64,000 bases of DNA from assembly GCA_944324945.1 (NCBI GenBank), contig CALUYE010000001.1:434001-498000 (forward strand). Direction: 5' to 3'. Shown here piece after piece: positions 1-64,000 of the stretch (positions are counted from its first letter, which is position 1; every line of letters begins with the position of its first letter). A program made the translations under genes and the position numbers. This stretch comes from Candidatus Gastranaerophilales bacterium. GTDB lineage: Bacteria > Cyanobacteriota > Vampirovibrionia > Gastranaerophilales > Gastranaerophilaceae. The notes under the pieces are model-generated. The model was not told the DNA's origin. It saw only the letters and a program-made list of their open reading frames with translations, and searched no databases.

Positions 1-594
1 AACACAATGCTCAAATTTATCAGAACACTTAGAACAACTACCGGCTCCTGAGTTAGAATAATACCCTGCAGAACACTTAGTACAACTGCTTGCTCCCGTA
101 TTTGAATAATATCCTGCAGAACACTTTATACATGACGTACTTCCCGTACTTGATGAATAATACCCCTTAGCACACTTAGTACATGATGAACTTCCACTGC
201 TTGATGAATAAGATCCCTTAGGACATGATATACACGAACTTGCACCTGCATTAGAATAAGTTCCTTTTGGACATGTTGAACAACTTGAAGCATTTGCTGA
301 TGAAGAATATTTACCTGCAGGACATGCCTTCTGTGATGAACTTCCAGAAGGACAATAATACCCCTTAGCACAAGCTATCAACTTACCATTAGGACAATAA
401 TACCCCTTAGGACACTTATTACAAGAAACAGCCTGAGCAGAACCTGATGCATAATACCCATTAGTACACAAAGTACAATTTACACTTCCCTCATTAATTG
501 CAACACTCCCCTGAACACCTGACGTTGACTTAGCGCATGCAACACAAGCACTCATCCCCTCATTAGGCACAGCATAACCCTTAGGACATGGTTT
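1..594 (-). pseudogene. Cys-rich GCC2/GCC3-like tandem-repeat region, C-terminal part of frameshifted prepilin-like gene, runs off left edge
   Basis: Read on the minus strand from 594 down to 1, the frame is fully open but has no start of its own; a TAA lies just upstream at 597-595. It encodes a Cys/Gly/Ser/Tyr-rich chain with at least five tandem units of 16-17 residues of the form CxxCxxGxYSxxxGxxS (units such as CTKCSAGYYSNSGAGS). This resembles the eukaryotic-like GCC2/GCC3 (ephrin-receptor-like) repeat, in which paired Cys form disulfides. The frame continues the Cys-rich domain of the gene at 552-1115: one extra A in the A5 tract (T run at 592-596 on the plus strand) would join the two. 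It is therefore probably the C-terminal ectodomain of a pilus-like surface protein, broken by a true frameshift or a sequencing error. The 3' end is outside the window. Confidence 0.7.
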
Positions 595-1115
595 TTAATA
601 GACACACCACCATCACCATTAACTCCACCACTATTATCCTGATAACAATAATACCCCCTAGGACATATTGTACATTTATTATTACTATCTAAATAATACC
701 CCTGCTTACACTGAACACAATACTTAGAATTACACCTTACACAACTAGAATCATTATGATGAATACTACACTTAACACAACTACACTCACTTACATTCTG
801 AAACTCATCACTCTTACATGTCTTAGTACACACTATACAACTTTTAGGATTAAGATAACACATCCCGCAATATCCATCGGGAAACAAAGAACTACAACTT
901 GTCGATATCCTGCTTTTACCCACAACTCCTCCCGTTAACCTCTTCGTTATAACAGGAGCCAAAGCTGCAACAATAATCGCAACAACAAGCAAAGCTACCA
1001 TAATCTCTATCAAAGAAAAAGCAAACAACCTGCCTCTAAACATTCTAAATATTCCAAATATCCTAAACATCCTAAACATCCTAAATATTCCAAACCTAAA
1101 CCTACTCACAATCAC
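552..1115 (-). CDS. Prepilin-like protein with Cys-rich ectodomain (N-terminal part, frameshifted near 592)
   Basis: The protein begins with an Arg-rich leader, then AFSLIEIMVALLVVAII, a class III (type IV pilin) signal with cleavage expected between A and F and the conserved Glu at +5. About 130 residues follow with many CxxC pairs. The last ~15 residues before the stop at 552 do not look Cys-rich; the correct reading continues in another frame from 594. GTG at 1115 is possible, but GTG at 1109 is better placed relative to AGAAAGG. It overlaps the end of the upstream paralog (1102-1395), so the two are probably translationally coupled. The leader contains a 9-bp tandem repeat encoding F-R-M/F-G-I units. 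Likely an exported, disulfide-rich pseudopilin or adhesin; the exact role is unknown. Confidence 0.65.
   Translation of the reverse strand: MIVSRFRFGIFRMFRMFRIFGIFRMFRGRLFAFSLIEIMVALLVVAIIVAALAPVITKRLTGGVVGKSRISTSCSSLFPDGYCGMCYLNPKSCIVCTKTCKSDEFQNVSECSCVKCSIHHNDSSCVRCNSKYCVQCKQGYYLDSNNKCTICPRGYYCYQDNSGGVNGDGGVSIKNHVLRVMLCLMRG
1035..1100 (-). repeat. 9-bp degenerate tandem repeat in prepilin leader
   Basis: Read on the minus strand, about seven copies of a 9-bp unit close to TTTAGGATG (variants TTTGGAATA, TTTAGAATG) follow one another and encode F-R-M / F-G-I triplets just upstream of the prepilin cleavage site. Because the unit is 9 bp, copy-number change would lengthen or shorten the leader without shifting the frame. 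Confidence 0.75.
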
Positions 1116-1395
1116 ACCTTTCTACATTCTTCCTCATACCCAAAGGACAACTACCTCCACATGTTACACATGACTCCTCCCCATAACACAAAGTACACTC
1201 CAACCCATACCCATTCTCAAAACTAATCCCACAATCCTGAGAAGTTATCAACAACCCCGATCTTGACACCACAGGACTCTCAGATGCAAACCTTGACGTT
1301 ATCACAGGCACAAACACAGCCAACACCACTGATATTGCAACTAATGCAAATGTGAGTTCTATGAGGGAGAAGGCGGGTTTGTAAGAATTTCGCAT
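1102..1395 (-). CDS. Short prepilin-like protein with Cys-rich C-terminus
   Basis: A 97-residue protein. Residues 1-8 form a short leader ending KPA, followed by FSLIELTFALVAISVVLAVF, a typical type IV prepilin hydrophobic helix with Glu5. The remainder holds ten Cys in a pattern (DCGISF...CTLCY...SCVTC...NVERCDC) that aligns with the start of the ectodomain of the next gene (SCSSLF...CGMCY...SCIVC...NVSECSC). It therefore looks like a tandem duplicate lacking the downstream repeats. ATG at 1395 follows AGGA at a good distance. It is first in a two-gene unit transcribed away from the XRE regulator at 1565. Probably an inner-membrane-processed pseudopilin or minor pilin; the function of the Cys domain is unknown. 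Confidence 0.75.
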   Translation of the reverse strand: MRNSYKPAFSLIELTFALVAISVVLAVFVPVITSRFASESPVVSRSGLLITSQDCGISFENGYGLECTLCYGEESCVTCGGSCPLGMRKNVERCDCE

Positions 1396-1408
1396 ATTTT
1401 ATTCCTGT

Positions 1409-1533
1409 ATAATCAAATTATATTATTTTATTTTTAAATAACTATATATGATTATTACATGGATTTTAAAAATAATCAAATAATATTCTTTTTTTATTAA
1501 GTAACACAATTGGAGATTTAAAAATAATCAAAT
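1409..1533. promoter_or_regulatory. Three ATAATCAAAT boxes between divergent prepilin genes and XRE regulator
   Basis: ATAATCAAAT occurs at 1409-1418, 1472-1481 and 1524-1533. The last two are embedded in a perfect 17-bp direct repeat, TTTAAAAATAATCAAAT (1465-1481 and 1517-1533), with starts 52 bp apart, about five helical turns. The boxes sit in the shared upstream region of the prepilin genes and the XRE gene, so binding by that regulator is a reasonable inference. No binding data support it. Confidence 0.5.
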
Positions 1534-1564
1534 TGTATTTATATTAATAAAAAAGGAATATTAT

Positions 1565-1897
1565 ATGATTGATAAATCTGCATTTGGAAAAATTGTCAAA
1601 ACTTTAAGAACAAATAAAAAAATGACGCAAGAAGAGCTTGCCGAAAAAATAGATATTTCAAAAAATTATCTAAGCAAAGTTGAGCGTGGACTCTCAACTA
1701 TGAATGCCGAGTCTTTTTTAAAAATGGCTGTTGTTTTAGAGTTTAATTTAGAAGATTTCGGTATAAAACTTGATAAAAATATGGAAAACGATAATACAAA
1801 AAAAGAACTTGTAAATTTGATTTTATCTTCTACGCCTGAATCCGTGCAGATGTATTTAGAAGTATTTAAGACAATAAATAAATTTTGGAACAAATAA
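1565..1897 (+). CDS. XRE-family HTH transcriptional regulator
   Basis: A 110-residue protein with an N-terminal Cro/C1-type helix-turn-helix (about residues 7-62). Conserved features include GKIVKTLRTNKKMTQEELA, the recognition segment ISKNYLSKVERG and the stabilising helix ending FLKMAVVLEF. The C-terminal ~45 residues are charged and may mediate dimerisation. The ATG follows AAAAAGGA. It is monocistronic, ends at a strong hairpin and diverges from the Cys-rich prepilin genes, whose promoter region contains repeated boxes; it may be autoregulated and control those genes. Confidence 0.9.
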   Translation: MIDKSAFGKIVKTLRTNKKMTQEELAEKIDISKNYLSKVERGLSTMNAESFLKMAVVLEFNLEDFGIKLDKNMENDNTKKELVNLILSSTPESVQMYLEVFKTINKFWNK

Positions 1898-1931
1898 AAA
1901 AGCTTCTTTTAATTAAAAGAAGCTTTTTTAT
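1896..1931. terminator. Bidirectional intrinsic terminator
   Basis: AAAAGCTTCTTTT, AATT loop, AAAAGAAGCTTTTTT lies between the convergent XRE gene and the small membrane protein at 1952. A and T tracts flank both sides, so it can serve both. Confidence 0.85.
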
Positions 1932-1951
1932 TTAACTATTATTATAAAATT

Positions 1952-2320
1952 TTATGCTTCATACCATAAAATTTCACAAGCAACCGGAGAAGCATCCATT
2001 AAAGCGCCTAATTTTGTATATTGAGTGTTATCGTTGCTTGATTTTTTTGTTATATTTGCAATTGCACTGATTCCTGCTGCAAGTGCGGCACCTATTGCCG
2101 CAAAAGTTAGGATTGAACGGTTTGCGCCTCTTGTTTTTGTAGCAGCAGAAGAAACAAAAGTGTCAAATGTTTCTTTATTTAATAAATTTTTTGCTTCAAC
2201 TTTTGTAGGAATAACGTAGCGTGCGCCACTACCCATTGCAGCACCGATTAAAGCCGCAGGAATAAGATTACTTTTTTGTCTTGGTTGTTCTTTTACTGTT
2301 AAAGCTTGAATTTTTTCCAT
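1952..2320 (-). CDS. Small Ala/Gly-rich membrane protein of unknown function
   Basis: About 122 residues from ATG at 2320, with AGAAAG 10 nt upstream; an in-frame GTG at 2329 sits too close to that site. Two hydrophobic segments are visible: LIPAALIGAAMGSGARYVI near the N-terminus and ILTFAAIGAALAAGISAIA near residue 70. They are separated by a polar loop, and the tail is polar. I do not recognise a family. The layout (short polar N-terminus, GA-rich helix) recalls the protein at 27189. It lies convergent to the XRE gene and alone. Confidence 0.65.
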   Translation of the reverse strand: MEKIQALTVKEQPRQKSNLIPAALIGAAMGSGARYVIPTKVEAKNLLNKETFDTFVSSAATKTRGANRSILTFAAIGAALAAGISAIANITKKSSNDNTQYTKLGALMDASPVACEILWYEA

Positions 2321-2511
2321 AACATTCACACTTTCTACACAAGATAATCATGTCAAATGCTGTTTTGCCTCTGACACTAACTTTTTCTCACCTTGATTTG
2401 GTTAAATTAAATCAAATCACCTTACAAAAACTTGAAAACCTAACCGATTTCTCAAATTTTTTCTATTGTATCATATAAAAATATTTTTGTCAACCGTTAC
2501 AAAAAATTTTT

Positions 2512-2543
2512 TTAAAAAAATTCGAGGGATAAACCCCTCGAAT
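2512..2543 (-). terminator. Intrinsic terminator of the parvulin gene
   Basis: The stem TTCGAGGG/CCCTCGAA (2521-2528 with 2535-2542) is followed on the minus strand by a T tract (the A run before 2521), immediately after the stop codon of the gene at 2549. Confidence 0.85.
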
Positions 2544-2548
2544 TAAAA

Positions 2549-2917
2549 CTATTTTTTATCAATTACTTTTATTAAATGCCAACCAAACTGCGTTTGAACT
2601 GGGTTCGAGACTTTACCTACAGTGCCGTCAAATGCTGCCTGCTCAAATTCTTTAACCATCATTCCACGCCCAAAATATCCTAAATCTCCGCCGTTTGCTT
2701 TAGAAGGACATTCGGAATACTTTTTTGCCGCATCTTCAAAAGTAATTTTTCCGCTTTCAATTTCATTTTTGACTGCTTTTGCTTCATTTTCGTCCGGCAC
2801 TAAAATATGTTGTGCACGAACCTGTGTAATTTCATTGTTCATTTGTGCTCCTATCTTTGCGCTGCCTATAAAAATAACTCCTAACATTAAAACCGTAATA
2901 AGTAATATTTTTTTCAT
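2549..2917 (-). CDS. Secreted parvulin-type peptidyl-prolyl cis-trans isomerase
   Basis: A 122-residue protein. Residues 1-25 form a signal peptide (MKKILLITVLMLGVIFIGSA). Residues ~33-122 form a single PpiC/rotamase domain with the family signatures QHILV, FEDAAKKYSECPSKANGGDLGYFGRGMMV in part, and a C-terminal FGWHLIKV. It isomerises Xaa-Pro bonds and probably assists folding of exported proteins. It is minimal: one parvulin domain and no SurA-type chaperone domain. ATG follows AAAAGGAG. It is monocistronic with its own terminator. Confidence 0.92.
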   Translation of the reverse strand: MKKILLITVLMLGVIFIGSAKIGAQMNNEITQVRAQHILVPDENEAKAVKNEIESGKITFEDAAKKYSECPSKANGGDLGYFGRGMMVKEFEQAAFDGTVGKVSNPVQTQFGWHLIKVIDKK

Positions 2918-2929
2918 ATAAAACTCCTT

Positions 2930-2961
2930 TTGTTAGATTTTATCATAAAATATGTTATAAT
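2930..2961 (+). promoter_or_regulatory. Promoter of the 6S-like RNA
   Basis: A perfect TATAAT lies at 2956-2961, with TTAGAT 17 bp upstream (or TTGTTA at a longer spacing). The predicted start is at about 2968-2970, exactly where the long terminal stem of the structured RNA begins. Confidence 0.55.
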
Positions 2962-2969
2962 AAAATTAG

Positions 2970-3154
2970 CCTTGTGCGAGTTTACAATTTTGTTCCTACA
3001 TCTTTTATAATAGGGAGAGAATTGCTCAGTCGCATATGCTAGGTGTTTGAAGTAGACCACTTGAAAGTAATTTCAAGAATAAATGGAAATGGATGCACCC
3101 TGGCGCTCACCCACCTGCTTGGTTTAGGCAGGAAACAAAATTGCTCGCGCAAGG
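2970..3154 (+). ncRNA. ssrS: 6S-like structured RNA (about 185 nt)
   Basis: The ends pair as CCTTGTGCGAG (2970-2980) with CTCGCGCAAGG (3144-3154). A second helix follows, CAATTTTGTT with AACAAAATTG, then an interrupted central region with a small hairpin CCTGC...GCAGG on its 3' side. An inner helix GCTAGGTG/CACCCTGGC leads to a terminal hairpin TTGAAA-GTAA-TTTCAA. A good TATAAT is placed for a start at the 5' end, and a T run follows the 3' end. A rod of about 185 nt with a large internal bubble is the hallmark of 6S RNA, which sequesters RNA polymerase holoenzyme. I identify it by shape and size, not sequence. It could be another structured sRNA. Confidence 0.55.
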
Positions 3155-3161
3155 TTTTTAT

Positions 3162-3392
3162 CTACCAGTGAAATTTATCAGGCACGGGGTCATAGCCGCC
3201 TTTATGATAAGGATGGCATCTTAAAATTCTTTTTATTCCTAAATATATCCCTTTTAAAAGTCCGAATTTTTCAATTGCTTCATAGGTATATTTTGAACAT
3301 GTCGGCTCATATATGCATACCGAAGGAGTGTATTTTGAAAAAAAACGATAAATTGAAATCAGCTTTAAAACTAATTTTTTAAGCATTTTCAT
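3162..3392 (-). CDS. yidD: Membrane protein insertion efficiency factor YidD
   Basis: A 76-residue protein with the compact YidD (haemolytic domain) pattern: an amphipathic N-terminus [11 protein letters not shown], then [39 protein letters not shown], including the three conserved Cys. YidD is a peripheral membrane protein thought to help YidC insert proteins. It is usually next to rnpA/yidC; here it is instead the last gene of a unit with a cytidylyltransferase, overlapping that gene's 3' end by 14 nt. Confidence 0.93.
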
Positions 3393-4080
3393 TTCTCTTG
3401 ATTAAAATTTCTTCCACCTTTTTAAAATCATCAACAGTATCAATATCAATAATTCTTTGGGTAATGTATGCAGCGGGATTATAGCCTATAAAATCTTTTA
3501 CTTCTTTTAGAGTATCCCATTTAAGCGCATAAAAAGCTCCGTTTTCACATATCATTTTGTAGTGCTGTTCTTCTTCCTGTCTTCTTGGGCGCAATCTGAA
3601 ATCATACAAAGCTTCCAACTTATTGTTGTGTAAAATTTTCCATTTCGCATGGGTATAGCCAAAGCTATATGCGCCAAAACAACTGTCGAAGCCTTCTTTT
3701 TGTTTTTCGAAATAATATTCAAAAGCTTTGTCTATGTAATTTTCATCCCTAAGGGGACAGGTCGGCTGTAAAAGAACCACATAATCCGCGCTATATCCTT
3801 CTTTTTCTAATTCTTCGAGTACATGAAGCATAACAGGAGCCGTTTTTGCTTCATCAAGCGCCAATTCATAAGGTCTTTTTATGATCTCGGCTCCGTAATT
3901 TTTGCCTGTTTGAAGAATTTCATCATCTTCCGATGAAAGAATTGTTTTTGTTATATATTTTGATTTTAGCGAAGCTTCAATAGAATAAGCTATTAAGGGT
4001 TTATTTAAAATCGGTTTTAAATTTTTTCTCTTAATTCCTTTAGAGCCGCCTCTTGCAGGGATAATGCTTAATATTTCCAT
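3379..4080 (-). CDS. Acylneuraminate cytidylyltransferase family protein (NeuA/PseF-like)
   Basis: A 233-residue nucleotidyltransferase. The N-terminal signature [19 protein letters not shown] (residues 6-24) binds CTP; further family markers are [31 protein letters not shown] and LLQPTCPLR. It is expected to activate a nonulosonic acid (neuraminic, pseudaminic or legionaminic type) to its CMP form for surface or flagellin glycosylation. The exact sugar cannot be read from sequence. The ATG overlaps the end of the ATP-grasp gene upstream, and the 3' end overlaps yidD, so all three are coupled. No other nonulosonate genes are adjacent. Confidence 0.88.
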
Positions 4081-5114
4081 ATTTTTTTTGCCTCATCATA
4101 TAAAGTTAAATCGTAATCAAGCTCTTTTAAATATCTTTCAAGGTTAGTCATGGTGTTTGCGCCTAAAAATTCAATTTTTTCATTTTGTCTTACGGTAAGC
4201 ATTGTATTTTTATGATTTTTAAAATCATGTTTTAAAAACACATCTCCCACTATTGCGCTTTCAAAAACATCAATCCAGTTAATTTCAAAGCCTTTTGTGA
4301 AAAAATCAACATTAATTTCATCAAAAAAGCCGTTATAATTTAAAAGATACAGCTGATTATCTTTTGTTAAAATAAAATCAAAGCCGATTATCCCCACATA
4401 TTCTTCATCTTGAAAATTCAAAGCTTGAATCGTCGGATTTATAAAATTATCTTCAATTTCAATTTTTAATTCTTCATTTAAAACGGAAGAATTAACAAGA
4501 GCAGCATCGTCCTGATATTTTAAACTTGATAAAATAATTTTAAAATCATATCCGTTTGATATGGCCCAGACGCTTATATTTTTCCCTTCAATATAATCTT
4601 CAATAAGTATTTTTTTATTCCCGCAGGTAAATAAATCGTTAATTATTTTTTGTGCCTTAGAATATGTTTCGCAAAATTTAGAACACTCTTGATATGTATG
4701 CTCATCAGGTTTTATTGCCTGAGGGGTATTTGTTGTTTTAATATATTCAATTGCTGATTGCGGTTTATCTATAACTTGAAATTTAGGGGTTTTAATTTTA
4801 TTTTTATACATAAACCTTTTAGCTTTTATTTTAGAGCTAAATATTCCAAGACTATCACACGAAGGAGAAAAAACACTTATATCAAGCCTTGAGAGTTCTT
4901 CTTGCAAAGACGAGATTAAATATTTAGGATTTGTTATTAAAACAAAATTTACCTCATTTGCTTCGCAAAAATCAATTATATCTTTATTTGAATTTAAATC
5001 AACACAATTTGAATAATTATGAATTGTCGAAAAGACTATGTTATTTTTATCTTTTGAAAATAAATTATAAAAACTCTTCGCGCTGTAATTATTTCCTAAA
5101 ATCAAAATTATCAT
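4068..5114 (-). CDS. Divergent PurD-like ATP-grasp protein
   Basis: A 348-residue protein laid out like phosphoribosylamine-glycine ligase: a Rossmann-like N-domain (MIILILGNNYSAKSF), the linker FSPSCDSLGIFSSKIKAKRFMYKNKI matching PurD's GPTKAAA...SKAFAKDFM region, and an ATP-grasp domain with IEDYIEGKNISVWAISNG. It is shorter than PurD (about 420), the glycine-rich GKGV loop is replaced by PDEHTYQEC, and the EFNxRFGDPE metal motif reads LLNYNGFFDE. It therefore probably does not make GAR; it may ligate another substrate or be regulatory. TATAAT lies 6 nt before the ATG, suggesting a leaderless start. First gene of an overlapping unit with the NeuA-like gene and yidD. Confidence 0.7.
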   Translation of the reverse strand: MIILILGNNYSAKSFYNLFSKDKNNIVFSTIHNYSNCVDLNSNKDIIDFCEANEVNFVLITNPKYLISSLQEELSRLDISVFSPSCDSLGIFSSKIKAKRFMYKNKIKTPKFQVIDKPQSAIEYIKTTNTPQAIKPDEHTYQECSKFCETYSKAQKIINDLFTCGNKKILIEDYIEGKNISVWAISNGYDFKIILSSLKYQDDAALVNSSVLNEELKIEIEDNFINPTIQALNFQDEEYVGIIGFDFILTKDNQLYLLNYNGFFDEINVDFFTKGFEINWIDVFESAIVGDVFLKHDFKNHKNTMLTVRQNEKIEFLGANTMTNLERYLKELDYDLTLYDEAKKIWKY

Positions 5115-5205
5115 AGCATTATTATACCATATTTTAGCTTTTGGTATTTATTTTGCGTTTTTTAAAAACATGATATAATTTAAAAAGTTTAAAAGGAGTT
5201 TTATT

Positions 5206-5784
5206 TTGGAAGAAAATCAAAAACAAGATAATAATTTTGACGATACATCCATGTTTCAAAAAGACTACAATGAAATGCCTAAAGAATTTTCTTTAGCTGA
5301 AGAAGATAATCAAAATTCAGCGGATGAAAACATTGAAGCTGATACGGAATCTGAAATAGAACCCGAAATAGAAAATCAAACTCAAAAAGAACAGGACGAT
5401 ATTTTTGAGCAAAATGAAAACAGCGCTTTGAAAAAATATATAGTATATATTTCACGCGAATTTGTTCCTATTATCGATTCAATGACACTTGATGAGAGAG
5501 TGGCATATATTAACGACGCCATTCAAACAAAAATTGACGTCGAAAAACAAAAAGAAATCAAAAATAAAAAAAATCAACTTATTGCCCACATCATTTTATT
5601 CGCTTTTATATTTATCCTAACCCTGCCTTTTGCATTTTTCCTGGTAAACAAAGCAATAATGCTGACTTTTGAAAACTACAAATATTCACAGGAAAATTTC
5701 GAAAAACTATACAAACAACGCTTCGAAAAAGACAGCGCCTACATGCGCTCCATCCAATACAACAAAAAGCATTCGATAAAATAA
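5206..5784 (+). CDS. Acidic single-span membrane protein of unknown function
   Basis: 192 residues from a TTG start preceded by AAAAGGAG. The first ~75 residues are very acidic (many E/D/N/Q). Residues ~76-120 are mixed and helical, one transmembrane segment follows (IILFAFIFILTLPFAFFLVNKA, about 140-160), and the C-terminal ~30 residues are basic. No enzyme motif is visible and I do not recognise a family. It may be a scaffold with a cytoplasmic acidic domain. It is divergent from the PurD-like gene. Confidence 0.7.
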   Translation: MEENQKQDNNFDDTSMFQKDYNEMPKEFSLAEEDNQNSADENIEADTESEIEPEIENQTQKEQDDIFEQNENSALKKYIVYISREFVPIIDSMTLDERVAYINDAIQTKIDVEKQKEIKNKKNQLIAHIILFAFIFILTLPFAFFLVNKAIMLTFENYKYSQENFEKLYKQRFEKDSAYMRSIQYNKKHSIK

Positions 5785-5862
5785 ATTTACTATAAGAATA
5801 TTAAAAAACGGAACCGAATAATAACAAATTTATGAGATACTAAAAAGGATTGCCGGAGCAGT

Positions 5863-6009
5863 ATGAATTTAAAATTTAAAATATTTTTGTGGTTTTTATT
5901 AATAAATGTTAAAAAAATTTTTAATTATTTTTGCTTGGCGAACTTTTTGTGGAGTTGTTGGGATAAAATAATATATAAGTATAAAAAATGTCAAACATAT
6001 ATACAGTAG
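5863..6009 (+). CDS. Possible 48-residue small protein
   Basis: ATG at 5863 has GGAG 6 nt upstream and opens a frame to TAG at 6007-6009. The product starts MNLKFKIFLWFLLIN and is hydrophobic and basic, with two Trp-containing hydrophobic stretches. It falls in the 311-base stretch 5785-6095, where I see no other gene. A+T-rich DNA yields such frames by chance. Confidence 0.25.
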   Translation: MNLKFKIFLWFLLINVKKIFNYFCLANFLWSCWDKIIYKYKKCQTYIQ

Positions 6010-6095
6010 CATATTATTAAATAAAATGATATAGTTGATTATGATGGAAAGAATTAATTATCTCCCCAAAAGTCATGAAAGGCGGAATAGAGTTG

Positions 6096-6290
6096 ATGTG
6101 CAGTAAGGAAATTTTTGCCTTTAATTATGGTAATCAGGAATTTTGCGTTGACAGGTATAAAATTTTATATATATTATCGAAGCTAAGCAACTGTAATGTG
6201 TGTAAATTTTCCAAGCAAAATATAATTGATTTGATAATTGAGCACAAATTGCTTGATAAAAAGCTGTTTTATCGGATAAATAAAATGTAG
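6096..6290 (+). CDS. Possible 64-residue protein, unknown
   Basis: Start chosen at ATG 6096 because AAAGGCGG lies about 9 nt upstream; an in-frame ATG at 6075 lies before that site. The product has five Cys (MCSKE..., FCVD, NCNVCKF) and looks soluble. No family recognised. It sits between the small frame at 5863 and the SLH gene. Confidence 0.4.
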   Translation: MCSKEIFAFNYGNQEFCVDRYKILYILSKLSNCNVCKFSKQNIIDLIIEHKLLDKKLFYRINKM

Positions 6291-6428
6291 ATTTCTTCTT
6301 TTGTTATAAAATTAGCATTTCAGATAACCTTTTATGGTAATGAATACAAATTAAATAAAACGCATAATTTTAAAATAAAATTGTGCGTTATTAATATGTA
6401 AAAATAAATGCAACGCAAAGGAGGAAAA

Positions 6429-8309
6429 ATGACAATTAAAAGAAAAATCATGCTAGGCAGCGCTTTAGCCTTTTGCTCACTTGCACTAAGCGTACCTATG
6501 ACATTTGCTGCATGTCCGGTTACAAGCGATTGCGGATGTGATAAAAAATCTGAAATAGTAACACCTGATAATGCAACATGTTCAAAATGCAAACAAGCAG
6601 ATTGTGCTTGTGAAAAGAAAGGATTGTTCCAAAAAAAATGCGATCCTTGCAAAACAAATGATGATTGCGGATGCCAAACAGGTGCTGCTGCTCCCTGTAT
6701 TGAATCAAAACCGCTAAATCAACAAACTTATGCATATCCTAATGCAATTTATTCAAATTCTAACTCGTCTCAGGTGGGGGAGATGAGAAATAACGCTAAA
6801 ATCAACGATTCGCTTCTTGTTCCTAACTATAGAGGCGTCCCTGTTGAATGCGGATGTCCTACGGGCGGTGCTGCCCCTGTCATTAATTCGGATGATTTAC
6901 CGACATACGAATGTAATGACGGGCCCGATATCAGCTCAACTACTCACATGAATGTAATTCAAGTTACAAAAGAACCTTTTGAAGCTCTTGGCTTCACCGG
7001 TGCTGCAGCTGATGTAGCTTCTCAACAGTATCCCGATGTTTATAACAGCTACTGGGCAAGCTGCGATATTAACCGCTTAACCGAACAATGTGTCTTGGAA
7101 GGATATCCTGACGGTTTATTTAAACCCAACAGAAAAGTATCGCGTGCTGAGATGGCAACAATGGTTGTTAAAGGATACAACCTTGATGCAACTTCGCCTT
7201 GCGATAATTTAACATTTAAAGATGTACCTAAAAACCACTGGGCGCATGACTTTATTTCAAAAGGTGTCGCTGAAGATATGATTGCGGGAAAATCAAATGA
7301 TATGTTCTATCCTAATGAAAATATCACTCGTGCCGAAGCATTAACAATAATGTCCAAGGGTATCAATTGTCCTATGGATGAAGCAAAAGCAAACGAAATC
7401 TTATCAAAATATAAAGACGGTGCTTCCGTTCCTTGCTGGGCAAGAGAATGTGTAGCTAAGGCCATTCAAAACGGTGCATTGAAAAATGAAAGAAATCAAG
7501 ACTTCATTCGTCCTAACGACAAAACAACCCGTGCTGAAGCAAGCTCAATGCTTCAAGGCGTCAGAGTTGCAGGCGGTTACGATAAGAGCTCTAAAACCTG
7601 CGCTCAAGACTTAGGCGGAAAAACATACATTGAAAGAGAAGCAAAAGTTGAAATTCCGACACTGCAATTAACAATGAATGATATAGTTAATGCAAAACAT
7701 GTTAACGTAGGCGAACAATTTGCCGCAACCACAACAAGTGAAATTACGATTGACGGCGTTGTATTCCCTTGCGGTTCAACCGTTAGAGGTAAGGTTGTAG
7801 AAGTAACAAGACCTTCTAAAAACTGCCCCGGCGCTTTAAGATTATCATTCAATGAAATTATCAACTGCAAAGGCTGCAAAGCTGCGCTTCCAAAACAAAT
7901 CTTAACTGCTCAGGTTCAAAGACAAAAAGAAATCAACCCGATTTTAAGACTTGTACAACTTCCTTTCACTTGGACGGGTACTTTAATCGGTACAGCAGGA
8001 AGAACAATCGGTGGTGCTGCAATAGGTATTTCAAATGCTGCTGAAAGCTTCCTTGATCAAACAGGTGTTGGTACATCAGAGCTTCTTGGTGCTAAATTTA
8101 AAGCAGCGGGAAGAAGCTATCAAGATGCTATCAAAACAGCATTCAAAGCCCCTGTTGACTTAACAAGAACCGCTCTATCAGGTACAATGGGCTTATTCCA
8201 AACAACAGGCGATGAATTTGCTTACCTAATCGACGGTTCAGGCATGCCAATTGCAAAAGTTAACCCGAAAGAAAAGATAACAATCGCTTTTGGCAAAAAA
8301 GTAAAATAA
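6429..8309 (+). CDS. Secreted SLH-domain protein with Cys-rich N-terminus
   Basis: 626 residues from ATG 6429, which follows a strong AAAGGAGG; an earlier in-frame ATG at 6408 precedes that site. A signal peptide ends near SVPMTFAA. A Cys-rich segment follows (about residues 26-90, repeated C-x-C and CGC patterns), then three S-layer homology domains (~200-390), each with a YPDV/FKDV start and a (T/S)RAE core. The C-terminal ~200 residues contain a beta-rich part (GVVFPCGSTVRGKVVEV) and Gly/Ala-rich helices, not an obvious porin barrel. SLH domains in diderms tether the outer membrane or S-layer to peptidoglycan polymers, so an abundant envelope-anchoring protein is likely. It ends at a strong terminator. 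Confidence 0.88.
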   Translation: MTIKRKIMLGSALAFCSLALSVPMTFAACPVTSDCGCDKKSEIVTPDNATCSKCKQADCACEKKGLFQKKCDPCKTNDDCGCQTGAAAPCIESKPLNQQTYAYPNAIYSNSNSSQVGEMRNNAKINDSLLVPNYRGVPVECGCPTGGAAPVINSDDLPTYECNDGPDISSTTHMNVIQVTKEPFEALGFTGAAADVASQQYPDVYNSYWASCDINRLTEQCVLEGYPDGLFKPNRKVSRAEMATMVVKGYNLDATSPCDNLTFKDVPKNHWAHDFISKGVAEDMIAGKSNDMFYPNENITRAEALTIMSKGINCPMDEAKANEILSKYKDGASVPCWARECVAKAIQNGALKNERNQDFIRPNDKTTRAEASSMLQGVRVAGGYDKSSKTCAQDLGGKTYIEREAKVEIPTLQLTMNDIVNAKHVNVGEQFAATTTSEITIDGVVFPCGSTVRGKVVEVTRPSKNCPGALRLSFNEIINCKGCKAALPKQILTAQVQRQKEINPILRLVQLPFTWTGTLIGTAGRTIGGAAIGISNAAESFLDQTGVGTSELLGAKFKAAGRSYQDAIKTAFKAPVDLTRTALSGTMGLFQTTGDEFAYLIDGSGMPIAKVNPKEKITIAFGKKVK

Positions 8310-8342
8310 AAAACCGGCATCTTCTCAATTTACGGTTTTTTG

Positions 8343-8371
8343 GGTTACGGATAACTTCCGTAACCTTTTTT
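8343..8371 (+). terminator. Intrinsic terminator after SLH gene
   Basis: GGTTACGGA (8343-8351) pairs with TCCGTAACC (8357-8365), followed by six T. A weaker AAACCG...CGGTTTTTT hairpin lies just before it. Confidence 0.88.
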
Positions 8372-8374
8372 CAT

Positions 8375-9118
8375 TTATTCTTTTTGAATTTTTTTATTCA
8401 GCCATTCGTCGGCTCTTTGGCCGTTGTATAATTTTCCGTCTGCTCTTATTCCGAAGGCAAAGGGGTCTTCGCCTTTGTTTATGCCGTCTATATCCATGCA
8501 AAAAATTTTATATATTCTGTCAAAACCGAATTCGTCTTTGTGTCTGCCGCCAAAATATCTGTCTTTATCCCAATCTTCTTCTTCTCTATCTTCCATATCT
8601 TCAAAATAATCTCCTCCCTTGATTCCAAAATGAACACCCGGGGCAGGGTCAAAATAAATAATTCCATCAGTTGTAACTATTTGTTCACTTGAATCGGAGG
8701 TTAATTTTTTACAAGATTCATCTATTAAAGGTTTTATATCGAGTCCATCAGCATCCCAAGAAGCAGTGTCAAAAGTTGCGTATGTATTTCCAAGACTTGT
8801 GTAGCTTGATGAACCTTCTTTCGGGCAATTTTTCTTTTTTGTTGTTATGATATCGGCAAATGATTCGCATAATTGTGAAGGGCTGTCAACCAATTCTCCT
8901 CCTGTTTTAATCCCTAAGTCGCCATCTTGATAATATTTATCTGATGAAACAAGTTCTTTAATTGCGGTTGAAAGAGTATTATATCCTTTTTTAAATTTCA
9001 TAACGTCTTCATTGGGAGAACTCTGAAATGCCACAGGTAAAAGTATCATAGTCAAAACACCAATGATTACAAGAACGATTAAAATTTCAGCTAAGGTAAA
9101 TGCGCTTTTTTTGCCCAT
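8375..9118 (-). CDS. Type IV prepilin-like / pseudopilin protein
   Basis: A 247-residue protein with a short leader MGKKSA, then FTLAEILIVLVIIGVLTMIL, the class III signal with cleavage expected between A and F and Glu at +5. The ectodomain (~210 residues) is acidic, has five Cys, and ends with short motifs typical of this group (DIDGINKGEDPFAFGIRADG), in which the Asp/Gly-rich stretch may bind Ca2+. It is exported by a type IV pilus or type II secretion-like machine, none of which is encoded nearby. ATG follows AAAAAGGAG. Divergent to an XRE gene, with a hairpin in the shared upstream region. Confidence 0.87.
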   Translation of the reverse strand: MGKKSAFTLAEILIVLVIIGVLTMILLPVAFQSSPNEDVMKFKKGYNTLSTAIKELVSSDKYYQDGDLGIKTGGELVDSPSQLCESFADIITTKKKNCPKEGSSSYTSLGNTYATFDTASWDADGLDIKPLIDESCKKLTSDSSEQIVTTDGIIYFDPAPGVHFGIKGGDYFEDMEDREEEDWDKDRYFGGRHKDEFGFDRIYKIFCMDIDGINKGEDPFAFGIRADGKLYNGQRADEWLNKKIQKE

Positions 9119-9146
9119 GTGTGTATTCTCCTTTTTAATTTTTAAA

Positions 9147-9168
9147 TTAGGCTGCCACAGCAGCCTAA
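9147..9168. promoter_or_regulatory. Perfect inverted repeat between divergent pseudopilin and XRE genes
   Basis: TTAGGCTGC-CACA-GCAGCCTAA forms 9-bp perfect arms. It lies in the upstream region of both genes, so it is not a conventional terminator of either. It may be an operator, or a 5'-UTR hairpin of the pseudopilin mRNA. Confidence 0.5.
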
Positions 9169-9198
9169 TAAAATTAATTTAACACTAGGATAAAATAT

Positions 9199-9474
9199 AT
9201 GCAAGCGGATTTTAAAAATAATAAAATTAAACTGATAAACACCATAGGCAAAATTATTAAAGCAAAAAGAATTGCCTTGAATAAAACAATTTATTTAATT
9301 TCTGCCGAAAGCTCAATGTCTAAATCTACATGGAGAGAAGCAGAACTCGGATTATGTAATGATATTAACCTTACAACGTTGTGCAAAATATCCGAAGGGT
9401 TAAATATTAAACCGGGGGATTTAATTAATGAAGTATATAATAAACTGGGCAAGGATTTTACGTTAATTGATTAA
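9199..9474 (+). CDS. Small XRE-family HTH regulator
   Basis: 91 residues. A Cro/C1-type fold is visible from about residue 14 (TIGKIIKAKRIALNKTIYLIS), a recognition helix near SMSKSTWREAELG, and a final helix LTTLCKISEGLNIKPGDLI. AGGAT precedes the ATG. It is divergent from the pseudopilin gene, repeating the pattern at 1.4 kb where an XRE regulator is paired with prepilin genes. Confidence 0.85.
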   Translation: MQADFKNNKIKLINTIGKIIKAKRIALNKTIYLISAESSMSKSTWREAELGLCNDINLTTLCKISEGLNIKPGDLINEVYNKLGKDFTLID

Positions 9475-9547
9475 CTGATTTAACAAAAAATTATGTTTTT
9501 GGTATTTTTATATATGGCGCAAGTTGTTAGGATATAAAATAAGTTAA

Positions 9548-10258
9548 ATGAAAATTGCAAAAATAGACGGATATAAAAATCCATATCATAAAAGTTTTAA
9601 TTTTAAAAATAATAAAAATATAAACACCAAAAAAGAAGTTTCCTTCAAAGGGCTTGATATTTTAGCGCTTGAAAATATGGCATCAATTAAAAAACAGAAG
9701 ATGTCCGTTGATGAATTTAAAAAAGAAGGCGAATTTATAGATGCTAAAGCAATGTATAAAGATAAACCCTATAATGGTATTATGATTGCGGAAAATAAAG
9801 ACGGTATTTTTGAGCTTGAATATAAAAAAGGGGAATTAAAATCGTCTACATTCTTTTCAAAATATGAACTTTCCCCTGAGGCGCAGCTTATAACACCTCA
9901 AAGAAAAAGGGCGACAAGTAAAAAAGTTTATATAAATAAACCTGATGAAAAAATTATTGAAAAATATAATATTGCAACAAATAGGCTTCAAGACGGTTTA
10001 TGTTTGAGCGAAACAACCATAATAAGACCAAGTGAAATCATAAATGAAAAGCAAGGATTATATGAGCCGACAGTTCGAATTGCACAAAAACAAGAAGACG
10101 GAAATTGGAAAACAATTTTAAGTGAAGCCTTTATAGGAAGCGGTTTTCAAGTTTACAGATTTACTATTGATGTAAATAACAATAAAATAATTGAGAAAAA
10201 ATCTCTTGGCGTGAAAATTCCTAATTTATACTCCGAGCCTTATTATACCATTCCTTAG
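9548..10258 (+). CDS. Unknown protein with N-terminal SFKG motif
   Basis: 236 residues, soluble, Lys-rich, no signal peptide. The N-terminal 30 residues are Asn/Lys-rich and end in VSFKGL (SFKG at 32-35). The rest suggests a mixed alpha/beta domain with short strands (KPYNGIMIAENKDGIFELEY). No known domain recognised. Start: TAAAAT ends 7 nt before the ATG and no Shine-Dalgarno is seen, so the mRNA may be leaderless. It ends 2 bases from the convergent recG stop. Confidence 0.65.
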   Translation: MKIAKIDGYKNPYHKSFNFKNNKNINTKKEVSFKGLDILALENMASIKKQKMSVDEFKKEGEFIDAKAMYKDKPYNGIMIAENKDGIFELEYKKGELKSSTFFSKYELSPEAQLITPQRKRATSKKVYINKPDEKIIEKYNIATNRLQDGLCLSETTIIRPSEIINEKQGLYEPTVRIAQKQEDGNWKTILSEAFIGSGFQVYRFTIDVNNNKIIEKKSLGVKIPNLYSEPYYTIP

Positions 10259-10260
10259 AA

Positions 10261-12651
10261 TTATCCTCTAAACATGTTGTAGCTTGAAGCTTCGTTTTTT
10301 AAAAGCGGATAGTCGTCTATATTCTTATTCTGAACAAAATCAAAAGCTTCTTTTCGCGCAAGCTCCAGTATTTCGCTGTCGTTAATTAAATCAGCAATTT
10401 TAAAATCAGGAAGACCTGATTGTTTAACTCCCAAAAACTCCCCGGGACCTCTAAGATTTAAATCATGTTGCGAAATTATAAAACCGTTATTTGTTTTTGT
10501 CATAATATCGAGCTTTTTCCTAACTTCAATTGAAGGGCTTTGATTTATTAAAAAACAGTATGATTGATTTTCGCTCCTTCCAACTCTTCCTCTTAGCTGG
10601 TGAAGCTGCGATAAGCCGAATCGTTCGGCATTTTCAATAACAATAACCGTGGCATTAGGATTATCCACCCCGACTTCAACAACCGTTGTTGCAACTAAAA
10701 TATCGTATTTTTGATTTTTAAAATCATTCATAACCTCGTCTTTTTCATCGGGACTCATTTTCCCGTGCAAAAGCCCCACGCGATAGCCGCTGAATTCTCC
10801 CTCTCTTAATTTTTGAGCTTCGATTGTTGCGGCTTTAGCGCTCAATGTTTCCGATTCTTCAATCAAAGGATAGACGATATAGGCTTGATGTTTGAAAAAA
10901 ATCTCTTTTTTAATTAAATCATACGCTTTTTTTCTTTCCTGAATTCCCCCCAGAGAAGTGATTACAGGCTTTCTGTTTTTCGGGAGTTCATCTATTGTTG
11001 TAATATCCAGGTCGCCATGGAGTGTTAAAGCAAGGGTTCTCGGGATTGGAGTTGCTGTCATATTAAGCATTTGAGGCATTTTACCTTTGTTTAAAAGCGC
11101 ACTTCGTTGTTTAACGCCGAATCTGTGCTGTTCATCTATTACAATTACTCCGAGGTTATTAAATTCAACTCCTTCCTGGATTAGCGCATGGGTTCCTACC
11201 GCAACATGGATTTGTCCGTTTTTTAAATTTAGATTCATTTCTCGTTTTATTTTAGCGCTGTTTTTGCCGCTGAAAAGCCCTACACTAAGCCCCAGTGGCG
11301 TTAGCCAGGAAGAAAAATTTTTAAAATGTTGTATTGCTAAAATCTCGGTAGGCGCCATAATCGCCCCTTGGTATCCGTTTTCAATAGCGCACAAAAGACA
11401 AACACAGGCAACAACGGTTTTACCCGAACCAACATCTCCTTGAAGAAGTCTTTGCATGGGAATTTTTGAATTTAAATCTTTTAAGATTTCGTCTATGGCG
11501 TGTTTTTGCCCGTTTGTTAATTCAAAAGGAAGATTTTTTATAAACCTGTCAACAAGTCCGCCTTTTTTAATTTCGAGTTTGATTGATTCACTATTTGAAA
11601 CCTTTTTCCTCAAAAGCGCAAGATTTAATTGCATTGAGAACAATTCTTCAAAAGCAAGCCTTGTTCTTGCGCGCTCGATTTCTTCTTTTGTATTGGGATT
11701 GTGGATATCAATTAAGGCCTGTTTTTTTTCTATATAATTTAATTTTTTTAAAATCTCATCGGGCAACGGATCATATATCTTATCTTGAAATTTTGAAAGA
11801 GCATTGTTTATTGCGTTTTTCAGGATTTTTGAATTTAACCCTTCAACAAGAGAATAAACGGGAATTATCTTATTTTGGCCGTAATCAATATCTGAATTTT
11901 CGCTCAGAACCTGAATTTGAGGTTTATCAATAGTTGTTGTTGAACTGTAGCTGTCAAATTTTACCTTACCTAAAACCATAACCATGGAATTTATAGGATA
12001 CATTGTTTTATAATGTTCTATTAATTTTCGGTTATTTGTTTTTAAAAATAAGTTAACGGGAATCATACCCGTTGAATCTTTAATATATATCGTAAATATG
12101 GTAAGTTTTTTAGGGGTTGTATAGTGTTTAATTCCTGAAATTATACCATAGAGCGTAACTTGCTGCCCAAGGGTTAGATTTTTAATTTTTGTACATCCGA
12201 TATAGTCAATATATTTTTTGGGATAGTATTCAATTAAATCTTTAACTTTAAAAATATTCATTTTATTGAATATTTTGGCAAGTTTAGGCCCTACGCCTTT
12301 AACAAAAGCAACATCGATTTCTTCAATTTCTTCTTGAAATTCCTTTTTTTCTTTCGATTCTTCTTTTTCTTTCGGTTTAATTAATTTTCTTAATCTTGCA
12401 AATGTTTCAAGGGTTTTTTCTATTGTTTTTTTGCGGTTAAAAATATCATCCGTCCTGTACTGCTCAAAAAGAGTTATCAGGGAAGCTATATTTTGCTTTT
12501 CGGTTTTATTTATTTTTTTTAAAACTTCATACAAAATACCAACCATAAATTTTGAAAAATTTGTTTTTCTCCCGTCAAAATCTATGTATTGATATTTTAT
12601 CTCAAGCGTTGTTGCCGTTTTTATTTTTTCATATATTTCATCAAAATTCAA
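10261..12651 (-). CDS. recG: ATP-dependent DNA helicase RecG
   Basis: A 796-residue protein. A lineage-specific N-terminal extension (~120 residues) precedes the wedge/OB domain (VKGVGPKLAKIFNKM, DLIEYYPKKYIDY). Helicase lobe 1 has GDVGSGKT (Walker A) and DEQHRFG (DEQH box); lobe 2 has TATPIPRTLAL, ATTVVEVGVD and QLRGRVGRS. RecG drives fork reversal and branch migration. The length is about 100 more than E. coli RecG owing to the N-terminus. The frame begins at TTG (12651), 11 bases after the adenylate cyclase stop, with AAGG upstream, so it is probably co-transcribed with that gene. Confidence 0.96.
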   Translation of the reverse strand: MNFDEIYEKIKTATTLEIKYQYIDFDGRKTNFSKFMVGILYEVLKKINKTEKQNIASLITLFEQYRTDDIFNRKKTIEKTLETFARLRKLIKPKEKEESKEKKEFQEEIEEIDVAFVKGVGPKLAKIFNKMNIFKVKDLIEYYPKKYIDYIGCTKIKNLTLGQQVTLYGIISGIKHYTTPKKLTIFTIYIKDSTGMIPVNLFLKTNNRKLIEHYKTMYPINSMVMVLGKVKFDSYSSTTTIDKPQIQVLSENSDIDYGQNKIIPVYSLVEGLNSKILKNAINNALSKFQDKIYDPLPDEILKKLNYIEKKQALIDIHNPNTKEEIERARTRLAFEELFSMQLNLALLRKKVSNSESIKLEIKKGGLVDRFIKNLPFELTNGQKHAIDEILKDLNSKIPMQRLLQGDVGSGKTVVACVCLLCAIENGYQGAIMAPTEILAIQHFKNFSSWLTPLGLSVGLFSGKNSAKIKREMNLNLKNGQIHVAVGTHALIQEGVEFNNLGVIVIDEQHRFGVKQRSALLNKGKMPQMLNMTATPIPRTLALTLHGDLDITTIDELPKNRKPVITSLGGIQERKKAYDLIKKEIFFKHQAYIVYPLIEESETLSAKAATIEAQKLREGEFSGYRVGLLHGKMSPDEKDEVMNDFKNQKYDILVATTVVEVGVDNPNATVIVIENAERFGLSQLHQLRGRVGRSENQSYCFLINQSPSIEVRKKLDIMTKTNNGFIISQHDLNLRGPGEFLGVKQSGLPDFKIADLINDSEILELARKEAFDFVQNKNIDDYPLLKNEASSYNMFRG

Positions 12652-12662
12652 AACCCTAAACC

Positions 12663-13511
12663 TTATTTAGCAAGCCTTACAACCTCATAAAGGTTAATTT
12701 TATTTGCTTTTCCTCTTATAGAAACATTATTAATCGTTATTACATCTATATTTGATTTTACTCTGTCATAAGTTTCTTCACTTATTAAAAAATTGGTTTT
12801 ATAAACTTTATTATAATTTTCAATTCTGCTTGCAGTATTAACGGTATCACCTATGACGGTATATTCAAACCTTTCTTTTGAACCGATATTGCCTATAAAA
12901 GCATCGCCCGATGAAATTCCTATGCCGATTTCAATTTTTGGCTTTCCTTCATCCATCCATTTTTCCTGAAGATGTTTAACTTTTTTAAGCATTTTATCCG
13001 CACACCTGACAGCATCAAGCGCATGGTTGGATGTTTTTTTGGGTTCGCCAAAAATTGCCAAAATCGCATCTCCCATAAATTTATTTAAAATTCCGTTATT
13101 TTCTTCAATTACGGGAACAAGCGCACTGAAATATTCATTTAAAATTTTTGTTGTCGTTTTTACATCCATTTTTTCTGAAATCGAAGTAAAATTCCTTATA
13201 TCCGCAAACAAAACCGTAATATCCGTTCTCTTGCCTCCAAGAGAAATGTTATCAATATTTTTAACAACATTTTTCATAACATCATAAGAAAGATACCTGC
13301 CAAGCGCCTTTTGCATCTTTGTTTTTCCCGTGTTTTCAATCAAATATTTATAAGAATACACACAAATTAGCGCAAATATCATTACGCATAAAAAAATTAA
13401 AAAATAATGCGATTCCAATTTTAAAAAATCAAGAACAGGTATTGTTATAAGCGCAAAAACGAATATAAACATCAAAAATATAAACTTGTTCTTTCTCTTC
13501 TTTAATCCCAT
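12663..13511 (-). CDS. Membrane-bound class III adenylate cyclase
   Basis: 282 residues from ATG 13511; an in-frame GTG at 13559 lies inside the upstream gene's terminator. Two transmembrane helices occupy about residues 9-58, followed by a signalling helix (MQKALGRYLSYDVMKNVV) and a class III cyclase domain. FADIRNFT carries the first metal Asp, FMGDAILAIFG the second, Lys in LNKFMGD the adenine-contact position, and YTVIGDTVNTASRIE the Asp and the Asn/Arg transition-state residues. All catalytic positions appear intact, predicting ATP to cAMP. TACAAT lies 6 nt before the ATG (apparent leaderless start). Followed by recG. Confidence 0.9.
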   Translation of the reverse strand: MGLKKRKNKFIFLMFIFVFALITIPVLDFLKLESHYFLIFLCVMIFALICVYSYKYLIENTGKTKMQKALGRYLSYDVMKNVVKNIDNISLGGKRTDITVLFADIRNFTSISEKMDVKTTTKILNEYFSALVPVIEENNGILNKFMGDAILAIFGEPKKTSNHALDAVRCADKMLKKVKHLQEKWMDEGKPKIEIGIGISSGDAFIGNIGSKERFEYTVIGDTVNTASRIENYNKVYKTNFLISEETYDRVKSNIDVITINNVSIRGKANKINLYEVVRLAK

Positions 13512-13530
13512 AACACTATTGTATAATATT

Positions 13531-13568
13531 TCGGGAAAAATAAAAGCGGATATTTTCACATCCGCCTT
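13531..13568 (-). terminator. Terminator of the response-regulator gene
   Basis: On the minus strand GCGGAT, loop GTGAAAAT, ATCCGC is followed by TTTTATTTTT, directly after the stop of the gene at 13593 and before the cyclase start. Confidence 0.82.
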
Positions 13569-13592
13569 TATCCCGAGTTTGCAGCATTTATG

Positions 13593-14291
13593 CTATACGG
13601 AAACCAATCCTTCCTTTATAGCTTTAACTGCCGCTTGTACTCTGTCATCAACGCAGAGCTTTTGTAAGATGGAGCATACATGTGCTTTTGCTGTGTGCAC
13701 TGAAACAATTAATTCCTGCGCAATTTGCGTATTTGACTTTCCTTGTACCAATAGCTTTAAAACCTCGTTTTCCCTTTCGGTTAACTTTGTTTTTGATTCA
13801 CCCGAAGAACTGACACCTGCGATTTCAGTGTTTTCGGGTTTGGGGAAAAATTTAAGAGCAAGATGTGCAATGTTTGAATCAAGCCAGCAAGCGCCTTTTG
13901 CAACATTTTTAATTACGTTTGATAACGTAACAGGGTCAATGTCTTTTAAACAATAACCGCTTGCACCGCATCCTAAAGACGCTATAACTTCTTCTTCTCT
14001 ATCATGGGAGGTCAGGATGATTATTTTGGTATCGGGTGAAATCATTTTAACCTTTTGAGTTGCTTCAAGCCCGTTTATGCCCGGTAATCCCAAATCCATC
14101 AAAACAACATCGGGTTTTTCTTTTTTTATTATTTCAAGCCCGACTTCGGCATTTTGCGCCTCCGCTATTACGTTGATGTTTTCAATCTCATTTAGAGCAT
14201 ATCTTAACCCGACCCTCGTTAACTTATAATCCTCAACTATAACAACCTTAATCTCTTTTGCCGTCATATTAACAGCCGCTTGCTGACACAT
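13593..14291 (-). CDS. NarL/FixJ-family response regulator
   Basis: A 232-residue protein. The receiver domain (~10-130) has VVIVEDY (acidic pocket), phospho-acceptor Asp in VVLMDLGLPGING, Thr/Ser switch in IIILTSHD and Lys in YCLKDI. A linker precedes a LuxR-type HTH (~165-230: LTERENEVLKLLVQGKSNTQIA, VSVHTAKAHVCSIL). It is expected to bind DNA as a dimer after phosphorylation. ATG 14291 follows AAAGGACG. No kinase is adjacent; a sensorless kinase lies at 45612. A 19-bp operator-like motif at 14405 is shared with the next gene upstream. Confidence 0.94.
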   Translation of the reverse strand: MCQQAAVNMTAKEIKVVIVEDYKLTRVGLRYALNEIENINVIAEAQNAEVGLEIIKKEKPDVVLMDLGLPGINGLEATQKVKMISPDTKIIILTSHDREEEVIASLGCGASGYCLKDIDPVTLSNVIKNVAKGACWLDSNIAHLALKFFPKPENTEIAGVSSSGESKTKLTERENEVLKLLVQGKSNTQIAQELIVSVHTAKAHVCSILQKLCVDDRVQAAVKAIKEGLVSV

Positions 14292-14404
14292 TTAAACGTC
14301 CTTTCTTTTATATCGTTCGTATTCCATGGAAGGCTTTAATTAACTATGGATTAATACTAACTTACACATAATTTTTACATAATTAGCCTAATGTCTATAA
14401 ACCA

Positions 14405-14423
14405 CATTACCCGGTCGGGCTAT
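14405..14423. promoter_or_regulatory. Operator-like motif upstream of response regulator
   Basis: CATTACCCGGTCGGGCTAT. It shares both ends (CATTACCCG-N5-GCTAT, same length) with the site at 15121. Located about 115-130 bp upstream of the NarL-type gene. LuxR-type regulators often bind short inverted half-sites such as TACCC/GGGTA, so autoregulation is plausible. Confidence 0.45.
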
Positions 14424-14433
14424 TTAAAGGTTG

Positions 14434-14464
14434 TAAAATAAAAAGTGTGCATAGCGCACACTTT
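14434..14464 (-). terminator. Terminator of the Cys-rich Spy-like gene
   Basis: AAAGTGTGC (14442-14450) pairs with GCACACTTT (14456-14464). On the minus strand it is followed by a T-rich tract, just after the stop at 14472. Confidence 0.85.
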
Positions 14465-14471
14465 CAATTTT

Positions 14472-15068
14472 TTATTTAGAACAACAATCGCAACAAGGAA
14501 GTTTATGAACAGTGGAGTATTTGAATATTTTTTTCATTTTTCTTTTTTCCTGACGTTGGAATGTGCGTAAATATCCGTATTGATCCTTGCATAGTAATTC
14601 TTTTACGTCATTTCTGAATGTTTTACATCTTTCTTTAACATCTTTTTTAATTTCTTTTAAGACTGATGCTTCTTCTTTATAACAATCGTTATCACATTCA
14701 ATCATTTCAAGAACCTTATTTTTTTGTGCCCTGTATCTTGAATGGTAAACTTCCATATCGGCTTTAAAGTTTTTATATAATGTATCAATGCAGGTTTCTT
14801 GTTGGGCGGTTAAGCACAAAGCTTTTTTTAATTTTATAAATTGTTTATCAAAGTAACATTGATTATATGTGCAATATTCATCATCATCTATATCGCATTT
14901 ATCAACCTTTTTGGTTTCACAAGGATTTTTATCGCAGGGAGAGCACTCTTTTAATTGTTTTTCACATTTGCAATCAGGAGTTTTAGGCATCTTGCATTCA
15001 TCGCACGCTGCAAAACTGATTGAAGTTAATAAAGATAAAGCTAAAAAAGAAAATAACAATTTTTTCAT
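14472..15068 (-). CDS. Secreted Cys-rich helical protein (Spy/CpxP-like layout)
   Basis: 198 residues from ATG 15068, which follows GAAAGG. A signal peptide ends SISFAA. A Cys-rich N-terminal segment (CDECKMPKTPDCKCEKQLKEC and on) resembles that of the SLH protein at 6429. A long helical domain (about residues 70-185) follows, with LTAQQETCIDTLYKNFKADMEVYHSRYR, a heptad-like pattern seen in Spy/CpxP periplasmic proteins (LTxxQ motif), and it ends CCDCCSK. It could be a metal- or thiol-stress periplasmic chaperone; this is inferred from the LTAQQ helix and Cys content only. The operator-like motif at 15121 lies in its promoter region. Confidence 0.72.
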   Translation of the reverse strand: MKKLLFSFLALSLLTSISFAACDECKMPKTPDCKCEKQLKECSPCDKNPCETKKVDKCDIDDDEYCTYNQCYFDKQFIKLKKALCLTAQQETCIDTLYKNFKADMEVYHSRYRAQKNKVLEMIECDNDCYKEEASVLKEIKKDVKERCKTFRNDVKELLCKDQYGYLRTFQRQEKRKMKKIFKYSTVHKLPCCDCCSK

Positions 15069-15120
15069 AAATGACCTTTCAAAAACTATATTTAAAAGAT
15101 AAATCATAAATGCTTTATTA

Positions 15121-15139
15121 CATTACCCGATTTTGCTAT
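15121..15139. promoter_or_regulatory. Operator-like motif upstream of Spy-like gene
   Basis: CATTACCCGATTTTGCTAT, 53-71 bp upstream of the start at 15068. It matches the site at 14405 at 14 of 19 positions, with identical ends. Confidence 0.45.
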
Positions 15140-15241
15140 CTTTTTTTAATTTTTGTAAAAAAGTATTTGACGTAAAAATTTGTTCTTGTTATATTAAATA
15201 AGCAACAGAAGACAGCACTTATTGAAAATTTAATTTAATTT

Positions 15242-15314
15242 GCGTCTGTAGCTCAGCAGGTAGAGCACTCCCCTTTTAAGGGATAGGTCGCGCGTTCGAA
15301 TCGCGCCAGACGCA
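15242..15314 (+). tRNA. tRNA-Lys (TTT)
   Basis: A cloverleaf can be drawn: acceptor GCGTCTG/CAGACGC, D arm GCTC/GAGC, anticodon loop CTTTTAA (anticodon TTT), and T arm GCGCG-TTCGAAT-CGCGC. The discriminator is A and no CCA is encoded. The outermost anticodon-stem pair looks mismatched (C-T). Confidence 0.93.
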
Positions 15315-15464
15315 AATTTTTTATTTTATTGTGCTGTATTAAAAATTAAAATTGCTCGATTTTTTGATATTATATGCCTTATGGGCATATTTCGCAATTC
15401 AATATAAGTATTTGCTATTTTTAGGGATGGGGTTGAAAATATTTGTGTGATAAGGAGCAAAATT

Positions 15465-16340
15465 ATGGATATTTTAAGAATAAGAACTCAAAGAGGTTTA
15501 GAGCTTAAAGGGGCGGTTTTTGATGGGGGGAATAGGGAAAATGTTTTGATTATGCTGAGCGGGATTTGTTCAAATGTTTTTCAAAACGATTTGTTGGTCG
15601 CAACAGGGGAGCTTTTAAGTAAAAACGGCATAACATGTATTATAGCGCATGCTATGGATTCTTTTTCCTGTCTTGCATACAGTGATTTTTCAACAGGGAA
15701 GCAGAAAAATACGGGGGTTGTTTTTGATGACTTTAGTGTTGTTTATGAAGATGTTGAAAGCTATGTAAAATATGCCAAAAAAGAAGGCTATAAAAATATA
15801 ATTTTAGCAGGACATTCTCTTGGCTCAAATAAAATAATTCATTATTTAGGAAACACCCCTGATGATTTTGTTGATTATTTTATTGTAAGCTCTCCGATTG
15901 ATATTATGCACTGGTGGAAAATAATGCCTGATATTGACAGGTGTTTTAATCTTGCAAAACAATTTGTTGATGAAAACAGAGGAAACGATATTCTTCCGTA
16001 TATGTTTGGCGGGTTTTCTCCGATGAGTGCAGATGCCGTTTTAGGGTTTTATCATGCGGATAATCTTAAAAATTGTCCTGTTATAAGCGGTATTGGAGAA
16101 ACAAATTCTCTTTATTCAATTAAACCCAATGGTTCTTTTATAATAGGTTCAAAAGATAGTGTAGTCGGGGGTGATGCTGAAGGTTTTATGAATAAATTAA
16201 ATGCATTAACCAAACACCCTTATAATAATCAGGTTATAGTAGTACCTGATGCATCTCATATTTTTTATAATAAACATAATGAATATGCATCAACAATTCT
16301 TGATTGCATTCAAAAGCACTTTGCTTTTACTGCCGTGTAA
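15465..16340 (+). CDS. Alpha/beta-hydrolase family protein
   Basis: 291 residues from ATG 15465 (TAAGGAG upstream); an in-frame GTG at 15447 precedes that site. A core alpha/beta-hydrolase fold is visible: strand NVLIMLSGICSNVF with the oxyanion region, nucleophile elbow ILAGHSLGSNK (Ser ~115), and a final His in PDASHIFYNKH. It resembles the DUF1749-type serine hydrolases. The substrate is unknown. It probably stands alone, following tRNA-Lys on the same strand. Confidence 0.85.
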   Translation: MDILRIRTQRGLELKGAVFDGGNRENVLIMLSGICSNVFQNDLLVATGELLSKNGITCIIAHAMDSFSCLAYSDFSTGKQKNTGVVFDDFSVVYEDVESYVKYAKKEGYKNIILAGHSLGSNKIIHYLGNTPDDFVDYFIVSSPIDIMHWWKIMPDIDRCFNLAKQFVDENRGNDILPYMFGGFSPMSADAVLGFYHADNLKNCPVISGIGETNSLYSIKPNGSFIIGSKDSVVGGDAEGFMNKLNALTKHPYNNQVIVVPDASHIFYNKHNEYASTILDCIQKHFAFTAV

Positions 16341-16462
16341 ATACTGTAACTATTATTAAAATAAGGTTTTGTAAATTTTAATTTCAATTTTGAACAAATT
16401 TATAATTATCTCCGTTATAATAATCAAATACATTTTTAAAAAAGCTAAAGAGGAGAAAAAGT

Positions 16463-16861
16463 ATGAGAAAGAGATTATTTTCATTTTTAGTTGCAGGATT
16501 TTTGTTAATGGGTATAGGGTGTTTTAATAGCGAATGTTTTGCAGCGCCAAGCCATCATAAAAACAATAAAGCCCCTCATCAAAGAAATGTAAAACAACCG
16601 CCGCATGTTAAAAAAGCAAAACCTGCCCCTAAAAAACACGCTTTTTCAAAAAAACAACCCAAAAAACATTTTGGTATACAAAAAAACAGAAACAATAATT
16701 CAAAATTTTTCCAAAAGCAACACTCAAAAAATGTAAAAAAAATCCAAAAACATCAACAAAAAACAATTAAAAAAAGAGATAACAACCGCGCAAAAATACA
16801 AAAAAACACAAGAAAAAATAACTTTAGAAGAAACACAACAAGAAACCATAGAAGAAGATAA
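16463..16861 (+). CDS. Secreted, strongly basic low-complexity protein
   Basis: 132 residues: a signal peptide (MRKRLFSFLVAGFLLMGIG, then CFNSECFAA) and a mature part almost entirely K, N, H, R, Q and P. No fold is predicted by eye. The Cys in GIGCFN might act as a lipobox-like site, but the context is atypical. Such exported polycations may bind the cell wall, nucleic acid or outer-membrane lipids; function unknown. Strong SD AGAGGAG. Confidence 0.65.
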   Translation: MRKRLFSFLVAGFLLMGIGCFNSECFAAPSHHKNNKAPHQRNVKQPPHVKKAKPAPKKHAFSKKQPKKHFGIQKNRNNNSKFFQKQHSKNVKKIQKHQQKTIKKRDNNRAKIQKNTRKNNFRRNTTRNHRRR

Positions 16862-16869
16862 CTTTGTGG

Positions 16870-16875
16870 TATAAT
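16870..16875 (+). promoter_or_regulatory. -10 box for riboswitch transcript
   Basis: A perfect TATAAT, 15 nt upstream of the first conserved base of the guanidine riboswitch; no convincing -35 was seen. Confidence 0.5.
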
Positions 16876-16890
16876 TTAAAGTATGATTTT

Positions 16891-17007
16891 CTAGGGTTCC
16901 GCAAATTATTTTGGCCATGGTCCGAGAGAAAATCCGCAAAAAATAATATTTTTTGCGTACACGGAGGGATAAAAACCCGGGAGACTTTTGAATCTCCCGG
17001 GTTTTTA
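16891..17007 (+). promoter_or_regulatory. Guanidine-I (ykkC) riboswitch with terminator
   Basis: The conserved ykkC blocks appear in order: CTAGGGTTCCGC (16891-16902), GGTCCGAGAGAAA (from 16919), then ACACGGAGGGATAAAA-CCCGGGAGA (from 16960). The last block, ACCCGGGAGA, pairs with TCTCCCGGGT (about 16993-17002), followed by a T run, giving a terminator that competes with aptamer P3. Ligand binding should therefore prevent termination and switch on the downstream exporter gene. The downstream SMR/Gdx gene is the standard partner of this class. Confidence 0.93.
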
Positions 17008-17029
17008 TATTTAAATGAAAGGAAAAAAA

Positions 17030-17347
17030 ATGCATTGGATTTATTTGTTAATTGCAGGATTGTTTGAGGTAGGCTGGGCAATAGGGCTTAAATTTTCCCA
17101 TGGGTTCAGCCAGGTAATTCCATCGATTTTAACGATTATTGGGATGATTGCCAGTTTTTATTTTTTATCTTTAGCTCTTAAAAATCTGCCTTTAGGAACA
17201 GCTTATGCAATTTGGACGGGTATTGGAACCATTGGAACCGTAATATTTGGAATTTTACTGTTCAAAGAGCCTGTTGATACAGTAAGAATCTTATGCATCC
17301 TTTTAATAATATGCGGAATAACGGGACTGAAGCTCGTATCAAGCTGA
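17030..17347 (+). CDS. gdx: Guanidinium exporter (SMR family, Gdx/SugE)
   Basis: 105 residues, four transmembrane helices, the usual length of SMR transporters. The family signatures of the Gdx subtype are present: the membrane Glu in LIAGLFEVGWAIGLK (Glu ~13), SHGF, GTAYAIWTGIGTIGT and the end GITGLKL. It is expected to exchange guanidinium for protons as an antiparallel dimer. ATG 17030 is used because AAAGGA lies 7 nt upstream; a nearer in-frame ATG at 17015 sits before that site. It is controlled by the guanidine-I riboswitch just upstream. Confidence 0.95.
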   Translation: MHWIYLLIAGLFEVGWAIGLKFSHGFSQVIPSILTIIGMIASFYFLSLALKNLPLGTAYAIWTGIGTIGTVIFGILLFKEPVDTVRILCILLIICGITGLKLVSS

Positions 17348-17421
17348 TGCATTGCAAAAAAGCGTTAAATATGCTAATCTCAATTAAAAGGTTTTTTATG
17401 TGTTGTTAAAAGGAGTAATCT

Positions 17422-18480
17422 ATGAAGGGATTTGCAATGTTAACGATAGGGCAAACAGGCTGGATTGAAAAAGACACACCTGTTTGCGGCCCGCAGGATG
17501 CTATATGCAAACCTATAGCGCTTGCGCCTTGTACGTCTGATATCCATACGGTTTGGGCAGGCGCAATCGGCGACAGACACAATATGATATTAGGCCATGA
17601 GGCGGTTGGCGAAGTTGTTGAAGTAGGAAACCTTGTTAAAGATTTTAAAGTCGGAGATAAAGTATTGGTAAGCGCCATTACTCCGGATTGGAATTCTTTA
17701 GAAGCACAAGGAGGCTATTCGATGCATTCAGGCGGTATGCTTTCGGGGTGGAAATTTTCAAACTTTAAAGATGGCGTATTTGCGCAATATTTCCACGTAA
17801 ATGATGCGGATGGCAATCTTGCACTTTTGCCTGAAGGAATGGATTTAGGTGCTGCATGTATGATTAGCGATATGGTTCCAACAGGATTCCATGGGGTTGA
17901 GCTTGCGGATATCCAATTTGGCGACAATGTGGCAGTAATCGGTATCGGCCCTGTCGGATTAATGGCGGTTGCAGCGGCAGCTATCAGAGGAGCTGCAAAA
18001 ATTTATGCCGTCGGCTCAAGACAAAATTGTATCAATCTTGCTCTTGAATACGGTGCAACTGATATAATCAACTATCGCGAAGGTGATATAGTAGATCAAA
18101 TTATGGATAAAACCCATGGTAAAGGGGTTGATAAAATAGTAATAGCAGGCGGAAATAACGACACGTTTGATCAAGCAATAAAAATTTTAAAACCCGGCGG
18201 TAAAATAGGAAACGTTAATTATTTAGGTGAAGGCGATTATGTAAAAATTCCAAGAATTCAGTGGGGCTGCGGTATGGGTCATAAGCAGATAATAGGCGGT
18301 TTGATGCCCGGCGGACGTTTAAGAAGCGAAAAACTTGCCAATCTTGTTTTAGCTAACAGGATTCATCCCGAAAAATTAATCACACACACATTCAAAGGTC
18401 TTGAAAGCGTTGAAGAAGCCTTAATGCTTATGAAAGACAAACCGCGTGATTTAATTAAACCGCTTGTTTTGATTGATTAA
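17422..18480 (+). CDS. adh: Zinc-dependent alcohol dehydrogenase (secondary-alcohol / isopropanol type)
   Basis: A 352-residue medium-chain dehydrogenase, very like the NADP-dependent isopropanol dehydrogenases of Clostridium beijerinckii and Thermoanaerobacter brockii. The opening MKGFAMLTIGQTGWIEKD, catalytic Zn ligands Cys in PCTSDIHT, His-Glu in GHEAVGE and Asp in SDMVPTGFHG are all recognisable. The cofactor Rossmann motif is GIGPVGLMAV, with GSR after the second strand matching the NADP(H)-preferring type. It reduces aldehydes or ketones in fermentation. Strong SD AAAAGGAG. It overlaps the upstream signals of the rubredoxin-flavin gene, 11 bases away, so a two-gene unit is likely. Confidence 0.93.
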   Translation: MKGFAMLTIGQTGWIEKDTPVCGPQDAICKPIALAPCTSDIHTVWAGAIGDRHNMILGHEAVGEVVEVGNLVKDFKVGDKVLVSAITPDWNSLEAQGGYSMHSGGMLSGWKFSNFKDGVFAQYFHVNDADGNLALLPEGMDLGAACMISDMVPTGFHGVELADIQFGDNVAVIGIGPVGLMAVAAAAIRGAAKIYAVGSRQNCINLALEYGATDIINYREGDIVDQIMDKTHGKGVDKIVIAGGNNDTFDQAIKILKPGGKIGNVNYLGEGDYVKIPRIQWGCGMGHKQIIGGLMPGGRLRSEKLANLVLANRIHPEKLITHTFKGLESVEEALMLMKDKPRDLIKPLVLID

Positions 18481-18490
18481 AGGAAAATAT

Positions 18491-19132
18491 ATGTTTAACA
18501 AAGCAGCTTTATGGGATTTATCGTATGGCATATATATTGTATCATCCTTGGATAATACAAGACCAACGGGATGTTGCGCGAATTGTGCGGTTCAATTAAC
18601 GCATAACCTGATTGCCGTGAGTATAAATCATACAAATTATACAAATGAAGTAATTAAGAAAAATAAAGGGTTTGCAATATCAATTCTGTCTGAAAAATCA
18701 AACAGCGAAATAATTTCGATATTTGGTTTTTCATCAGGCAGAGACAGGAATAAATTTGATAATATCAAATATAGAACCGTAAATAACCTTGCAATAGTAG
18801 AAGACTCATGTGCGTATATTACGCTTAAAACAGTAAAAGAAGTTGAATTTGACACCCATACTTTATTTATAGGCGAAATAACAGACGGTGATATTATCAA
18901 TAACAATATTCCAATGACATACAAATATTACCATGATGTTATAAAAGGCCGCGCGCCAAAAGCAGCGCCTACATATATTGCACCCGATGATTCAATAGAG
19001 GAAATAAATAATAAAAAACGTTTCAGATGTAAAATTTGCGGCTATATATATGAAGGCGATATTAATCTTGAAAAAGATGATTTTGTTTGCCCCGTATGTA
19101 AAAGACCAAAAAGTTCTTTTGAAGAAATTTAA
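18491..19132 (+). CDS. High-molecular-weight rubredoxin (flavin reductase domain + rubredoxin)
   Basis: 213 residues from ATG 18491 (AAAGGA upstream; an in-frame TTG at 18473 precedes that site). Residues ~1-160 form an FMN-binding flavin-reductase-like domain (GCCANCAVQ, VSINHTNYTNEVI, FAISILSE). Residues ~175-213 form a rubredoxin with paired CxxC: FRCKICGYIYEGD and FVCPVCKRPKSSFEEI. The architecture matches Hrb of acetogens, an NAD(P)H:flavin-to-rubredoxin electron carrier that feeds oxygen and NO detoxification by flavodiiron proteins. Pairing with the alcohol dehydrogenase suggests redox balancing. Ends at a bidirectional terminator. Confidence 0.9.
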   Translation: MFNKAALWDLSYGIYIVSSLDNTRPTGCCANCAVQLTHNLIAVSINHTNYTNEVIKKNKGFAISILSEKSNSEIISIFGFSSGRDRNKFDNIKYRTVNNLAIVEDSCAYITLKTVKEVEFDTHTLFIGEITDGDIINNNIPMTYKYYHDVIKGRAPKAAPTYIAPDDSIEEINNKKRFRCKICGYIYEGDINLEKDDFVCPVCKRPKSSFEEI

Positions 19133-19148
19133 AATAATTGGTTAAATA

Positions 19149-19180
19149 AAAAGGGCTTGTGAAATTCACAAGCCCTTTTA
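19149..19180. terminator. Bidirectional intrinsic terminator
   Basis: AAAAGGGCTTGTGAA pairs with TTCACAAGCCCTTTT, between the convergent rubredoxin and pyrophosphatase genes. Confidence 0.9.
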
Positions 19181-19184
19181 GTAT

Positions 19185-21602
19185 CTAGCCTTCTTGTCCT
19201 TTTGGAATTCTCATTGCATAGAATGAACGAATTATAAACACAAGAGCTATAATTAAAAATATTGCGCCAAATATTTTTGAATATTTTGCAAATTTAGCAC
19301 TTATTGCAATTTCCATCGCTAAAAGACCGAACAGAGTCGTGAATTTAATGATGGGATTCATTGCAACAGAGCTTGTGTCTTTAAAAGGATCGCCTACTGT
19401 ATCGCCTACAACCGTTGCATCATGTAAGTCGGTTCCTTTTTCTTCAAGTTCAACTTCAACGATTTTTTTGGCATTATCCCAGCAGCCGCCCGCATTAGCC
19501 ATAAACACGGCTTGGAATAAACCAAACACGGCTATTGCAATCAAGTAGCTTACAAAGAATGATACAGGAGCGTAGTCATCTTTAACGGGTGATGATAAAA
19601 ACGCTAAAGCTAAAGCAAGTGAGAATAGTGCTACGAATATATTAAACATACCTTTTTGAGCGTATTGGGTACAAATTTTAACAACTTCTTTTGAGTTATC
19701 AAGATTTGCTTTTTTATCATCTGCTTCGCCCAATTTAATATGAGATTTAATATATTCAACGGCTCTGTATGCACCTGTTGTAACTGCTTGCATTGAAGCA
19801 CCCGAGAACCAGTATATTACCGCACCGCCCATGATAAATCCTAAAAGAGTATAAGGATTTAAAAGGTTCAAGATGCTTTCAGGCGTGATATTTAATACGT
19901 TTTTAATAACAAGTATTAAAGAGAATATCATCGTTGTAGCACCAACAACAGCGGTACCGATTAAAACGGGTTTTGATGTTGCTTTAAAGGTGTTACCTGC
20001 GCCGTCATTTTCTTCCAAGTATTTTTTAGCATTTTCAAAATCAGGGCTGAATCCGTAATCTTTCTCGATTTGTTCTTTTATGCCTTCTTGTTCTTCAATT
20101 AATGACAATTCATAAACCGATTGCGCATTATCGGTAACAGGGCCATAACTGTCAACAGCGATTGTAACAGGACCCATACCCAAGAAACCGAACGCAACAA
20201 GGCCAAAGGCAAATACTGAAGGATAAATCATTATGTTTCCTATATATGTACTTGCATAATATGCAAGCCCCATTAAAAGAACAATGATTGCTCCAATCCA
20301 GAAGCCTGAAAAATTACCCGATACAATACCTGATAGTATTGTTAAAGAAGCGCCGCCTTCGCGCGAAGCAGTAACAACTTCTTTTGTGTGTTTTGCTTTG
20401 GGGCTTGTGAATATTTTTGTTGCTTCAGGGATTAATGCAGCGCCAAGTGTACCGCATGAAATAATTAACGATAATACAAGCCATAAGTTATCGGGCATTT
20501 CCCCTAAAAGCCATTTGCTTACCCCAAATGTCATTACGATTGATAAAATTGAAGTTAACCAGACCAAATTTGTCAAAGGTCTTTCAAAATCAAACCTTTT
20601 TTCGCTCTTTTCGCAGTTTTTAGCATAAATACAAGTAAACAAATTGTTAAACAGATATGCAACAACAGATGTTACAATCATCAAAAATCTCATTGTGAAA
20701 ATCCATGCTAAAAGTTGAATTTGAAAATCATTAACGGCAAGCAAAATAAAGCTTACAAGCGCAACGCCCGTAACGCCGTATGTTTCAAAACCGTCTGCAG
20801 AAGGGCCTATGGAATCCCCTGCGTTATCTCCCGTGCAATCTGCAATAACACCGGGGTTTCTGGGGTCATCTTCTTTAATTCCGAATTGAATTTTCATTAA
20901 GTCTGAGCCGATATCGGCGATTTTTGTAAATATACCGCCTGCAACACGAAGTGCCGATGCGCCTAAGCTTTCACCGATTGCAAAACCGATAAAACAAGCG
21001 CCTGCAAGTTTACCCGGTACAAACAATAAAATTACAAGCATCAATATTAATTCAATTGATACAAGTAAAACCCCGATTGACATGCCTGCTCTTAAAGGGA
21101 TATTTAAGCAGTTTAGGGGTTTTGAGCGAAGTGCGTTAAATGATGTTCTTGCGTTTGCAAGGGTATTCATTCTTATTCCAAACCATGCAACAAAATAAGA
21201 ACCTAAAATACCGATAACAGACCATAATAAAATTAAGCCTACGCCTTTAGCACCCATATTTTCAAGAACGCCAAAGTAATATGCAATACAAATTCCTATT
21301 ATTACTTCAAGAATAATAAGGAATTTACCCTGTTGAACAAGGTATGTTTTGCATGTTTCAAAAATTGTGTTTCCGACTGATTCCATAATCGGATGAACTT
21401 GAATTTTTTTGATTTTTAAAAATTCAATAAGTCCGAATACAACACCTAAAAGTGCAATTACTATACCTACAAGAAGCAGGTTATAGTCAAAAGGACTTTC
21501 TTTAATGTTTGGCACAACTAAAGATGCTTCGCTTGCATAAGTTGGAATACAAACGCCAAGCATAGCAAAAAGTGCCATAAAGCATTTTGTTAGTTTTTTC
21601 AT
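19185..21602 (-). CDS. hppA: Membrane-bound proton-translocating pyrophosphatase
   Basis: 805 residues from ATG 21602 (GAGGA upstream); ~16 transmembrane helices, with an N-terminal signal-like segment. The PPi-binding motifs DCTGDNAGDSIGPSADGFE, DSYGPVTDNAQS, GGCWDNAKK and VVGDTVGDPFKDTS are intact. At the position that separates subclasses, the sequence reads GNTFKA: Lys replaces the Ala of K+-dependent enzymes, predicting a K+-independent H+ pump. It uses PPi from biosynthesis to energise the membrane. Monocistronic. Na+-pumping forms are K+-dependent, so H+ is the likelier ion. Confidence 0.95.
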   Translation of the reverse strand: MKKLTKCFMALFAMLGVCIPTYASEASLVVPNIKESPFDYNLLLVGIVIALLGVVFGLIEFLKIKKIQVHPIMESVGNTIFETCKTYLVQQGKFLIILEVIIGICIAYYFGVLENMGAKGVGLILLWSVIGILGSYFVAWFGIRMNTLANARTSFNALRSKPLNCLNIPLRAGMSIGVLLVSIELILMLVILLFVPGKLAGACFIGFAIGESLGASALRVAGGIFTKIADIGSDLMKIQFGIKEDDPRNPGVIADCTGDNAGDSIGPSADGFETYGVTGVALVSFILLAVNDFQIQLLAWIFTMRFLMIVTSVVAYLFNNLFTCIYAKNCEKSEKRFDFERPLTNLVWLTSILSIVMTFGVSKWLLGEMPDNLWLVLSLIISCGTLGAALIPEATKIFTSPKAKHTKEVVTASREGGASLTILSGIVSGNFSGFWIGAIIVLLMGLAYYASTYIGNIMIYPSVFAFGLVAFGFLGMGPVTIAVDSYGPVTDNAQSVYELSLIEEQEGIKEQIEKDYGFSPDFENAKKYLEENDGAGNTFKATSKPVLIGTAVVGATTMIFSLILVIKNVLNITPESILNLLNPYTLLGFIMGGAVIYWFSGASMQAVTTGAYRAVEYIKSHIKLGEADDKKANLDNSKEVVKICTQYAQKGMFNIFVALFSLALALAFLSSPVKDDYAPVSFFVSYLIAIAVFGLFQAVFMANAGGCWDNAKKIVEVELEEKGTDLHDATVVGDTVGDPFKDTSSVAMNPIIKFTTLFGLLAMEIAISAKFAKYSKIFGAIFLIIALVFIIRSFYAMRIPKGQEG

Positions 21603-21736
21603 GTTTTTCAATCCTCTATACATAAAACATAATCACCTTGCGCTAATTATAACATTAAAATTCTTTTTTGGCTCAATCTAAAGGTGTGTTTTATTCAATT
21701 TTAAGTTTTGATTTTATTTTGTGTTAAAATTTGTTT

Positions 21737-23542
21737 ATGGATAATAAAAATAATATTGTTTTAGCACAAATTAACACTATTTCAGGCGATGTAGAATATA
21801 ATAAAAATAAAATAATTGAACATATAAAACTGGCTAAAGAAAAAAAAGCTTCTTTGATTGTTTTTCCTGAATTGTGTTTATTGTCTTATCCTATGGGAGA
21901 TATATTGGGAAGATATCCGTCGGTTGCAAAAAAATGCCTTTTAGCGCTTGATGAAATAAAAGAATATTGTGATAATATTTCGGCTCTTGTAGGGTATCCC
22001 GAGATAAACAACAATAAGACAGGCAAGCCTTTTTATAATTCAATTGCGCTTATTCAAAACAAAAAAATTACTAAAATAATAAGAAAATCCCTTCTTCCTA
22101 ATTATCAGGAACATAACGACTATCGTTATTTTGAGCCTTATAGGGTTGATGTTGAATCAAGAATATTTGAACTTAACGGTATAAAATACGGTGTTATTGT
22201 TTGCGAAGATGCGTGGAATGATTTTGAATTTTTTGAAAGAAATTTATATGAAACAGACCCCGTTGCTATCATTGCGCCAAAGGTTGATGTTATTTTATGC
22301 TGTGCTTCATCATGCACAAGAGCAAAAAAAGAGCAATTAAAACACAATATGATGAAAACCGCAGCTAGAAAATATAAAGTTAAATATTTATATGTAAATC
22401 AGGTAGGCGCGCAGGATGAAATTGTATATGACGGATTATCAAGAATGTATAATGAAGAAGGCAATGTCTGCGCTATGGCAAAATCTTATGAAGAAGAAAA
22501 TTACCTTCTTGATTTAAATTCAAAAACTAATCCGATTAACCCCTTGCCTGAAGGATTAGAATTAACTCTAAATTCTCAAAAAGAATTTTCGCTTGATCAT
22601 GGGCCTGATTTAGAGCGAACCTACAAAACAATAGTTCTTGCAATTAAAGATTATTTTTCAAAAAACGGTTTTAAAAAAGCGATTTTAGGGCTTTCAGGAG
22701 GCCTTGATTCAACAATTTGCGCGGTGTTACTTGCGGATGCTCTGGGGTGTCAAAACGTACTCGGTGTATCCATGCCTTCAAAATTAACATCAAATGAAAG
22801 CAAAACCGATGCATCGATTTTGGCGCATAATTTAGGAATAAACTTTATTGAAATCCCTATTAAAGATATGCATGATTTAATGGCGGATAAATTTAAAAAT
22901 ATATTTAATAATATAGAAAAAAAATGGGATTCAAGATACACATCTTCATATACCCAGGACAACATTCAAGCCAGAAGCCGTGCTATGATTCTATGGGGCA
23001 TTGCAAACGAATTTGAAAGAGCACTTCCCATTGCAACATCGGATAAATCGGAGTTATACATGGGTTATGCCACAATAAACGGAGATATGTCAGGAGGATA
23101 TGCCCCTATTTGTGATGTTGTAAAGACAAAATTATTTGCGCTTGCAAAATGGATGAATGAAAAAAGACCAATAAAAAATGCAATACCAAAATCAATAATA
23201 AATAAACCCCCCGGAGCAGAACTTGCAATTAATCCTAAAACAGGCAAGGCGCTTCTTGCCGAGGATGCTCTTATGCCTTATGAATTTTTGGATGAAGTTA
23301 TATGGAGAATTGAAAATTTTAATCAATCAATCAATGATATGATGAAAATTGAGTTTTTATATGAGAAAAAGAATAATGTAGACAAAAAAGTAAAAATTCA
23401 ATGGCTTGAAAAATTCTTCAAAAGATTGAACGCTGCACTCTACAAATGGTATATAATACCGCCGGGTCCTATTATTGATGCACGCTCGATAAACAAAGCC
23501 GAATTTCGACAGCCGATTATTTCAAACATTGATTATAAATAG
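21737..23542 (+). CDS. nadE: Glutamine-dependent NAD+ synthetase
   Basis: About 601 residues. An N-terminal nitrilase-type glutaminase domain (~1-270) carries the E-K-C triad in FPELCLL, KSLLPNYQEHNDYRYF and VIVCEDAWND. A C-terminal ATP-pyrophosphatase domain carries the P-loop GLSGGLDST and SDKSELYMGYATINGDM. It makes NAD+ from deamido-NAD using Gln-derived ammonia. No Shine-Dalgarno is seen: TAAAAT (21725-21730) ends 6 nt before ATG 21737, so the mRNA may be leaderless; an in-frame TTG at 21731 is an unlikely alternative. Followed by an OmpH-like gene. Confidence 0.95.
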   Translation: MDNKNNIVLAQINTISGDVEYNKNKIIEHIKLAKEKKASLIVFPELCLLSYPMGDILGRYPSVAKKCLLALDEIKEYCDNISALVGYPEINNNKTGKPFYNSIALIQNKKITKIIRKSLLPNYQEHNDYRYFEPYRVDVESRIFELNGIKYGVIVCEDAWNDFEFFERNLYETDPVAIIAPKVDVILCCASSCTRAKKEQLKHNMMKTAARKYKVKYLYVNQVGAQDEIVYDGLSRMYNEEGNVCAMAKSYEEENYLLDLNSKTNPINPLPEGLELTLNSQKEFSLDHGPDLERTYKTIVLAIKDYFSKNGFKKAILGLSGGLDSTICAVLLADALGCQNVLGVSMPSKLTSNESKTDASILAHNLGINFIEIPIKDMHDLMADKFKNIFNNIEKKWDSRYTSSYTQDNIQARSRAMILWGIANEFERALPIATSDKSELYMGYATINGDMSGGYAPICDVVKTKLFALAKWMNEKRPIKNAIPKSIINKPPGAELAINPKTGKALLAEDALMPYEFLDEVIWRIENFNQSINDMMKIEFLYEKKNNVDKKVKIQWLEKFFKRLNAALYKWYIIPPGPIIDARSINKAEFRQPIISNIDYK

Positions 23543-23558
23543 TCAAAAGGAGAAAACT

Positions 23559-24023
23559 ATGAAAAAAGCTTTACTTACAATGGGTTTATGCGCTTTTGCA
23601 TTCGGTCTTGGCATGGGTGTAAATAATATCGCATTCAGTGATGCCGCTATGCCAAAAATCGCATGCGTTAATGTAGGGCAGTTACTTGCAGCTTCAAAAA
23701 CTTTAAAAGCAGCAGAAGATGCCAAAGCTAAATCAACAAAAGACATGCTTAAATGGTACAACACGGCAAGTGCTGATATTCAAAAACAAAAAACAAAAGA
23801 ATCAAAAGCAGCCGCAATTAAAAAATATGAAGCTCAATTAACTCAAAAGAAAAAAGCAATAAAAGATGCTTACGCAAAAAAAGTTAACGCGGTAGATAAA
23901 CAGCTTGATAGCGTAATTACTCAAAAGGCAAAGGGTTTAGGCTATACTATAGTATTTAGAAAAGATGCCGTATTATATGGCGGTACGGACATAACTTCGC
24001 AAATTTTGCCTTTGGTAAAATAA
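23559..24023 (+). CDS. OmpH/Skp-like periplasmic chaperone
   Basis: 154 residues from ATG 23559 (AAAAGGAG). A signal peptide ends near AFSDAA. The mature chain begins MPKIACVNVGQLLAASKTLKA, typical of Skp/OmpH, has a long Lys/Ala coiled-coil hairpin, and ends with a short beta segment (YTIVFRKDAVLYGGTDITSQIL). It should trimerise and carry unfolded outer-membrane proteins, consistent with a diderm. Shares the strand with nadE, 16 bases apart, and ends at a strong terminator. Confidence 0.88.
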   Translation: MKKALLTMGLCAFAFGLGMGVNNIAFSDAAMPKIACVNVGQLLAASKTLKAAEDAKAKSTKDMLKWYNTASADIQKQKTKESKAAAIKKYEAQLTQKKKAIKDAYAKKVNAVDKQLDSVITQKAKGLGYTIVFRKDAVLYGGTDITSQILPLVK

Positions 24024-24066
24024 ATTTATAAAGTTTAACAAATTTAAACTATTGTTCATAAAATTA

Positions 24067-24109
24067 AAAGATAAAAATCACTCAAAATGCGGGTGATTTT
24101 TATCTTTTA
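24067..24109 (+). terminator. Intrinsic terminator after OmpH-like gene
   Basis: AAAGATAAAAATCAC pairs with GTGATTTTTATCTTT around a short loop, followed by T. The rest of 24110-24294 is A+T-rich leader of nrdD, with TAGAAT near 24164 as a possible -10. Confidence 0.88.
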
Positions 24110-24294
24110 AAAAATAATTTAAAAAAAGGATAAATTAAGTTTGTCCATGCGCTAAAATTTATAGTAGAATATTAAAAATAAAAAAATTTCTAAAGTAACA
24201 ATGAAAAATTGGACCGAAGCAAATTTTTTTAACTATCATTCAGAACAAATACGGAAATAACGAGCTTAAAAAACAAAAGCCCGAGGAGGAATTA

Positions 24295-26544
24295 ATGCAA
24301 AAGGTTTCAAGCGATATTGGCGGTAGTATTTCTAATCAAGAAGTTTTTTCGCCGGTTAGCGATGCAATCAAAAACAGTGAAAATTTCGTTAATGTTCTTA
24401 ATTTCTCAAGAAGAAATTTAAACAACATAACAATTATCAAAAAAGACGGCACAAAAGAAAAATACAACATTCAAAAAGTAATTGATGCAATTAAAAAATC
24501 TGCAACAAGAATGCTTGTTGAATTCAGTGATAAAGAAATAAAAGACATTTGTTCTTTTGTCAACAAAGCCGTGCTTGATATGAACAAAGACGATGTTGAA
24601 ATTATTCAAATGCACAATATCGTAGAAAGCGCTCTTCAGGCAATAAGTCCTTTGGTTGCAGAAAGCTATCGCAACTACAGAAACTATAAAACGGATTTTG
24701 TTTCAATGCTTGATAAAGTTTATCAGGAATCTCAAAGAATTATGTATATCGGCGATAAAGAAAATGCAAATGCCGATTCTGCATTGGTTTCAACAAAACG
24801 TTCTTTAATTTTTAATGAATTGAATAAAGAACTTTATAAAAAATTCTTCCTGACCGTTGAAGAAATACAAGCAATTAAAGACGGATATATTTATATCCAT
24901 GATATGTGTGCAAGACGTGATACCATGAATTGCTGCTTATTTGATGTTGCAACCGTTTTAAAAGGCGGTTTTGAAATGGGCAACATCTGGTATAACGAAC
25001 CGAAAAGCCTGGATGTAGCATTTGATGTTATAGGCGATATCGTAATGGCTGCAGCAAGTCAACAATACGGCGGTTTTACGGTTCCTGAAGTAGATAAAAT
25101 CCTTGCTCCTTACGCTAAAAAAACTTACGAAAGACAATATGACCGCTATATTTGCATGGGTCTTTCATTTGAAAAAGCAAAAGAAGAAGCTATGAAAGAC
25201 GTTCAAAATGATTTTGAACAAGGATTCCAAGGCTGGGAATATAAATTCAACACCGTTGCATCTTCTCGCGGAGACTATCCTTTTATCACCGTTACGACAG
25301 GTTTAGGCGAAGGCGAATTTGAAGTTATGGCAACACTTGCCTGTCTTAAAACCCGTGCAGGCGGTCAAGGCAAAAAAGAATGCAAAAAACCCGTATTATT
25401 CCCGAAAATTGTATTCTTGTATGATGAAAATCTTCACGGCGAAGGTAAATCGCTTGAAAACTTATTCCATGCAGGGGTTGAATGTTCCAAAAAAACAATG
25501 TATCCCGATTGGCTAAGTTTAACGGGCGAAGGCTATGTGGCTGAAATGTATAAAAAATATAAAACGGTTGTATCTCCGATGGGATGTCGTGCGTTTTTGT
25601 CTCCCTGGTATGAAAGAGGGGGTATGAAACCGCAGGATGAAAATGACAAGGCAATTTTTGTCGGACGTTTCAATATCGGTGCCATAAGCTTACATTTGCC
25701 TATGATTTACGCTAAAGCAAAAAAAGAAAGCAAAGATTTTTATGAAGTTCTTGATTATTATATGAATATAATAAGAAAAATCCACATAAGAACTTATGAA
25801 TATCTTGGCGAAATGAGAGCAAGCATCAATCCTTTGGCTTTCTGTGAAGGAGGATTTTTAGGCGGACATTTGAATTTCCACGATAAAATTAAACCTCTTT
25901 TAAAATCTGCAACAGCATCATTCGGTATAACCGCACTGAATGAACTTCAAGAAATCTATAACGGTAAATCTCTTGTTGAAGACGGTGCGTTTGCAATTGA
26001 AGTTATGGAATATATCAACAAAAAAATAAACGAATTCAAAGAACAAGACGGCTGGCTATACGCCCTATACGGTACACCTGCCGAAAACTTGTGCGGATTG
26101 CAGGTTAAACAGTTCAGAAAAAAATACGGAATAGTTGAAAATGTATCGGATAAACCGTATGTATCAAACTCTTTCCACTGCCATGTTACGGAAAAAATCA
26201 CACCAATTGAAAAACAAGATATTGAAGGCAGATTCTGGAATTTAATGAACGGCGGAAAAATCCAATATGTTAAATATCCGATTTCATACAACACAAAAGC
26301 CATAGAAACATTAATTCGAAGAGCTATGAAAAAAGGTTTTTATGAAGGTGTTAATTTGTCTTTATCGTATTGCGACGATTGCGGACATCAGGAACTAAAC
26401 ATGGATGTTTGCCCGAAATGCGGTTCAAAGAATTTAACCAAAATAGACAGAATGAACGGCTATCTTGCATATTCACGCGTTAAAGGCGATTCAAGACTGG
26501 CTGATCATAAAATGGAAGAAATTAAAGACAGAGTATCAATGTAG
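24295..26544 (+). CDS. nrdD: Anaerobic ribonucleoside-triphosphate reductase
   Basis: A 749-residue class III reductase. A single ATP-cone regulatory domain lies at ~45-135 (IIKKDGTKEKYNIQKVIDAI). The catalytic barrel includes the NCCLFDVATVL and CLKTRAGGQGKKECKKP regions. The C-terminus has a zinc site (CDDCGHQ...CPKCGSK) and the glycyl-radical loop RMNGYLAYSR. It makes dNTPs without oxygen, so the host is anaerobic or facultative. SD GAGGAGG. nrdG follows after a small hairpin, 50 bases away. Confidence 0.97.
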   Translation: MQKVSSDIGGSISNQEVFSPVSDAIKNSENFVNVLNFSRRNLNNITIIKKDGTKEKYNIQKVIDAIKKSATRMLVEFSDKEIKDICSFVNKAVLDMNKDDVEIIQMHNIVESALQAISPLVAESYRNYRNYKTDFVSMLDKVYQESQRIMYIGDKENANADSALVSTKRSLIFNELNKELYKKFFLTVEEIQAIKDGYIYIHDMCARRDTMNCCLFDVATVLKGGFEMGNIWYNEPKSLDVAFDVIGDIVMAAASQQYGGFTVPEVDKILAPYAKKTYERQYDRYICMGLSFEKAKEEAMKDVQNDFEQGFQGWEYKFNTVASSRGDYPFITVTTGLGEGEFEVMATLACLKTRAGGQGKKECKKPVLFPKIVFLYDENLHGEGKSLENLFHAGVECSKKTMYPDWLSLTGEGYVAEMYKKYKTVVSPMGCRAFLSPWYERGGMKPQDENDKAIFVGRFNIGAISLHLPMIYAKAKKESKDFYEVLDYYMNIIRKIHIRTYEYLGEMRASINPLAFCEGGFLGGHLNFHDKIKPLLKSATASFGITALNELQEIYNGKSLVEDGAFAIEVMEYINKKINEFKEQDGWLYALYGTPAENLCGLQVKQFRKKYGIVENVSDKPYVSNSFHCHVTEKITPIEKQDIEGRFWNLMNGGKIQYVKYPISYNTKAIETLIRRAMKKGFYEGVNLSLSYCDDCGHQELNMDVCPKCGSKNLTKIDRMNGYLAYSRVKGDSRLADHKMEEIKDRVSM

Positions 26545-26546
26545 TA

Positions 26547-26570
26547 TAAGCCCGCTCTCGCGCGGGCTTA
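26547..26570 (+). terminator. GC-rich hairpin between nrdD and nrdG
   Basis: TAAGCCCGC...GCGGGCTTA lies right after the nrdD stop. No long T tract follows, so it may attenuate rather than stop transcription into nrdG, or stabilise the nrdD mRNA. Confidence 0.5.
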
Positions 26571-26594
26571 ATTTAATTAAATCAGGGAATTAAA

Positions 26595-27089
26595 ATGAAT
26601 TATCACAACATCACCAAAGACGACATGTTAAACGGGGAAGGTTTAAGAGTCGTTTTATGGACTTCAGGATGCACGCATTGCTGCGAAGGATGTCAAAATC
26701 CCCAGACATGGGATATTGCAAGCGGAATAGAATTTGATGAAACAGCAGAAAAAGAACTGTTTGAAGATTTATCAAAAGATTATATCTCGGGAATTACATT
26801 CTCGGGAGGTGATCCTTTGCATCCTTTTAACAGAAGCGAAGTTTTAAGATTGGCAAAAAAAGTAAAAGAAGCTCTTCCCGATAAAACCGTCTGGCTTTAT
26901 ACGGGCTTTCTGTGGGAAGATATTAAAGATAAAATAGACCTTTCAAACATAGATGTTTTAGTTGACGGCGAATTTCAAAAAGAATTAAACGACAACAATC
27001 TTAAATGGGTGGGCAGTTCAAATCAGAGAATAATTGATGTACAAAAGAGTTTAAGCGAAGGTTGCGTTGTCCATCATTGTAAACCGTAG
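26595..27089 (+). CDS. nrdG: Anaerobic NTP reductase activating enzyme (radical SAM)
   Basis: 164 residues, the usual NrdG length. The radical-SAM motif CTHCCEGC (C-x3-C-x2-C spacing) ligates the [4Fe-4S] cluster, GLRVVLWTSGC leads into it, and ITFSGGDPL is the GGD SAM-binding strand. It generates the glycyl radical on NrdD, encoded just upstream. Confidence 0.96.
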   Translation: MNYHNITKDDMLNGEGLRVVLWTSGCTHCCEGCQNPQTWDIASGIEFDETAEKELFEDLSKDYISGITFSGGDPLHPFNRSEVLRLAKKVKEALPDKTVWLYTGFLWEDIKDKIDLSNIDVLVDGEFQKELNDNNLKWVGSSNQRIIDVQKSLSEGCVVHHCKP

Positions 27090-27188
27090 ATTGTAACAAA
27101 AACTTAATAATATTCTTCAAAATAGCAATTTTTTCATTGAGAAGTTTTATTATATATATAGTGTAGTTGTTAATAAAAGGAGAAAAAA

Positions 27189-27602
27189 ATGTCAATTATA
27201 TCAGAATTTCATCAAGACAGATGGGAAAAATATGACTCAATTCCAAAAACCCCTTATATAAAACAAGATGATTCATTAAATACTGATGTTGTCGACAGAA
27301 GAACAATAGAACAGGCCAAAAATATAGTTGGTGAAAATGCCTCCGAGGCTGATATTGTGAATACAGCGGTCGAACTACAAAAAAATAAAGATTTTGATAC
27401 ATTTGTCAGAAACACTGATTTTAACAGCCCTTCTAATGCAAATGTTGAAAAGATGGTAAAAAAATTGCCACTTAAAAAAATTGGCATTGCAGGTGCTGCA
27501 GCAGCAGCTCTAATTGCTGCAGGTTTAGCTGTTAAACATTTTGTTATTGACAAAAAACAAGCTCAAGGACAAGAAAAAGCAGGACTTAACACGGCTGCAT
27601 AA
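27189..27602 (+). CDS. Unknown protein with single C-terminal membrane helix
   Basis: 137 residues. The first ~90 are polar and probably helical (ERWEKYDSIPKTPYIK-like N-terminus, then acidic repeats of ADIV/AVEL). A Lys-flanked GA-rich transmembrane helix follows (IGIAGAAAAALIAAGLAVKHFV, ~100-120) and a short polar tail. Strong SD AAAAGGAG. No family recognised; layout recalls the protein at 1952. Own terminator. Confidence 0.7.
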   Translation: MSIISEFHQDRWEKYDSIPKTPYIKQDDSLNTDVVDRRTIEQAKNIVGENASEADIVNTAVELQKNKDFDTFVRNTDFNSPSNANVEKMVKKLPLKKIGIAGAAAAALIAAGLAVKHFVIDKKQAQGQEKAGLNTAA

Positions 27603-27619
27603 ACCAAATTCAATTATAC

Positions 27620-27656
27620 AAAAAACCTTCCCTTAAAATAAGCGGAAGGTTTTTTG
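27620..27656 (+). terminator. Intrinsic terminator abutting a promoter
   Basis: AAAAAACCTTCC pairs with GGAAGGTTTTTT. The T tract runs straight into TATAAT (27657-27662), the -10 for the next gene. Confidence 0.87.
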
Positions 27657-27668
27657 TATAATTATTTT

Positions 27669-28475
27669 ATGAACAATAAAATCAAAATTTTTAAAACACA
27701 GGATGGATCATTAGGGCTTTATGACGTTGAATTAAACGAAGTTTATCATTCAAAATACGGAGCAAAAACCGAAGCTTTTGAAAAATTTATCGAACCCTGT
27801 CTTATTTTAAACAATAAACCCTTAAAAATTCTTGATATATGTTATGGCATAGGCTACAACACAAAAACAGCTCTTTTACATTTTAAAAATATCGAATTAA
27901 TTGATTGCGTTGAAATTGATAAAGAACTTGCGATAAAATCTTTTGAATTTGATTTTAGCAAAGATATCAATAAGATTATAAAAAAGAATTTAGAAAAACC
28001 GGATTTTATCAATTTTTATTTTGATGATATAAGAAAAGTTATTAAAACGCTCGATAAAAAATATGACATTATTTTCCATGACGGCTTTGCTTCGTATAAA
28101 CAGCCTCAATTATGGAGCGAAGATTTAATTAAACAAATAGTTTTAAAAATGCACGATAATTCGATTTACTGTACTTACAATCATTCAAAACCCGTTTTAG
28201 CGGCACTTCATCAAAATAATTTATTTTTGGGAAAAATAAAAAAAGATTCAAGAACAATCGCAACAATAGCTTCATTCAACAAAGATTTAATTAAAAATCC
28301 TCTTTGCGAGATTGAATTATCCTGCCTTAAAACAAAATCCGCAATTACATACAAAGATAAAGATTTAAATTTATCAAACGAAGAAATTATTAAAAACAGA
28401 AAAAAAGAAATTGAAAATTCAAAGCGCGAAACTCTGAGCCATTTTATAAAAAATTTGAAAAATAAAAATATTTAG
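27669..28475 (+). CDS. MnmC-like SAM-dependent methyltransferase (DUF752 type)
   Basis: 268 residues. The N-terminus matches the methyltransferase half of MnmC (TQDGSLGLYDVELNEVYHSKYGAKTEA); the SAM motif I is ILDICYGIGYNTK and the acidic ribose contact lies in IDCVEIDKEL. YDIIFHDGFASYKQPQLWS is the family's catalytic Asp region. It probably completes mnm5(s2)U34 in tRNA; the FAD oxidase half of MnmC is absent, as in many non-proteobacteria. TATAAT ends 6 nt before the ATG, with no SD: an apparent leaderless start. Confidence 0.87.
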   Translation: MNNKIKIFKTQDGSLGLYDVELNEVYHSKYGAKTEAFEKFIEPCLILNNKPLKILDICYGIGYNTKTALLHFKNIELIDCVEIDKELAIKSFEFDFSKDINKIIKKNLEKPDFINFYFDDIRKVIKTLDKKYDIIFHDGFASYKQPQLWSEDLIKQIVLKMHDNSIYCTYNHSKPVLAALHQNNLFLGKIKKDSRTIATIASFNKDLIKNPLCEIELSCLKTKSAITYKDKDLNLSNEEIIKNRKKEIENSKRETLSHFIKNLKNKNI

Positions 28476-28499
28476 TTTTTAATAATAGTGGAGAAAATT

Positions 28500-29375
28500 A
28501 TGAAAAAAGTCATTTTAGTTTTATTGTGTTTTTTAACTTTAAAAGTTTTTGCGCTTGATTATAACAATTACTGCTCTTCAAATATATACAACAAAAACTT
28601 CAAAGGCAATCTTGCTTCAATATCGGGGGTTAACTTTCTTGCAAGAAAAATAGCAGCCCATGAAATATCAAAAAGTCTTGAAGAAAGCATAAAAACAAAG
28701 TTTAAAGTTAAACTTGATAATTATTACGGGATTGCGCTGACAGACGGTATTTTTAAAAATTTGACAATTGAAGGTAAAAATTTTACCTATGATGATATGA
28801 TTATTTCAAACATGGAAGCAAAAACGCTTTGCCCTTATAATCATATTCAATATAAAAACGATAAAATCACATATATAAATAACCTTGTTTTAGGCTACAG
28901 TGTTGATATTACGCAGGATGATTTAAATAAATCAATAAAATCAAGCAAATTTTTAAATGCGATTAATAAAATAAATAACGATAAATTTCTTTCCTCTCTT
29001 TTTAAAATCGAAAACCTTGAAGCACAACTTGATGAAGATAAATTATCTTTAAATTACAGAATAGTTCCCCTTCCAAACAGCAATGACAGCATATTTTCTT
29101 TTATAAAAAAACAAATTAAGCCTTTTGATGTTAAAATGGGTGCGGGCTTAAGGGTTGTAGATAATAAAATTGAACTTTGCGATTTTGATTTTAACTCTAA
29201 AAAAGCAGACTACAGCTATTTTCTTCCTTTTGTTAACATGTTAAATCCGCTAAATCAAAAAATAAAAGTAGATAAAGATAACGAAGGGGATTTAAAAATA
29301 GACAGCGTTAAAATTAAAACCGACAAAATTTCAATACATGGCGCAATTATCGTACCCGGGCAAAATAATAAATAA
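28500..29375 (+). CDS. Exported protein, possible DUF2993/LmeA-like
   Basis: 291 residues from ATG 28500 (GGAG upstream). The signal peptide ends LKVFA. The mature chain has alternating strands with the pattern GIALTDGIFKNLTIEGKNFTYDDMIISNMEAKTL, reminiscent of the tubular lipid-binding DUF2993 proteins common in Cyanobacteria and Actinobacteria. If so, it acts in the periplasm on lipids. The next gene starts inside its stop codon. Assignment is tentative. Confidence 0.65.
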   Translation: MKKVILVLLCFLTLKVFALDYNNYCSSNIYNKNFKGNLASISGVNFLARKIAAHEISKSLEESIKTKFKVKLDNYYGIALTDGIFKNLTIEGKNFTYDDMIISNMEAKTLCPYNHIQYKNDKITYINNLVLGYSVDITQDDLNKSIKSSKFLNAINKINNDKFLSSLFKIENLEAQLDEDKLSLNYRIVPLPNSNDSIFSFIKKQIKPFDVKMGAGLRVVDNKIELCDFDFNSKKADYSYFLPFVNMLNPLNQKIKVDKDNEGDLKIDSVKIKTDKISIHGAIIVPGQNNK

Positions 29376-29866
29376 TGAAAAACATTTTATTGGAAGATGT
29401 AGACTATAAAAGACCTTCAACGATTTATACTTTAAGTAAAATCCAAAACAGGGCACTTGAAGATTTTTCATCATATTTTGACAATAAAACAATTCTGTAT
29501 CTTGAAAATTTTACGGATGAAAAAAATCTGAAAGAAAAAATAATGTTTGATAAAATTTCTTATTTTTTAATTAAAAATAACGAAGAAACAATCGGCTTTA
29601 TTGAATACACAAAAGAAGAAAAGGAATTATTAATAAACGAATTTTATACGCTTATTGAATATAAAAATAAAACAGATTTTTCAAGAATCATGGATTTAAT
29701 TATAAAAAACACAAAAAAAGATTTAAAATTCTTTATAAACAGCGCACTCACAGACGATATAGAAATTTTTAATTTATTAAATTTAGAACACCTATCAAGC
29801 CAGATAAGATACATCGGAAGCGATAAATTTTTAAAAGAAGAAGTATTTATAAAAAAAATCCTCTAA
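29375..29866 (+). CDS. Unknown protein, possibly GNAT-like
   Basis: 163 residues, soluble. Sequence such as YFLIKNNEETIGFIEYTKEEKELLINEFYTL is consistent with the central strands of a GNAT acetyltransferase, but the acetyl-CoA loop (RxxGxG/A) is not evident. The start overlaps the previous stop, so it is coupled to the exported protein. Function unknown. Confidence 0.6.
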   Translation: MKNILLEDVDYKRPSTIYTLSKIQNRALEDFSSYFDNKTILYLENFTDEKNLKEKIMFDKISYFLIKNNEETIGFIEYTKEEKELLINEFYTLIEYKNKTDFSRIMDLIIKNTKKDLKFFINSALTDDIEIFNLLNLEHLSSQIRYIGSDKFLKEEVFIKKIL

Positions 29867-29889
29867 AATTAGAGGATTGAATCTTTTTT
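29857..29889 (+). terminator. Intrinsic terminator
   Basis: AATCCTCT pairs with AGAGGATT around AAAATT, overlapping the stop codon of the gene ending 29866; TTTTTT follows at about 29883. Confidence 0.7.
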
Positions 29890-30022
29890 GCTTGATTCTC
29901 GTGTTGAAGGTTAGTGTGTATGTATGATTAATGTTTTAATTTCTTATTTATATCTTACATATATATAAAGTATATTTTTCATAAATAATTGCTTTTCTTT
30001 TTTCTTTTGTTACAAAAGTTAA

Positions 30023-30056
30023 CAAAAAACCTCCAAACTCTACATTTGGAGGTTTT
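30023..30056 (-). terminator. Terminator of HU gene 1
   Basis: AACCTCCAAA...TTTGGAGGTT, followed on the minus strand by TTTTTTG, just after the stop at 30076. Confidence 0.85.
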
Positions 30057-30075
30057 AAAAACAATTTTTAAAGAA

Positions 30076-30348
30076 CTATTTTACTAATTCTTTGAATTTT
30101 TTACCTGCTGAGAATGCAGGAACTGTTTTAGCGGCAATTTTGATTTCTTTTCCTGTTTGAGGATTTCTACCTACTCTTGCAGCTCTTTTTCTTGCTTCAA
30201 AAGTACCAAAACCAACTAAAGTAACTTTTTTGCCTTTAGAAACAGTTTTTTGAATAGCTTCAATAGTTGCACCGATGATTTCAGCTGTGTCTTTTTGAGA
30301 CATTTTTGTGTTAGCAGCAACCGCTTTAACTAATTCTTCTTTGTTCAT
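30076..30348 (-). CDS. hup: HU-family DNA-binding protein (copy 1)
   Basis: 90 residues with the full HU layout: helical N-terminal dimer body (MNKEELVKAVAANTKMSQKD), GFGTFEARKRAARVGRNPQTG arm with the intercalating Pro, and IAAKTVPAFSAGKKFKELV. It is a nucleoid-architectural dimer. The C-terminal ~45 residues are nearly identical to copy 2 at 32053, while the helical halves differ, so heterodimers are possible. SD AAAGGAG. Confidence 0.96.
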   Translation of the reverse strand: MNKEELVKAVAANTKMSQKDTAEIIGATIEAIQKTVSKGKKVTLVGFGTFEARKRAARVGRNPQTGKEIKIAAKTVPAFSAGKKFKELVK

Positions 30349-30454
30349 ATCTGACTCCTTTTTAATAACACCCTTTTATTATACATATTTATAGCTTTTT
30401 GACAAGTCCTTAACACCAAAAAAACCGATATTATTAAAAAATGGTACAAATTTA

Positions 30455-31810
30455 TTATTTTTTATCCCAGTGATGATAAACAACAAGCCCCAATAAGCTT
30501 ATAAAAAGCCCGGGGATTGTGTATGCGGGTTTAAATATCGTTAAAAGAATAATTAATATTGAAGCTAATGTTGTAAATGTCAAAGGAACAAAATCAGGCA
30601 CTTTATATGTATTATTTGCCGCAGGATATAATTTTCTCATCTTAAAAATACCAAATATTGTAATTGCATAAAATAACATAGCACTATATATTACATAATC
30701 CAATAACTGCGCATAATTTCCCCAAAAAATTAAAATACATACCCATAAACACTGAAGCCACAGGGAATTTTGAGGAACCTTTGTTTTTCTGTTTATATAT
30801 GCAAGAGAGCGAAAAAATACCCTGTCTTTTGCCATTTTATAATATATCCTCGAGCCTGTTAATATCATTCCGTTAGCACAGCCAAAAGCCGAAATAATTA
30901 AAATCAGCGCGGCCATTTTTAGAGCATTGGAATTAAAAATAGAAAGAAATAACTGTGCCGCTACAATATCTTCACTTGATGTTTTAATACTATCCAAAGG
31001 AAGAGAAGTTAAATATATCATATTCAAAAGAAAATAAAGCGATATAACAAGCATGGTTCCTATAAACAACGCTTTTTTAATATTTTTTTCGGGTTTTTTT
31101 ATTTCCGATGTAATAAACGTTACATTATTCCAGGTAATTGAAGCAAATAAAGCACCCACAATGCTAAGAGCAATCGTTTTAAGGGTACTAAAATTAAATT
31201 GAATATTGTTATTTGCTAAAGCAAAATTTGACATTGCTACATCTAAACTAAACCCGTAAAATATCCCGCAGACTATTATTGCAATAATGGAAATTATTTT
31301 TGTTACGGTAAAAATATTCTGCGTTATAACGCCTGCTTTTACGCCTCTTGAATTAATATAAGTAATAAATAAAACATTAACTATCGCCAAAAGCTGCTGG
31401 TATGTAAATGAATAGTTATGAATCGAAAAAATTACATTCGAAGAAGAAAAAAAAGGAAAAATAAGCCCGACAAATTTAGCAAGTGCAATATTTAACGCCG
31501 CAAGGGTTCCTGTTTGAATAACAAGAAATAAAGTCCAGCCATATATAAAAGCTATTTTTTTAGAATATATTTTTTTTAAATAAATATACTGCCCGCCCTC
31601 TGATGGAATTGTCGAAGATAACTCCCCGTAACTCATCGCCCCCAAAAGCGTAATAAATCCCGCTAAAAGCCAGATTAAAATCGCCAAAACAGCACTGTTG
31701 GTTTCTCTTGCAATGATACAGGGAACAATAAAAATCCCGCTCCCAATCATCGACCCCGCCACAACGCTAACCGCATCCTTAAGGGAAAGTGTTCTTCTAA
31801 GTTCAGACAT
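30455..31810 (-). CDS. APC-family amino acid permease
   Basis: 451 residues, ~12 transmembrane helices. The N-terminal motif SVVAGSMIGSGIFIVP (unwound TM1, GSGI substrate loop) and SYGELSSTIPSEGGQYIYLKKI place it in the APC/LAT-like family. ITWNNVTFITSEIKKPEKNI is the conserved TM6-loop region. Probable amino-acid/proton symporter or exchanger; the substrate cannot be read. TATAAT ends 6 nt before the ATG with no SD (apparent leaderless start). It sits between the two HU genes. Confidence 0.92.
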   Translation of the reverse strand: MSELRRTLSLKDAVSVVAGSMIGSGIFIVPCIIARETNSAVLAILIWLLAGFITLLGAMSYGELSSTIPSEGGQYIYLKKIYSKKIAFIYGWTLFLVIQTGTLAALNIALAKFVGLIFPFFSSSNVIFSIHNYSFTYQQLLAIVNVLFITYINSRGVKAGVITQNIFTVTKIISIIAIIVCGIFYGFSLDVAMSNFALANNNIQFNFSTLKTIALSIVGALFASITWNNVTFITSEIKKPEKNIKKALFIGTMLVISLYFLLNMIYLTSLPLDSIKTSSEDIVAAQLFLSIFNSNALKMAALILIISAFGCANGMILTGSRIYYKMAKDRVFFRSLAYINRKTKVPQNSLWLQCLWVCILIFWGNYAQLLDYVIYSAMLFYAITIFGIFKMRKLYPAANNTYKVPDFVPLTFTTLASILIILLTIFKPAYTIPGLFISLLGLVVYHHWDKK

Positions 31811-31902
31811 AAAAAAATTATAACATAACGAAAAATGAAATTGAAATTAAGAATATGTAAGTATTTTTAATAAATTTATCGGAAGCAAAAATATAAAAAA
31901 CC

Positions 31903-31975
31903 TGCCGATGAGGGGAGTCGAACCCCTGACCTATCGATTACGAATCGATTGCTCTGCCATCTGAGCTACATCGGC
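31903..31975 (-). tRNA. tRNA-Thr (CGT)
   Basis: On the minus strand: acceptor GCCGATG/CATCGGC, D arm GCTC/GAGC, anticodon stem ATCGA/TCGAT with loop TTCGTAA (anticodon CGT), T arm GGGG-TTCGACT-CCCC. Discriminator A, no encoded CCA. Confidence 0.94.
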
Positions 31976-31985
31976 TTTTCATAAA

Positions 31986-32018
31986 TCAGGGATAATAATT
32001 TATAATCATTATCCCTGA
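31986..32018 (-). terminator. Perfect 11-bp hairpin between HU gene 2 and tRNA-Thr
   Basis: TCAGGGATAAT (31986-31996) and ATTATCCCTGA (32008-32018). Located after the HU stop and before the tRNA on the same strand. The T tract is weak, so it may terminate HU or separate an HU-tRNA co-transcript. Confidence 0.6.
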
Positions 32019-32052
32019 TAACATATATTATAATTCAAAAAAAAGTTACAAG

Positions 32053-32331
32053 TTATTTTTTATTTACTAATTCTTTGAATTTTTTACCTGCTGAGAATGC
32101 AGGAACTGTTTTAGCGGCAATTTTGATTTCTTTTCCTGTTTGAGGATTTCTGCCTGTTCTTGCAGCTCTTTTTCTTGCTTCAAAAGTACCAAAGCCGACT
32201 AAAGTAACTTTTTCGCCTTTAGCAACAGTTTTTTGAACTGTTTCAACAAGGCTTGTTAAAACTTCTGCAGCTTCTTTTTGAGTAACTTTTGCTTTTTTTG
32301 AAATTTCTTGTACTAATTCTTCTTTGTTCAT
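32053..32331 (-). CDS. hup: HU-family DNA-binding protein (copy 2)
   Basis: 92 residues, same layout as copy 1 but with a different helical half (VQEISKKAKVTQKEAAEVLTSLVE) and an added C-terminal NKK. The arm GFGTFEARKRAARTGRNPQTG is conserved. SD AAGGGG. A second HU within 2 kb indicates a local duplication, with the APC permease and tRNA-Thr between the copies. Confidence 0.96.
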   Translation of the reverse strand: MNKEELVQEISKKAKVTQKEAAEVLTSLVETVQKTVAKGEKVTLVGFGTFEARKRAARTGRNPQTGKEIKIAAKTVPAFSAGKKFKELVNKK

Positions 32332-32473
32332 TGAGAACCCCTTTCTATGTATCTGAATTGATTATATAGGGGAATTTAGCATGTTGCAAGTATTTTTTTA
32401 AAAAAATAGTAAAAATTTAGAATTTTTCATACTTTTTGTTTATTTTTCTTATACAACTTGTTATAATTTACCT

Positions 32474-32827
32474 ATGGCAAAGCAAAAAATTAAAAGATGG
32501 TATGAAAAAAACGAATATTTAAATGCATTTATGAATTTGATGCAAAATTTATCAATTGATGAGCAGTGCGAAATTGCTGTCGATATTATAATTAAAGCTT
32601 CTTCTATGATAGATAGGGATTATGAGAATATTATAAAAGAAGTTTCACGCTTCAATCCTAAAGATTATAAAAGATGGTATGATAAAAATCCGAATGTTCA
32701 TCTTGCAATCGAATCTTTAAGAGACCTGGATGAAGAAGGAATTAACGAGATTATTAAAGAATTTTCGCAGGTAATTTTAGATAAACAAAAAGAAAAAGAA
32801 GGCACTGATATTGAAATTGATGAATAA
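32474..32827 (+). CDS. KRWY tandem-repeat protein, unknown
   Basis: 117 residues, all-helical and charged. Two related ~38-residue units start IKRWYEKNEYLNAFMNLMQNL and YKRWYDKNPNVHLAIESLRDL (residues ~6-43 and ~64-101); each ends in an acidic helix (EQCEIAVDII / EGINEIIKEF). No known domain recognised. TATAAT (32462-32467) ends 6 nt before ATG with no SD. The last 8 bases overlap the SDR gene, so the two are coupled. Confidence 0.7.
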   Translation: MAKQKIKRWYEKNEYLNAFMNLMQNLSIDEQCEIAVDIIIKASSMIDRDYENIIKEVSRFNPKDYKRWYDKNPNVHLAIESLRDLDEEGINEIIKEFSQVILDKQKEKEGTDIEIDE

Positions 32828-33524
32828 AAATGTTCTTTTAACGGGTGCAAGTTCAGGCATTGGCGCTTCAATTTCCGAGGTTTTATCTTTGGAGGGTTAT
32901 AATTTATTTTTGTGCGGAAGAAGAAAGCTTGAAAAAAAGAATTATTTTTCCTGCGATTTATCAAACATTGAAAATATAAATATTCTTTTTAAAAAAGCAA
33001 AAGAATATTTTAACGGAAACATTGATATATTAATAAATTGTGCAGGGGAATACATTTATAAACCCATTGATAAAATGAATATTGATGAAATTAATTATTT
33101 GATTGATTTAAATTATAAAGCGCCTTATATCTTATCAAGCCTCGTAATTGTTGATATGAAAAAAAATAATTGGGGAAGAATTATAAATATAGGTTCGATT
33201 TCAGGCATGGTCGGAGAAGCAAACGCTACATTATATTCATCAACAAAAAGTGCCCTATCAGGCTTTACTAAAGCTCTGGCACTTGAAGTTGCGCAAGATA
33301 ATATAACGATTAATCAAATTAACCCCGGCTGGGTTGACACCCCCTTGAGCAATTCTTGTTTAAATGAAGATGAAAAACAAGAAATAATTGATGTTACCCC
33401 TCAAAAAAGATTCGTAGAACCTAAAGAGATTGCTAAACTATGCGAATATTTAATCTCAGATTCCGCAAAAGGAATAACCGGACAAAACATAAACATCTGC
33501 GCAGGTTTATCGATAGGCTGCTAG
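32820..33524 (+). CDS. Short-chain dehydrogenase/reductase (FabG-like)
   Basis: About 234 residues from ATG 32820 (TTG 32811 is an alternative). A classical SDR: cofactor motif TGASSGIGAS, NCAGEY, catalytic Ser in NIGSISG, and YSSTK with catalytic Tyr and Lys. It oxidises or reduces a carbonyl/hydroxyl with NAD(P); substrate unknown, and FabG-like length is normal. It starts inside the KRWY-repeat gene. Confidence 0.9.
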   Translation: MNKNVLLTGASSGIGASISEVLSLEGYNLFLCGRRKLEKKNYFSCDLSNIENINILFKKAKEYFNGNIDILINCAGEYIYKPIDKMNIDEINYLIDLNYKAPYILSSLVIVDMKKNNWGRIINIGSISGMVGEANATLYSSTKSALSGFTKALALEVAQDNITINQINPGWVDTPLSNSCLNEDEKQEIIDVTPQKRFVEPKEIAKLCEYLISDSAKGITGQNINICAGLSIGC

Positions 33525-33638
33525 AGATTTAAATTGCTACAACATTTGATATGACGATATAAAAAAATACAATAATACCTTTTTGTGTAATGTAAAAAAT
33601 TGTTTTTCTTTTTATAAAGACACAATAAGGAGGAAATT

Positions 33639-34319
33639 ATGAAGAAAAAAATGTTGATTGTGGTTACTAATTATTCAGGTGTTGGTGTTGAGGGGGCTAA
33701 GATTGTGGATACGGGGGTTTATTTGGAGGAGTTTGCCGTTCCTTTTTTGATTTTTGAAAAATCTGATGTTGATATGACAACAGCTTCTCTAAAAGGCGGT
33801 TTATCGCCTGTGGATGAAGGGTCTATGTCTTGTTCAAATCCTGATGAGTGGGATAAATGTATAAAAATTTTAAGAAATACAAAAAATCTTTATGATATAA
33901 ACTTGGATGAATTTGACGGAATTTATTTCCCCGGAGGCCATGGGCCATTGTTTGATATTGCTCAAAATAAAAAAATAAAAGAAACGGTTGAATATTTTTA
34001 TTCAAAAGGTAAATTAATAAGCGCAATTTGCCATGGGGTTTGTGCTTTATTGGGTGCAAAAGATGAATTTGGCGATTTTATTTTAAAAGGAAGAAATATA
34101 ACTTCTTTTACAAATGAAGAAGAAAGAATAATTAAATTAAATGATATTGTTCCTTTGTCAATTGAAGATGAAGCTAAAAAAGAAGGTGCGAATTACATTG
34201 CGCAAAAAGCCTGGAGTGAGCATGTTGAAGTTTCAAGAAATATAATAACGGGGCAGAATCAAAATTCCGCTACGCTAACAGCTGAAAAAATACTTGAATA
34301 TTTCAATTACGGTTCTTAA
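33639..34319 (+). CDS. DJ-1/PfpI-family protein (Hsp31/HchA-like)
   Basis: 226 residues. The class I glutamine-amidotransferase-like fold has the nucleophile elbow SAICHGVCALL (Cys ~133, His next) and YFPGGHGPLFDI. The opening IVVTNYSGVGVEGAKIVDTGVYLEEFAVPF matches the Hsp31-like branch (glyoxalase III/deglycase or chaperone roles are described for relatives). SD AAGGAGG. Monocistronic or followed by the POT gene. Confidence 0.9.
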   Translation: MKKKMLIVVTNYSGVGVEGAKIVDTGVYLEEFAVPFLIFEKSDVDMTTASLKGGLSPVDEGSMSCSNPDEWDKCIKILRNTKNLYDINLDEFDGIYFPGGHGPLFDIAQNKKIKETVEYFYSKGKLISAICHGVCALLGAKDEFGDFILKGRNITSFTNEEERIIKLNDIVPLSIEDEAKKEGANYIAQKAWSEHVEVSRNIITGQNQNSATLTAEKILEYFNYGS

Positions 34320-34339
34320 TTTTGCGCTAAAATGGATTT

Positions 34340-35614
34340 ATGAATATTTTAGCAAAACAAAATCACCCTAAAGGGCTTTATCTATTGTTCTTTATGGAAA
34401 TGTGGGAGCGTTTTTCCTATTACGGGATGCGCTCTTTATTGGTTTTGTATATGGTTGAAGGATTATTCTTTTCAAACCAAAAGGCAGGTATAGTATATGG
34501 TCTTTATACGGGTCTTGTATATTTAACGCCTATTTTTGGAGGGTATATTGCAGACAGATACCTGGGTCAGAGAAAATCAATTAAAATCGGGGCGGTTTTA
34601 ATGTGTTTAGGGTTATTTTTGCTTGCAATCAGTGAAAGAGCCTTTGATTTTTCTCTTTTTGTTCTTGTTATTGCAAACGGATTTTTTAAACCCAATATAA
34701 GTTCGCTTTTGGGGCTTTTATATGAAAAAACTCCGGATAAAAAAGACAGCGCTTTTACGATTTTTTATTTAGGAATCAATATAGGTGCGTTTTTTTCTCC
34801 TTTAATTTGCGCGACTCTTGCGCTTAAATACGGTTATAGATACGGGTTTTTGGCAAGCGCTACGGGAATGTTGGCAGGGATTATCGTATTTTTGCTTTTT
34901 GAAGCTAAATTATTAAAAGATAAAGGGATTTACCCTGTTTCAAAAATTCAAAATTCAGCAAAAGAAAAATTAACAAAAAGACAGATAAAAAGAATACAAG
35001 CGCTTTTTGTTTTGATGTTTTTTGTGATAATTTTTTGGATATGTTATGAACAGGCGGGAAGCTCTATGACATTATTTGCGCAATATTCAACAAGGCGCGA
35101 GTTGTTTAATTTTTTAATACCTTCAAGCTGGCTTCAATCCTTGAATCCTTTATATATTATGTTTTTAGCGCCCTTAATGGCATCGGGTTGGATATATTTG
35201 AAAAATAAAAATATCAAAATTACATCCATTGATAAATTTTTAATTGCACTTTTTTTAATGAGTTTTGCGTTCTTGGTTATGGCTTTTTGCGGTTATTTGT
35301 CTTTGGGTTCTAAAGTTTCGATTCTGTGGCTTGTTGTTGTGTATTTCATTATGACTGTTGCGGAATTATGTTTATCTCCGATTGGTTTATCAATGGTTTC
35401 AAAATTGGCTCCTCAAAAATTTGCATCTTTTTTCATGGGTGTATGGTTTTTAACAAGTTTCTTCGGGAATTTTTTTGCGGGGCTGTGGGGTGGCAAATAC
35501 GGGCAGGTAAATAATTTTACCCTGTTTTTTACTTTAAGCATTTTATCTTTTATAAGTGCGTTTGTATTTTGGCTTTTGATGCCTAAACTTAAAAAAATAA
35601 CGGGAAAAATTTAA
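34340..35614 (+). CDS. POT/PTR-family peptide transporter
   Basis: 424 residues, ~12-13 transmembrane helices. The proton-coupled signature FMEMWERFSYYGMRSLL (ExxER-type motif) and YLTPIFGGYIADRYLGQRKSI (PTR2 signature) are clear, as is NIGAFFSPLIC. It probably takes up di/tripeptides with protons. It is somewhat shorter than E. coli Dtp proteins (~490). TAAAAT ends 6 nt before ATG with no SD (apparent leaderless start). Confidence 0.93.
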   Translation: MNILAKQNHPKGLYLLFFMEMWERFSYYGMRSLLVLYMVEGLFFSNQKAGIVYGLYTGLVYLTPIFGGYIADRYLGQRKSIKIGAVLMCLGLFLLAISERAFDFSLFVLVIANGFFKPNISSLLGLLYEKTPDKKDSAFTIFYLGINIGAFFSPLICATLALKYGYRYGFLASATGMLAGIIVFLLFEAKLLKDKGIYPVSKIQNSAKEKLTKRQIKRIQALFVLMFFVIIFWICYEQAGSSMTLFAQYSTRRELFNFLIPSSWLQSLNPLYIMFLAPLMASGWIYLKNKNIKITSIDKFLIALFLMSFAFLVMAFCGYLSLGSKVSILWLVVVYFIMTVAELCLSPIGLSMVSKLAPQKFASFFMGVWFLTSFFGNFFAGLWGGKYGQVNNFTLFFTLSILSFISAFVFWLLMPKLKKITGKI

Positions 35615-35671
35615 AATTCGCGAAAAAAATTTTTATAGTAAAATAGAAATTGATATTTTGAGGAATTAAAA

Positions 35672-36907
35672 ATGGTTATAAAAGCGCAGCGCGGAACAAA
35701 AGATATATTAAATGATGAAATCCCTACCTGGCAGTGGATTTTAGAGAATGCTAAAAACGTATTTCAGAACGCGGGTTTTTGTGAAATTAAAACCCCGATT
35801 TTTGAAGCAACAGAGCTTTTTGCGCGCGGTGTAGGGGATTCTACAGATATTGTAAATAAAGAAATGTATACATTTTCAATAGGCGGTGCCGATAAAAATT
35901 CTTCATCAATAACTCTTCGTCCCGAGAATACGGCAGGAGTAGTCAGAGCATTTATTGAACACAATATAGGACGCCAGAGTCCTCCTCAAAAATTCTGGTA
36001 TTTCGGTCCGATGTTTCGATATGAAAGACCGCAGGCAGGACGTCAAAGACAATTTCATCAGATAGGGGTTGAAATGTTTGGCATTAAAGAGCCAACGGCG
36101 GACTGTGAGGTTATTTTAAATGCGGTTGAATTTTTAAAATCCGTGGGTTTGGGAGATTTAGAAGTAGAAATTAATTCTCTCGGCTGTACAAAATGCAAAA
36201 ATCAATATAAAGAAGCAATAAAAAATGTCTTAGCGCCTTATTTAGATAAATTATGCGATGATTGTAAGATGAGATATGAAAAAAATCCTTTAAGAATTCT
36301 GGATTGCAAAAATGAGGATTGTAAAAAAATCTTTGAAATTGAAGAAGTTAAAAATGTAATTTTTAGCGATTATATTTGCGATGATTGCAGGGAGCATTTT
36401 GAAACTTTATGTGGATATTTAGATGAACTTGATATTAAATATTCAAGAAATAAATTGCTTGTTAGAGGGCTTGATTATTATAACAGAACAGTTTTTGAAA
36501 TAAAGTCAAATGCTCTGGGGTCTCAAAGCGCTGTTTGCGGCGGAGGAAGATATGACGGGCTTGTTGAGATGCTCGGGGGAAATCCAACTCCTGCTGTTGG
36601 TTTTGCTATGGGAGTTGAAAGACTTTACAGTCTTGTTGATAAAAAAGAGTTGCAAAAGAGTAAATATTTCATTGTTTCAAATAATTTCAGCGAAACAATA
36701 AAGCTTGCAAAAAAATTAAGAGAAAAGAATATATCCGCTGATTTTGATTTTCAAAATCGTAAATTTGCAAAACAAATGGAAAAAGCTTCAAAAACATCGC
36801 ACTATGCCATTATTTTAGGCGAAGACGAGATAAAAGAAGGTTATTTCAGTGTAAAAAATCTTAAAACAAGCACACAGGAGCGAATAGATTCGTTTGATGA
36901 ACTGTAG
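35672..36907 (+). CDS. hisS: Histidyl-tRNA synthetase
   Basis: A 411-residue class II synthetase of normal length. Motif 2 is in MFRYERPQAGRQRQFHQ, the histidine-specific loops are RGLDYYNRTVFE and GGRYDGLVEMLGG, and motif 3 is AVGFAMGVERL. A C-terminal anticodon-binding domain follows (YFIVSNNFSETIKLAKKLR). A Cys-rich insertion (CTKCKN...CDDCK...CDDCREHF) suggests a zinc knuckle, common in some lineages. SD GAGGA. Confidence 0.97.
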   Translation: MVIKAQRGTKDILNDEIPTWQWILENAKNVFQNAGFCEIKTPIFEATELFARGVGDSTDIVNKEMYTFSIGGADKNSSSITLRPENTAGVVRAFIEHNIGRQSPPQKFWYFGPMFRYERPQAGRQRQFHQIGVEMFGIKEPTADCEVILNAVEFLKSVGLGDLEVEINSLGCTKCKNQYKEAIKNVLAPYLDKLCDDCKMRYEKNPLRILDCKNEDCKKIFEIEEVKNVIFSDYICDDCREHFETLCGYLDELDIKYSRNKLLVRGLDYYNRTVFEIKSNALGSQSAVCGGGRYDGLVEMLGGNPTPAVGFAMGVERLYSLVDKKELQKSKYFIVSNNFSETIKLAKKLREKNISADFDFQNRKFAKQMEKASKTSHYAIILGEDEIKEGYFSVKNLKTSTQERIDSFDEL

Positions 36908-36961
36908 AATCATACATTTATATGATTTTGTGGAAAAAAACCGTCTATGGCTTTATAATAT

Positions 36962-36984
36962 AAAAAAAGCCCTTCGAAAGGGCG
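36962..36984 (-). terminator. Terminator of the flagellar operon
   Basis: On the minus strand GCCCTTTCGAAGGGC is followed by TTTTTTT, after flgL. Confidence 0.9.
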
Positions 36985-37007
36985 ATAATGGTAAGTAAAT
37001 GTTAAAT

Positions 37008-37916
37008 TTATATATAATCCAGAAGGGACACTCCCTGTAGGATTTCGGCGCTTATTGTATAACTTGCCTGAAGTGCGTTTCTGGCGCTTGCCAGTTCTGT
37101 CGCCATTTTTGCAAGATCAACCTCTTCAATTTCAGCTTTATCTTCGGTTAAATTAAGTATTGTGGTATCATTTATTCCCTGGGTTGCATCAAGTTTTGAA
37201 ACTTTGGCTGAAATGTCGCCTGTTGTTTGAATTATGTTATCTTGAACACCTTCAATAACCGTCATTTTTTCTCTTATGGCGTCATAATCAAGAGGTTCGG
37301 TGTTTAAGAGGGTATCCAGTTCTTTCATTTGAGAAAAGAAGTCATCCCCGTTGATTTCGCCGAATATGGCGTCTCCTGATACGTTGTATGCAAATGTTTT
37401 GCCTTCCGAGATTGTTAAATTTCTTGCCTGCGCGTCTTTTGAGCTGCCCTGATAGATTGTATCTCCGTTTTCATCAACCTTATAGGTTTGACTTTGTGTG
37501 TTTGTACCTGAAAATATATAGTTATCCATATATTTTGTGTTCATTTGAGAAACAATTGTTGAAACTTTTTCTTTTATTTCGCTTGATATTGCTTTGGCAC
37601 CCTCAGGCGTTGTTGTTGCGTTAGCCGCTTCTATAATCAAAGAATTAATATCGGTTAATTCGTCATTAACGCTGTTTAGAGTATCATAAGCTAAATTCAT
37701 TTCGTTTGTTGCAGCGTTTATGTTGCTTTGATATTCATTTAATTTAGCAAGCTGGTCGTTCAGTTTTAAAACTTTTGTAGCGCCCGGAACATCCTCTGAT
37801 ACCGAGGTAAAATTTTTACCCGATAAGATTTTAGAAAGTATATTCATATATGTACTATATGAATTTGATGTGGCGCCTGATGCCATATTTGTCATTACTG
37901 AAGTTGAAATACGCAT
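37008..37916 (-). CDS. flgL: Flagellar hook-filament junction protein FlgL
   Basis: 302 residues, shorter than E. coli FlgL (317). The flagellin-like N-terminus (MRISTSVMTNMASGATSNSY, KILSGKNFTSVSEDVPGATKV) and C-terminal coiled-coil (EEVDLAKMATELASARNALQASYTISAEIL) are typical. It connects hook-associated FlgK to flagellin. Last gene of the operon, 24 bases after flgK. Confidence 0.93.
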   Translation of the reverse strand: MRISTSVMTNMASGATSNSYSTYMNILSKILSGKNFTSVSEDVPGATKVLKLNDQLAKLNEYQSNINAATNEMNLAYDTLNSVNDELTDINSLIIEAANATTTPEGAKAISSEIKEKVSTIVSQMNTKYMDNYIFSGTNTQSQTYKVDENGDTIYQGSSKDAQARNLTISEGKTFAYNVSGDAIFGEINGDDFFSQMKELDTLLNTEPLDYDAIREKMTVIEGVQDNIIQTTGDISAKVSKLDATQGINDTTILNLTEDKAEIEEVDLAKMATELASARNALQASYTISAEILQGVSLLDYI

Positions 37917-37940
37917 AAAAATCCTTTTTTATTTATTATA

Positions 37941-39506
37941 TTAGACCATCCCTAAAATTGTATCGTATAAACCATTTATTGTTGAAAACAGCCTTGCCGA
38001 TGCCTCATAAGCTCTTTGGTATCTGAGCATATCCGACAGTTCTTCATCCAGATTTACTCCGATAAGGTTTAAATAATTGGTTTTTGCTTCATCTTTAATA
38101 TCCTGATATAAATCAGCTTGTGATTCCGCATCGTTTGCATCCTGTCCTACTTTGCCCGCAAGAGTGTTTAAGAAGTTGGATAAAGTGCAATCAGTTCCTT
38201 TATAATCACAGATTTTTTGGTTTTGTAAATCCATGATTTCATTTGCATTATTTGAGTTACCTACGGCGTTTTTCCAATCGTCGCTGATTGTACCGTCTTC
38301 ATTTGTATAATCGGCTAAATCGATTCTTGCTGCCGCTACATAATTAGGATTGTCAATAATGCTTTGGTTTACTCTTATATTTCCCGCAGTTATGGTTGTT
38401 GTACCATCGCTTGTATTAAACATGACAAGTTCATCGTACATATCCGCGCTTACTTTTTCTAAGACCGTATTTCCGTTGCCGTCGGATTTTAAATATGCCG
38501 CAAATACATCGGCATCATCTTCGCTGCCATAGGTTTGAATTTCGTTAAGAGCCGTTGCAAAATCGTTTGCGGCGGAGTTTATTAATTCTTCAACATCGTC
38601 ATAATTATAATAACTTTCGCTGCCGTTTAAAAATTCAACCTGAGCACCGAATGAGCCTCCGGTAACTTTTTCGGTTATGCCTTTATCTATTACATAGTCT
38701 TCGTTTTCGGTTGATCTTAGCGCAAGTTCAACATTTTTATCGGGAGAATTAAAATCTATATTTGCTTCAAGAGTGTATTGTTGTTCTGCACCTTGGACAA
38801 CTTCAATTCCGCCAAGATAAACGCTTACCATTCCGTTTGAATTTGTTTGCGTTGTAACATCGGCATACTGAGACAGTTCTTCAACAAGAGAATATATTGC
38901 AGATTGTGCTGAAGTGCCTTTTCCTGTTTTAATATATGCTTCATTTGCTTCAGCTATTTTTGATAACAGTGAATTAATGGTATCGACGCTTGAATTAACG
39001 TTTGAAGCCATTTCCTCTCTTGAAGTGTTTAGTTTTGATGAGATATCGTTAAATTTTTCGCAAACATTTTCAGCCGCTGCAATATACTGTTGCCTTATTG
39101 AAATATCCGTCGGAAATTGTTCTAAATTGGCAGCTGCAGCATAAAAATCGTTTAAAAGCGCATTAAGCCCGTTATCACCTAAAGCATCCGCTATTTCGTC
39201 AAGTCCGCTTAAAGCATCATTTAGCGTGTTATAATATGCCGCATCGGAACTTGAATCAATAACATTTCTCAGAGCACCCTCATCAAGGTAATCTGAAATT
39301 GATGCTAAAGTAGAGCCGTTTAAGCTTCTTATTGTTCCTAAAACCGTTGTGTCTCCGTTATATAGAACGGATTCTTCAAAATTAACCCTTTGTTTTACAT
39401 ATCCTTCGGTATTTATATTTGCAATATTATGAGCAACCACCGACAATGCGTACTGGTTGTTTTTCATTGAACCGTATGAAATGTATAGACCTTGATTTAA
39501 TGACAT
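37941..39506 (-). CDS. flgK: Flagellar hook-associated protein FlgK
   Basis: 521 residues. The N-terminal rod/hook motif LYISYGSMKNNQYALSVVAHNIANINTEGYVKQR and the C-terminal MLRYQRAYEASARLFSTINGLYDTIL are diagnostic. The middle (~170-450) is variable. It forms the first ring of the hook-filament junction. SD AAAGGA; 18 bases after the flgN-like gene. Confidence 0.94.
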   Translation of the reverse strand: MSLNQGLYISYGSMKNNQYALSVVAHNIANINTEGYVKQRVNFEESVLYNGDTTVLGTIRSLNGSTLASISDYLDEGALRNVIDSSSDAAYYNTLNDALSGLDEIADALGDNGLNALLNDFYAAAANLEQFPTDISIRQQYIAAAENVCEKFNDISSKLNTSREEMASNVNSSVDTINSLLSKIAEANEAYIKTGKGTSAQSAIYSLVEELSQYADVTTQTNSNGMVSVYLGGIEVVQGAEQQYTLEANIDFNSPDKNVELALRSTENEDYVIDKGITEKVTGGSFGAQVEFLNGSESYYNYDDVEELINSAANDFATALNEIQTYGSEDDADVFAAYLKSDGNGNTVLEKVSADMYDELVMFNTSDGTTTITAGNIRVNQSIIDNPNYVAAARIDLADYTNEDGTISDDWKNAVGNSNNANEIMDLQNQKICDYKGTDCTLSNFLNTLAGKVGQDANDAESQADLYQDIKDEAKTNYLNLIGVNLDEELSDMLRYQRAYEASARLFSTINGLYDTILGMV

Positions 39507-39523
39507 AAATAAATCCTTTTATA

Positions 39524-39919
39524 TTATGCTTCTTCCGTGATTGATGAAGTGCCCAATATATCCGTTGTTGTGCAATTCATTCCTTTTGAATTGTATGATG
39601 AGATATCCTGTTTCGCTATATTTAATATACCAGACATTAGGTTATTTATAACATCAAGCGAATGTTTTATTAAGATTTCGTTATTATTTTCCAACTTTTT
39701 TATTTCGAGTGCAAGCTCTTTTAGTTGATTTTTTTCATTATCCGTAAAAGTTTTAAAAATTTCTTTAATGTCTTTTGTTTTTAATTGTTCGCACAAAACA
39801 ATCAATTCTTCGTCAATTCTGTGCAATTCGTCAAGATTTCTCTTTACTATTGCGTTTTTCTTGAGAGCAAGATTTTCTTTTAAATTAGAATAAATTTGAT
39901 AAATTTCAGAATAATTCAT
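39524..39919 (-). CDS. flgN: FlgN-like flagellar export chaperone
   Basis: 131 residues, entirely helical and polar, with the FlgN pattern of a long coiled coil (YQIYSNLKENLALKKNAIVKRNLDELHRIDEE). FlgN proteins escort FlgK and FlgL to the export gate; the gene sits directly before flgK and after flgM, the usual order. Assigned mainly by position and composition. Confidence 0.78.
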   Translation of the reverse strand: MNYSEIYQIYSNLKENLALKKNAIVKRNLDELHRIDEELIVLCEQLKTKDIKEIFKTFTDNEKNQLKELALEIKKLENNNEILIKHSLDVINNLMSGILNIAKQDISSYNSKGMNCTTTDILGTSSITEEA

Positions 39920-39927
39920 ATTTTTCC

Positions 39928-40227
39928 TTATACACTGTAATCGGCAATAACACTTCTTCCATACATTAAACCGTAGTTAATATCTTCGATTGATAAAGTT
40001 TCGCCAACACTTTGGGCGTATTTTTGAATTTCTTTAACATCGATTTTGTTTTTTATATTGTTTTCATCAATCAAAGCTTTATCTTCTTTTTCAAAATTAT
40101 CTAAAGAAGCCTTGTTAAGCTCTTTTGTTGAGGTATTTGGAAGCGGAGCCTGTTTTGTTTTTAGGTTTAATTTCGAAATAGAATCCGATATTAAGCTTGA
40201 TATATCAGTATTGTTATTTACGTTCAT
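39928..40227 (-). CDS. flgM: Anti-sigma-28 factor FlgM
   Basis: 99 residues. The disordered Asn/Lys/Ser-rich N-terminus and the C-terminal sigma-binding helices ending VGETLSIEDINYGLMYGRSVIADYS match FlgM. It implies a FliA-type sigma-28 elsewhere in the genome; the flagellin promoter at 54647 fits that sigma. Exported through the flagellum after hook completion to release late genes. Confidence 0.87.
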   Translation of the reverse strand: MNVNNNTDISSLISDSISKLNLKTKQAPLPNTSTKELNKASLDNFEKEDKALIDENNIKNKIDVKEIQKYAQSVGETLSIEDINYGLMYGRSVIADYSV

Positions 40228-40228
40228 G

Positions 40229-40561
40229 TTATTCCTTAATTGTTTTTTCTAATTGTGTGTATAGTTGTTTTGCAATTCCCAAGTTTTGATTGGGGTCTTT
40301 TGCTATTGTTCTTGCAATATCATTATACATAAATGATTTAAAGTTATCTAAATATTTACTGTCTTGAAACAATGAGCCTTCTTTATCTATTGTTTTATCC
40401 ATTTCCGTTAGCATTTTTGCGATAAAAATTGATTCAAACTCTTTTGATGCTGCCATTAGCTGCTCTTTTTGAGTTTTTGAGCCTTTTTTTATGTTTTCGA
40501 TTTCTGCTAAATCGCTGCTGTTTGAATAGATTGAACCGATTGAACCAATGTAATTATTCAA
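40229..40561 (-). CDS. flgJ: FlgJ rod-binding domain protein (no muramidase domain)
   Basis: 110 residues covering only the N-terminal rod-capping half of FlgJ (QLMAASKEFESIFIAKMLTEMDKTI, FQDSKYLDNFKSFMYNDIARTIA). The peptidoglycan hydrolase half is absent. A separate SLT transglycosylase at the head of the operon (44693) probably supplies it. Start 1 base from the flgI stop. Confidence 0.9.
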   Translation of the reverse strand: MNNYIGSIGSIYSNSSDLAEIENIKKGSKTQKEQLMAASKEFESIFIAKMLTEMDKTIDKEGSLFQDSKYLDNFKSFMYNDIARTIAKDPNQNLGIAKQLYTQLEKTIKE

Positions 40562-41686
40562 CTAAATTACCTCCAATTCCGCTTGCAAGCTTCCTGCTTG
40601 AGATAACGCCTGTAATATTGCAATTAAATCCATGGGTGTAACGCCTATATTATTAAGTGCGCTGACTAAATCCGATAAGCTTGCATTTGCTTCCATTTCA
40701 ACCAAAGATGCCTGTTTTTCGTCAATTTGTATTTGAGCATTTTGGACAATTGCCGTTTGACCCATTGCAAAAGGATTAGGCTGTACTACATCGTTTTGCG
40801 CTCTTATTGTAACGGTAATTCCTCCGTGAGCAACGGCAGCAGGCATTAATTTCGTATTTCCGCCAATAACCACGGTTCCTGTTCTTTCGTTAACTATTAC
40901 TTTTGCTTTTTCTGAAACCGCGCCTACTATTTGATTTTCAATCAAAGATAAAAATGCAACCCTGTCATTTCTGTATTTATAAGGAATTTGAATTTCAACC
41001 GAACCGCCATCCAGCGCTCTTGCGGGCGCAAGTCTTGTTGAAATCGTTTTCGAGATACGGGAAGCCATGGTGTAATCCGCTTTATCCAATATCAGAGTAA
41101 GAGTTGTTTCATCTCCTATTGTTGATAAAATGTCTCTTTCGATTATCCCTCCGTTGGGGACTCTGCCCGTTGTGGTAACTCCTTTAGAGGAGCTTGAGCC
41201 GCCTCTTGAAGCTTGAATTCCGCCTACCGTAACAGGGCCTTGCGCAATTGCAACAATTTCACCGTTGGGTGCTCTTAATTGTGTTTGAACAAGAACACCG
41301 CCCGCTAAACTTTTAGCATCCGCCATAGCAGAAACCGTAACATCAATCTTATCCCCTTCTTTTGCAAAAGGAGGAATATTAGCGGTAACAATAACGGCAG
41401 CCGATGTTCCCTTTTGAATATAGTTGGATTGGTCAATAACCGTACCCAAAGATAAAAGCATTTGTTGACTTGTCATTTGCGTATGACGGGAATTATCACC
41501 CGTATTTTGAAGACCTACTACAAGCCCGTAACCTACAACTTGATTTTCTCTGATACCTTTAACATGGGTTATATCTTTAATTCTTAAAGTCTGTTCCGAC
41601 AGCGCCATGACCTCAAGAGGCAAAAGCGCAAGAGCTGAAATTAAGAGTATTAAAGCTGTTAGTTTTTTGAACTTCATTATATTCAT
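40562..41686 (-). CDS. flgI: Flagellar P-ring protein FlgI
   Basis: 374 residues, normal length. A Sec signal peptide ends LPLEVMA, then RIKDITHVKGIRENQVVGYGLVVGLQNTGD, NIPPFAKEGDKIDVTVSAMADAKSLAGG and AVAHGGITVTI are classic FlgI blocks. It forms the P-ring in the peptidoglycan layer, so the envelope is diderm. SD AGGAT; 4 bases after flgH. Confidence 0.96.
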   Translation of the reverse strand: MNIMKFKKLTALILLISALALLPLEVMALSEQTLRIKDITHVKGIRENQVVGYGLVVGLQNTGDNSRHTQMTSQQMLLSLGTVIDQSNYIQKGTSAAVIVTANIPPFAKEGDKIDVTVSAMADAKSLAGGVLVQTQLRAPNGEIVAIAQGPVTVGGIQASRGGSSSSKGVTTTGRVPNGGIIERDILSTIGDETTLTLILDKADYTMASRISKTISTRLAPARALDGGSVEIQIPYKYRNDRVAFLSLIENQIVGAVSEKAKVIVNERTGTVVIGGNTKLMPAAVAHGGITVTIRAQNDVVQPNPFAMGQTAIVQNAQIQIDEKQASLVEMEANASLSDLVSALNNIGVTPMDLIAILQALSQAGSLQAELEVI

Positions 41687-41690
41687 CCTA

Positions 41691-42296
41691 TTAAAATATT
41701 GTTCTAATCGTTCTATCCAAAATACCTTCGTTTTGACCGCGTGAAACGGTTCCTGCTCCGTTCATTGCAAATTGAAGATTTGCAACCTGGCTTGAATAGA
41801 TTTCTCCTGCTTGATTAATCCATTTAGGATCAACTATCCCCGAGATTATTAAATCAACTCTTTCGTTTTGATTAACTAAACTTTTTTTGCCCTGTACGAG
41901 TAAATTGCCGTTAGGCAGCACCTGTACAACCTGTGCTACTATTGTGTCGGTTAAAGTCATGTTTCTTGAAAGCGTAGTTTGACCTGTAACGCCAAGAGAA
42001 CCGTCAACGCCGTCAAGCGCGCCTTTTAGTTTTGTTTTAAATAAAGTATTAAACGCGTCCGTGAAATTTTGAACTATTGAATTTGTTTTTTCGGTTGAAT
42101 ACACGCCCGTATCAGACATTGAAGGAGCTTCATCGATTACGATTGAAACTAAATCTCCGACTCCTCTTGCTCTTACGGAAGAATAAAGCGCTTTTGGTTC
42201 AATTACGGTACTTTGAGACGCATTTAGCGAAAAAAGGCTTTCAGCGCCTGCTGATAGAGTTGTTAATAAAATTAAAGCCGTGATTATTTTTTTCAT
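41691..42296 (-). CDS. flgH: Flagellar L-ring protein FlgH (no lipobox Cys)
   Basis: 201 residues. Signal peptide MKKIITALILLTTLSAGA, then the FlgH core: RARGVGDLVSIVIDEAPSMSD, LPNGNLLVQGKKSLVNQNE, ISGIVDPKWIN, YSSQVANLQFAMNGAG. E. coli FlgH is a lipoprotein; here no Cys follows the signal peptide and I see none in the protein, so the L-ring is not acylated. Forms the outer-membrane bushing. Confidence 0.95.
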   Translation of the reverse strand: MKKIITALILLTTLSAGAESLFSLNASQSTVIEPKALYSSVRARGVGDLVSIVIDEAPSMSDTGVYSTEKTNSIVQNFTDAFNTLFKTKLKGALDGVDGSLGVTGQTTLSRNMTLTDTIVAQVVQVLPNGNLLVQGKKSLVNQNERVDLIISGIVDPKWINQAGEIYSSQVANLQFAMNGAGTVSRGQNEGILDRTIRTIF

Positions 42297-42297
42297 T

Positions 42298-43026
42298 TTA
42301 TATCCTTACTGTTACTTGTGATGTTGAATCTATTGTTGCGCTGTAGGTTTTATTGTATTTATCCGATTTAACAAGGATAGTTTCGCCTATGGCGCCGTCT
42401 TTTAAGGCTCTGCCTTGAACTTTGATTTCAAAACCCGTTGAACTTATGAAATTTATATTTATTAGCGAATTTCTAAAAACAACTGCCTGTGATTTTATGG
42501 AATTTTTATAAATTATGCTGCCTTTTTGAAAATTTCTTTTTGCGATTGAATTTTTAGGAAGTTCCAATAAGACATTATCAAGGTTTCTTGAAATTTCTCT
42601 TTTTTCAAGTTTTGTATTATTTTTTGTTATCGGTTTTCCGAAAGGAATCGTATCCTGTGATATTAAAACATTTTTATAGACTTTTGTTTGAACCATCAAA
42701 GGAAACGATTTAATTAAATTATTTTTTAAATCTTTAATATAGACCCTTTTGTATGAAGTAGGGCTAAAGGTTGAATTTTGCGAAATAACAGTGATTTTAG
42801 GAGGGATTGAATCGTTTGTTAATATTTTTTCTTTCGGAATTCCGCTTAATTTAATCTCAAAATCGGATGAATATTTTAAAACATCTTTTTTGGTTTGTTT
42901 TTGAACCTGTGAAAAAATATTATTATAAAGTTCATCATAATTTAAGACATAACAATATGCGCTTTGAATTGAAAATAAAAGCGTCAGCAATAATATTAAA
43001 TTTTTAGCCGTTTTTGTCATTGTCAT
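42298..43026 (-). CDS. flgA: Flagellar P-ring assembly chaperone FlgA
   Basis: 242 residues with a signal peptide ending QSAYC. The C-terminal SAF domain (SIAKRNFQKGSIIYKNSIKSQ, INFISSTGFEIKVQGRALKDGAIGETI, VKSDKYNKTYSATI) matches FlgA. It assists P-ring polymerisation in the periplasm. Placed between flgG and flgH. Confidence 0.9.
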   Translation of the reverse strand: MTMTKTAKNLILLLTLLFSIQSAYCYVLNYDELYNNIFSQVQKQTKKDVLKYSSDFEIKLSGIPKEKILTNDSIPPKITVISQNSTFSPTSYKRVYIKDLKNNLIKSFPLMVQTKVYKNVLISQDTIPFGKPITKNNTKLEKREISRNLDNVLLELPKNSIAKRNFQKGSIIYKNSIKSQAVVFRNSLININFISSTGFEIKVQGRALKDGAIGETILVKSDKYNKTYSATIDSTSQVTVRI

Positions 43027-43039
43027 CCTTAAAAATTAA

Positions 43040-43825
43040 CTAAACTATCTGGTTTGTTTGTTGTAATATATCTGAACTTGCAGTGATTACTTTTGAATTT
43101 GTTTCATAGGCTCTTTCCGTTTTTATTAATCCTATTAATTCTTCAACCATTTGAACATTCGAGCCTTCAATGAAGCACTGTTCAATTGTTCCGTAACCTT
43201 CTTCACCTGCTATCCCTTGCAATGGTGCACCTGATGCGTTTGTTTCTCTGTATAGGTTGTGCCCTATTGCTTTTAAACCCGAAGGGTTTTGGAATTTAAC
43301 AAGCTGAATTTGTCCCAACTGTGTTTGTTCGGAATTGGTACCGATTGAGCAGGAAACAATCCCCGCTTGAGAAACAACTATTTCATTCGCGTTATTTGGA
43401 ATTGTTATCGGGGGTTGAAGCTGATAGCCGTCCGATGTTACAAGTTGTCCGTTTTGATCCATCTGCCAGGCTCCGTCTCTTGTGTATGCAAAAGAGCCGT
43501 CATCAAGAGTAACCTGAAAAAATCCGTCTCCTGCTATTGCCATATCTAAATTTCTGTCGGTTGATTGAAGTGTGCCTGTTGAAAATATTCTTGTGGTGGC
43601 TGAAGTTTTTGTACCAAGACCGATTTCAATACCGACGGGTTGATACGTTCCTTGCCCTGTTTGCGCGCCTGCCGTTCTAACTGTTTGGCTTAATAAATCC
43701 TGAAATTGCGCTCTTACTTTTTTATAACCGTAGGTTGATAAGTTAGCAATGTTGTTTGAAATAACATCAAGGTTATTTTGCTGTGCTATCATACCTGTTG
43801 CTGCTGTTGTAAGCGCTCTTAACAT
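43040..43825 (-). CDS. flgG: Flagellar distal rod protein FlgG
   Basis: 261 residues, exact FlgG length. MLRALTTAATGMIAQQNNLDVISNNIANLSTYGYKK, NLDMAIAGDGFFQV, FAYTRDGAW and VQMVEELIGLIKTERAYETNSKVI are signature segments. It forms the distal rod. Confidence 0.96.
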   Translation of the reverse strand: MLRALTTAATGMIAQQNNLDVISNNIANLSTYGYKKVRAQFQDLLSQTVRTAGAQTGQGTYQPVGIEIGLGTKTSATTRIFSTGTLQSTDRNLDMAIAGDGFFQVTLDDGSFAYTRDGAWQMDQNGQLVTSDGYQLQPPITIPNNANEIVVSQAGIVSCSIGTNSEQTQLGQIQLVKFQNPSGLKAIGHNLYRETNASGAPLQGIAGEEGYGTIEQCFIEGSNVQMVEELIGLIKTERAYETNSKVITASSDILQQTNQIV

Positions 43826-43841
43826 TTTTGACTCCTCTTAA

Positions 43842-44696
43842 TTATCCTATATTACCCAGACTTATTGCCTGGCTTACGGTTTCACTCTGCCTTTTAAGTA
43901 TTGTGCTCATTGCTTCATACCCTCTTGAAACGTTAATTGTATTTAACATTTCAGAAATTGTATTGGCATTGGACATTTCAACCATTCCCTGTTGAATTGA
44001 ATATTCACCGTCTTGAAGGGTGTGTAAACCTGCATCCTGTCCGTATATCGGGAGATATTTCCCCTGACCTATGATTGAAATTTTTGTTTTGTCATCAAAA
44101 TCGCAAACTTGAATTTTTTGAAGCATGACTTGATAGTTTTCGTTTTGAAGTTGTATTTGACCGTTTTCGCTAACCACTAAATCTTCCATTATTTGCATAC
44201 GGTTCATTTCATCAAGATTGTCGGCCTCAGGGTCTCTTACGATTCTGATTCTTCTGTTTCTTGTATCCATAACATAATCGCCTTCGGAATTAACAAGATA
44301 GTTATCCGTTGTTAGTTGGAACTCTCCGGTTCTTTGATAATAATAATTTTTTTCGCTATAAGGCATATTATCATCAACTTCTTTTAATCTGATTTTATAA
44401 AATCCGTTTCCTTGAAAAGCCATATCAAGCTTATTTCCACTTTCGGATAAACCGCCTTGCGAAAAATCTATGTAGGTTCTATCATATTTTGCACCGTTGC
44501 TTAGTTGACCTACTGTTTTTGAAGCGCCTTTTTGAGTTTTTGTATTAACGTTTGATGACATAACGTCTTGAAAAGTTATGTTAACTTTTTTAAAACCGTT
44601 TGTTGTAACGTTTGCGACGTTGTGTGCCGTAACATCTTCAAAGTCTATCATTGCCTGCATACCGCGCGCAACTGCGCCGATTCCTCTTGTTATCAT
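43842..44696 (-). CDS. flgF: Flagellar rod protein, FlgF/FlgG-type
   Basis: 284 residues. The N-terminal DVTAHNVANVTTNGFKKVN and C-terminal VEMSNANTISEMLNTINVSRGYEAMSTILKRQSETV belong to the rod/hook family; position before flgG suggests the proximal rod protein FlgF. The middle is divergent and contains NKLDMAFQGNGFYKI. The start overlaps the SLT gene's stop by 4 bases. Confidence 0.87.
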   Translation of the reverse strand: MITRGIGAVARGMQAMIDFEDVTAHNVANVTTNGFKKVNITFQDVMSSNVNTKTQKGASKTVGQLSNGAKYDRTYIDFSQGGLSESGNKLDMAFQGNGFYKIRLKEVDDNMPYSEKNYYYQRTGEFQLTTDNYLVNSEGDYVMDTRNRRIRIVRDPEADNLDEMNRMQIMEDLVVSENGQIQLQNENYQVMLQKIQVCDFDDKTKISIIGQGKYLPIYGQDAGLHTLQDGEYSIQQGMVEMSNANTISEMLNTINVSRGYEAMSTILKRQSETVSQAISLGNIG

Positions 44697-45397
44697 AATG
44701 ACACCTCGTTTAATTTGTTGTATGAAGCCATTATTGAACTAACGTAATTTTGAGTTTCTTTATAGGGAGGAATGCCCCCGTATTTTTTAACGGCGCCGCT
44801 TCCTGCATTGTATGCGGCTAAAGTAAGTTCTTTATTTCCTTTGTATGTATTTAAAAGGCTTTTTAGATGTTTTACGCCGCCTTCAACATTTTCCCAAGGG
44901 TTATAGGCATTAATTACACCTAAGCTTTTTGCTGTTTGAGGCATAAGCTGCATTAGGCCCATAGCGCCTTTTTTGCTTGTTGCGTTAGGGTTGAAACCCG
45001 ATTCTTGTTTAATTATGGCTTTTATAAAGTTAGAATCCACATCGTATTTGTCGGCAAAAGTTTGAATGATTTCATCAACATCATTTATTTGAGAATTTAA
45101 ATCTATTTTTGATTTTAAATTTATCGAGTCTTTTTTTGAGATGCTTAAATCTTCATCAAGCGGCGCTGTATCTTCTGTATTTTCAATGTTTTGCGCATTT
45201 TGGACTTCTTTATTTTCTTCATTTTGCCCTATTTTAGCGTCAAGAATTGTTTTAAAATCGCTTTTTTGATTTTGAATTGAAGGCGAATTAATTGAAGACA
45301 TTTCTTTTGAAATGTTTTCAAGGGCGCGAAAATTATTTTCAATTGAATTTAAGCGCATTAGCGTGAGATTAAGGCTTTGTGAAATGCCTTGTGTCAT
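44693..45397 (-). CDS. Lytic transglycosylase (SLT domain), flagellar operon
   Basis: 234 residues. No clear signal peptide: the N-terminal ~100 residues are polar and Asn/Asp-rich, and could be a flagellar-export-type leader. The C-terminal SLT domain (~105-230) has FIKAIIKQESGFNPNATSKKGAMGLMQLMPQTA, with catalytic Glu in QES, and AYNAGSGAVKKYGGIPPYKETQNYV. It opens peptidoglycan for rod growth and probably replaces the missing muramidase half of FlgJ. First gene of the operon; no convincing promoter seen in the 214 bases upstream. Confidence 0.9.
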   Translation of the reverse strand: MTQGISQSLNLTLMRLNSIENNFRALENISKEMSSINSPSIQNQKSDFKTILDAKIGQNEENKEVQNAQNIENTEDTAPLDEDLSISKKDSINLKSKIDLNSQINDVDEIIQTFADKYDVDSNFIKAIIKQESGFNPNATSKKGAMGLMQLMPQTAKSLGVINAYNPWENVEGGVKHLKSLLNTYKGNKELTLAAYNAGSGAVKKYGGIPPYKETQNYVSSIMASYNKLNEVSL

Positions 45398-45562
45398 CCT
45401 CTTTAAAACCTCTTACCATCATCCAAGTCTTAAGATAAATATATCTACATCAATAATATAGACCATATTTAGTTTTAATCTCATCAATCAAAAGGTGTAT
45501 TTTAAAATAAAATTTCATTCTTTAGATTTATTTTTTATTTTTCACTAAAACCTGTTAAAAAC

Positions 45563-45576
45563 TACCCGGAAGGGTA
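45563..45576. promoter_or_regulatory. Palindromic TACCC-GGAA-GGGTA site upstream of histidine kinase
   Basis: TACCCGGAAGGGTA is a perfect inverted repeat of TACCC with a 4-base centre. It resembles the sites at 14405 and 15121 and lies 36-49 bp upstream of the kinase start, between that gene and the divergent flagellar operon. Confidence 0.42.
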
Positions 45577-45611
45577 ATTTATTTTTGACTTTTAAAAGTT
45601 AATTTTAGATT

Positions 45612-46241
45612 ATGGAAAAAACTTTAGATAAAACACAAACGATTATTAACGAGAACGAGAAGATAATTGCAAACATCCTGCATGATATTAAAAGTCCCCT
45701 TTATAGCATTAAAATCGGATTACAAAACAAACTTGATTCTGAATTAAACAGAGACATTTTTGAAACAACAATTGATATAATTAAATATATTGAAAATTTT
45801 TTGCTAAATTACAGTTTCAAATGCGGGAAATTTGATAATAAAATAACTTCCTGTAACATTAAAGAAATAATAAATAAAAAGCTTGAAAATTATAAATATA
45901 TTTTTATGAATAAAAATATTCATATTGATATGATACTTGATGATAATAATTATATCGTTAATTCAATTGAAATTTTTTTATCAAGCATAATAGGAAATAT
46001 AATTTCAAATATAGCATTCCATGCAAGTCCTAATGATAATGCAATAATTGAGCTTCAGCGAAAGAATAATTTGATTTTTGCAAATTTTGAAAATAATTAC
46101 AATTCAAAAGACAGTAATTTTAATTTAGGGCTTAATTTCTGTCAAAATCTTGCAAAAGAAACAAACGTAGAATTTAAAATATCCAAAACAAAGTCTAAAA
46201 TTAAAGTGTGCCTGAAAATTCCCGATATTAAGAAAGGTTAA
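45612..46241 (+). CDS. Small histidine-kinase-like protein without sensor domain
   Basis: 209 residues, soluble. The H-box ANILHDIKSPLYSIK (HDxKSP with phospho-acceptor His ~25) begins almost at the N-terminus. A reduced HATPase_c domain follows with an N-box-like SSIIGNIISNIAFHASP and a late Gly-containing FNLGLNFCQNLAKETN; the usual G1 (DxGxG) box is not evident. It may phosphorylate a response regulator using an input from a partner, or be a degenerate kinase or phosphotransferase. It is divergent from the flagellar operon and upstream of a sigma factor. Confidence 0.78.
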   Translation: MEKTLDKTQTIINENEKIIANILHDIKSPLYSIKIGLQNKLDSELNRDIFETTIDIIKYIENFLLNYSFKCGKFDNKITSCNIKEIINKKLENYKYIFMNKNIHIDMILDDNNYIVNSIEIFLSSIIGNIISNIAFHASPNDNAIIELQRKNNLIFANFENNYNSKDSNFNLGLNFCQNLAKETNVEFKISKTKSKIKVCLKIPDIKKG

Positions 46242-46313
46242 GTTGCTGATTCAAGTGCGCAATATATTGTAATAAATGCCTTAAATGTATACGTTGTCTA
46301 TTCTACGGCTATT

Positions 46314-46368
46314 TTAAGAAATGTTAAGAAAGAGTTGATTTTTTTAAACTCATCTTAACATTTCTTAA
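46314..46368. repeat. Perfect 16-bp inverted repeat upstream of sigma factor
   Basis: TTAAGAAATGTTAAGA (46314-46329) and TCTTAACATTTCTTAA (46353-46368), with an inner GAGTT/AACTC pairing. Each arm contains TTAAGA twice. It may terminate the kinase transcript or act as a tandem operator for the sigma gene. Confidence 0.8.
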
Positions 46369-46500
46369 TTTCATGATTGTAAAAGATTTTTTAAAGTGAT
46401 ATATTAAGTATATATAAAGTATATCATCCCATTTAAAAATACGGTTAGTGCCCGAAGATATTAACTTTTGTTTCAAAATGTGTTGTAAAGGGGTTTATTT

Positions 46501-47280
46501 ATGAAAAAAATCAAATACGCAAAATTAAGCGAAACGGAACTTATTTTAAAAGCAAAACAAGGCGATGTTTATTCAAGAAACGAATTGATTAAGATGAATA
46601 TGAAATTAATTGAAAATATTGCTTTAAAATCAATTCAAACAACAACTCTTACAAAATCAGACCTCATTCAGGAAGGAATTTTCGGGCTTGTTAAAGCTCT
46701 TGAAAAATTCAATCCTTCTCTTGGTTTTAAATTTTCAACTTATGCTTCCTGGTGGATTAAGCAGGCAATGTTTAAAGCAATCTCCGAGCAATCGTATGCT
46801 TATAATATTCCCGTTTATGTACAGGAAACATTATCAAGATTTAAAAAAACAAAACAGGAAATGGAGCAAAAGAGCCAAAAAGAAGTTTCAAACTATGAAG
46901 TAGCAAAAAAATTATCCATAACAAAAGAAAAAATAGATACATTCTTAAACGCTTACACAAAAGCCTTGTCGATTGAATCGGGAGTTGTGTTAAGCGGAAA
47001 TAAAGAATTGAGTTTTTGTGAAATTATAGAAGACGAAAAACAAAACGTTGAGCGCGAAGTATATGATATTGAATTAAAAGAACAAATTCATTGTGCACTT
47101 AATTATTTAAAAGAAAAAGAAAAAAATGTAATTGTTTTAAGATTCGGACTTGAGGATAAAGAAAGAAAAACTCTTGAAGAAATCGGAAACAATTTTGGCG
47201 TTACTAAAGAATGTATCCGCCAGATTGAAAAAAGAGCGCTTAATAAAATGGCGTTAAGGTTGAACTTCGCACTCGGCTAA
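46501..47280 (+). CDS. Sigma-70 family RNA polymerase sigma factor (group 2/3)
   Basis: 259 residues, lacking region 1.1. Region 2 is RpoD-like: DLIQEGIFGLVKALEKFNPSLGFKFSTYASWWIKQAM (2.1-2.3) and SEQSYAYNIPVYVQETL (2.4/3.0). Region 4 is EKNVIVLRFGLEDKERKTLEEIGNNFGVTKECIRQIEKRAL. It resembles alternative SigA-type factors of Cyanobacteria more than FliA. Placed between a kinase-like gene and the Met-rich micro-ORF, near the flagellar operon. SD AAAGGGG. A perfect 16-bp inverted repeat lies upstream. Confidence 0.92.
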   Translation: MKKIKYAKLSETELILKAKQGDVYSRNELIKMNMKLIENIALKSIQTTTLTKSDLIQEGIFGLVKALEKFNPSLGFKFSTYASWWIKQAMFKAISEQSYAYNIPVYVQETLSRFKKTKQEMEQKSQKEVSNYEVAKKLSITKEKIDTFLNAYTKALSIESGVVLSGNKELSFCEIIEDEKQNVEREVYDIELKEQIHCALNYLKEKEKNVIVLRFGLEDKERKTLEEIGNNFGVTKECIRQIEKRALNKMALRLNFALG

Positions 47281-47300
47281 AGAGTAATTCTTTGTAATTA

Positions 47301-47329
47301 TTGACAAAATTTTTTATTTAACATATATT
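47301..47329 (+). promoter_or_regulatory. Consensus promoter of Met-rich micro-ORF
   Basis: TTGACA (47301-47306), 17-bp spacer, TATATT (47324-47329). Confidence 0.75.
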
Positions 47330-47349
47330 AATCCCCATAAGGAAAAAAT

Positions 47350-47436
47350 ATGTTAAATAATTCAATTAAATTCATGTATATGCAAATGATGATGCAAGGC
47401 TTTATGTCAGGCAGTAATTATTTTGCACGAATGTGA
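47350..47436 (+). CDS. Met-rich 28-residue small protein
   Basis: ATG 47350 has AAGGA 7 nt upstream. The 28 codons include 8 Met (positions 1, 9, 11, 13, 14, 15, 19, 28), with core FMYMQMMMQGFM. It has its own consensus promoter (47301) and strong terminator (47457), making a complete tiny transcription unit. It could be a small membrane or metal/oxidant-sensitive peptide, or a leader peptide attenuating the gene at 47519. I know of no family match. Confidence 0.6.
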   Translation: MLNNSIKFMYMQMMMQGFMSGSNYFARM

Positions 47437-47456
47437 ATTAAAATACAAAATAATTA

Positions 47457-47486
47457 AAAGCCTGACAGTAATTGTCAGGCTTTTTT
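47457..47486 (+). terminator. Terminator after Met-rich micro-ORF
   Basis: AAAAGCCTGACA and TGTCAGGCTTTTTT form a long stem with a short GTAAT loop. Confidence 0.92.
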
Positions 47487-47518
47487 CGTAAATTAGCTAA
47501 AGTTATAAGGAAACAACA

Positions 47519-48871
47519 ATGAAATTGGATAAAATAAATTTAAATAAACAAAATAACAACCCTTCTTTTAAATCAACAAACCCTTTTATTTCAAATACTT
47601 TAAGCGGCGGAGCCAAACTTGCCGATTTATTTATCCGCTCTCAGGAAAATTTATCATCAACAAGATTTATACAAGATACCGCAACAAACTGGCTTCCAAA
47701 GGCAATTTTTTCAAGAAGCAAAGCTGATTTTGCCGAGATGAGTTTTTTGGAGTTTTTGGAATCGGGGATTTTTTATTTTGCGTCGCCGATTTTAGGAGAA
47801 AAATTATTCAGAAACGTAATTTTTAAAAATTTTCAGCCAAAAAATCTTAAAAGTGCAATAAATGAGCAAATTCCAAAATCCTTAAAAGAAATTACAACTA
47901 ATCCCAATTTATCAAAAGCAATAAAAAATAATGCAATAGCATCAAAAGCGGGTATAATTCTGGCATGTACGGCAATTCCCGTTGCGGAATACACTCTAAG
48001 CTTTGCAAAAAATCTTTTTACCCTAAAAGCGTTTAAAAAAAGTAATTTTAACAATATTGCAAACCTGGACAAAGGAAAAGCGGAAAAAGAAGATAAAAAA
48101 CAACAACAACAAGTTGAAAAAAGCGCAAAAAGCCATCTTAAAAAAGCGGCCGTTTTATCTTTGGCAGGGGTTGCTATAGGTTCCATACTTGCCCTAAAAG
48201 GTGCAAAAAGCGATAAATTGATTAATTTATCAAAAGCAATAATAGAACCGGGACAAGCGCTTTCAAAAGGAATAAGTAAATTAGGTATAAAAAATGAAAA
48301 ATTAAATAATACCCTATCAAAATTCAGTCTTGACTTTTCAAACAATAACGGCAAACTTGCTCTTGGCAAAGGACAATTGGCGCTAACTGCAATTTTAGGG
48401 CTTTTTGGTTATTCAAAAGCGGCATCGGACAGAGGAAAGCTTGATGTGGCGGAAGTTTGGACAAGGGTTCCGCTTGTTGTATTTTATACAATTTTTGGAA
48501 GTGAGTTGTTTGAAAAAGGTTTTATTAATATTTTAAATAAATTAGGCAAATGCAAGGATTTAATAAAAAAAGACGCAAAAGGAAATATTTCGATTCCCAA
48601 AAGAACGCAATTGCCCGAAATCGCGCAAAAGCTTGCAAAACAAAACAAAACCCTGCCTGAAAACGAACTAAATAAGCTTGTTAAACAAAAAGCGTTTATA
48701 ACAGGGGTTCCATACGCATTCAGCTTATTGTTTATGGGTTTCACGCTAAGCGCTATAACAAGATTATGGACGCAATACAGATACAATAAACAAAATAAAG
48801 AAACCAAAAATGATACTTTGATTTTTCTTGGGAAAAATCTCCCCGAGGCATTTAAATCTTTTTCAAAATAA
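47519..48871 (+). CDS. Unknown Lys/Asn-rich membrane-associated protein with PSFKS motif
   Basis: 450 residues. The N-terminus is Asn-rich with NPSFKSTNPF (SFKS at 16-19) instead of a signal peptide. Several hydrophobic helices follow: ASKAGIILACTAIPVAEYTL, AAVLSLAGVAIGSILALKG, LTAILGLFGYSKA, VPLVVFYTIFG and PYAFSLLFMGFTLSAITRL. No known domain recognised. Likely an integral membrane protein. SD AAGGA. Confidence 0.7.
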   Translation: MKLDKINLNKQNNNPSFKSTNPFISNTLSGGAKLADLFIRSQENLSSTRFIQDTATNWLPKAIFSRSKADFAEMSFLEFLESGIFYFASPILGEKLFRNVIFKNFQPKNLKSAINEQIPKSLKEITTNPNLSKAIKNNAIASKAGIILACTAIPVAEYTLSFAKNLFTLKAFKKSNFNNIANLDKGKAEKEDKKQQQQVEKSAKSHLKKAAVLSLAGVAIGSILALKGAKSDKLINLSKAIIEPGQALSKGISKLGIKNEKLNNTLSKFSLDFSNNNGKLALGKGQLALTAILGLFGYSKAASDRGKLDVAEVWTRVPLVVFYTIFGSELFEKGFINILNKLGKCKDLIKKDAKGNISIPKRTQLPEIAQKLAKQNKTLPENELNKLVKQKAFITGVPYAFSLLFMGFTLSAITRLWTQYRYNKQNKETKNDTLIFLGKNLPEAFKSFSK

Positions 48872-48919
48872 TTTTATTGGTGATAAAATCTTTCATGTCT
48901 AATTAAAAGGATAAATAAA

Positions 48920-50179
48920 GTGGAAGATTACAAAATTAAAGCCGATGAAATTGTTGAAAAAGCACAAAATGCCATCAAAGATAAGTTTGATGAAATAGAT
49001 AAAATAGCGGAATATAACCAGAAAAAAGTTCTTGATGCTTTTTGTAAAAATAAAATAGGCGAAGAACATTTCTACACTGTAACAGGTTACGGGCATGACG
49101 ATTTAGGACGGGAAGCGCTTGATAGAGTGTATGCTGATGCGTTTAAAGCCGAAGCTGCAATTGTGCGCCCTCATTTTGTTTCGGGTTCTCATACCATTGC
49201 GTGTGCTCTTTTTGGCGTTTTAAAATACGATGACAGGTTGGTTTCAATAGCAGGAGAACCCTATGATACCATGCAACAAATTATAGGTTCGAGACCAAAC
49301 TGTGATGATTTTGAAACAAGTCTTATGGGCCATGGGGTGAAATACTCTGAAGTACCACTTTTAGGGCTTGATGTTGATTATGAAAATATTGAAAAATACC
49401 TTCTTTCCGATACAAAAATGGTTTTAATCCAACGCTCAAGAGGTTACAGTTCAAGAAAACCGTTAAATATTGATGATATTGAGCGTATTATCAAAACAGT
49501 TAAAAATAAAAATCCTGATATTTGCTGCTTTGTTGATAACTGCTACGGGGAATTTTTGGAAGAAAAAGAACCGATTGAAGTTGGTGCCGATTTAATTGCT
49601 GGAAGTTTAATAAAAAACCCGGGCGGCGGGATTGTAGAAGCGGGCGGGTATATTGCAGGTAAAAAATATTATGTTGATTTAGCGGCAAGAAGACTTACAG
49701 CCCCCGGAATCGGCGCTATGGGAGGCGCTATGCACAATCAAACGCGCGTTATTTTACAGGGTTTTTTTATGGCACCTTCTGTTGTGGCGGGCGCTTATAA
49801 GGGAATAATCCTTGCTTCAAAAGTTTTTGAAGATATGGGATATAATACTTTTCCTAAATCAAGCGAAAAAAGAACCGATTTAATCCAGACGATTCAATTT
49901 GAAAATGAAGCGCAACAACAGGCGTTTTGCGCCATGATTCAAAGACATTCTCCGATAGAAAGCTACTTAACCCCGATTCCTGATAGTGTCCCCGGGTATG
50001 ATTGCGATTTATTAATGGCGGGGGGAAGTTTTATTGAAGGTTCCACTATAGAACTATCGGCCGACGGGCCTGTTAGAGAACCCTGGTCAATATATATGCA
50101 GGGAGGTTTGAGCTATTATCATGTAAAAATAGCTCTAAAAGGCGTTGTTGAAGAAATTTTGAAATTAAAAAAATTATAA
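48920..50179 (+). CDS. PLP-dependent lyase, aluminium-resistance/Met-gamma-lyase-like family
   Basis: 419 residues. Fold-type I PLP enzyme of the group annotated as cystathionine beta-lyase-like protein involved in aluminium resistance. GYGHDDLGREALDRVYADAF, VRPHFVSGSHTI, VFVDNCYGEF-type Asp and Lys in AGSLIKNPGGGI (Schiff-base Lys) are recognisable. The substrate is probably a sulfur or related amino acid; not established. GTG start with AAAGGA upstream. Confidence 0.88.
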   Translation: MEDYKIKADEIVEKAQNAIKDKFDEIDKIAEYNQKKVLDAFCKNKIGEEHFYTVTGYGHDDLGREALDRVYADAFKAEAAIVRPHFVSGSHTIACALFGVLKYDDRLVSIAGEPYDTMQQIIGSRPNCDDFETSLMGHGVKYSEVPLLGLDVDYENIEKYLLSDTKMVLIQRSRGYSSRKPLNIDDIERIIKTVKNKNPDICCFVDNCYGEFLEEKEPIEVGADLIAGSLIKNPGGGIVEAGGYIAGKKYYVDLAARRLTAPGIGAMGGAMHNQTRVILQGFFMAPSVVAGAYKGIILASKVFEDMGYNTFPKSSEKRTDLIQTIQFENEAQQQAFCAMIQRHSPIESYLTPIPDSVPGYDCDLLMAGGSFIEGSTIELSADGPVREPWSIYMQGGLSYYHVKIALKGVVEEILKLKKL

Positions 50180-50833
50180 TTTAAATTGGTATACCAAATC
50201 TTTATATTTCACAACAATCGGATATTCTATCGGGTCTTCAAAGAAAAAGTAATAATATTGGCTTTTTCTGGGGCTTATTGTTGATGAATATCTGATTGAA
50301 TGGTTTAAGATGTTATTTCCGATTTCTTCAATGCGGGAAAATGCACTTTCGTTAGTTTGTTGTGCGGAATTTTGAGCCATGGTTTGATTGAAATCATTAT
50401 AATTTGACATCATACCCGTCATATTTGTAATGGTTGAACCAAGATTGCTCATTGAAGCCATGGATGATGCTTCCTGTGCCTGATAGATATTTAAATAGTT
50501 GTTTGTTGTAATGAATTGTAATTCTTTATCGCCCTGATATATTCTTAAATTTTCAACTTTAAAAACATAAGGCGTTTCATAAGATGTGTTTTCAATTTGA
50601 ACATAAAGCGCAAGAAGCTCTGTAATCGGGGTTTTTGAAACCCCTATTTTTAAATTAATGTTATCCGTTGTTTTTTTATAAACATCAAAAATAAAATCTT
50701 CCTGTGTTTTAACTGTCTGAACATTGGTTTCCTGATAATCGTTTCCGACATAAGATAATGTTGCGCAGCCTCCTAAAAACAAAAGCGTGCAAGGTATGAT
50801 TATTAAATTTGACAGTAATTTTAATTTATTCAT
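50174..50833 (-). CDS. Lipoprotein of unknown function
   Basis: 219 residues from ATG 50833. Signal peptide with lipobox LFLGGC-ATL (Cys ~22), so lipid-anchored. The mature part is beta-rich with a Met/Ser/Asn-rich middle (MASMSNLGSTITNMTGMMSNYNDF in part) and ends IEYPIVVKYKDLVYQFKL. No family recognised. A complete promoter (TTGACT, 17 bp, TATAAT) ends 7 nt before ATG: the clearest apparent leaderless gene here. Its 3' end overlaps the convergent PLP-lyase stop. Confidence 0.78.
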   Translation of the reverse strand: MNKLKLLSNLIIIPCTLLFLGGCATLSYVGNDYQETNVQTVKTQEDFIFDVYKKTTDNINLKIGVSKTPITELLALYVQIENTSYETPYVFKVENLRIYQGDKELQFITTNNYLNIYQAQEASSMASMSNLGSTITNMTGMMSNYNDFNQTMAQNSAQQTNESAFSRIEEIGNNILNHSIRYSSTISPRKSQYYYFFFEDPIEYPIVVKYKDLVYQFKL

Positions 50834-50875
50834 TAGATAAATTATATTTGTTGTTTTAAAGTTAGTCAAGTATAT

Positions 50876-50906
50876 AAAAGGGCTTTATATATTATAAAGC
50901 CCTTAA
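50876..50906 (-). terminator. Terminator of serA
   Basis: AAGGGCTTTATA...TATAAAGCCCTT between serA and the lipoprotein promoter. Confidence 0.82.
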
Positions 50907-50923
50907 TTTCGCTGCTTACGGTT

Positions 50924-52501
50924 TTATAAACTGATATAAGCAGCTCTATCAACACCTTCAATTTTGCTGATTTTGTTAAGGGTTGATTCTTCAACAACGG
51001 AATCAACATTTATTATCATAATTGATTTTTCGCTTTTTTCGATATTTTGAGCAACCTGCATGCCTGAAATATTAATATTATCGGCACCGATAACGCTTGC
51101 AACCTGTGCTACCATGTTGGGCTTATTAATATGAGGCACTAAAAGCATGTTGTTTTGAGGCTCGATTGATGTGATATAGTTGTTTAATTGGACAATTCTT
51201 TTAACATCTTTTGCAATCAGCGCACCTTTAACAATTGTATGAGAGTCGCTTGATACAATTTCTACTTCGATTGAATCGTCTTTAGAAGTTGATTTTGAAA
51301 TTTTAACTTCAATTCCTCTTGCTTGCGCCATAACAGGAGCATTCACATAATTTATTCCAACCATATTAGCACTTAATACTCCTTTTAAAATCGCAATTTC
51401 CAAAGGAGAAATATCAAGTGTGGCAAGCTTTCCGCTAACGTTGATTTTAATATCTTTAATTGCGCCTTTTGATAATTGAGAAGCTATTTTTGCGATATTT
51501 TCGGCAAGCTCCATAAATTCTTTAACGGCTTCCAATTTTTGAGGTTTTAAGGCAGGAATATTAATAGCGCTTGTTGCATTTCTTCCTGACAATACTTCAA
51601 CAACCTGATTTGCAACATCAAGTGCAACATTTATCTGCGCTTCATCCGTGCTTGCTCCCAAATGAGGCGTTAGGATTGCTTTTGAACCTAGTTTAATTAA
51701 AGGAGACTTATCAACATGTTTTTCATCTTCATAAACGTCAATAGCACACTGAGCAACCTGACCTTCTTCAATTGCTTTAGCCAGGGCAGCTTCATCAATA
51801 ATTCCGCCTCTTGCGCAGTTTATTATTCTTACTCCTTTTTTGGTTTTCTTTAGAGTGTCTTCGTTGATTAAATTTGCCGTTTCTTTGGTTTTCGGGGTGT
51901 GAATTGTGATATAATCGCACAATCCCCAGAAATCATCAAGGTTTTGAATATATTTTGCTCCCGATTTTTCTACAATTTCGGCTTTTGCGTAAGGGTCATA
52001 AACAACAACCTTCATCCCAAGAGCATGCGCAACATTTAATACAATCGTTCCGATTTTCCCTAAGCCGATTATCCCAAGCGTTTTTGAGTATACTTCAACG
52101 CCTGTGAATTTAGATCTTTCCCATAAACCTTGTTTTACCGATAAATCGGCCGAAGGAATATTTCTGCTCATTGCCATCATCATTGCAATTGTGTGCTCTG
52201 CTGCGGCATGGGTATTGCCATCGGGGGAATTTACAACAATAATACCCTGCTTTGTTGCAGCTTCAACGTCTATATTATCAACCCCGACGCCTGCACGTCC
52301 TATGATTTTAAGATTTTTAGCCGCTTCTATAATTTTTTTTGTAACTTTGGTTTGCGATCTTACCAATAATGCATCATATTCGCCTATTATTTCGCACAGC
52401 TTATCCTCGTCCATTGTCGGAAGATTATCGACCTGTGCAACATTTGATACTATACGAACAGCCAAATCGTTGATTTTGTCTGTTATTAAAACTTTTGCCA
52501 T
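50924..52501 (-). CDS. serA: D-3-phosphoglycerate dehydrogenase
   Basis: 525 residues, the long SerA type. NAD domain GLGKIGTIV; catalytic Arg in INCARGGIIDE, Glu in DVYEDE and His in LTPHLGAST. An intervening domain (~310-440) and a C-terminal ACT domain (NMLLVPHINKPNMVAQVASVIG...) suggest serine feedback. First step of serine synthesis. SD AAAAAGGAG; the GNAT gene starts 12 bases upstream. Confidence 0.97.
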   Translation of the reverse strand: MAKVLITDKINDLAVRIVSNVAQVDNLPTMDEDKLCEIIGEYDALLVRSQTKVTKKIIEAAKNLKIIGRAGVGVDNIDVEAATKQGIIVVNSPDGNTHAAAEHTIAMMMAMSRNIPSADLSVKQGLWERSKFTGVEVYSKTLGIIGLGKIGTIVLNVAHALGMKVVVYDPYAKAEIVEKSGAKYIQNLDDFWGLCDYITIHTPKTKETANLINEDTLKKTKKGVRIINCARGGIIDEAALAKAIEEGQVAQCAIDVYEDEKHVDKSPLIKLGSKAILTPHLGASTDEAQINVALDVANQVVEVLSGRNATSAINIPALKPQKLEAVKEFMELAENIAKIASQLSKGAIKDIKINVSGKLATLDISPLEIAILKGVLSANMVGINYVNAPVMAQARGIEVKISKSTSKDDSIEVEIVSSDSHTIVKGALIAKDVKRIVQLNNYITSIEPQNNMLLVPHINKPNMVAQVASVIGADNINISGMQVAQNIEKSEKSIMIINVDSVVEESTLNKISKIEGVDRAAYISL

Positions 52502-52513
52502 TTTGACTCCTTT

Positions 52514-53488
52514 TTAACCTTTTGGTAAATACGCCTGTGAATATTTATACGACAGAATAAATCCTGCTGCCTCGTACATTTTAGCCGCATTTGCCAGATT
52601 TAAATCCAAACTCGCATTTAATTCGTTTAATTCAATAATCCCGCCCTGGCTTAATTTGATTACATCGAGTATTGCATTTTTAATCAGAGGCCCTGAAAGT
52701 CTTTTACCTCTGTGTTCTTTAATTATTCCTATTAAAGGAAGGTTTGCTATTCCTCCGTTTGTAATGTTTGCAAGGCAGAAGCCTACAAGCTTATTTTCAT
52801 ATAATAAAATTTTACTTGCCTGAGGCAAAAATCTTCCGTATATCGATGTTGTAATTTTATGGGTTATATCTCTTGTGCCGTCTTGAGATAAAAATCTTGT
52901 ATCAAAATTTGAATCGCTTGAATCTTTGAATGCGTCATATATTGCTTCCGATAATTCTTCAAAATAAATGTCCCTGTAGGGGGTTAGTTTATAGCCTAAG
53001 GGAAGTTCCATAAAGTTAAATTTAAACAGTTCTTTTAATTTTTGTTTGTTTGTAATATCAAAAACAACAACGCCCGTGTCTATGAAATTAAAACCGTATT
53101 GCGCAACAATCGGTCTGAAGTCTTCTTGAACTCCAAGCATGGCATAACTTACCACTCTTTGTTTTCTTAGAGTTTTTGTTTGTTCCATGAATTTTTCAAA
53201 CAATAATCTGCGTTTTTCGTTAATGTTTTCATCTCCGAGACAGTGTATGATGAATAATTCTATAACATCATCGGGAACCGTGGTGTATGCTAAAAATCCC
53301 GTTGGAATTGAATCTTCAAGTAAAATTATACAATTGATTAAATTGTTTTTAAACGAATCAATAAAATCATCGTAAACCAAAGGGTCAATTTCAAACTTGT
53401 AATCAGATCTGGCTTTAAGGCGGAAGTCGTTGTATGCGCCTTGAAATACTCTAAAAAATTTTTCTTCTAAAATCGCAGTTTCGTACAT
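52514..53488 (-). CDS. Tandem GNAT acetyltransferase-like protein
   Basis: 324 residues with two GNAT-like halves. The C-terminal half has the acetyl-CoA loop-like GIIKEHRGKRLSGPLIKNAIL and a downstream AAKMYEAAGF, typical of GNAT. The N-terminal half (SIPTGFLAYTTVPDDVIELFIIHCL) looks degenerate. Substrate unknown. It precedes serA by 12 bases and lies next to flagellin. Confidence 0.8.
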   Translation of the reverse strand: MYETAILEEKFFRVFQGAYNDFRLKARSDYKFEIDPLVYDDFIDSFKNNLINCIILLEDSIPTGFLAYTTVPDDVIELFIIHCLGDENINEKRRLLFEKFMEQTKTLRKQRVVSYAMLGVQEDFRPIVAQYGFNFIDTGVVVFDITNKQKLKELFKFNFMELPLGYKLTPYRDIYFEELSEAIYDAFKDSSDSNFDTRFLSQDGTRDITHKITTSIYGRFLPQASKILLYENKLVGFCLANITNGGIANLPLIGIIKEHRGKRLSGPLIKNAILDVIKLSQGGIIELNELNASLDLNLANAAKMYEAAGFILSYKYSQAYLPKG

Positions 53489-53588
53489 CGAGCAATACTT
53501 TCTTAATTTTTTTGCTCATTGTATCATGATTATTTATGAATTTTCAAATTTTATGTTTAGTTTTGTATAGTTTAATTAAGCAACAAAC

Positions 53589-53622
53589 AAGCCCGGCTAC
53601 ATAAAAGGAATAAGCCGGGCTT
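53589..53622 (-). terminator. Hairpin after flagellin gene
   Basis: AAGCCCGGCT...AAGCCGGGCTT, 30 bases past the flagellin stop. Few T follow on the minus strand. Confidence 0.7.
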
Positions 53623-53651
53623 GCGTGGAGAGAAGTTAATTTATTATTTTA

Positions 53652-54617
53652 TTAACCGCCTAGTAAAGACAGCGCAAGTTGTTGCGTGCTGTTTGATTGT
53701 GTCAATAATGACACGTTAAGTTGTTCTAAAATTTGTTGTCTTACGTAATTTGTGGATTCTTTTGCAACATCAGTATCCGTGTATACGCTTTGACCTTCTT
53801 TTAAACTTTCAACGCGGATAGATAGTGAATCGTATGAACTTTCCAATCTGTTTCCGTACGCCCCCAAAAGTCCCCTTTGGGTCGTTAAGCGTCCTATTGC
53901 TTCTTGAATTTCTGCCATGTATTCTCTGCAGTTTGCGTTCGTAGGGTCAAATTTAGGCGTTAAGGTGCTTGGGTCGCCAATAGTTACCGTTGCTCCAGTA
54001 TTATCGACATAAGTACCGTCATCTTGCAGATAAACAGTTTGACCTGCGTTATCAAATGCATTGGGGTTTAATTCATCGGGGAGTATGATATTTAAACCTT
54101 GAGCGGTTGTATAGCAGTTTGATAATGCTCCTGCAATTTCCAAAATAGAATCTTCGGTCGAATCAGGACCCAGTTGAACAATGATTGAATCGGTTGAGCC
54201 GTCAAGCATTTTCATACCGTTAAAGTTTGTACTGCTTGCAAGTCTGTCAATTTCTTCCAATCTTTCAACAATTTCATTTGCGGATGCGGTTCTTGAATCA
54301 ATGTCGTTTGTATCGTTCGCCATGTTTGTTAAAAGGTCATTGATTCTTTGAAGGTGATCCGTAATTGAAACCATACCGTCTTCTGCGACCGTTAAAAACG
54401 CTTCGGATGTTTGAATGTTTTGCATTGCTTGTTCCGAGCTTTGAATTCTGGCTTGCATATTTTCAGAAATTACCAAGCCTGCTGCGTCATCTTTTGCGGA
54501 ATTGATTTTTAATCCGCTTGATAATCTTTCCATAGAATCAGCCAGAGCGGTAGTGATATTGTTGATACCGTTGGTGATTTTAAGAGAAGATATGTTTGTT
54601 CCTAGTGTGATAGCCAT
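53652..54617 (-). CDS. fliC: Flagellin
   Basis: 321 residues from ATG 54617 (GGAGAG 5-10 nt upstream); the longer in-frame extension to 54719 covers the promoter and is not used. The N-terminal D0/D1 (LGTNISSLKITNGINNI, MERLSSGLKINSAKDDAAGL, RLEEIDRLASSTNFNGMKML) and C-terminal coil (DTDVAKESTNYVRQQILEQLNVSLLTQSNSTQQLALSLL) are conserved; the variable region is short. Two Cys (in LSNCYTT and NANCREYM) are unusual for a flagellin. Filament subunit, probably exported by FliC-type chaperone. Confidence 0.96.
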   Translation of the reverse strand: MAITLGTNISSLKITNGINNITTALADSMERLSSGLKINSAKDDAAGLVISENMQARIQSSEQAMQNIQTSEAFLTVAEDGMVSITDHLQRINDLLTNMANDTNDIDSRTASANEIVERLEEIDRLASSTNFNGMKMLDGSTDSIIVQLGPDSTEDSILEIAGALSNCYTTAQGLNIILPDELNPNAFDNAGQTVYLQDDGTYVDNTGATVTIGDPSTLTPKFDPTNANCREYMAEIQEAIGRLTTQRGLLGAYGNRLESSYDSLSIRVESLKEGQSVYTDTDVAKESTNYVRQQILEQLNVSLLTQSNSTQQLALSLLGG

Positions 54618-54646
54618 TTTTTTCTCTCCATTTTTCCACGTTACAT

Positions 54647-54673
54647 ATATCGTACTTTTAAAAATATACTTTA
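54647..54673 (-). promoter_or_regulatory. Sigma-28-type promoter of flagellin
   Basis: On the minus strand TAAAG followed 17 bp after TAAA by CGATA, matching the TAAAGTTT-N11-GCCGATAA layout with exact spacing. Consistent with FlgM (39928) controlling late genes. Confidence 0.7.
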
Positions 54674-54811
54674 GTTTTAAAAACACTATACTAAAGTATA
54701 AAAAAATCTGAAATTTCAATCTATAATTGAATTTTAGGTACTTTAAATTATTTTTTAAATATCCTCCATATAATGTAGAAAACAGAAATTTCGTGCTAAA
54801 ATTAATGTGTT

Positions 54812-55546
54812 ATGCCGCATTTTTTAATTAAAAAAGAAGAAATAAAAGATAATTTTATAGAGCTTTTTGATAATGAAAATCTTTTTCACATTACAAAAGT
54901 TTTAAGATATAAAAAAGGCGAAAAAATTAAATTTATAGATACTGATAAAAACGTATACTATTGTACGATTTTAAAAATAGAAAAAAATTATCTTTTGGCT
55001 GAAATAAACGATTGTAAAAAATCAAACAGATTTTTAAAAACGGATATTTGTTTAATCCAATCCGTTTTAGCATCCGATGCACAAAATCTTGCAATTGCAA
55101 ATGCGCTTCAATGCGGAGTTAGGGAAATTTATCCCGTTATATCTCAAAATTCTACACTCAGCTTAAAATCTCTTAAAGATAAAAAAGAAAAATGGGAAAA
55201 AATCGCTCTTGAAAACTTTAAACAGTGTGAAAGAGCCGATATGGCGCTAATTTATGATGTGTCTGATTTAAAAGATTGTCTTGAAAAATTTAAAAAAGAA
55301 AATGTTATAATTTTTGCCGAAAAATATGCAAATAAAAAATTGGATCCGGTAATTAAAAACATGGATAAATCCGAAAAAATAGCGCTTGTTGTTGGCCCTG
55401 AGGGCGGATTTAGCGAAGAAGAATTTGAATATTTTAAAAATAATAACTATAATCTTGTTTCTTTGGGAAAAATGATATATAAAGCGCCAAATGCAATAAC
55501 TGCAGGGGTTTCAAACGTTGTATCAAGGGTTGAAGATGATATTTAG
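54812..55546 (+). CDS. rsmE: 16S rRNA m3U1498 methyltransferase
   Basis: 244 residues of the SPOUT superfamily. N-terminal PUA-like part (HITKVLRYKKGEKIKFID) and the C-terminal SPOUT knot LVVGPEGGFSEEEFE plus LGKMIYKAPNAITAGVSNV. Methylates N3 of U1498. No SD: TAAAAT ends 9 nt before ATG. Overlaps the CCA-enzyme start by 11 bases. Confidence 0.94.
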   Translation: MPHFLIKKEEIKDNFIELFDNENLFHITKVLRYKKGEKIKFIDTDKNVYYCTILKIEKNYLLAEINDCKKSNRFLKTDICLIQSVLASDAQNLAIANALQCGVREIYPVISQNSTLSLKSLKDKKEKWEKIALENFKQCERADMALIYDVSDLKDCLEKFKKENVIIFAEKYANKKLDPVIKNMDKSEKIALVVGPEGGFSEEEFEYFKNNNYNLVSLGKMIYKAPNAITAGVSNVVSRVEDDI

Positions 55547-56861
55547 CGATGAGATTTTAAATTCAATAGAAGATATAATAAAAAATTACAAAGTCTATCT
55601 TGTGGGCGGGTATTTAAGAAATTATTTTATAAATAATAAAATATCTTCTGATAGAGACCTTGTTTGTATAAATAACGCCAAAAATTTAGCAATGGATATA
55701 GCGGATAAATTGGAAGGCGTATTTATCGAGCTGGATAGCGAAAATGAAATATATAGAGTCGTTCTAAAAGATAAAATAAATTATTTTGATATAGCACAAG
55801 CTCTTGATAATGATATTTTAAAAGATGCCAAAAGGCGCGATTTTACAATTAATTCAATATTTTATGACTTAAACAAAAAAGAAATATTTGATCCCTTGGA
55901 TGGGATTAGCGATATTAAAAATAAAATAATTAAAACCTCTGATTTACAAAATATGCTTGATGATACTTTAAGGTTTTTAAGAATATACCGTTTTCAATCC
56001 CAAACAGGCTTTGAAATTGATAAAAAACTTGCGGATTTTTCAAAAGAAAATTTTAAATTAATAAAAAATGTAGCGCCCGAGAGAATAAATTATGAGATAA
56101 TTAAAATTTTTGAAGGGGAATATTTAATTAAAACTCTTTTAAGGATGCTTGATGATAATGTCGCGGAGCTTGTTTTTCCTTTTGTTGCTGATGTTAAGAG
56201 GGTGCCTTGTAATTCTCATCACCATCTTGATTTAATTCATCATTTAATTGAAACAACAAGGTTAATTGAAACAACTAACCCTCTTTTAAAGCTTGCCGCC
56301 TTTTATCATGACATAGGTAAACCCTCAACCTGGACGATTGAACCCGACGGACGACACAGATTCATAGGGCATGATATAAAAGGGGCTGAAATTGCAAAAA
56401 AAGAACTTGAAAAATTGAAATTTTCAACAAAACAAATTCAATACATAACTAAAATGATAAAGTATCATATCTACCCTTCAAGCCTTATGAATTGCGAAGA
56501 TAATAAAAAAGCGTACGCAAGGTTTGTTAAAAAAATGGGTAAAGACGCACTTGATGTAATAAAACTTGCAAAAGCGGACAGATTATCGGCAAGAGGAGAA
56601 AAAGTTACAGACAAGATGGTGGAAAATAACCTTTCACATCTTGAAAAACTTAAAAATTATTATCTTGAAGTTGAGAGCATGGCGCAAAACCCAAAAGCGC
56701 TTTTAGATGGCAGAGAAGTAATGGAAATTTTAAATTTAAAACCTTCCAAAAAAGTAGGCGAAATTTTGGAAAATTTAAAAATAGCGCAATTATCAGGCGA
56801 AATTTTAACAAAAGAAGAAGCAATAAATTATATAAAAACAAAAGCCGTTAAGACCACTTAA
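55536..56861 (+). CDS. cca: CCA tRNA nucleotidyltransferase with HD domain
   Basis: 441 residues from ATG 55536 (AAGGG upstream). Nucleotidyltransferase head: KVYLVGGYLRNYF, DRDLV catalytic Asp pair, RRDFTINSIFYD; poly-A-polymerase-like body; then an HD phosphohydrolase domain (YHDIGKP, ~250-370), as in bacterial class II tRNA nucleotidyltransferases of some phyla. Adds or repairs tRNA CCA ends, which fits the absence of encoded CCA on both tRNAs here. Ends in a GCCGTTAAG/CTTAACGGC hairpin. Confidence 0.92.
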   Translation: MIFSDEILNSIEDIIKNYKVYLVGGYLRNYFINNKISSDRDLVCINNAKNLAMDIADKLEGVFIELDSENEIYRVVLKDKINYFDIAQALDNDILKDAKRRDFTINSIFYDLNKKEIFDPLDGISDIKNKIIKTSDLQNMLDDTLRFLRIYRFQSQTGFEIDKKLADFSKENFKLIKNVAPERINYEIIKIFEGEYLIKTLLRMLDDNVAELVFPFVADVKRVPCNSHHHLDLIHHLIETTRLIETTNPLLKLAAFYHDIGKPSTWTIEPDGRHRFIGHDIKGAEIAKKELEKLKFSTKQIQYITKMIKYHIYPSSLMNCEDNKKAYARFVKKMGKDALDVIKLAKADRLSARGEKVTDKMVENNLSHLEKLKNYYLEVESMAQNPKALLDGREVMEILNLKPSKKVGEILENLKIAQLSGEILTKEEAINYIKTKAVKTT

Positions 56862-56866
56862 CGGCA
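56843..56866 (+). terminator. Hairpin overlapping cca stop
   Basis: GCCGTTAAG-ACCA-CTTAACGGC; only a weak T tract follows. Confidence 0.6.
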
Positions 56867-56908
56867 TTAAAAATTAAACAATAGAGGAGAATAAGGAAAA
56901 CTCTCTAA

Positions 56909-57301
56909 CTACTCTTGCGCAGAAAATATTTGAGCTGCAAGAGCCATTTTGCTTTCAGGTTTAAACAAACCGGGGAATTCTTGTTCTATTGTGTCTGCTA
57001 CCTGATTTACTCCGGAATCAAATTTACCCATCATGGCTTGAATATCACGAATTCTGTCTTCAGATAAATAATCGGAAGGGTTAACTTCTTTTTTTGCAAT
57101 TGATGAAATTTGTGCCCTGTTTTGAAGCCCTGAAATATTCATTGCATTAAAAAAGTCATCCGCGCTCATTTTTTGAGTATCAGATGAAGATTTAACTTCT
57201 TGTTGTTGTACACTTTCCTTTTGTGCTTCTTCCTTTTTACCAAGGTGTGCTTGAGAAGAACCTATTGTATAGTTCCCAAATCTTACTTGATTAACATCCA
57301 T
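56909..57301 (-). CDS. Unknown soluble helical protein
   Basis: 130 residues, Gln/Ser-rich middle, helical C-terminus (YLSEDRIRDIQAMMGKFDSGVNQVADTIEQEF). The N-terminus MDVNQVRFGNYTIGS resembles the short F(K/R)-G-type N-termini seen in other unknown proteins here. No domain recognised. SD AAGGAG. Confidence 0.6.
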   Translation of the reverse strand: MDVNQVRFGNYTIGSSQAHLGKKEEAQKESVQQQEVKSSSDTQKMSADDFFNAMNISGLQNRAQISSIAKKEVNPSDYLSEDRIRDIQAMMGKFDSGVNQVADTIEQEFPGLFKPESKMALAAQIFSAQE

Positions 57302-57428
57302 AACTTTATTGCTCCTTATTTCCTATTGTTTCTTGTTCTTACATAATGATACACGGCAGGATTTCATTCAAACTTTAGGAAATTTGAGTATATTTTTACA
57401 ATTTGTTACAAATAAAAAATAAAATAAA

Positions 57429-57687
57429 AGCCACACTATATCTATCGATTAGCTAAATATTAAAATCCGATTGAAAAATCTCCTAAATAACCTCTCGCAC
57501 CCGAATTTTGCGCCTTAGGGCTGCTATGTTTCCATCCTGACCCGGTTGGGGCGAAAATCCGCCGCAAAAAATTAAATTATCAACAATTTTTCAATTTTCA
57601 ATGTAATATCTAACCACCCTCATGATATACTCTGCGCCCGACATAAGCTTTCGGTCAAGGAGATGCAACCCCCCGCGAAGTGTGGCT
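57429..57687 (-). ncRNA. ffs: Signal recognition particle RNA, large form
   Basis: On the minus strand, GGGTCAGGATGGAAACATAG followed by CAGCCC is the domain IV hairpin: symmetric loop UCAGG/AGCAG, stem AUG/CAU and GAAA tetraloop. The ends pair as AGCCACACT (5') with AGTGTGGCT (3'). Internal arms also pair (ATTGAAAAAT with ATTTTTCAAT), giving a rod of about 259 nt. The 5' part contains short hairpins and a UGUCG (UGUNR-like), consistent with an Alu domain as in the Bacillus-type scRNA rather than 4.5S RNA. TAGAAT near 57700 is a likely -10; a T-rich tract follows the 3' end. It partners Ffh in co-translational targeting. Confidence 0.9.
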
Positions 57688-57755
57688 ATATTATTCTAAC
57701 ATAAAAAATTATTTTATTGTAAAATATTATCAATTAAAGCTTTAAGGATAAAAAA

Positions 57756-58721
57756 ATGACGCAGGAAACAGATAATTTTATTGAAGATAATAAAAATTTT
57801 AATTTTTCAAAAATAAAAAATTTGAAATGCGGCGAAAATCCGCATCAAAAGGCTGCTTTATACAGTTATGACAAAGAGCTTGATTGGGAAATTCTTCAAG
57901 GAAGTGATTTAACGTATAATAATATAATCGATTCAACCACAGCGCTAGAAGTAATATCGGAATTTTTTGATGTTGCAGCGCTTGCCGTTATTAACCATGG
58001 AAGAATTGATGCAGTTGCGCTGGGTGTTGATATAATTAATGCCTGGGATAAAATTTTAGATTCCGATCCTACCTGTTATTACAGAAGTACAATAAGTACA
58101 ACAAGAGAAGTAACCCTTGAATTTGCAAAAAAAATCTCTTCTCTTCCTCTAAAAGTGATTCTATCTCCTTATTATTCAAAAGATGCGCTTTTAGAGCTAA
58201 AGAAAAACAAAAATTTAAAAGTCGTTAAAATTAACACACCTTATGAAAAAATTATTAAATTTAACAATGAAGAAATAAAACTAACCCCGTTTGGAGCGTT
58301 AATTCAGCAAAAAGATATTGAAGATTTAAATGTTGAAACTTTTAAGGTTGTAACAAATAAAAAACCGCAGCAAAAAGAAGCGGAAGATATGATTTTTGCT
58401 TTCAAAGTTGCAAAACATGCGCAATCCTGTGCGATTGTAGTTGCAAAAGATTTAAGAACGCTCGGTGTAATTTCAGGCGAAGCAAACCGTTCAAGAGCGG
58501 TTGAGCTTGCAATTACCAAAGTTTGTGATTCACTAAAAGATACCGTGATTGCAAGCGATGGTTTCTTTTCAACGCCTGATGCCGTGCAAATTGCGGCACA
58601 AAACAGAATTTGCGCAATAATACAACCCATGGGAAGCATACATGATAAAGAAATTGTTGATATGTGTAATAAATATAATATTTCAATGATTTCAACAGGC
58701 ATAAGACATATAAAGCATTAA
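57756..58721 (+). CDS. Stand-alone AICAR-transformylase-like protein (degenerate PurH C-domain)
   Basis: 321 residues aligning to the AICARFT domain of PurH (ENPHQKAALY, LTYNNIIDSTTALE, QRQKEAEDM-like QQKEAEDMIFAFKVAKH, AIIQPMGSIHDKEI, STGIRHIKH). The IMP cyclohydrolase domain is missing. The catalytic KHxN reads NHGR (Lys lost, His kept), DPxSAFGG reads DPTCYYRS, and SDAFFPF reads SDGFFST. It therefore probably does not formylate AICAR and may bind a related nucleotide or serve another reaction. SD AAGGA. The MFS gene starts 3 bases later. Confidence 0.78.
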   Translation: MTQETDNFIEDNKNFNFSKIKNLKCGENPHQKAALYSYDKELDWEILQGSDLTYNNIIDSTTALEVISEFFDVAALAVINHGRIDAVALGVDIINAWDKILDSDPTCYYRSTISTTREVTLEFAKKISSLPLKVILSPYYSKDALLELKKNKNLKVVKINTPYEKIIKFNNEEIKLTPFGALIQQKDIEDLNVETFKVVTNKKPQQKEAEDMIFAFKVAKHAQSCAIVVAKDLRTLGVISGEANRSRAVELAITKVCDSLKDTVIASDGFFSTPDAVQIAAQNRICAIIQPMGSIHDKEIVDMCNKYNISMISTGIRHIKH

Positions 58722-58724
58722 AAG

Positions 58725-59897
58725 ATGAAAAATATATTAAATAAAGCTACAAGAGCATTATTCGGACTTAGTTTGGGGCATTTTGCGCTTGATTTATACG
58801 CTGCAATTTTAACCCCCTTGTATCCTTTGATTACTTCAAAATTAAGCATAAACCTTGCGCAAATAAGTTTAATTATTGCGCTGGGACATTTAATTTCTTC
58901 TATGATGCAGCCTGTTTTCGGTTTTATTGCGGATAAAATGCGCCATAGAATTTTTATGGTCTGGGGGTTGATTTTATCTTCAATTTTTATTCCTTTAACC
59001 ATAAAAACAAATTCAATATTTATTTTTACCATGTTTTTGCTTTTGGGGATGCTTGGTAACGCCTTTTTCCATCCTCAGGTAAGCGCTCTTGTTAAAGATT
59101 TTCATAAGCAAAACCCTAATATTTCCCGCGCTATGGGGGTATTTTTGGGTATGGGTACGATAGGTTACGCGCTTGGACCTTATATTTCAACTTTTATTAT
59201 TCAAAATTGGGGCGAGAATAACTTTTTATATATCGGTTTATTCGGGCTTATATCTTGTATTTTTATATACTTTTTCGTTCCTAAGATGCCTGATAGGGAT
59301 TGTTATACAAAAGAAAACTTCTTTTTTATTATGAAGGAAATTTTAAAAAACAAGACCTGTGTATTTTTGACTTTTGTTTCGACGATAAAATCGGCAGTGA
59401 GTATTTCTTTTGGGACATATATCCCCTTTTTATTGCAAAAACAGGGTTATAGCCTGACGCAAACAGGCTTAATCGTTACTTTGTTTTTTGTATCGGGGGG
59501 TTTAGCTACTATATTCAGTTCAAAATTTGAAAGAAAAATGGGTGCAAACGGAGTTGTTATTCTTTCGATGGTTAGTATTTTGCCGATTATTGTATTATTT
59601 TTATTAACATTTAATCATTTAAAGTATTTTCCTGTTATTTTGTTTATTTTAACGGGATTTTTCATTCTTTTATCGGTCGGGATTATTCTTGTACAGGCTC
59701 AAAGAGAAATGCCTCAATATACAGCAGTAGTTTCAGGCGTAATGCAGGGTTTCAGCTGGGGTCTGGGAGCGTTATTTTTGGCGCCTTTAGGAATAATCGG
59801 GCAATATTTCGGAATTAAGGCAATTTTAATTTTAATGGCTTCAATTGCTTTTATAGTCGGTTTATATACGGCTAAATACAAATGTTTAAAGGATTAA
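58725..59897 (+). CDS. MFS transporter, fosmidomycin-resistance (Fsr) type
   Basis: 390 residues, 12 transmembrane helices. FGLSLGHFALDLYAAILTPLYPLI and LGMLGNAFFHPQVSALV are characteristic of Fsr-like MFS. GQYFGIKAILILMASIAFI closes TM12. Likely proton-driven export of a small drug or metabolite. Coupled to the AICARFT-like gene, hinting that the exported solute might be a nucleotide-related compound; this is inference. Confidence 0.9.
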   Translation: MKNILNKATRALFGLSLGHFALDLYAAILTPLYPLITSKLSINLAQISLIIALGHLISSMMQPVFGFIADKMRHRIFMVWGLILSSIFIPLTIKTNSIFIFTMFLLLGMLGNAFFHPQVSALVKDFHKQNPNISRAMGVFLGMGTIGYALGPYISTFIIQNWGENNFLYIGLFGLISCIFIYFFVPKMPDRDCYTKENFFFIMKEILKNKTCVFLTFVSTIKSAVSISFGTYIPFLLQKQGYSLTQTGLIVTLFFVSGGLATIFSSKFERKMGANGVVILSMVSILPIIVLFLLTFNHLKYFPVILFILTGFFILLSVGIILVQAQREMPQYTAVVSGVMQGFSWGLGALFLAPLGIIGQYFGIKAILILMASIAFIVGLYTAKYKCLKD

Positions 59898-59898
59898 T

Positions 59899-60414
59899 AT
59901 GTTTGTTGATGCTGATTTAATTTCTTATAATTATTATCAATACGACAAAGGTCAATACACCTTAAATCCTGTTGTAAAAAGCGGAGAAAAAGAAGAAGAT
60001 AAACTGAATGACGAACTTAATTTCAGCGATAAAAATCCTGCCGTTTTGATTTTAGAAGAAGATATTATAAATAAAGAAGGATATGGTTTAAAAAAAGGGT
60101 TTTATAATATCACAACCGATAAATACATGGATTATTTATATATCTATCAAACAGGAAATTTAAAAGCAAAAATTCCCGTTATTAACATGGAAGTTTTTGA
60201 AACAATAAACCCGAAACAAAATAAAGTTAAAAAAATGAGCTACAGAAGGTTTTTAAAAGAAGAAGAAAAAAAGCGCCAGAAGTATCTTAAAGGTCAAAAT
60301 CCTCTTGAAGTTGATTATAAAGAAGCAAAAATACAATATATTAATGAGCAAAATTGCTATATAATCATTTATAATTTTAATAATATCGAACTAACGGGCA
60401 TAATTAAATTTTAA
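59899..60414 (+). CDS. Unknown soluble protein
   Basis: 171 residues, polar, Lys/Glu-rich, no signal or membrane helix. Short strands (PAVLILEEDIINKEGYGLKKGFYNI) then a basic helix (YRRFLKEEEKKRQKYLKG). Function unknown. It starts 1 base after the MFS stop, so it is translationally coupled. Confidence 0.65.
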   Translation: MFVDADLISYNYYQYDKGQYTLNPVVKSGEKEEDKLNDELNFSDKNPAVLILEEDIINKEGYGLKKGFYNITTDKYMDYLYIYQTGNLKAKIPVINMEVFETINPKQNKVKKMSYRRFLKEEEKKRQKYLKGQNPLEVDYKEAKIQYINEQNCYIIIYNFNNIELTGIIKF

Positions 60415-60508
60415 TTTCAACCAAAAGATTGATTTTTTATTTCATTCCCTATGATAACTTTAATTTAGGATAAACGTATTAATATTTTGGAAAAGAAAGG
60501 CAAAGAAA

Positions 60509-60979
60509 ATGCAAAAGATTTCCCCTCTAAGATCTAGTATTGAGGCTTTTAACAAATTCAAAGCATTAAGAGCAAACAAAGCTCAAAAAGAAGAAAAAGC
60601 AGCTCAAACAAATCCTTTTGGAATTACATTCAAAGGCACCGTTATTCAAATGGATGTTTTTGAAAAAACAAACAAAAGCGAAGAAAACAAAAACCACTTA
60701 AACTCTCTTAAAGAAAAAATGCAAAACACGGGCAAACTTTTAGCAAGTGCGTGGGTTGGCACAATCAACAAATTTTCGTCTTTAAAAGCAAATGCTATTG
60801 CATTCGGTAACAAAATAAAAGATAACACAATTGCTACCGCTAAGAAAATACAAGAAATCGGAAACACTAAAATCGAAATCAATCCTTTTAAATACAGTGT
60901 TGCAAGATTACAAAATCAGCCGGTATCGGAATTAAGAACAATGTTATCTAACGAATTACAAGGAGTGTCAAATGAATAA
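60509..60979 (+). CDS. Unknown basic protein with TFKG motif
   Basis: 156 residues, Lys/Asn/Ala-rich, helical. Contains TNPFGITFKGTVIQ (TFKG at 40-43), like the SFKG motif of 9548 and 47519. SD AAAGG. Overlaps the next gene by 8 bases; the pair sits directly before ftsZ. Confidence 0.65.
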   Translation: MQKISPLRSSIEAFNKFKALRANKAQKEEKAAQTNPFGITFKGTVIQMDVFEKTNKSEENKNHLNSLKEKMQNTGKLLASAWVGTINKFSSLKANAIAFGNKIKDNTIATAKKIQEIGNTKIEINPFKYSVARLQNQPVSELRTMLSNELQGVSNE

Positions 60980-61334
60980 CAGAAGAGTTAAAAACATTAT
61001 TGAAGCTCTTGGCAAACACAAGGACGAAGAATCAATTAAAATCTTAAACGAATTGGGAACAAACTGCCCGATTGACGAAGTAAGAGAGATGACAAGCAAA
61101 GCGCTTATCAGAAAAAACACCCATGAAGCTCTTGAGATTATGATTGTAAACAAAGGAAAAGGAATAAACGACCTTTCGGCAAGAGTTGCAATGTGCGCTA
61201 TTAATGAGCTTTTGGCTCTTAAAGACAAACAAGAAGCACTAAAAATTTTAGAAGACACAATCAACATGCACAGCGAAAAAGAAGTACAAGACACGGCACG
61301 CTCTGTTAAAGCCTTAATGTCTTTCAGTTCATAA
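60972..61334 (+). CDS. Small helical-repeat (HEAT-like) protein
   Basis: 120 residues forming three or four antiparallel helix pairs (KNIIEALGKHKDEESIKILNEL, VREMTSKALIRKNTHEALEIM, LSARVAMCAINELLALKDKQEALKIL), as in HEAT or similar scaffolds. SD AAGGAG. Overlaps the previous gene by 8 bases and ends at a strong terminator before ftsZ. Confidence 0.68.
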   Translation: MNNRRVKNIIEALGKHKDEESIKILNELGTNCPIDEVREMTSKALIRKNTHEALEIMIVNKGKGINDLSARVAMCAINELLALKDKQEALKILEDTINMHSEKEVQDTARSVKALMSFSS

Positions 61335-61358
61335 AAATATTTAATATATTTATCCCGA

Positions 61359-61387
61359 AAAATCCGTGCAATTAGCACGGATTTTTT
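61359..61387 (+). terminator. Intrinsic terminator
   Basis: AAAATCCGTGC-AATTA-GCACGGATTTT followed by T. Confidence 0.9.
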
Positions 61388-61522
61388 GCATATTGTGAAA
61401 TTTTAAAAAGAAATTTGAATTTATGTTAAATTTAGAGCATACTTTTTATTGAAAAACTTTACATATAAAAATTTTTAAAATATAGTTAAGTAAAAGGATA
61501 AATATATAAAGAGGGCTAATAA

Positions 61523-62725
61523 GTGGACAAGTTCAAATTAGATAACTACGACAGACAACCTAGCGAATATCCCAGGTATTCTTCAAATGCCAATATTAAA
61601 GTAGTAGGCGTTGGCGGCGGCGGCGGAAATGCGGTTAACCGTATGATTGCTTCGGGATTAAGCGGAGTAGAATTTTGGGCGATGAACACGGATGCTCAGG
61701 TTCTTGAAATGTCAAGCGCTCCAAGAAAAGTGCAACTCGGTACAAAATTAACAAACGGTCTTGGCGCAGGTGGCAATCCTTCGGTAGGCGAAAAGGCTGC
61801 TGAAGAATCAAGAGAAGACATCACAGTTGCACTTGACAGTGCCGATATGGTTTTTGTTACCGCAGGTATGGGAGGCGGAACGGGAACAGGGGCAGCTCCT
61901 GTTGTTGCTAAAATTGCAAAAGAAATGGGTGCCTTAACAATCGGTGTTGTTACGAAACCTTTTAAGTTTGAAGGTAAAAAAAGATTGGCGCAAGCTCTTG
62001 CAGGGCTTGAAAAATTAAAAGAAAACGTTGATGCTTTGATTGTTATCCCTAACGATAAATTAATGGAAGTAGTTGAGCGCAGAACAACGTTTAAAGACGC
62101 TTTCTCGGTTGTAGATGAAGTTCTTTTATGCGGTGTTCAAGGTATTTCAGATATTATTTTAGTCGGCGGTTTAATTAACGTTGACTTTGCCGATGTTAAA
62201 ACAATTATGCAATCCTCGGGAAGCGCTTTAATGGGCATCGGTAAATCTTCAGGCGAAGGCAGAGCGCTTGAAGCCGCTAAACTTGCAATTGATTCAAAAC
62301 TTCTTGAAACCTCAATCAACGGTGCAACAGGTATCATCATGAATGTTACAGGCGGCCCTGATATGACATTGTTTGAAGTAAACGAAGCAGCAAGCGTTAT
62401 CCATGACGCTGTAGCGGATGATGCGGAAGTTATATTCGGTGCTGTTGTTGATGATAGAATTCAAGGAGAAATTCAAATTACAATTATTGCAACAGGTTTT
62501 GAATTGAAAAACGGTGAGGTTTCGGCTCCTTCTGCAGATGCTAAATTAAGTGCCGCAGGATTATTCGGTACATTTAATTCATCGGGTCTTGCAGGTTCTT
62601 CATCCTCATTCCCGTTTGGCATGCCTTCTTCAAGTGATGAAAGACCGCGCGAAAGTCAAACACCTTCGACATCAACAAGTTCTTTGGATATCCCCGAATT
62701 TTTAAATCCAAAAAACAGATTATAA
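61523..62725 (+). CDS. ftsZ: Cell division GTPase FtsZ
   Basis: 400 residues from GTG 61523 (GAGGG upstream). GTP-binding [12 protein letters not shown] and the tubulin signature [14 protein letters not shown]7 loop region NVDFADVK. The C-terminal conserved peptide [13 protein letters not shown] follows a Ser-rich linker and contacts FtsA/ZipA-like partners. Polymerises into the Z ring. Own terminator. Confidence 0.98.
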
Positions 62726-62745
62726 TTTAAAAATAATAATTAAAC

Positions 62746-62776
62746 AAAAATACACCTTATTTAAGGGTGTATTTTT
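62746..62776 (+). terminator. Terminator after ftsZ, abutting a promoter
   Basis: AAAAATACACCTT pairs with AAGGGTGTATTTTT (one bulge). TATAAT for the next gene starts 3 bases later (62779). Confidence 0.85.
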
Positions 62777-62792
62777 GTTATAATATAGTAAA

Positions 62793-63767
62793 ATGAAGAA
62801 AATACAGTTACTCGATTGCACCTTAAGGGATGGCGGTTATATTAATAATTGGGAATTCGGGTTTGATAACATTAAAGAAATAATTTTTAATTTATCAAGC
62901 GCAAATTTTGATTTTTTGGAATGCGGATTTTTAAAACCAGATACTTATAATAAAAATAAAACAATTTTTAGTAATTTAAATCAGCTTCTAAAGCTTTTGC
63001 CAAATAAAAATTTTAAAACAAAATACGCTCTTATGATAAATTACGGCGAAGTTGATATAAATAATATTAATGAAAACGATTCAAATATTTTTTTAAGGGT
63101 TGCTTTTAAGAAATACCAACTAAAGGATGCTTTGGTTTTTGTTCAACAATTAAAAGAAAAAAATTATAATATTTTTATAAACCCCATGCACACGGATATT
63201 TATTCAAAAGATGAACTTCTGTTTCTTTTAGACAGTGTAAATGAAATTAAACCTTTTGCATTTTCCATTGTGGATACAATAGGCGCTATGGATAAAGAGT
63301 ATATTTTAAAACTTTATAATGTTATAAATTCAAATCTTTCAAATAATATATCTCTTTGTTTTCATTCTCATAACAATTTAGGGCTTTCATATTCAAATAC
63401 TCTTGAATTAATTAAACACAATAATTCAAGAAATTTAGTAATAGATTGTTCTTTAATGGGCATGGGAAGATGCGCGGGGAATTTGGCGGCTGAAAAGATA
63501 GTATCAATATTTAATTTATATGATAAAGAAATTATCAATAAAACAATTGATAAATATATAAAACCAATATATAATACGGTTTCGCGCAGATATAAAGAAG
63601 CCTATTTATTGAGCGCAAAACATAAACTTCATCCAAACTATGCGAAATATTTAATTGATAGAAATTTTTCAATTAATAAAATTGAAAAAACTTTTAATTT
63701 AATCCCTAAAGATAAAAAAGATGATTTTGATGTTAAAATAATTGAAAAAATAAGCTCTCTTAAATAA
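62793..63767 (+). CDS. DRE-TIM aldolase family protein (HMG-CoA-lyase-like)
   Basis: 324 residues. LLDCTLRDGGYINNWEFG (metal-binding DRE region), SIVDTIGAMDKEYI, and LCFHSHNNLGLSYSNTLELI (HxH metal ligands) define the family; the LRDGGYxNxWxF variant occurs in carbohydrate or surface-sugar loci. Divalent-metal aldol/Claisen-type reaction, substrate unknown. No SD: TATAAT ends 8 nt before ATG. Confidence 0.85.
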   Translation: MKKIQLLDCTLRDGGYINNWEFGFDNIKEIIFNLSSANFDFLECGFLKPDTYNKNKTIFSNLNQLLKLLPNKNFKTKYALMINYGEVDINNINENDSNIFLRVAFKKYQLKDALVFVQQLKEKNYNIFINPMHTDIYSKDELLFLLDSVNEIKPFAFSIVDTIGAMDKEYILKLYNVINSNLSNNISLCFHSHNNLGLSYSNTLELIKHNNSRNLVIDCSLMGMGRCAGNLAAEKIVSIFNLYDKEIINKTIDKYIKPIYNTVSRRYKEAYLLSAKHKLHPNYAKYLIDRNFSINKIEKTFNLIPKDKKDDFDVKIIEKISSLK

Positions 63768-63781
63768 GAGAGCTTATTTAT
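63749..63781. terminator. Bidirectional terminator at convergent genes
   Basis: AATAAGCTCTCTTA...TAAGAGAGCTTATT overlaps the stop of the aldolase gene. Confidence 0.85.
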
Positions 63782-63782
63782 T

Positions 63783-63998
63783 TTATGCGTTTAAATACAA
63801 CCTGTCAGCTTCTTTGGTTGTCATGGGGCCGTTTTGATGAAGCAAGTCCGCATAATATTTAAGCGAATCAATCATATAGCGCGGGCCGTTTTTGGCTTCA
63901 AGAGCCTTTGCAAGAGCATCGGGATAATTTAATCCTTTACCCCTTGAAAGATTTTCATGGTAATCTCTTTCATAATCCTTGCTTGCTCTATAGTCCCA
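63783..63998 (-). CDS. Unknown protein, C-terminal end only (runs off right edge)
   Basis: On the minus strand an open frame enters at the right edge and ends TAA at 63785-63783. The 71 visible residues are helical and polar (YHENLSRGKGLNYPDALAKA ... MTTKEADRLYLNA). No family can be assigned from this end. Convergent with the aldolase gene. Confidence 0.72.
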   Translation of the reverse strand, partial: WDYRASKDYERDYHENLSRGKGLNYPDALAKALEAKNGPRYMIDSLKYYADLLHQNGPMTTKEADRLYLNA

Positions 63999-64000
63999 AT

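Follow-up and report, generated by a model that had tools for sequence, protein, structure and literature searches.

It is known that the trp leader of Escherichia coli (trpL) combines a short ORF, tandem control codons, an antiterminator and a terminator that exclude each other, and a starvation logic; in mycobacteria, poly-cysteine leader attenuators carry a run of codons for a sulphur amino acid in the leader ORF. The anatomy of leader-peptide attenuators has been described for trp and his (PMC1183508), and in 2010 such leaders were known from Proteobacteria and Actinobacteria only, the Firmicutes being then added (PMC2965389). The unit located at positions 47301-47486 of the window (i.e., the whole stretch of 64,000 nucleotides under investigation, corresponding to G000:C1:434001-498000 in a 1.92-Mb genome) is, by its anatomy as read from the sequence, a leader-peptide attenuator. 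Its Met-rich mini-gene almost certainly represents a leader peptide switching on the downstream gene 47519 under methionine shortage. The full explanation, that is, a ribosome-mediated, Met-sensing transcription attenuator of 47519 whose target product probably aids methionine acquisition, is very likely, and the attenuator itself, apart from the function of the protein, can be proposed with still greater confidence.

All the elements of the unit lie on the forward strand. A putative sigma-70-type promoter (47301-47329) is formed by TTGACA (47301-47306), a 17-nt spacer and TATATT (47324-47329), matching the consensus at 11 out of 12 positions; 70% of the homologous leaders have an exact TTGACA in the 90 nt that precede them, vs. 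3% of random stretches. Downstream of it, direct reading disclosed a Shine–Dalgarno (SD) sequence, AAGGA (47339-47343), an AAGG-type SD being present in most of the aligned relatives, and a Met-rich ORF (MLNNSIKFMYMQMMMQGFMSGSNYFARM) extending from the ATG at 47350 to the TGA ending at 47436, whose 28 codons include eight Met (counting the start), three of them consecutive, and whose position is kept in 81/82 members of the clade. Met codons 9, 11 and 13–15 make up the control region (47374-47394). Still within the ORF, segment 2 (47405-47425, comprising TGTCAGGC and AATTATTTTG) represents the 5′ half of an antiterminator and covaries with its partner, segment 3 (47446-47467, the 3′ half), whose portion 47456-47467 doubles as the 5′ arm of an intrinsic terminator (47456-47486, also detected on the opposite strand). 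The terminator hairpin (47456-47484) has a 12 bp stem and a 5-nt loop (GTAAT), is followed by a T-tract and shows compensatory changes in 55 relatives, and the leader RNA as a whole is more stably folded than any of 200 dinucleotide-shuffled versions (z = −4.3). An SD-led short ORF with a codon run for a single amino acid and an intrinsic terminator between leader and gene are accompanied by an antiterminator incompatible with the terminator, and one that a ribosome on the control codons would leave accessible. The promoter, the SD, the 28-codon ORF with its eight Met and the strong terminator are all located where the preliminary description of this locus had placed them.

As for T-box and SAM riboswitches, the Rfam covariance models gave four matches in the window (a guanidine-I riboswitch at 16880-16985, with 81 bits, two tRNAs and the SRP RNA), none of them at the leader locus, and a riboswitch or a T-box was discarded on this basis. 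Just upstream of the attenuator (46501-47280), the window harbors a short primary-type sigma factor (RpoD/SigA-like), whose best model is the cyanobacterial RpoD, with a score below the cut-off of that model.

The many genomes of the order that were sampled made a comparison possible: 135 distinct homologues of the 47519 protein were collected from Ca. Gastranaerophilales, on contigs mostly labelled Candidatus Gastranaerophilales (Melainabacteria), and the upstream regions of all of them were read. The first scoring assigned 77 of them to a Met leader (L102 on a spurious ORF), 53 to a tandem-Trp leader, and five to no leader or a short one; when these five and L102 were read again by eye, all but L058 turned out to be Met-rich, with no MMM run. 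A Met-rich leader is therefore located upstream of 81/82 Met-clade homologues, and a tandem-Trp leader (WW or WWW) upstream of 53/53 Trp-clade ones, counts that overstate independence since the leader-bearing sequences are related. An MMM run together with at least six Met (the strict criterion) was found in 73 of the 82 Met-clade genes and in none of 331 control genes, and WW in all the 53 Trp-clade genes vs. 4/331 controls; runs of three or four Met occur in 74/76 scored Met leaders, and runs of two or three Trp in 53/53 Trp leaders. The protein tree has a branch with a support of 100 that separates all the Trp-leader proteins from all the others. The copies found on contigs titled Muribaculaceae, Fusobacterium, Clostridiaceae or Clostridia (L081, L093, L095 and L099) are of the Gastranaerophilales type and lie inside the family tree, and these contigs are probably mislabelled bins.

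A search with the peptide itself retrieved one clear relative, in G026 (E 0.004), 110 nt upstream of a 47519 homologue; a sigma-factor-like C-terminus also precedes the leader in this genome. The genes adjoining the 47519 homologues vary between genomes, which indicates that leader, terminator and gene together are the unit. The locus had been presented as self-contained, a view that has to be abandoned, given that it is always tied to a gene of the 47519 family and that its terminator would act as the switch; as for the conservation of the peptide in relatives, what is kept is the run of control codons and the RNA-pairing sequence. A covariance-model search of the genome harboring the window gave 47301-47486 as the one strong locus, and the weaker matches that were read contain no Met leader apart from L184. 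In this case (L184/L200, G046:C21:20906-22567), another leader, MNNFIIKTQNSSQKHSTTTMMMCCCCMMRMRSAGNFCCF, with its terminator, is located before an orphan protein other than that of 47519 (495+ aa). Of the 192 genomes of the order, 181 harbor homologues of that protein, and nothing similar to the leader was found upstream of the 29 others examined.

The antiterminator of the window (47405-47412 pairing with 47460-47467, and 47416-47425 with 47446-47455) reaches −18.5 kcal/mol vs. −17.2 kcal/mol for the terminator. Across 55 aligned Met leaders, double compensatory changes affect 8/8 consensus pairs of the terminator; in the antiterminator, 85.7% of the cells are paired, vs. 26–52% when the pairing is slid by 1–3 columns, 65 double-change cells were observed vs. 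28 expected from shuffles, and the pair 101:172 is G-C in 28 leaders and A-U in 27. Since both structures covary, the 5′ arm of the terminator covaries with two partners. The energy of the antiterminator duplex lies below that of shuffled ORF ends both in Met leaders (z −3.7) and in Trp leaders (z −3.0), the latter value referring to the 40/53 Trp leaders for which a good terminator was retrieved; the automatic picking of terminators failed or was poor in about one quarter of the Trp leaders, excluded from this energy test, and in one Met leader. If the codons up to 47404 are masked, the nascent RNA folds into the antiterminator. In the absence of a ribosome, the full leader has the terminator in its minimum-energy fold, and the antiterminator fold also forms in a transcript ending before the 3′ arm of the terminator, which makes the default state uncertain when translation is lacking. 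On the basis of footprint estimates, a ribosome on Met codons 13–15 would cover the RNA up to about 47400-47406, leaving segment 2 free, and a ribosome at the stop would cover roughly 47420-47448, blocking the antiterminator and leaving the terminator free.

The ORF, the control codons, the two exclusive covarying structures, the target gene and the avoidance of the sensed residue discussed below, all supported by the sequences, suggest the following scheme. Transcription would begin just before the leader ORF, with a ribosome trailing the polymerase. With ample Met-tRNA, the ribosome would pass the Met codons and reach the stop at 47434, hiding much of segment 2 and the beginning of its partner; segment 2 being masked, segment 3 would pair with segment 4 (the terminator) and transcription would end. 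When charged Met-tRNA is scarce, we infer that the ribosome stalls on Met codons 9–15, which would leave segment 2 (47405-47425) free to pair with segment 3 (47446-47467); once the antiterminator is formed, the terminator would not form in time, and 47519 would be transcribed, i.e., induced by starvation. The product would be a Met-poor, helical orphan protein, most likely located in the membrane and probably helping to acquire methionine. The same scheme would apply to Trp in the sister clade.

The composition of the regulated proteins supports starvation induction independently of the RNA, in that each clade avoids the residue that its leader would sense. Trp-clade proteins contain just four Trp in 21,687 residues (0.02%, vs. 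0.73% in the background and 0.67% in the Met clade), and Met-clade proteins contain 0.70% Met (vs. 2.13% in the background and 1.29% in the Trp clade), i.e., about one third of the normal content. It has been reported that the enzymes synthesizing several amino acids, Trp in particular but not Met, are poor in the amino acid that they produce (PMC4209129).

This avoidance also bears on a different reading of the same RNA switch, according to which a ligand such as free Met or SAM might cause the Met- or Trp-rich peptide to stall the ribosome that synthesizes it, as in a TnaC-type nascent-peptide arrest. The arrest site could be the Arg-Met found just before the stop in 88% of the Met leaders (mostly CGA-ATG, 47428-47433 in the window) or the late single Trp of 45% of the Trp leaders. 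However, the late RM is missing from some Met leaders of the same genus (L002 and L007), the runs of control codons vary in number, place and clade, in contrast to the conserved pairing segments, and a protein poor in the sensed residue is what one would expect from induction by starvation; we regard such an arrest as improbable. Given that one codon only specifies Met, and one only Trp, synonymous changes cannot separate the sensing of codons from the sensing of amino acids. Candidate roles for the late Arg-Met or Trp are those of a further control codon, of an arrest site and of an RNA element, and the simple attenuation model does not explain the late CGA-ATG.

Methionine is readily oxidised and binds copper, and a peptide with eight Met in 28 residues might accordingly be a functional microprotein, either sensing copper or oxidants or playing a role in the membrane, as the preliminary description had considered. 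The former would not explain why a Trp run replaces the Met run in the sister clade, and the peptide, short and interspersed with Gln, is unlike a membrane microprotein; moreover, its C-terminal half follows the RNA pairing and the unit invariably adjoins the same gene family, which makes a functional microprotein extremely unlikely. It is just as hard to credit that the product of the locus is a small RNA whose 3′ end lies at the terminator, and that the ORF is incidental. Even though promoter and terminator bound a transcript of about 150 nt, and terminated attenuators do release such RNAs, the antiterminator is conserved, the linkage to the gene is strict, and the runs of Met or Trp codons are conserved across divergent RNA sequence, contrary to the loss of the frame with retention of the RNA that had been envisaged for an sRNA. 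Sensor peptide, membrane microprotein and stand-alone sRNA were all discarded owing to the swap in the Trp clade, the RNA pairing and the gene linkage, and an attenuator for 47519 is the one, among the three readings originally offered for the peptide, that is strongly supported.

The gene that this attenuator would regulate (47519-48871, + strand) encodes a Met-poor orphan protein of 450 aa, probably a membrane one, on which profile searches and an AlphaFold model are available. The model is all-helical (pLDDT 89), and the sequence has five or six hydrophobic segments, moderate only. No Pfam or NCBIfam match at cut-off, transporter domains included, was obtained for it, and the comparison of its fold with the PDB gave no convincing match (best Foldseek E 0.04, VIA Z 6.0), a result that does not by itself make the fold a new one; a transporter identity, searched for through both sequence and fold, found no convincing match either. 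The family matches 62 of the 244 sampled genomes of the phylum, all 62 belonging to the same order, about half of whose genomes do not possess it. The N-terminus, as in many orphan proteins of the order, among them many neighbours in relatives, harbors an Asn-rich stretch ending in a PSFKG/FSG-like motif, which has low confidence in the model and is possibly a sorting or interaction signal. Distant paralogues of about 350 aa (L022-L024, L027 at G000:C5:108601-109152, L028 and L029) are devoid of a Met or Trp leader. A methionine gamma-lyase family protein (48920-50179; PF06838, E 2e-171) is encoded directly downstream of 47519; an operon joining the two genes was rejected, their adjacency not being conserved and a possible promoter lying before 48920.

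Concerning the function, the genome harboring the window gave no detectable match to the families of MetH (PF02574), MetE (PF01717) and the lipoprotein MetQ (PF03180); among the genomes tested, family matches were obtained for MetH in 1/50, for MetE in 0/30 and for MetQ in 0/20, control genomes being positive, and 15 of 26 Trp-leader genomes have no trpB above cut-off. These data favor uptake or salvage over biosynthesis, an idea that a Trp-sensing gene in genomes unable to finish Trp synthesis also fits, and the class of the leader (Met or Trp) points to the purpose of each branch of the orphan family. Methionine acquisition has, in our opinion, about an even chance of being the role of the 47519 protein; its PF06838 neighbour, which is catabolic, counts against it, though their adjacency is not conserved, and so do the failure to match any known transporter fold and the moderate character of the hydrophobic segments. 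More tentatively, considering that MetE and MetH are not detectable in nearly all the genomes tested, the family might represent a new membrane class for acquiring amino acids, with a Met-specific and a Trp-specific branch whose substrates would be given away by their attenuators, and a main methionine route of its carriers. It is also quite conceivable, at somewhat less than an even chance, that the attenuator is right and the role of the protein under starvation is not uptake but something else (e.g., membrane remodelling or dormancy), an alternative concerning the functional half of the explanation only. The orphan nature of the protein, with no known transporter fold, and its non-conserved neighbours are in line with it, whereas the division of the paralogues into a Met and a Trp set, both of them poor in the cognate residue, fits a substrate-specific role better than a general response.

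In the papers searched, we found neither a description of a Met leader attenuator, although one may exist elsewhere, nor any report joining Gastranaerophilales with leader peptides; the Met-sensing attenuator proposed here would thus belong to a phylum for which no such report was found. It would also offer a natural pair, i.e., two sister branches of one orphan family with leaders sensing Met and Trp, respectively, and a specific, testable substrate prediction for a gene of unknown function in common and poorly understood gut bacteria that are relatives of cyanobacteria. The near absence of Trp in the Trp-regulated branch would represent an unusually clean case of selection on proteins made under starvation.

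The his, leu and ilv leaders and the hisS leader of Firmicutes (PMC2965389) belong to the same class of mechanism and sense other amino acids. Met T-boxes and SAM riboswitches likewise control methionine genes, often through terminators, but in their case tRNA or SAM is itself the ligand of the RNA and no leader ORF is involved. The mycobacterial poly-cysteine leaders differ from the Met leader in carrying Cys rather than Met, and in organism and target. The four traits of the E. coli trpL would all recur here, and its TrpL peptide is much resembled by the leaders of the Trp clade (e.g., LNRNWWRL); however, the target in this case is a single orphan helical gene rather than a biosynthetic operon, segment 2 of the Met leaders is located inside the ORF, and the phylum is a different one.
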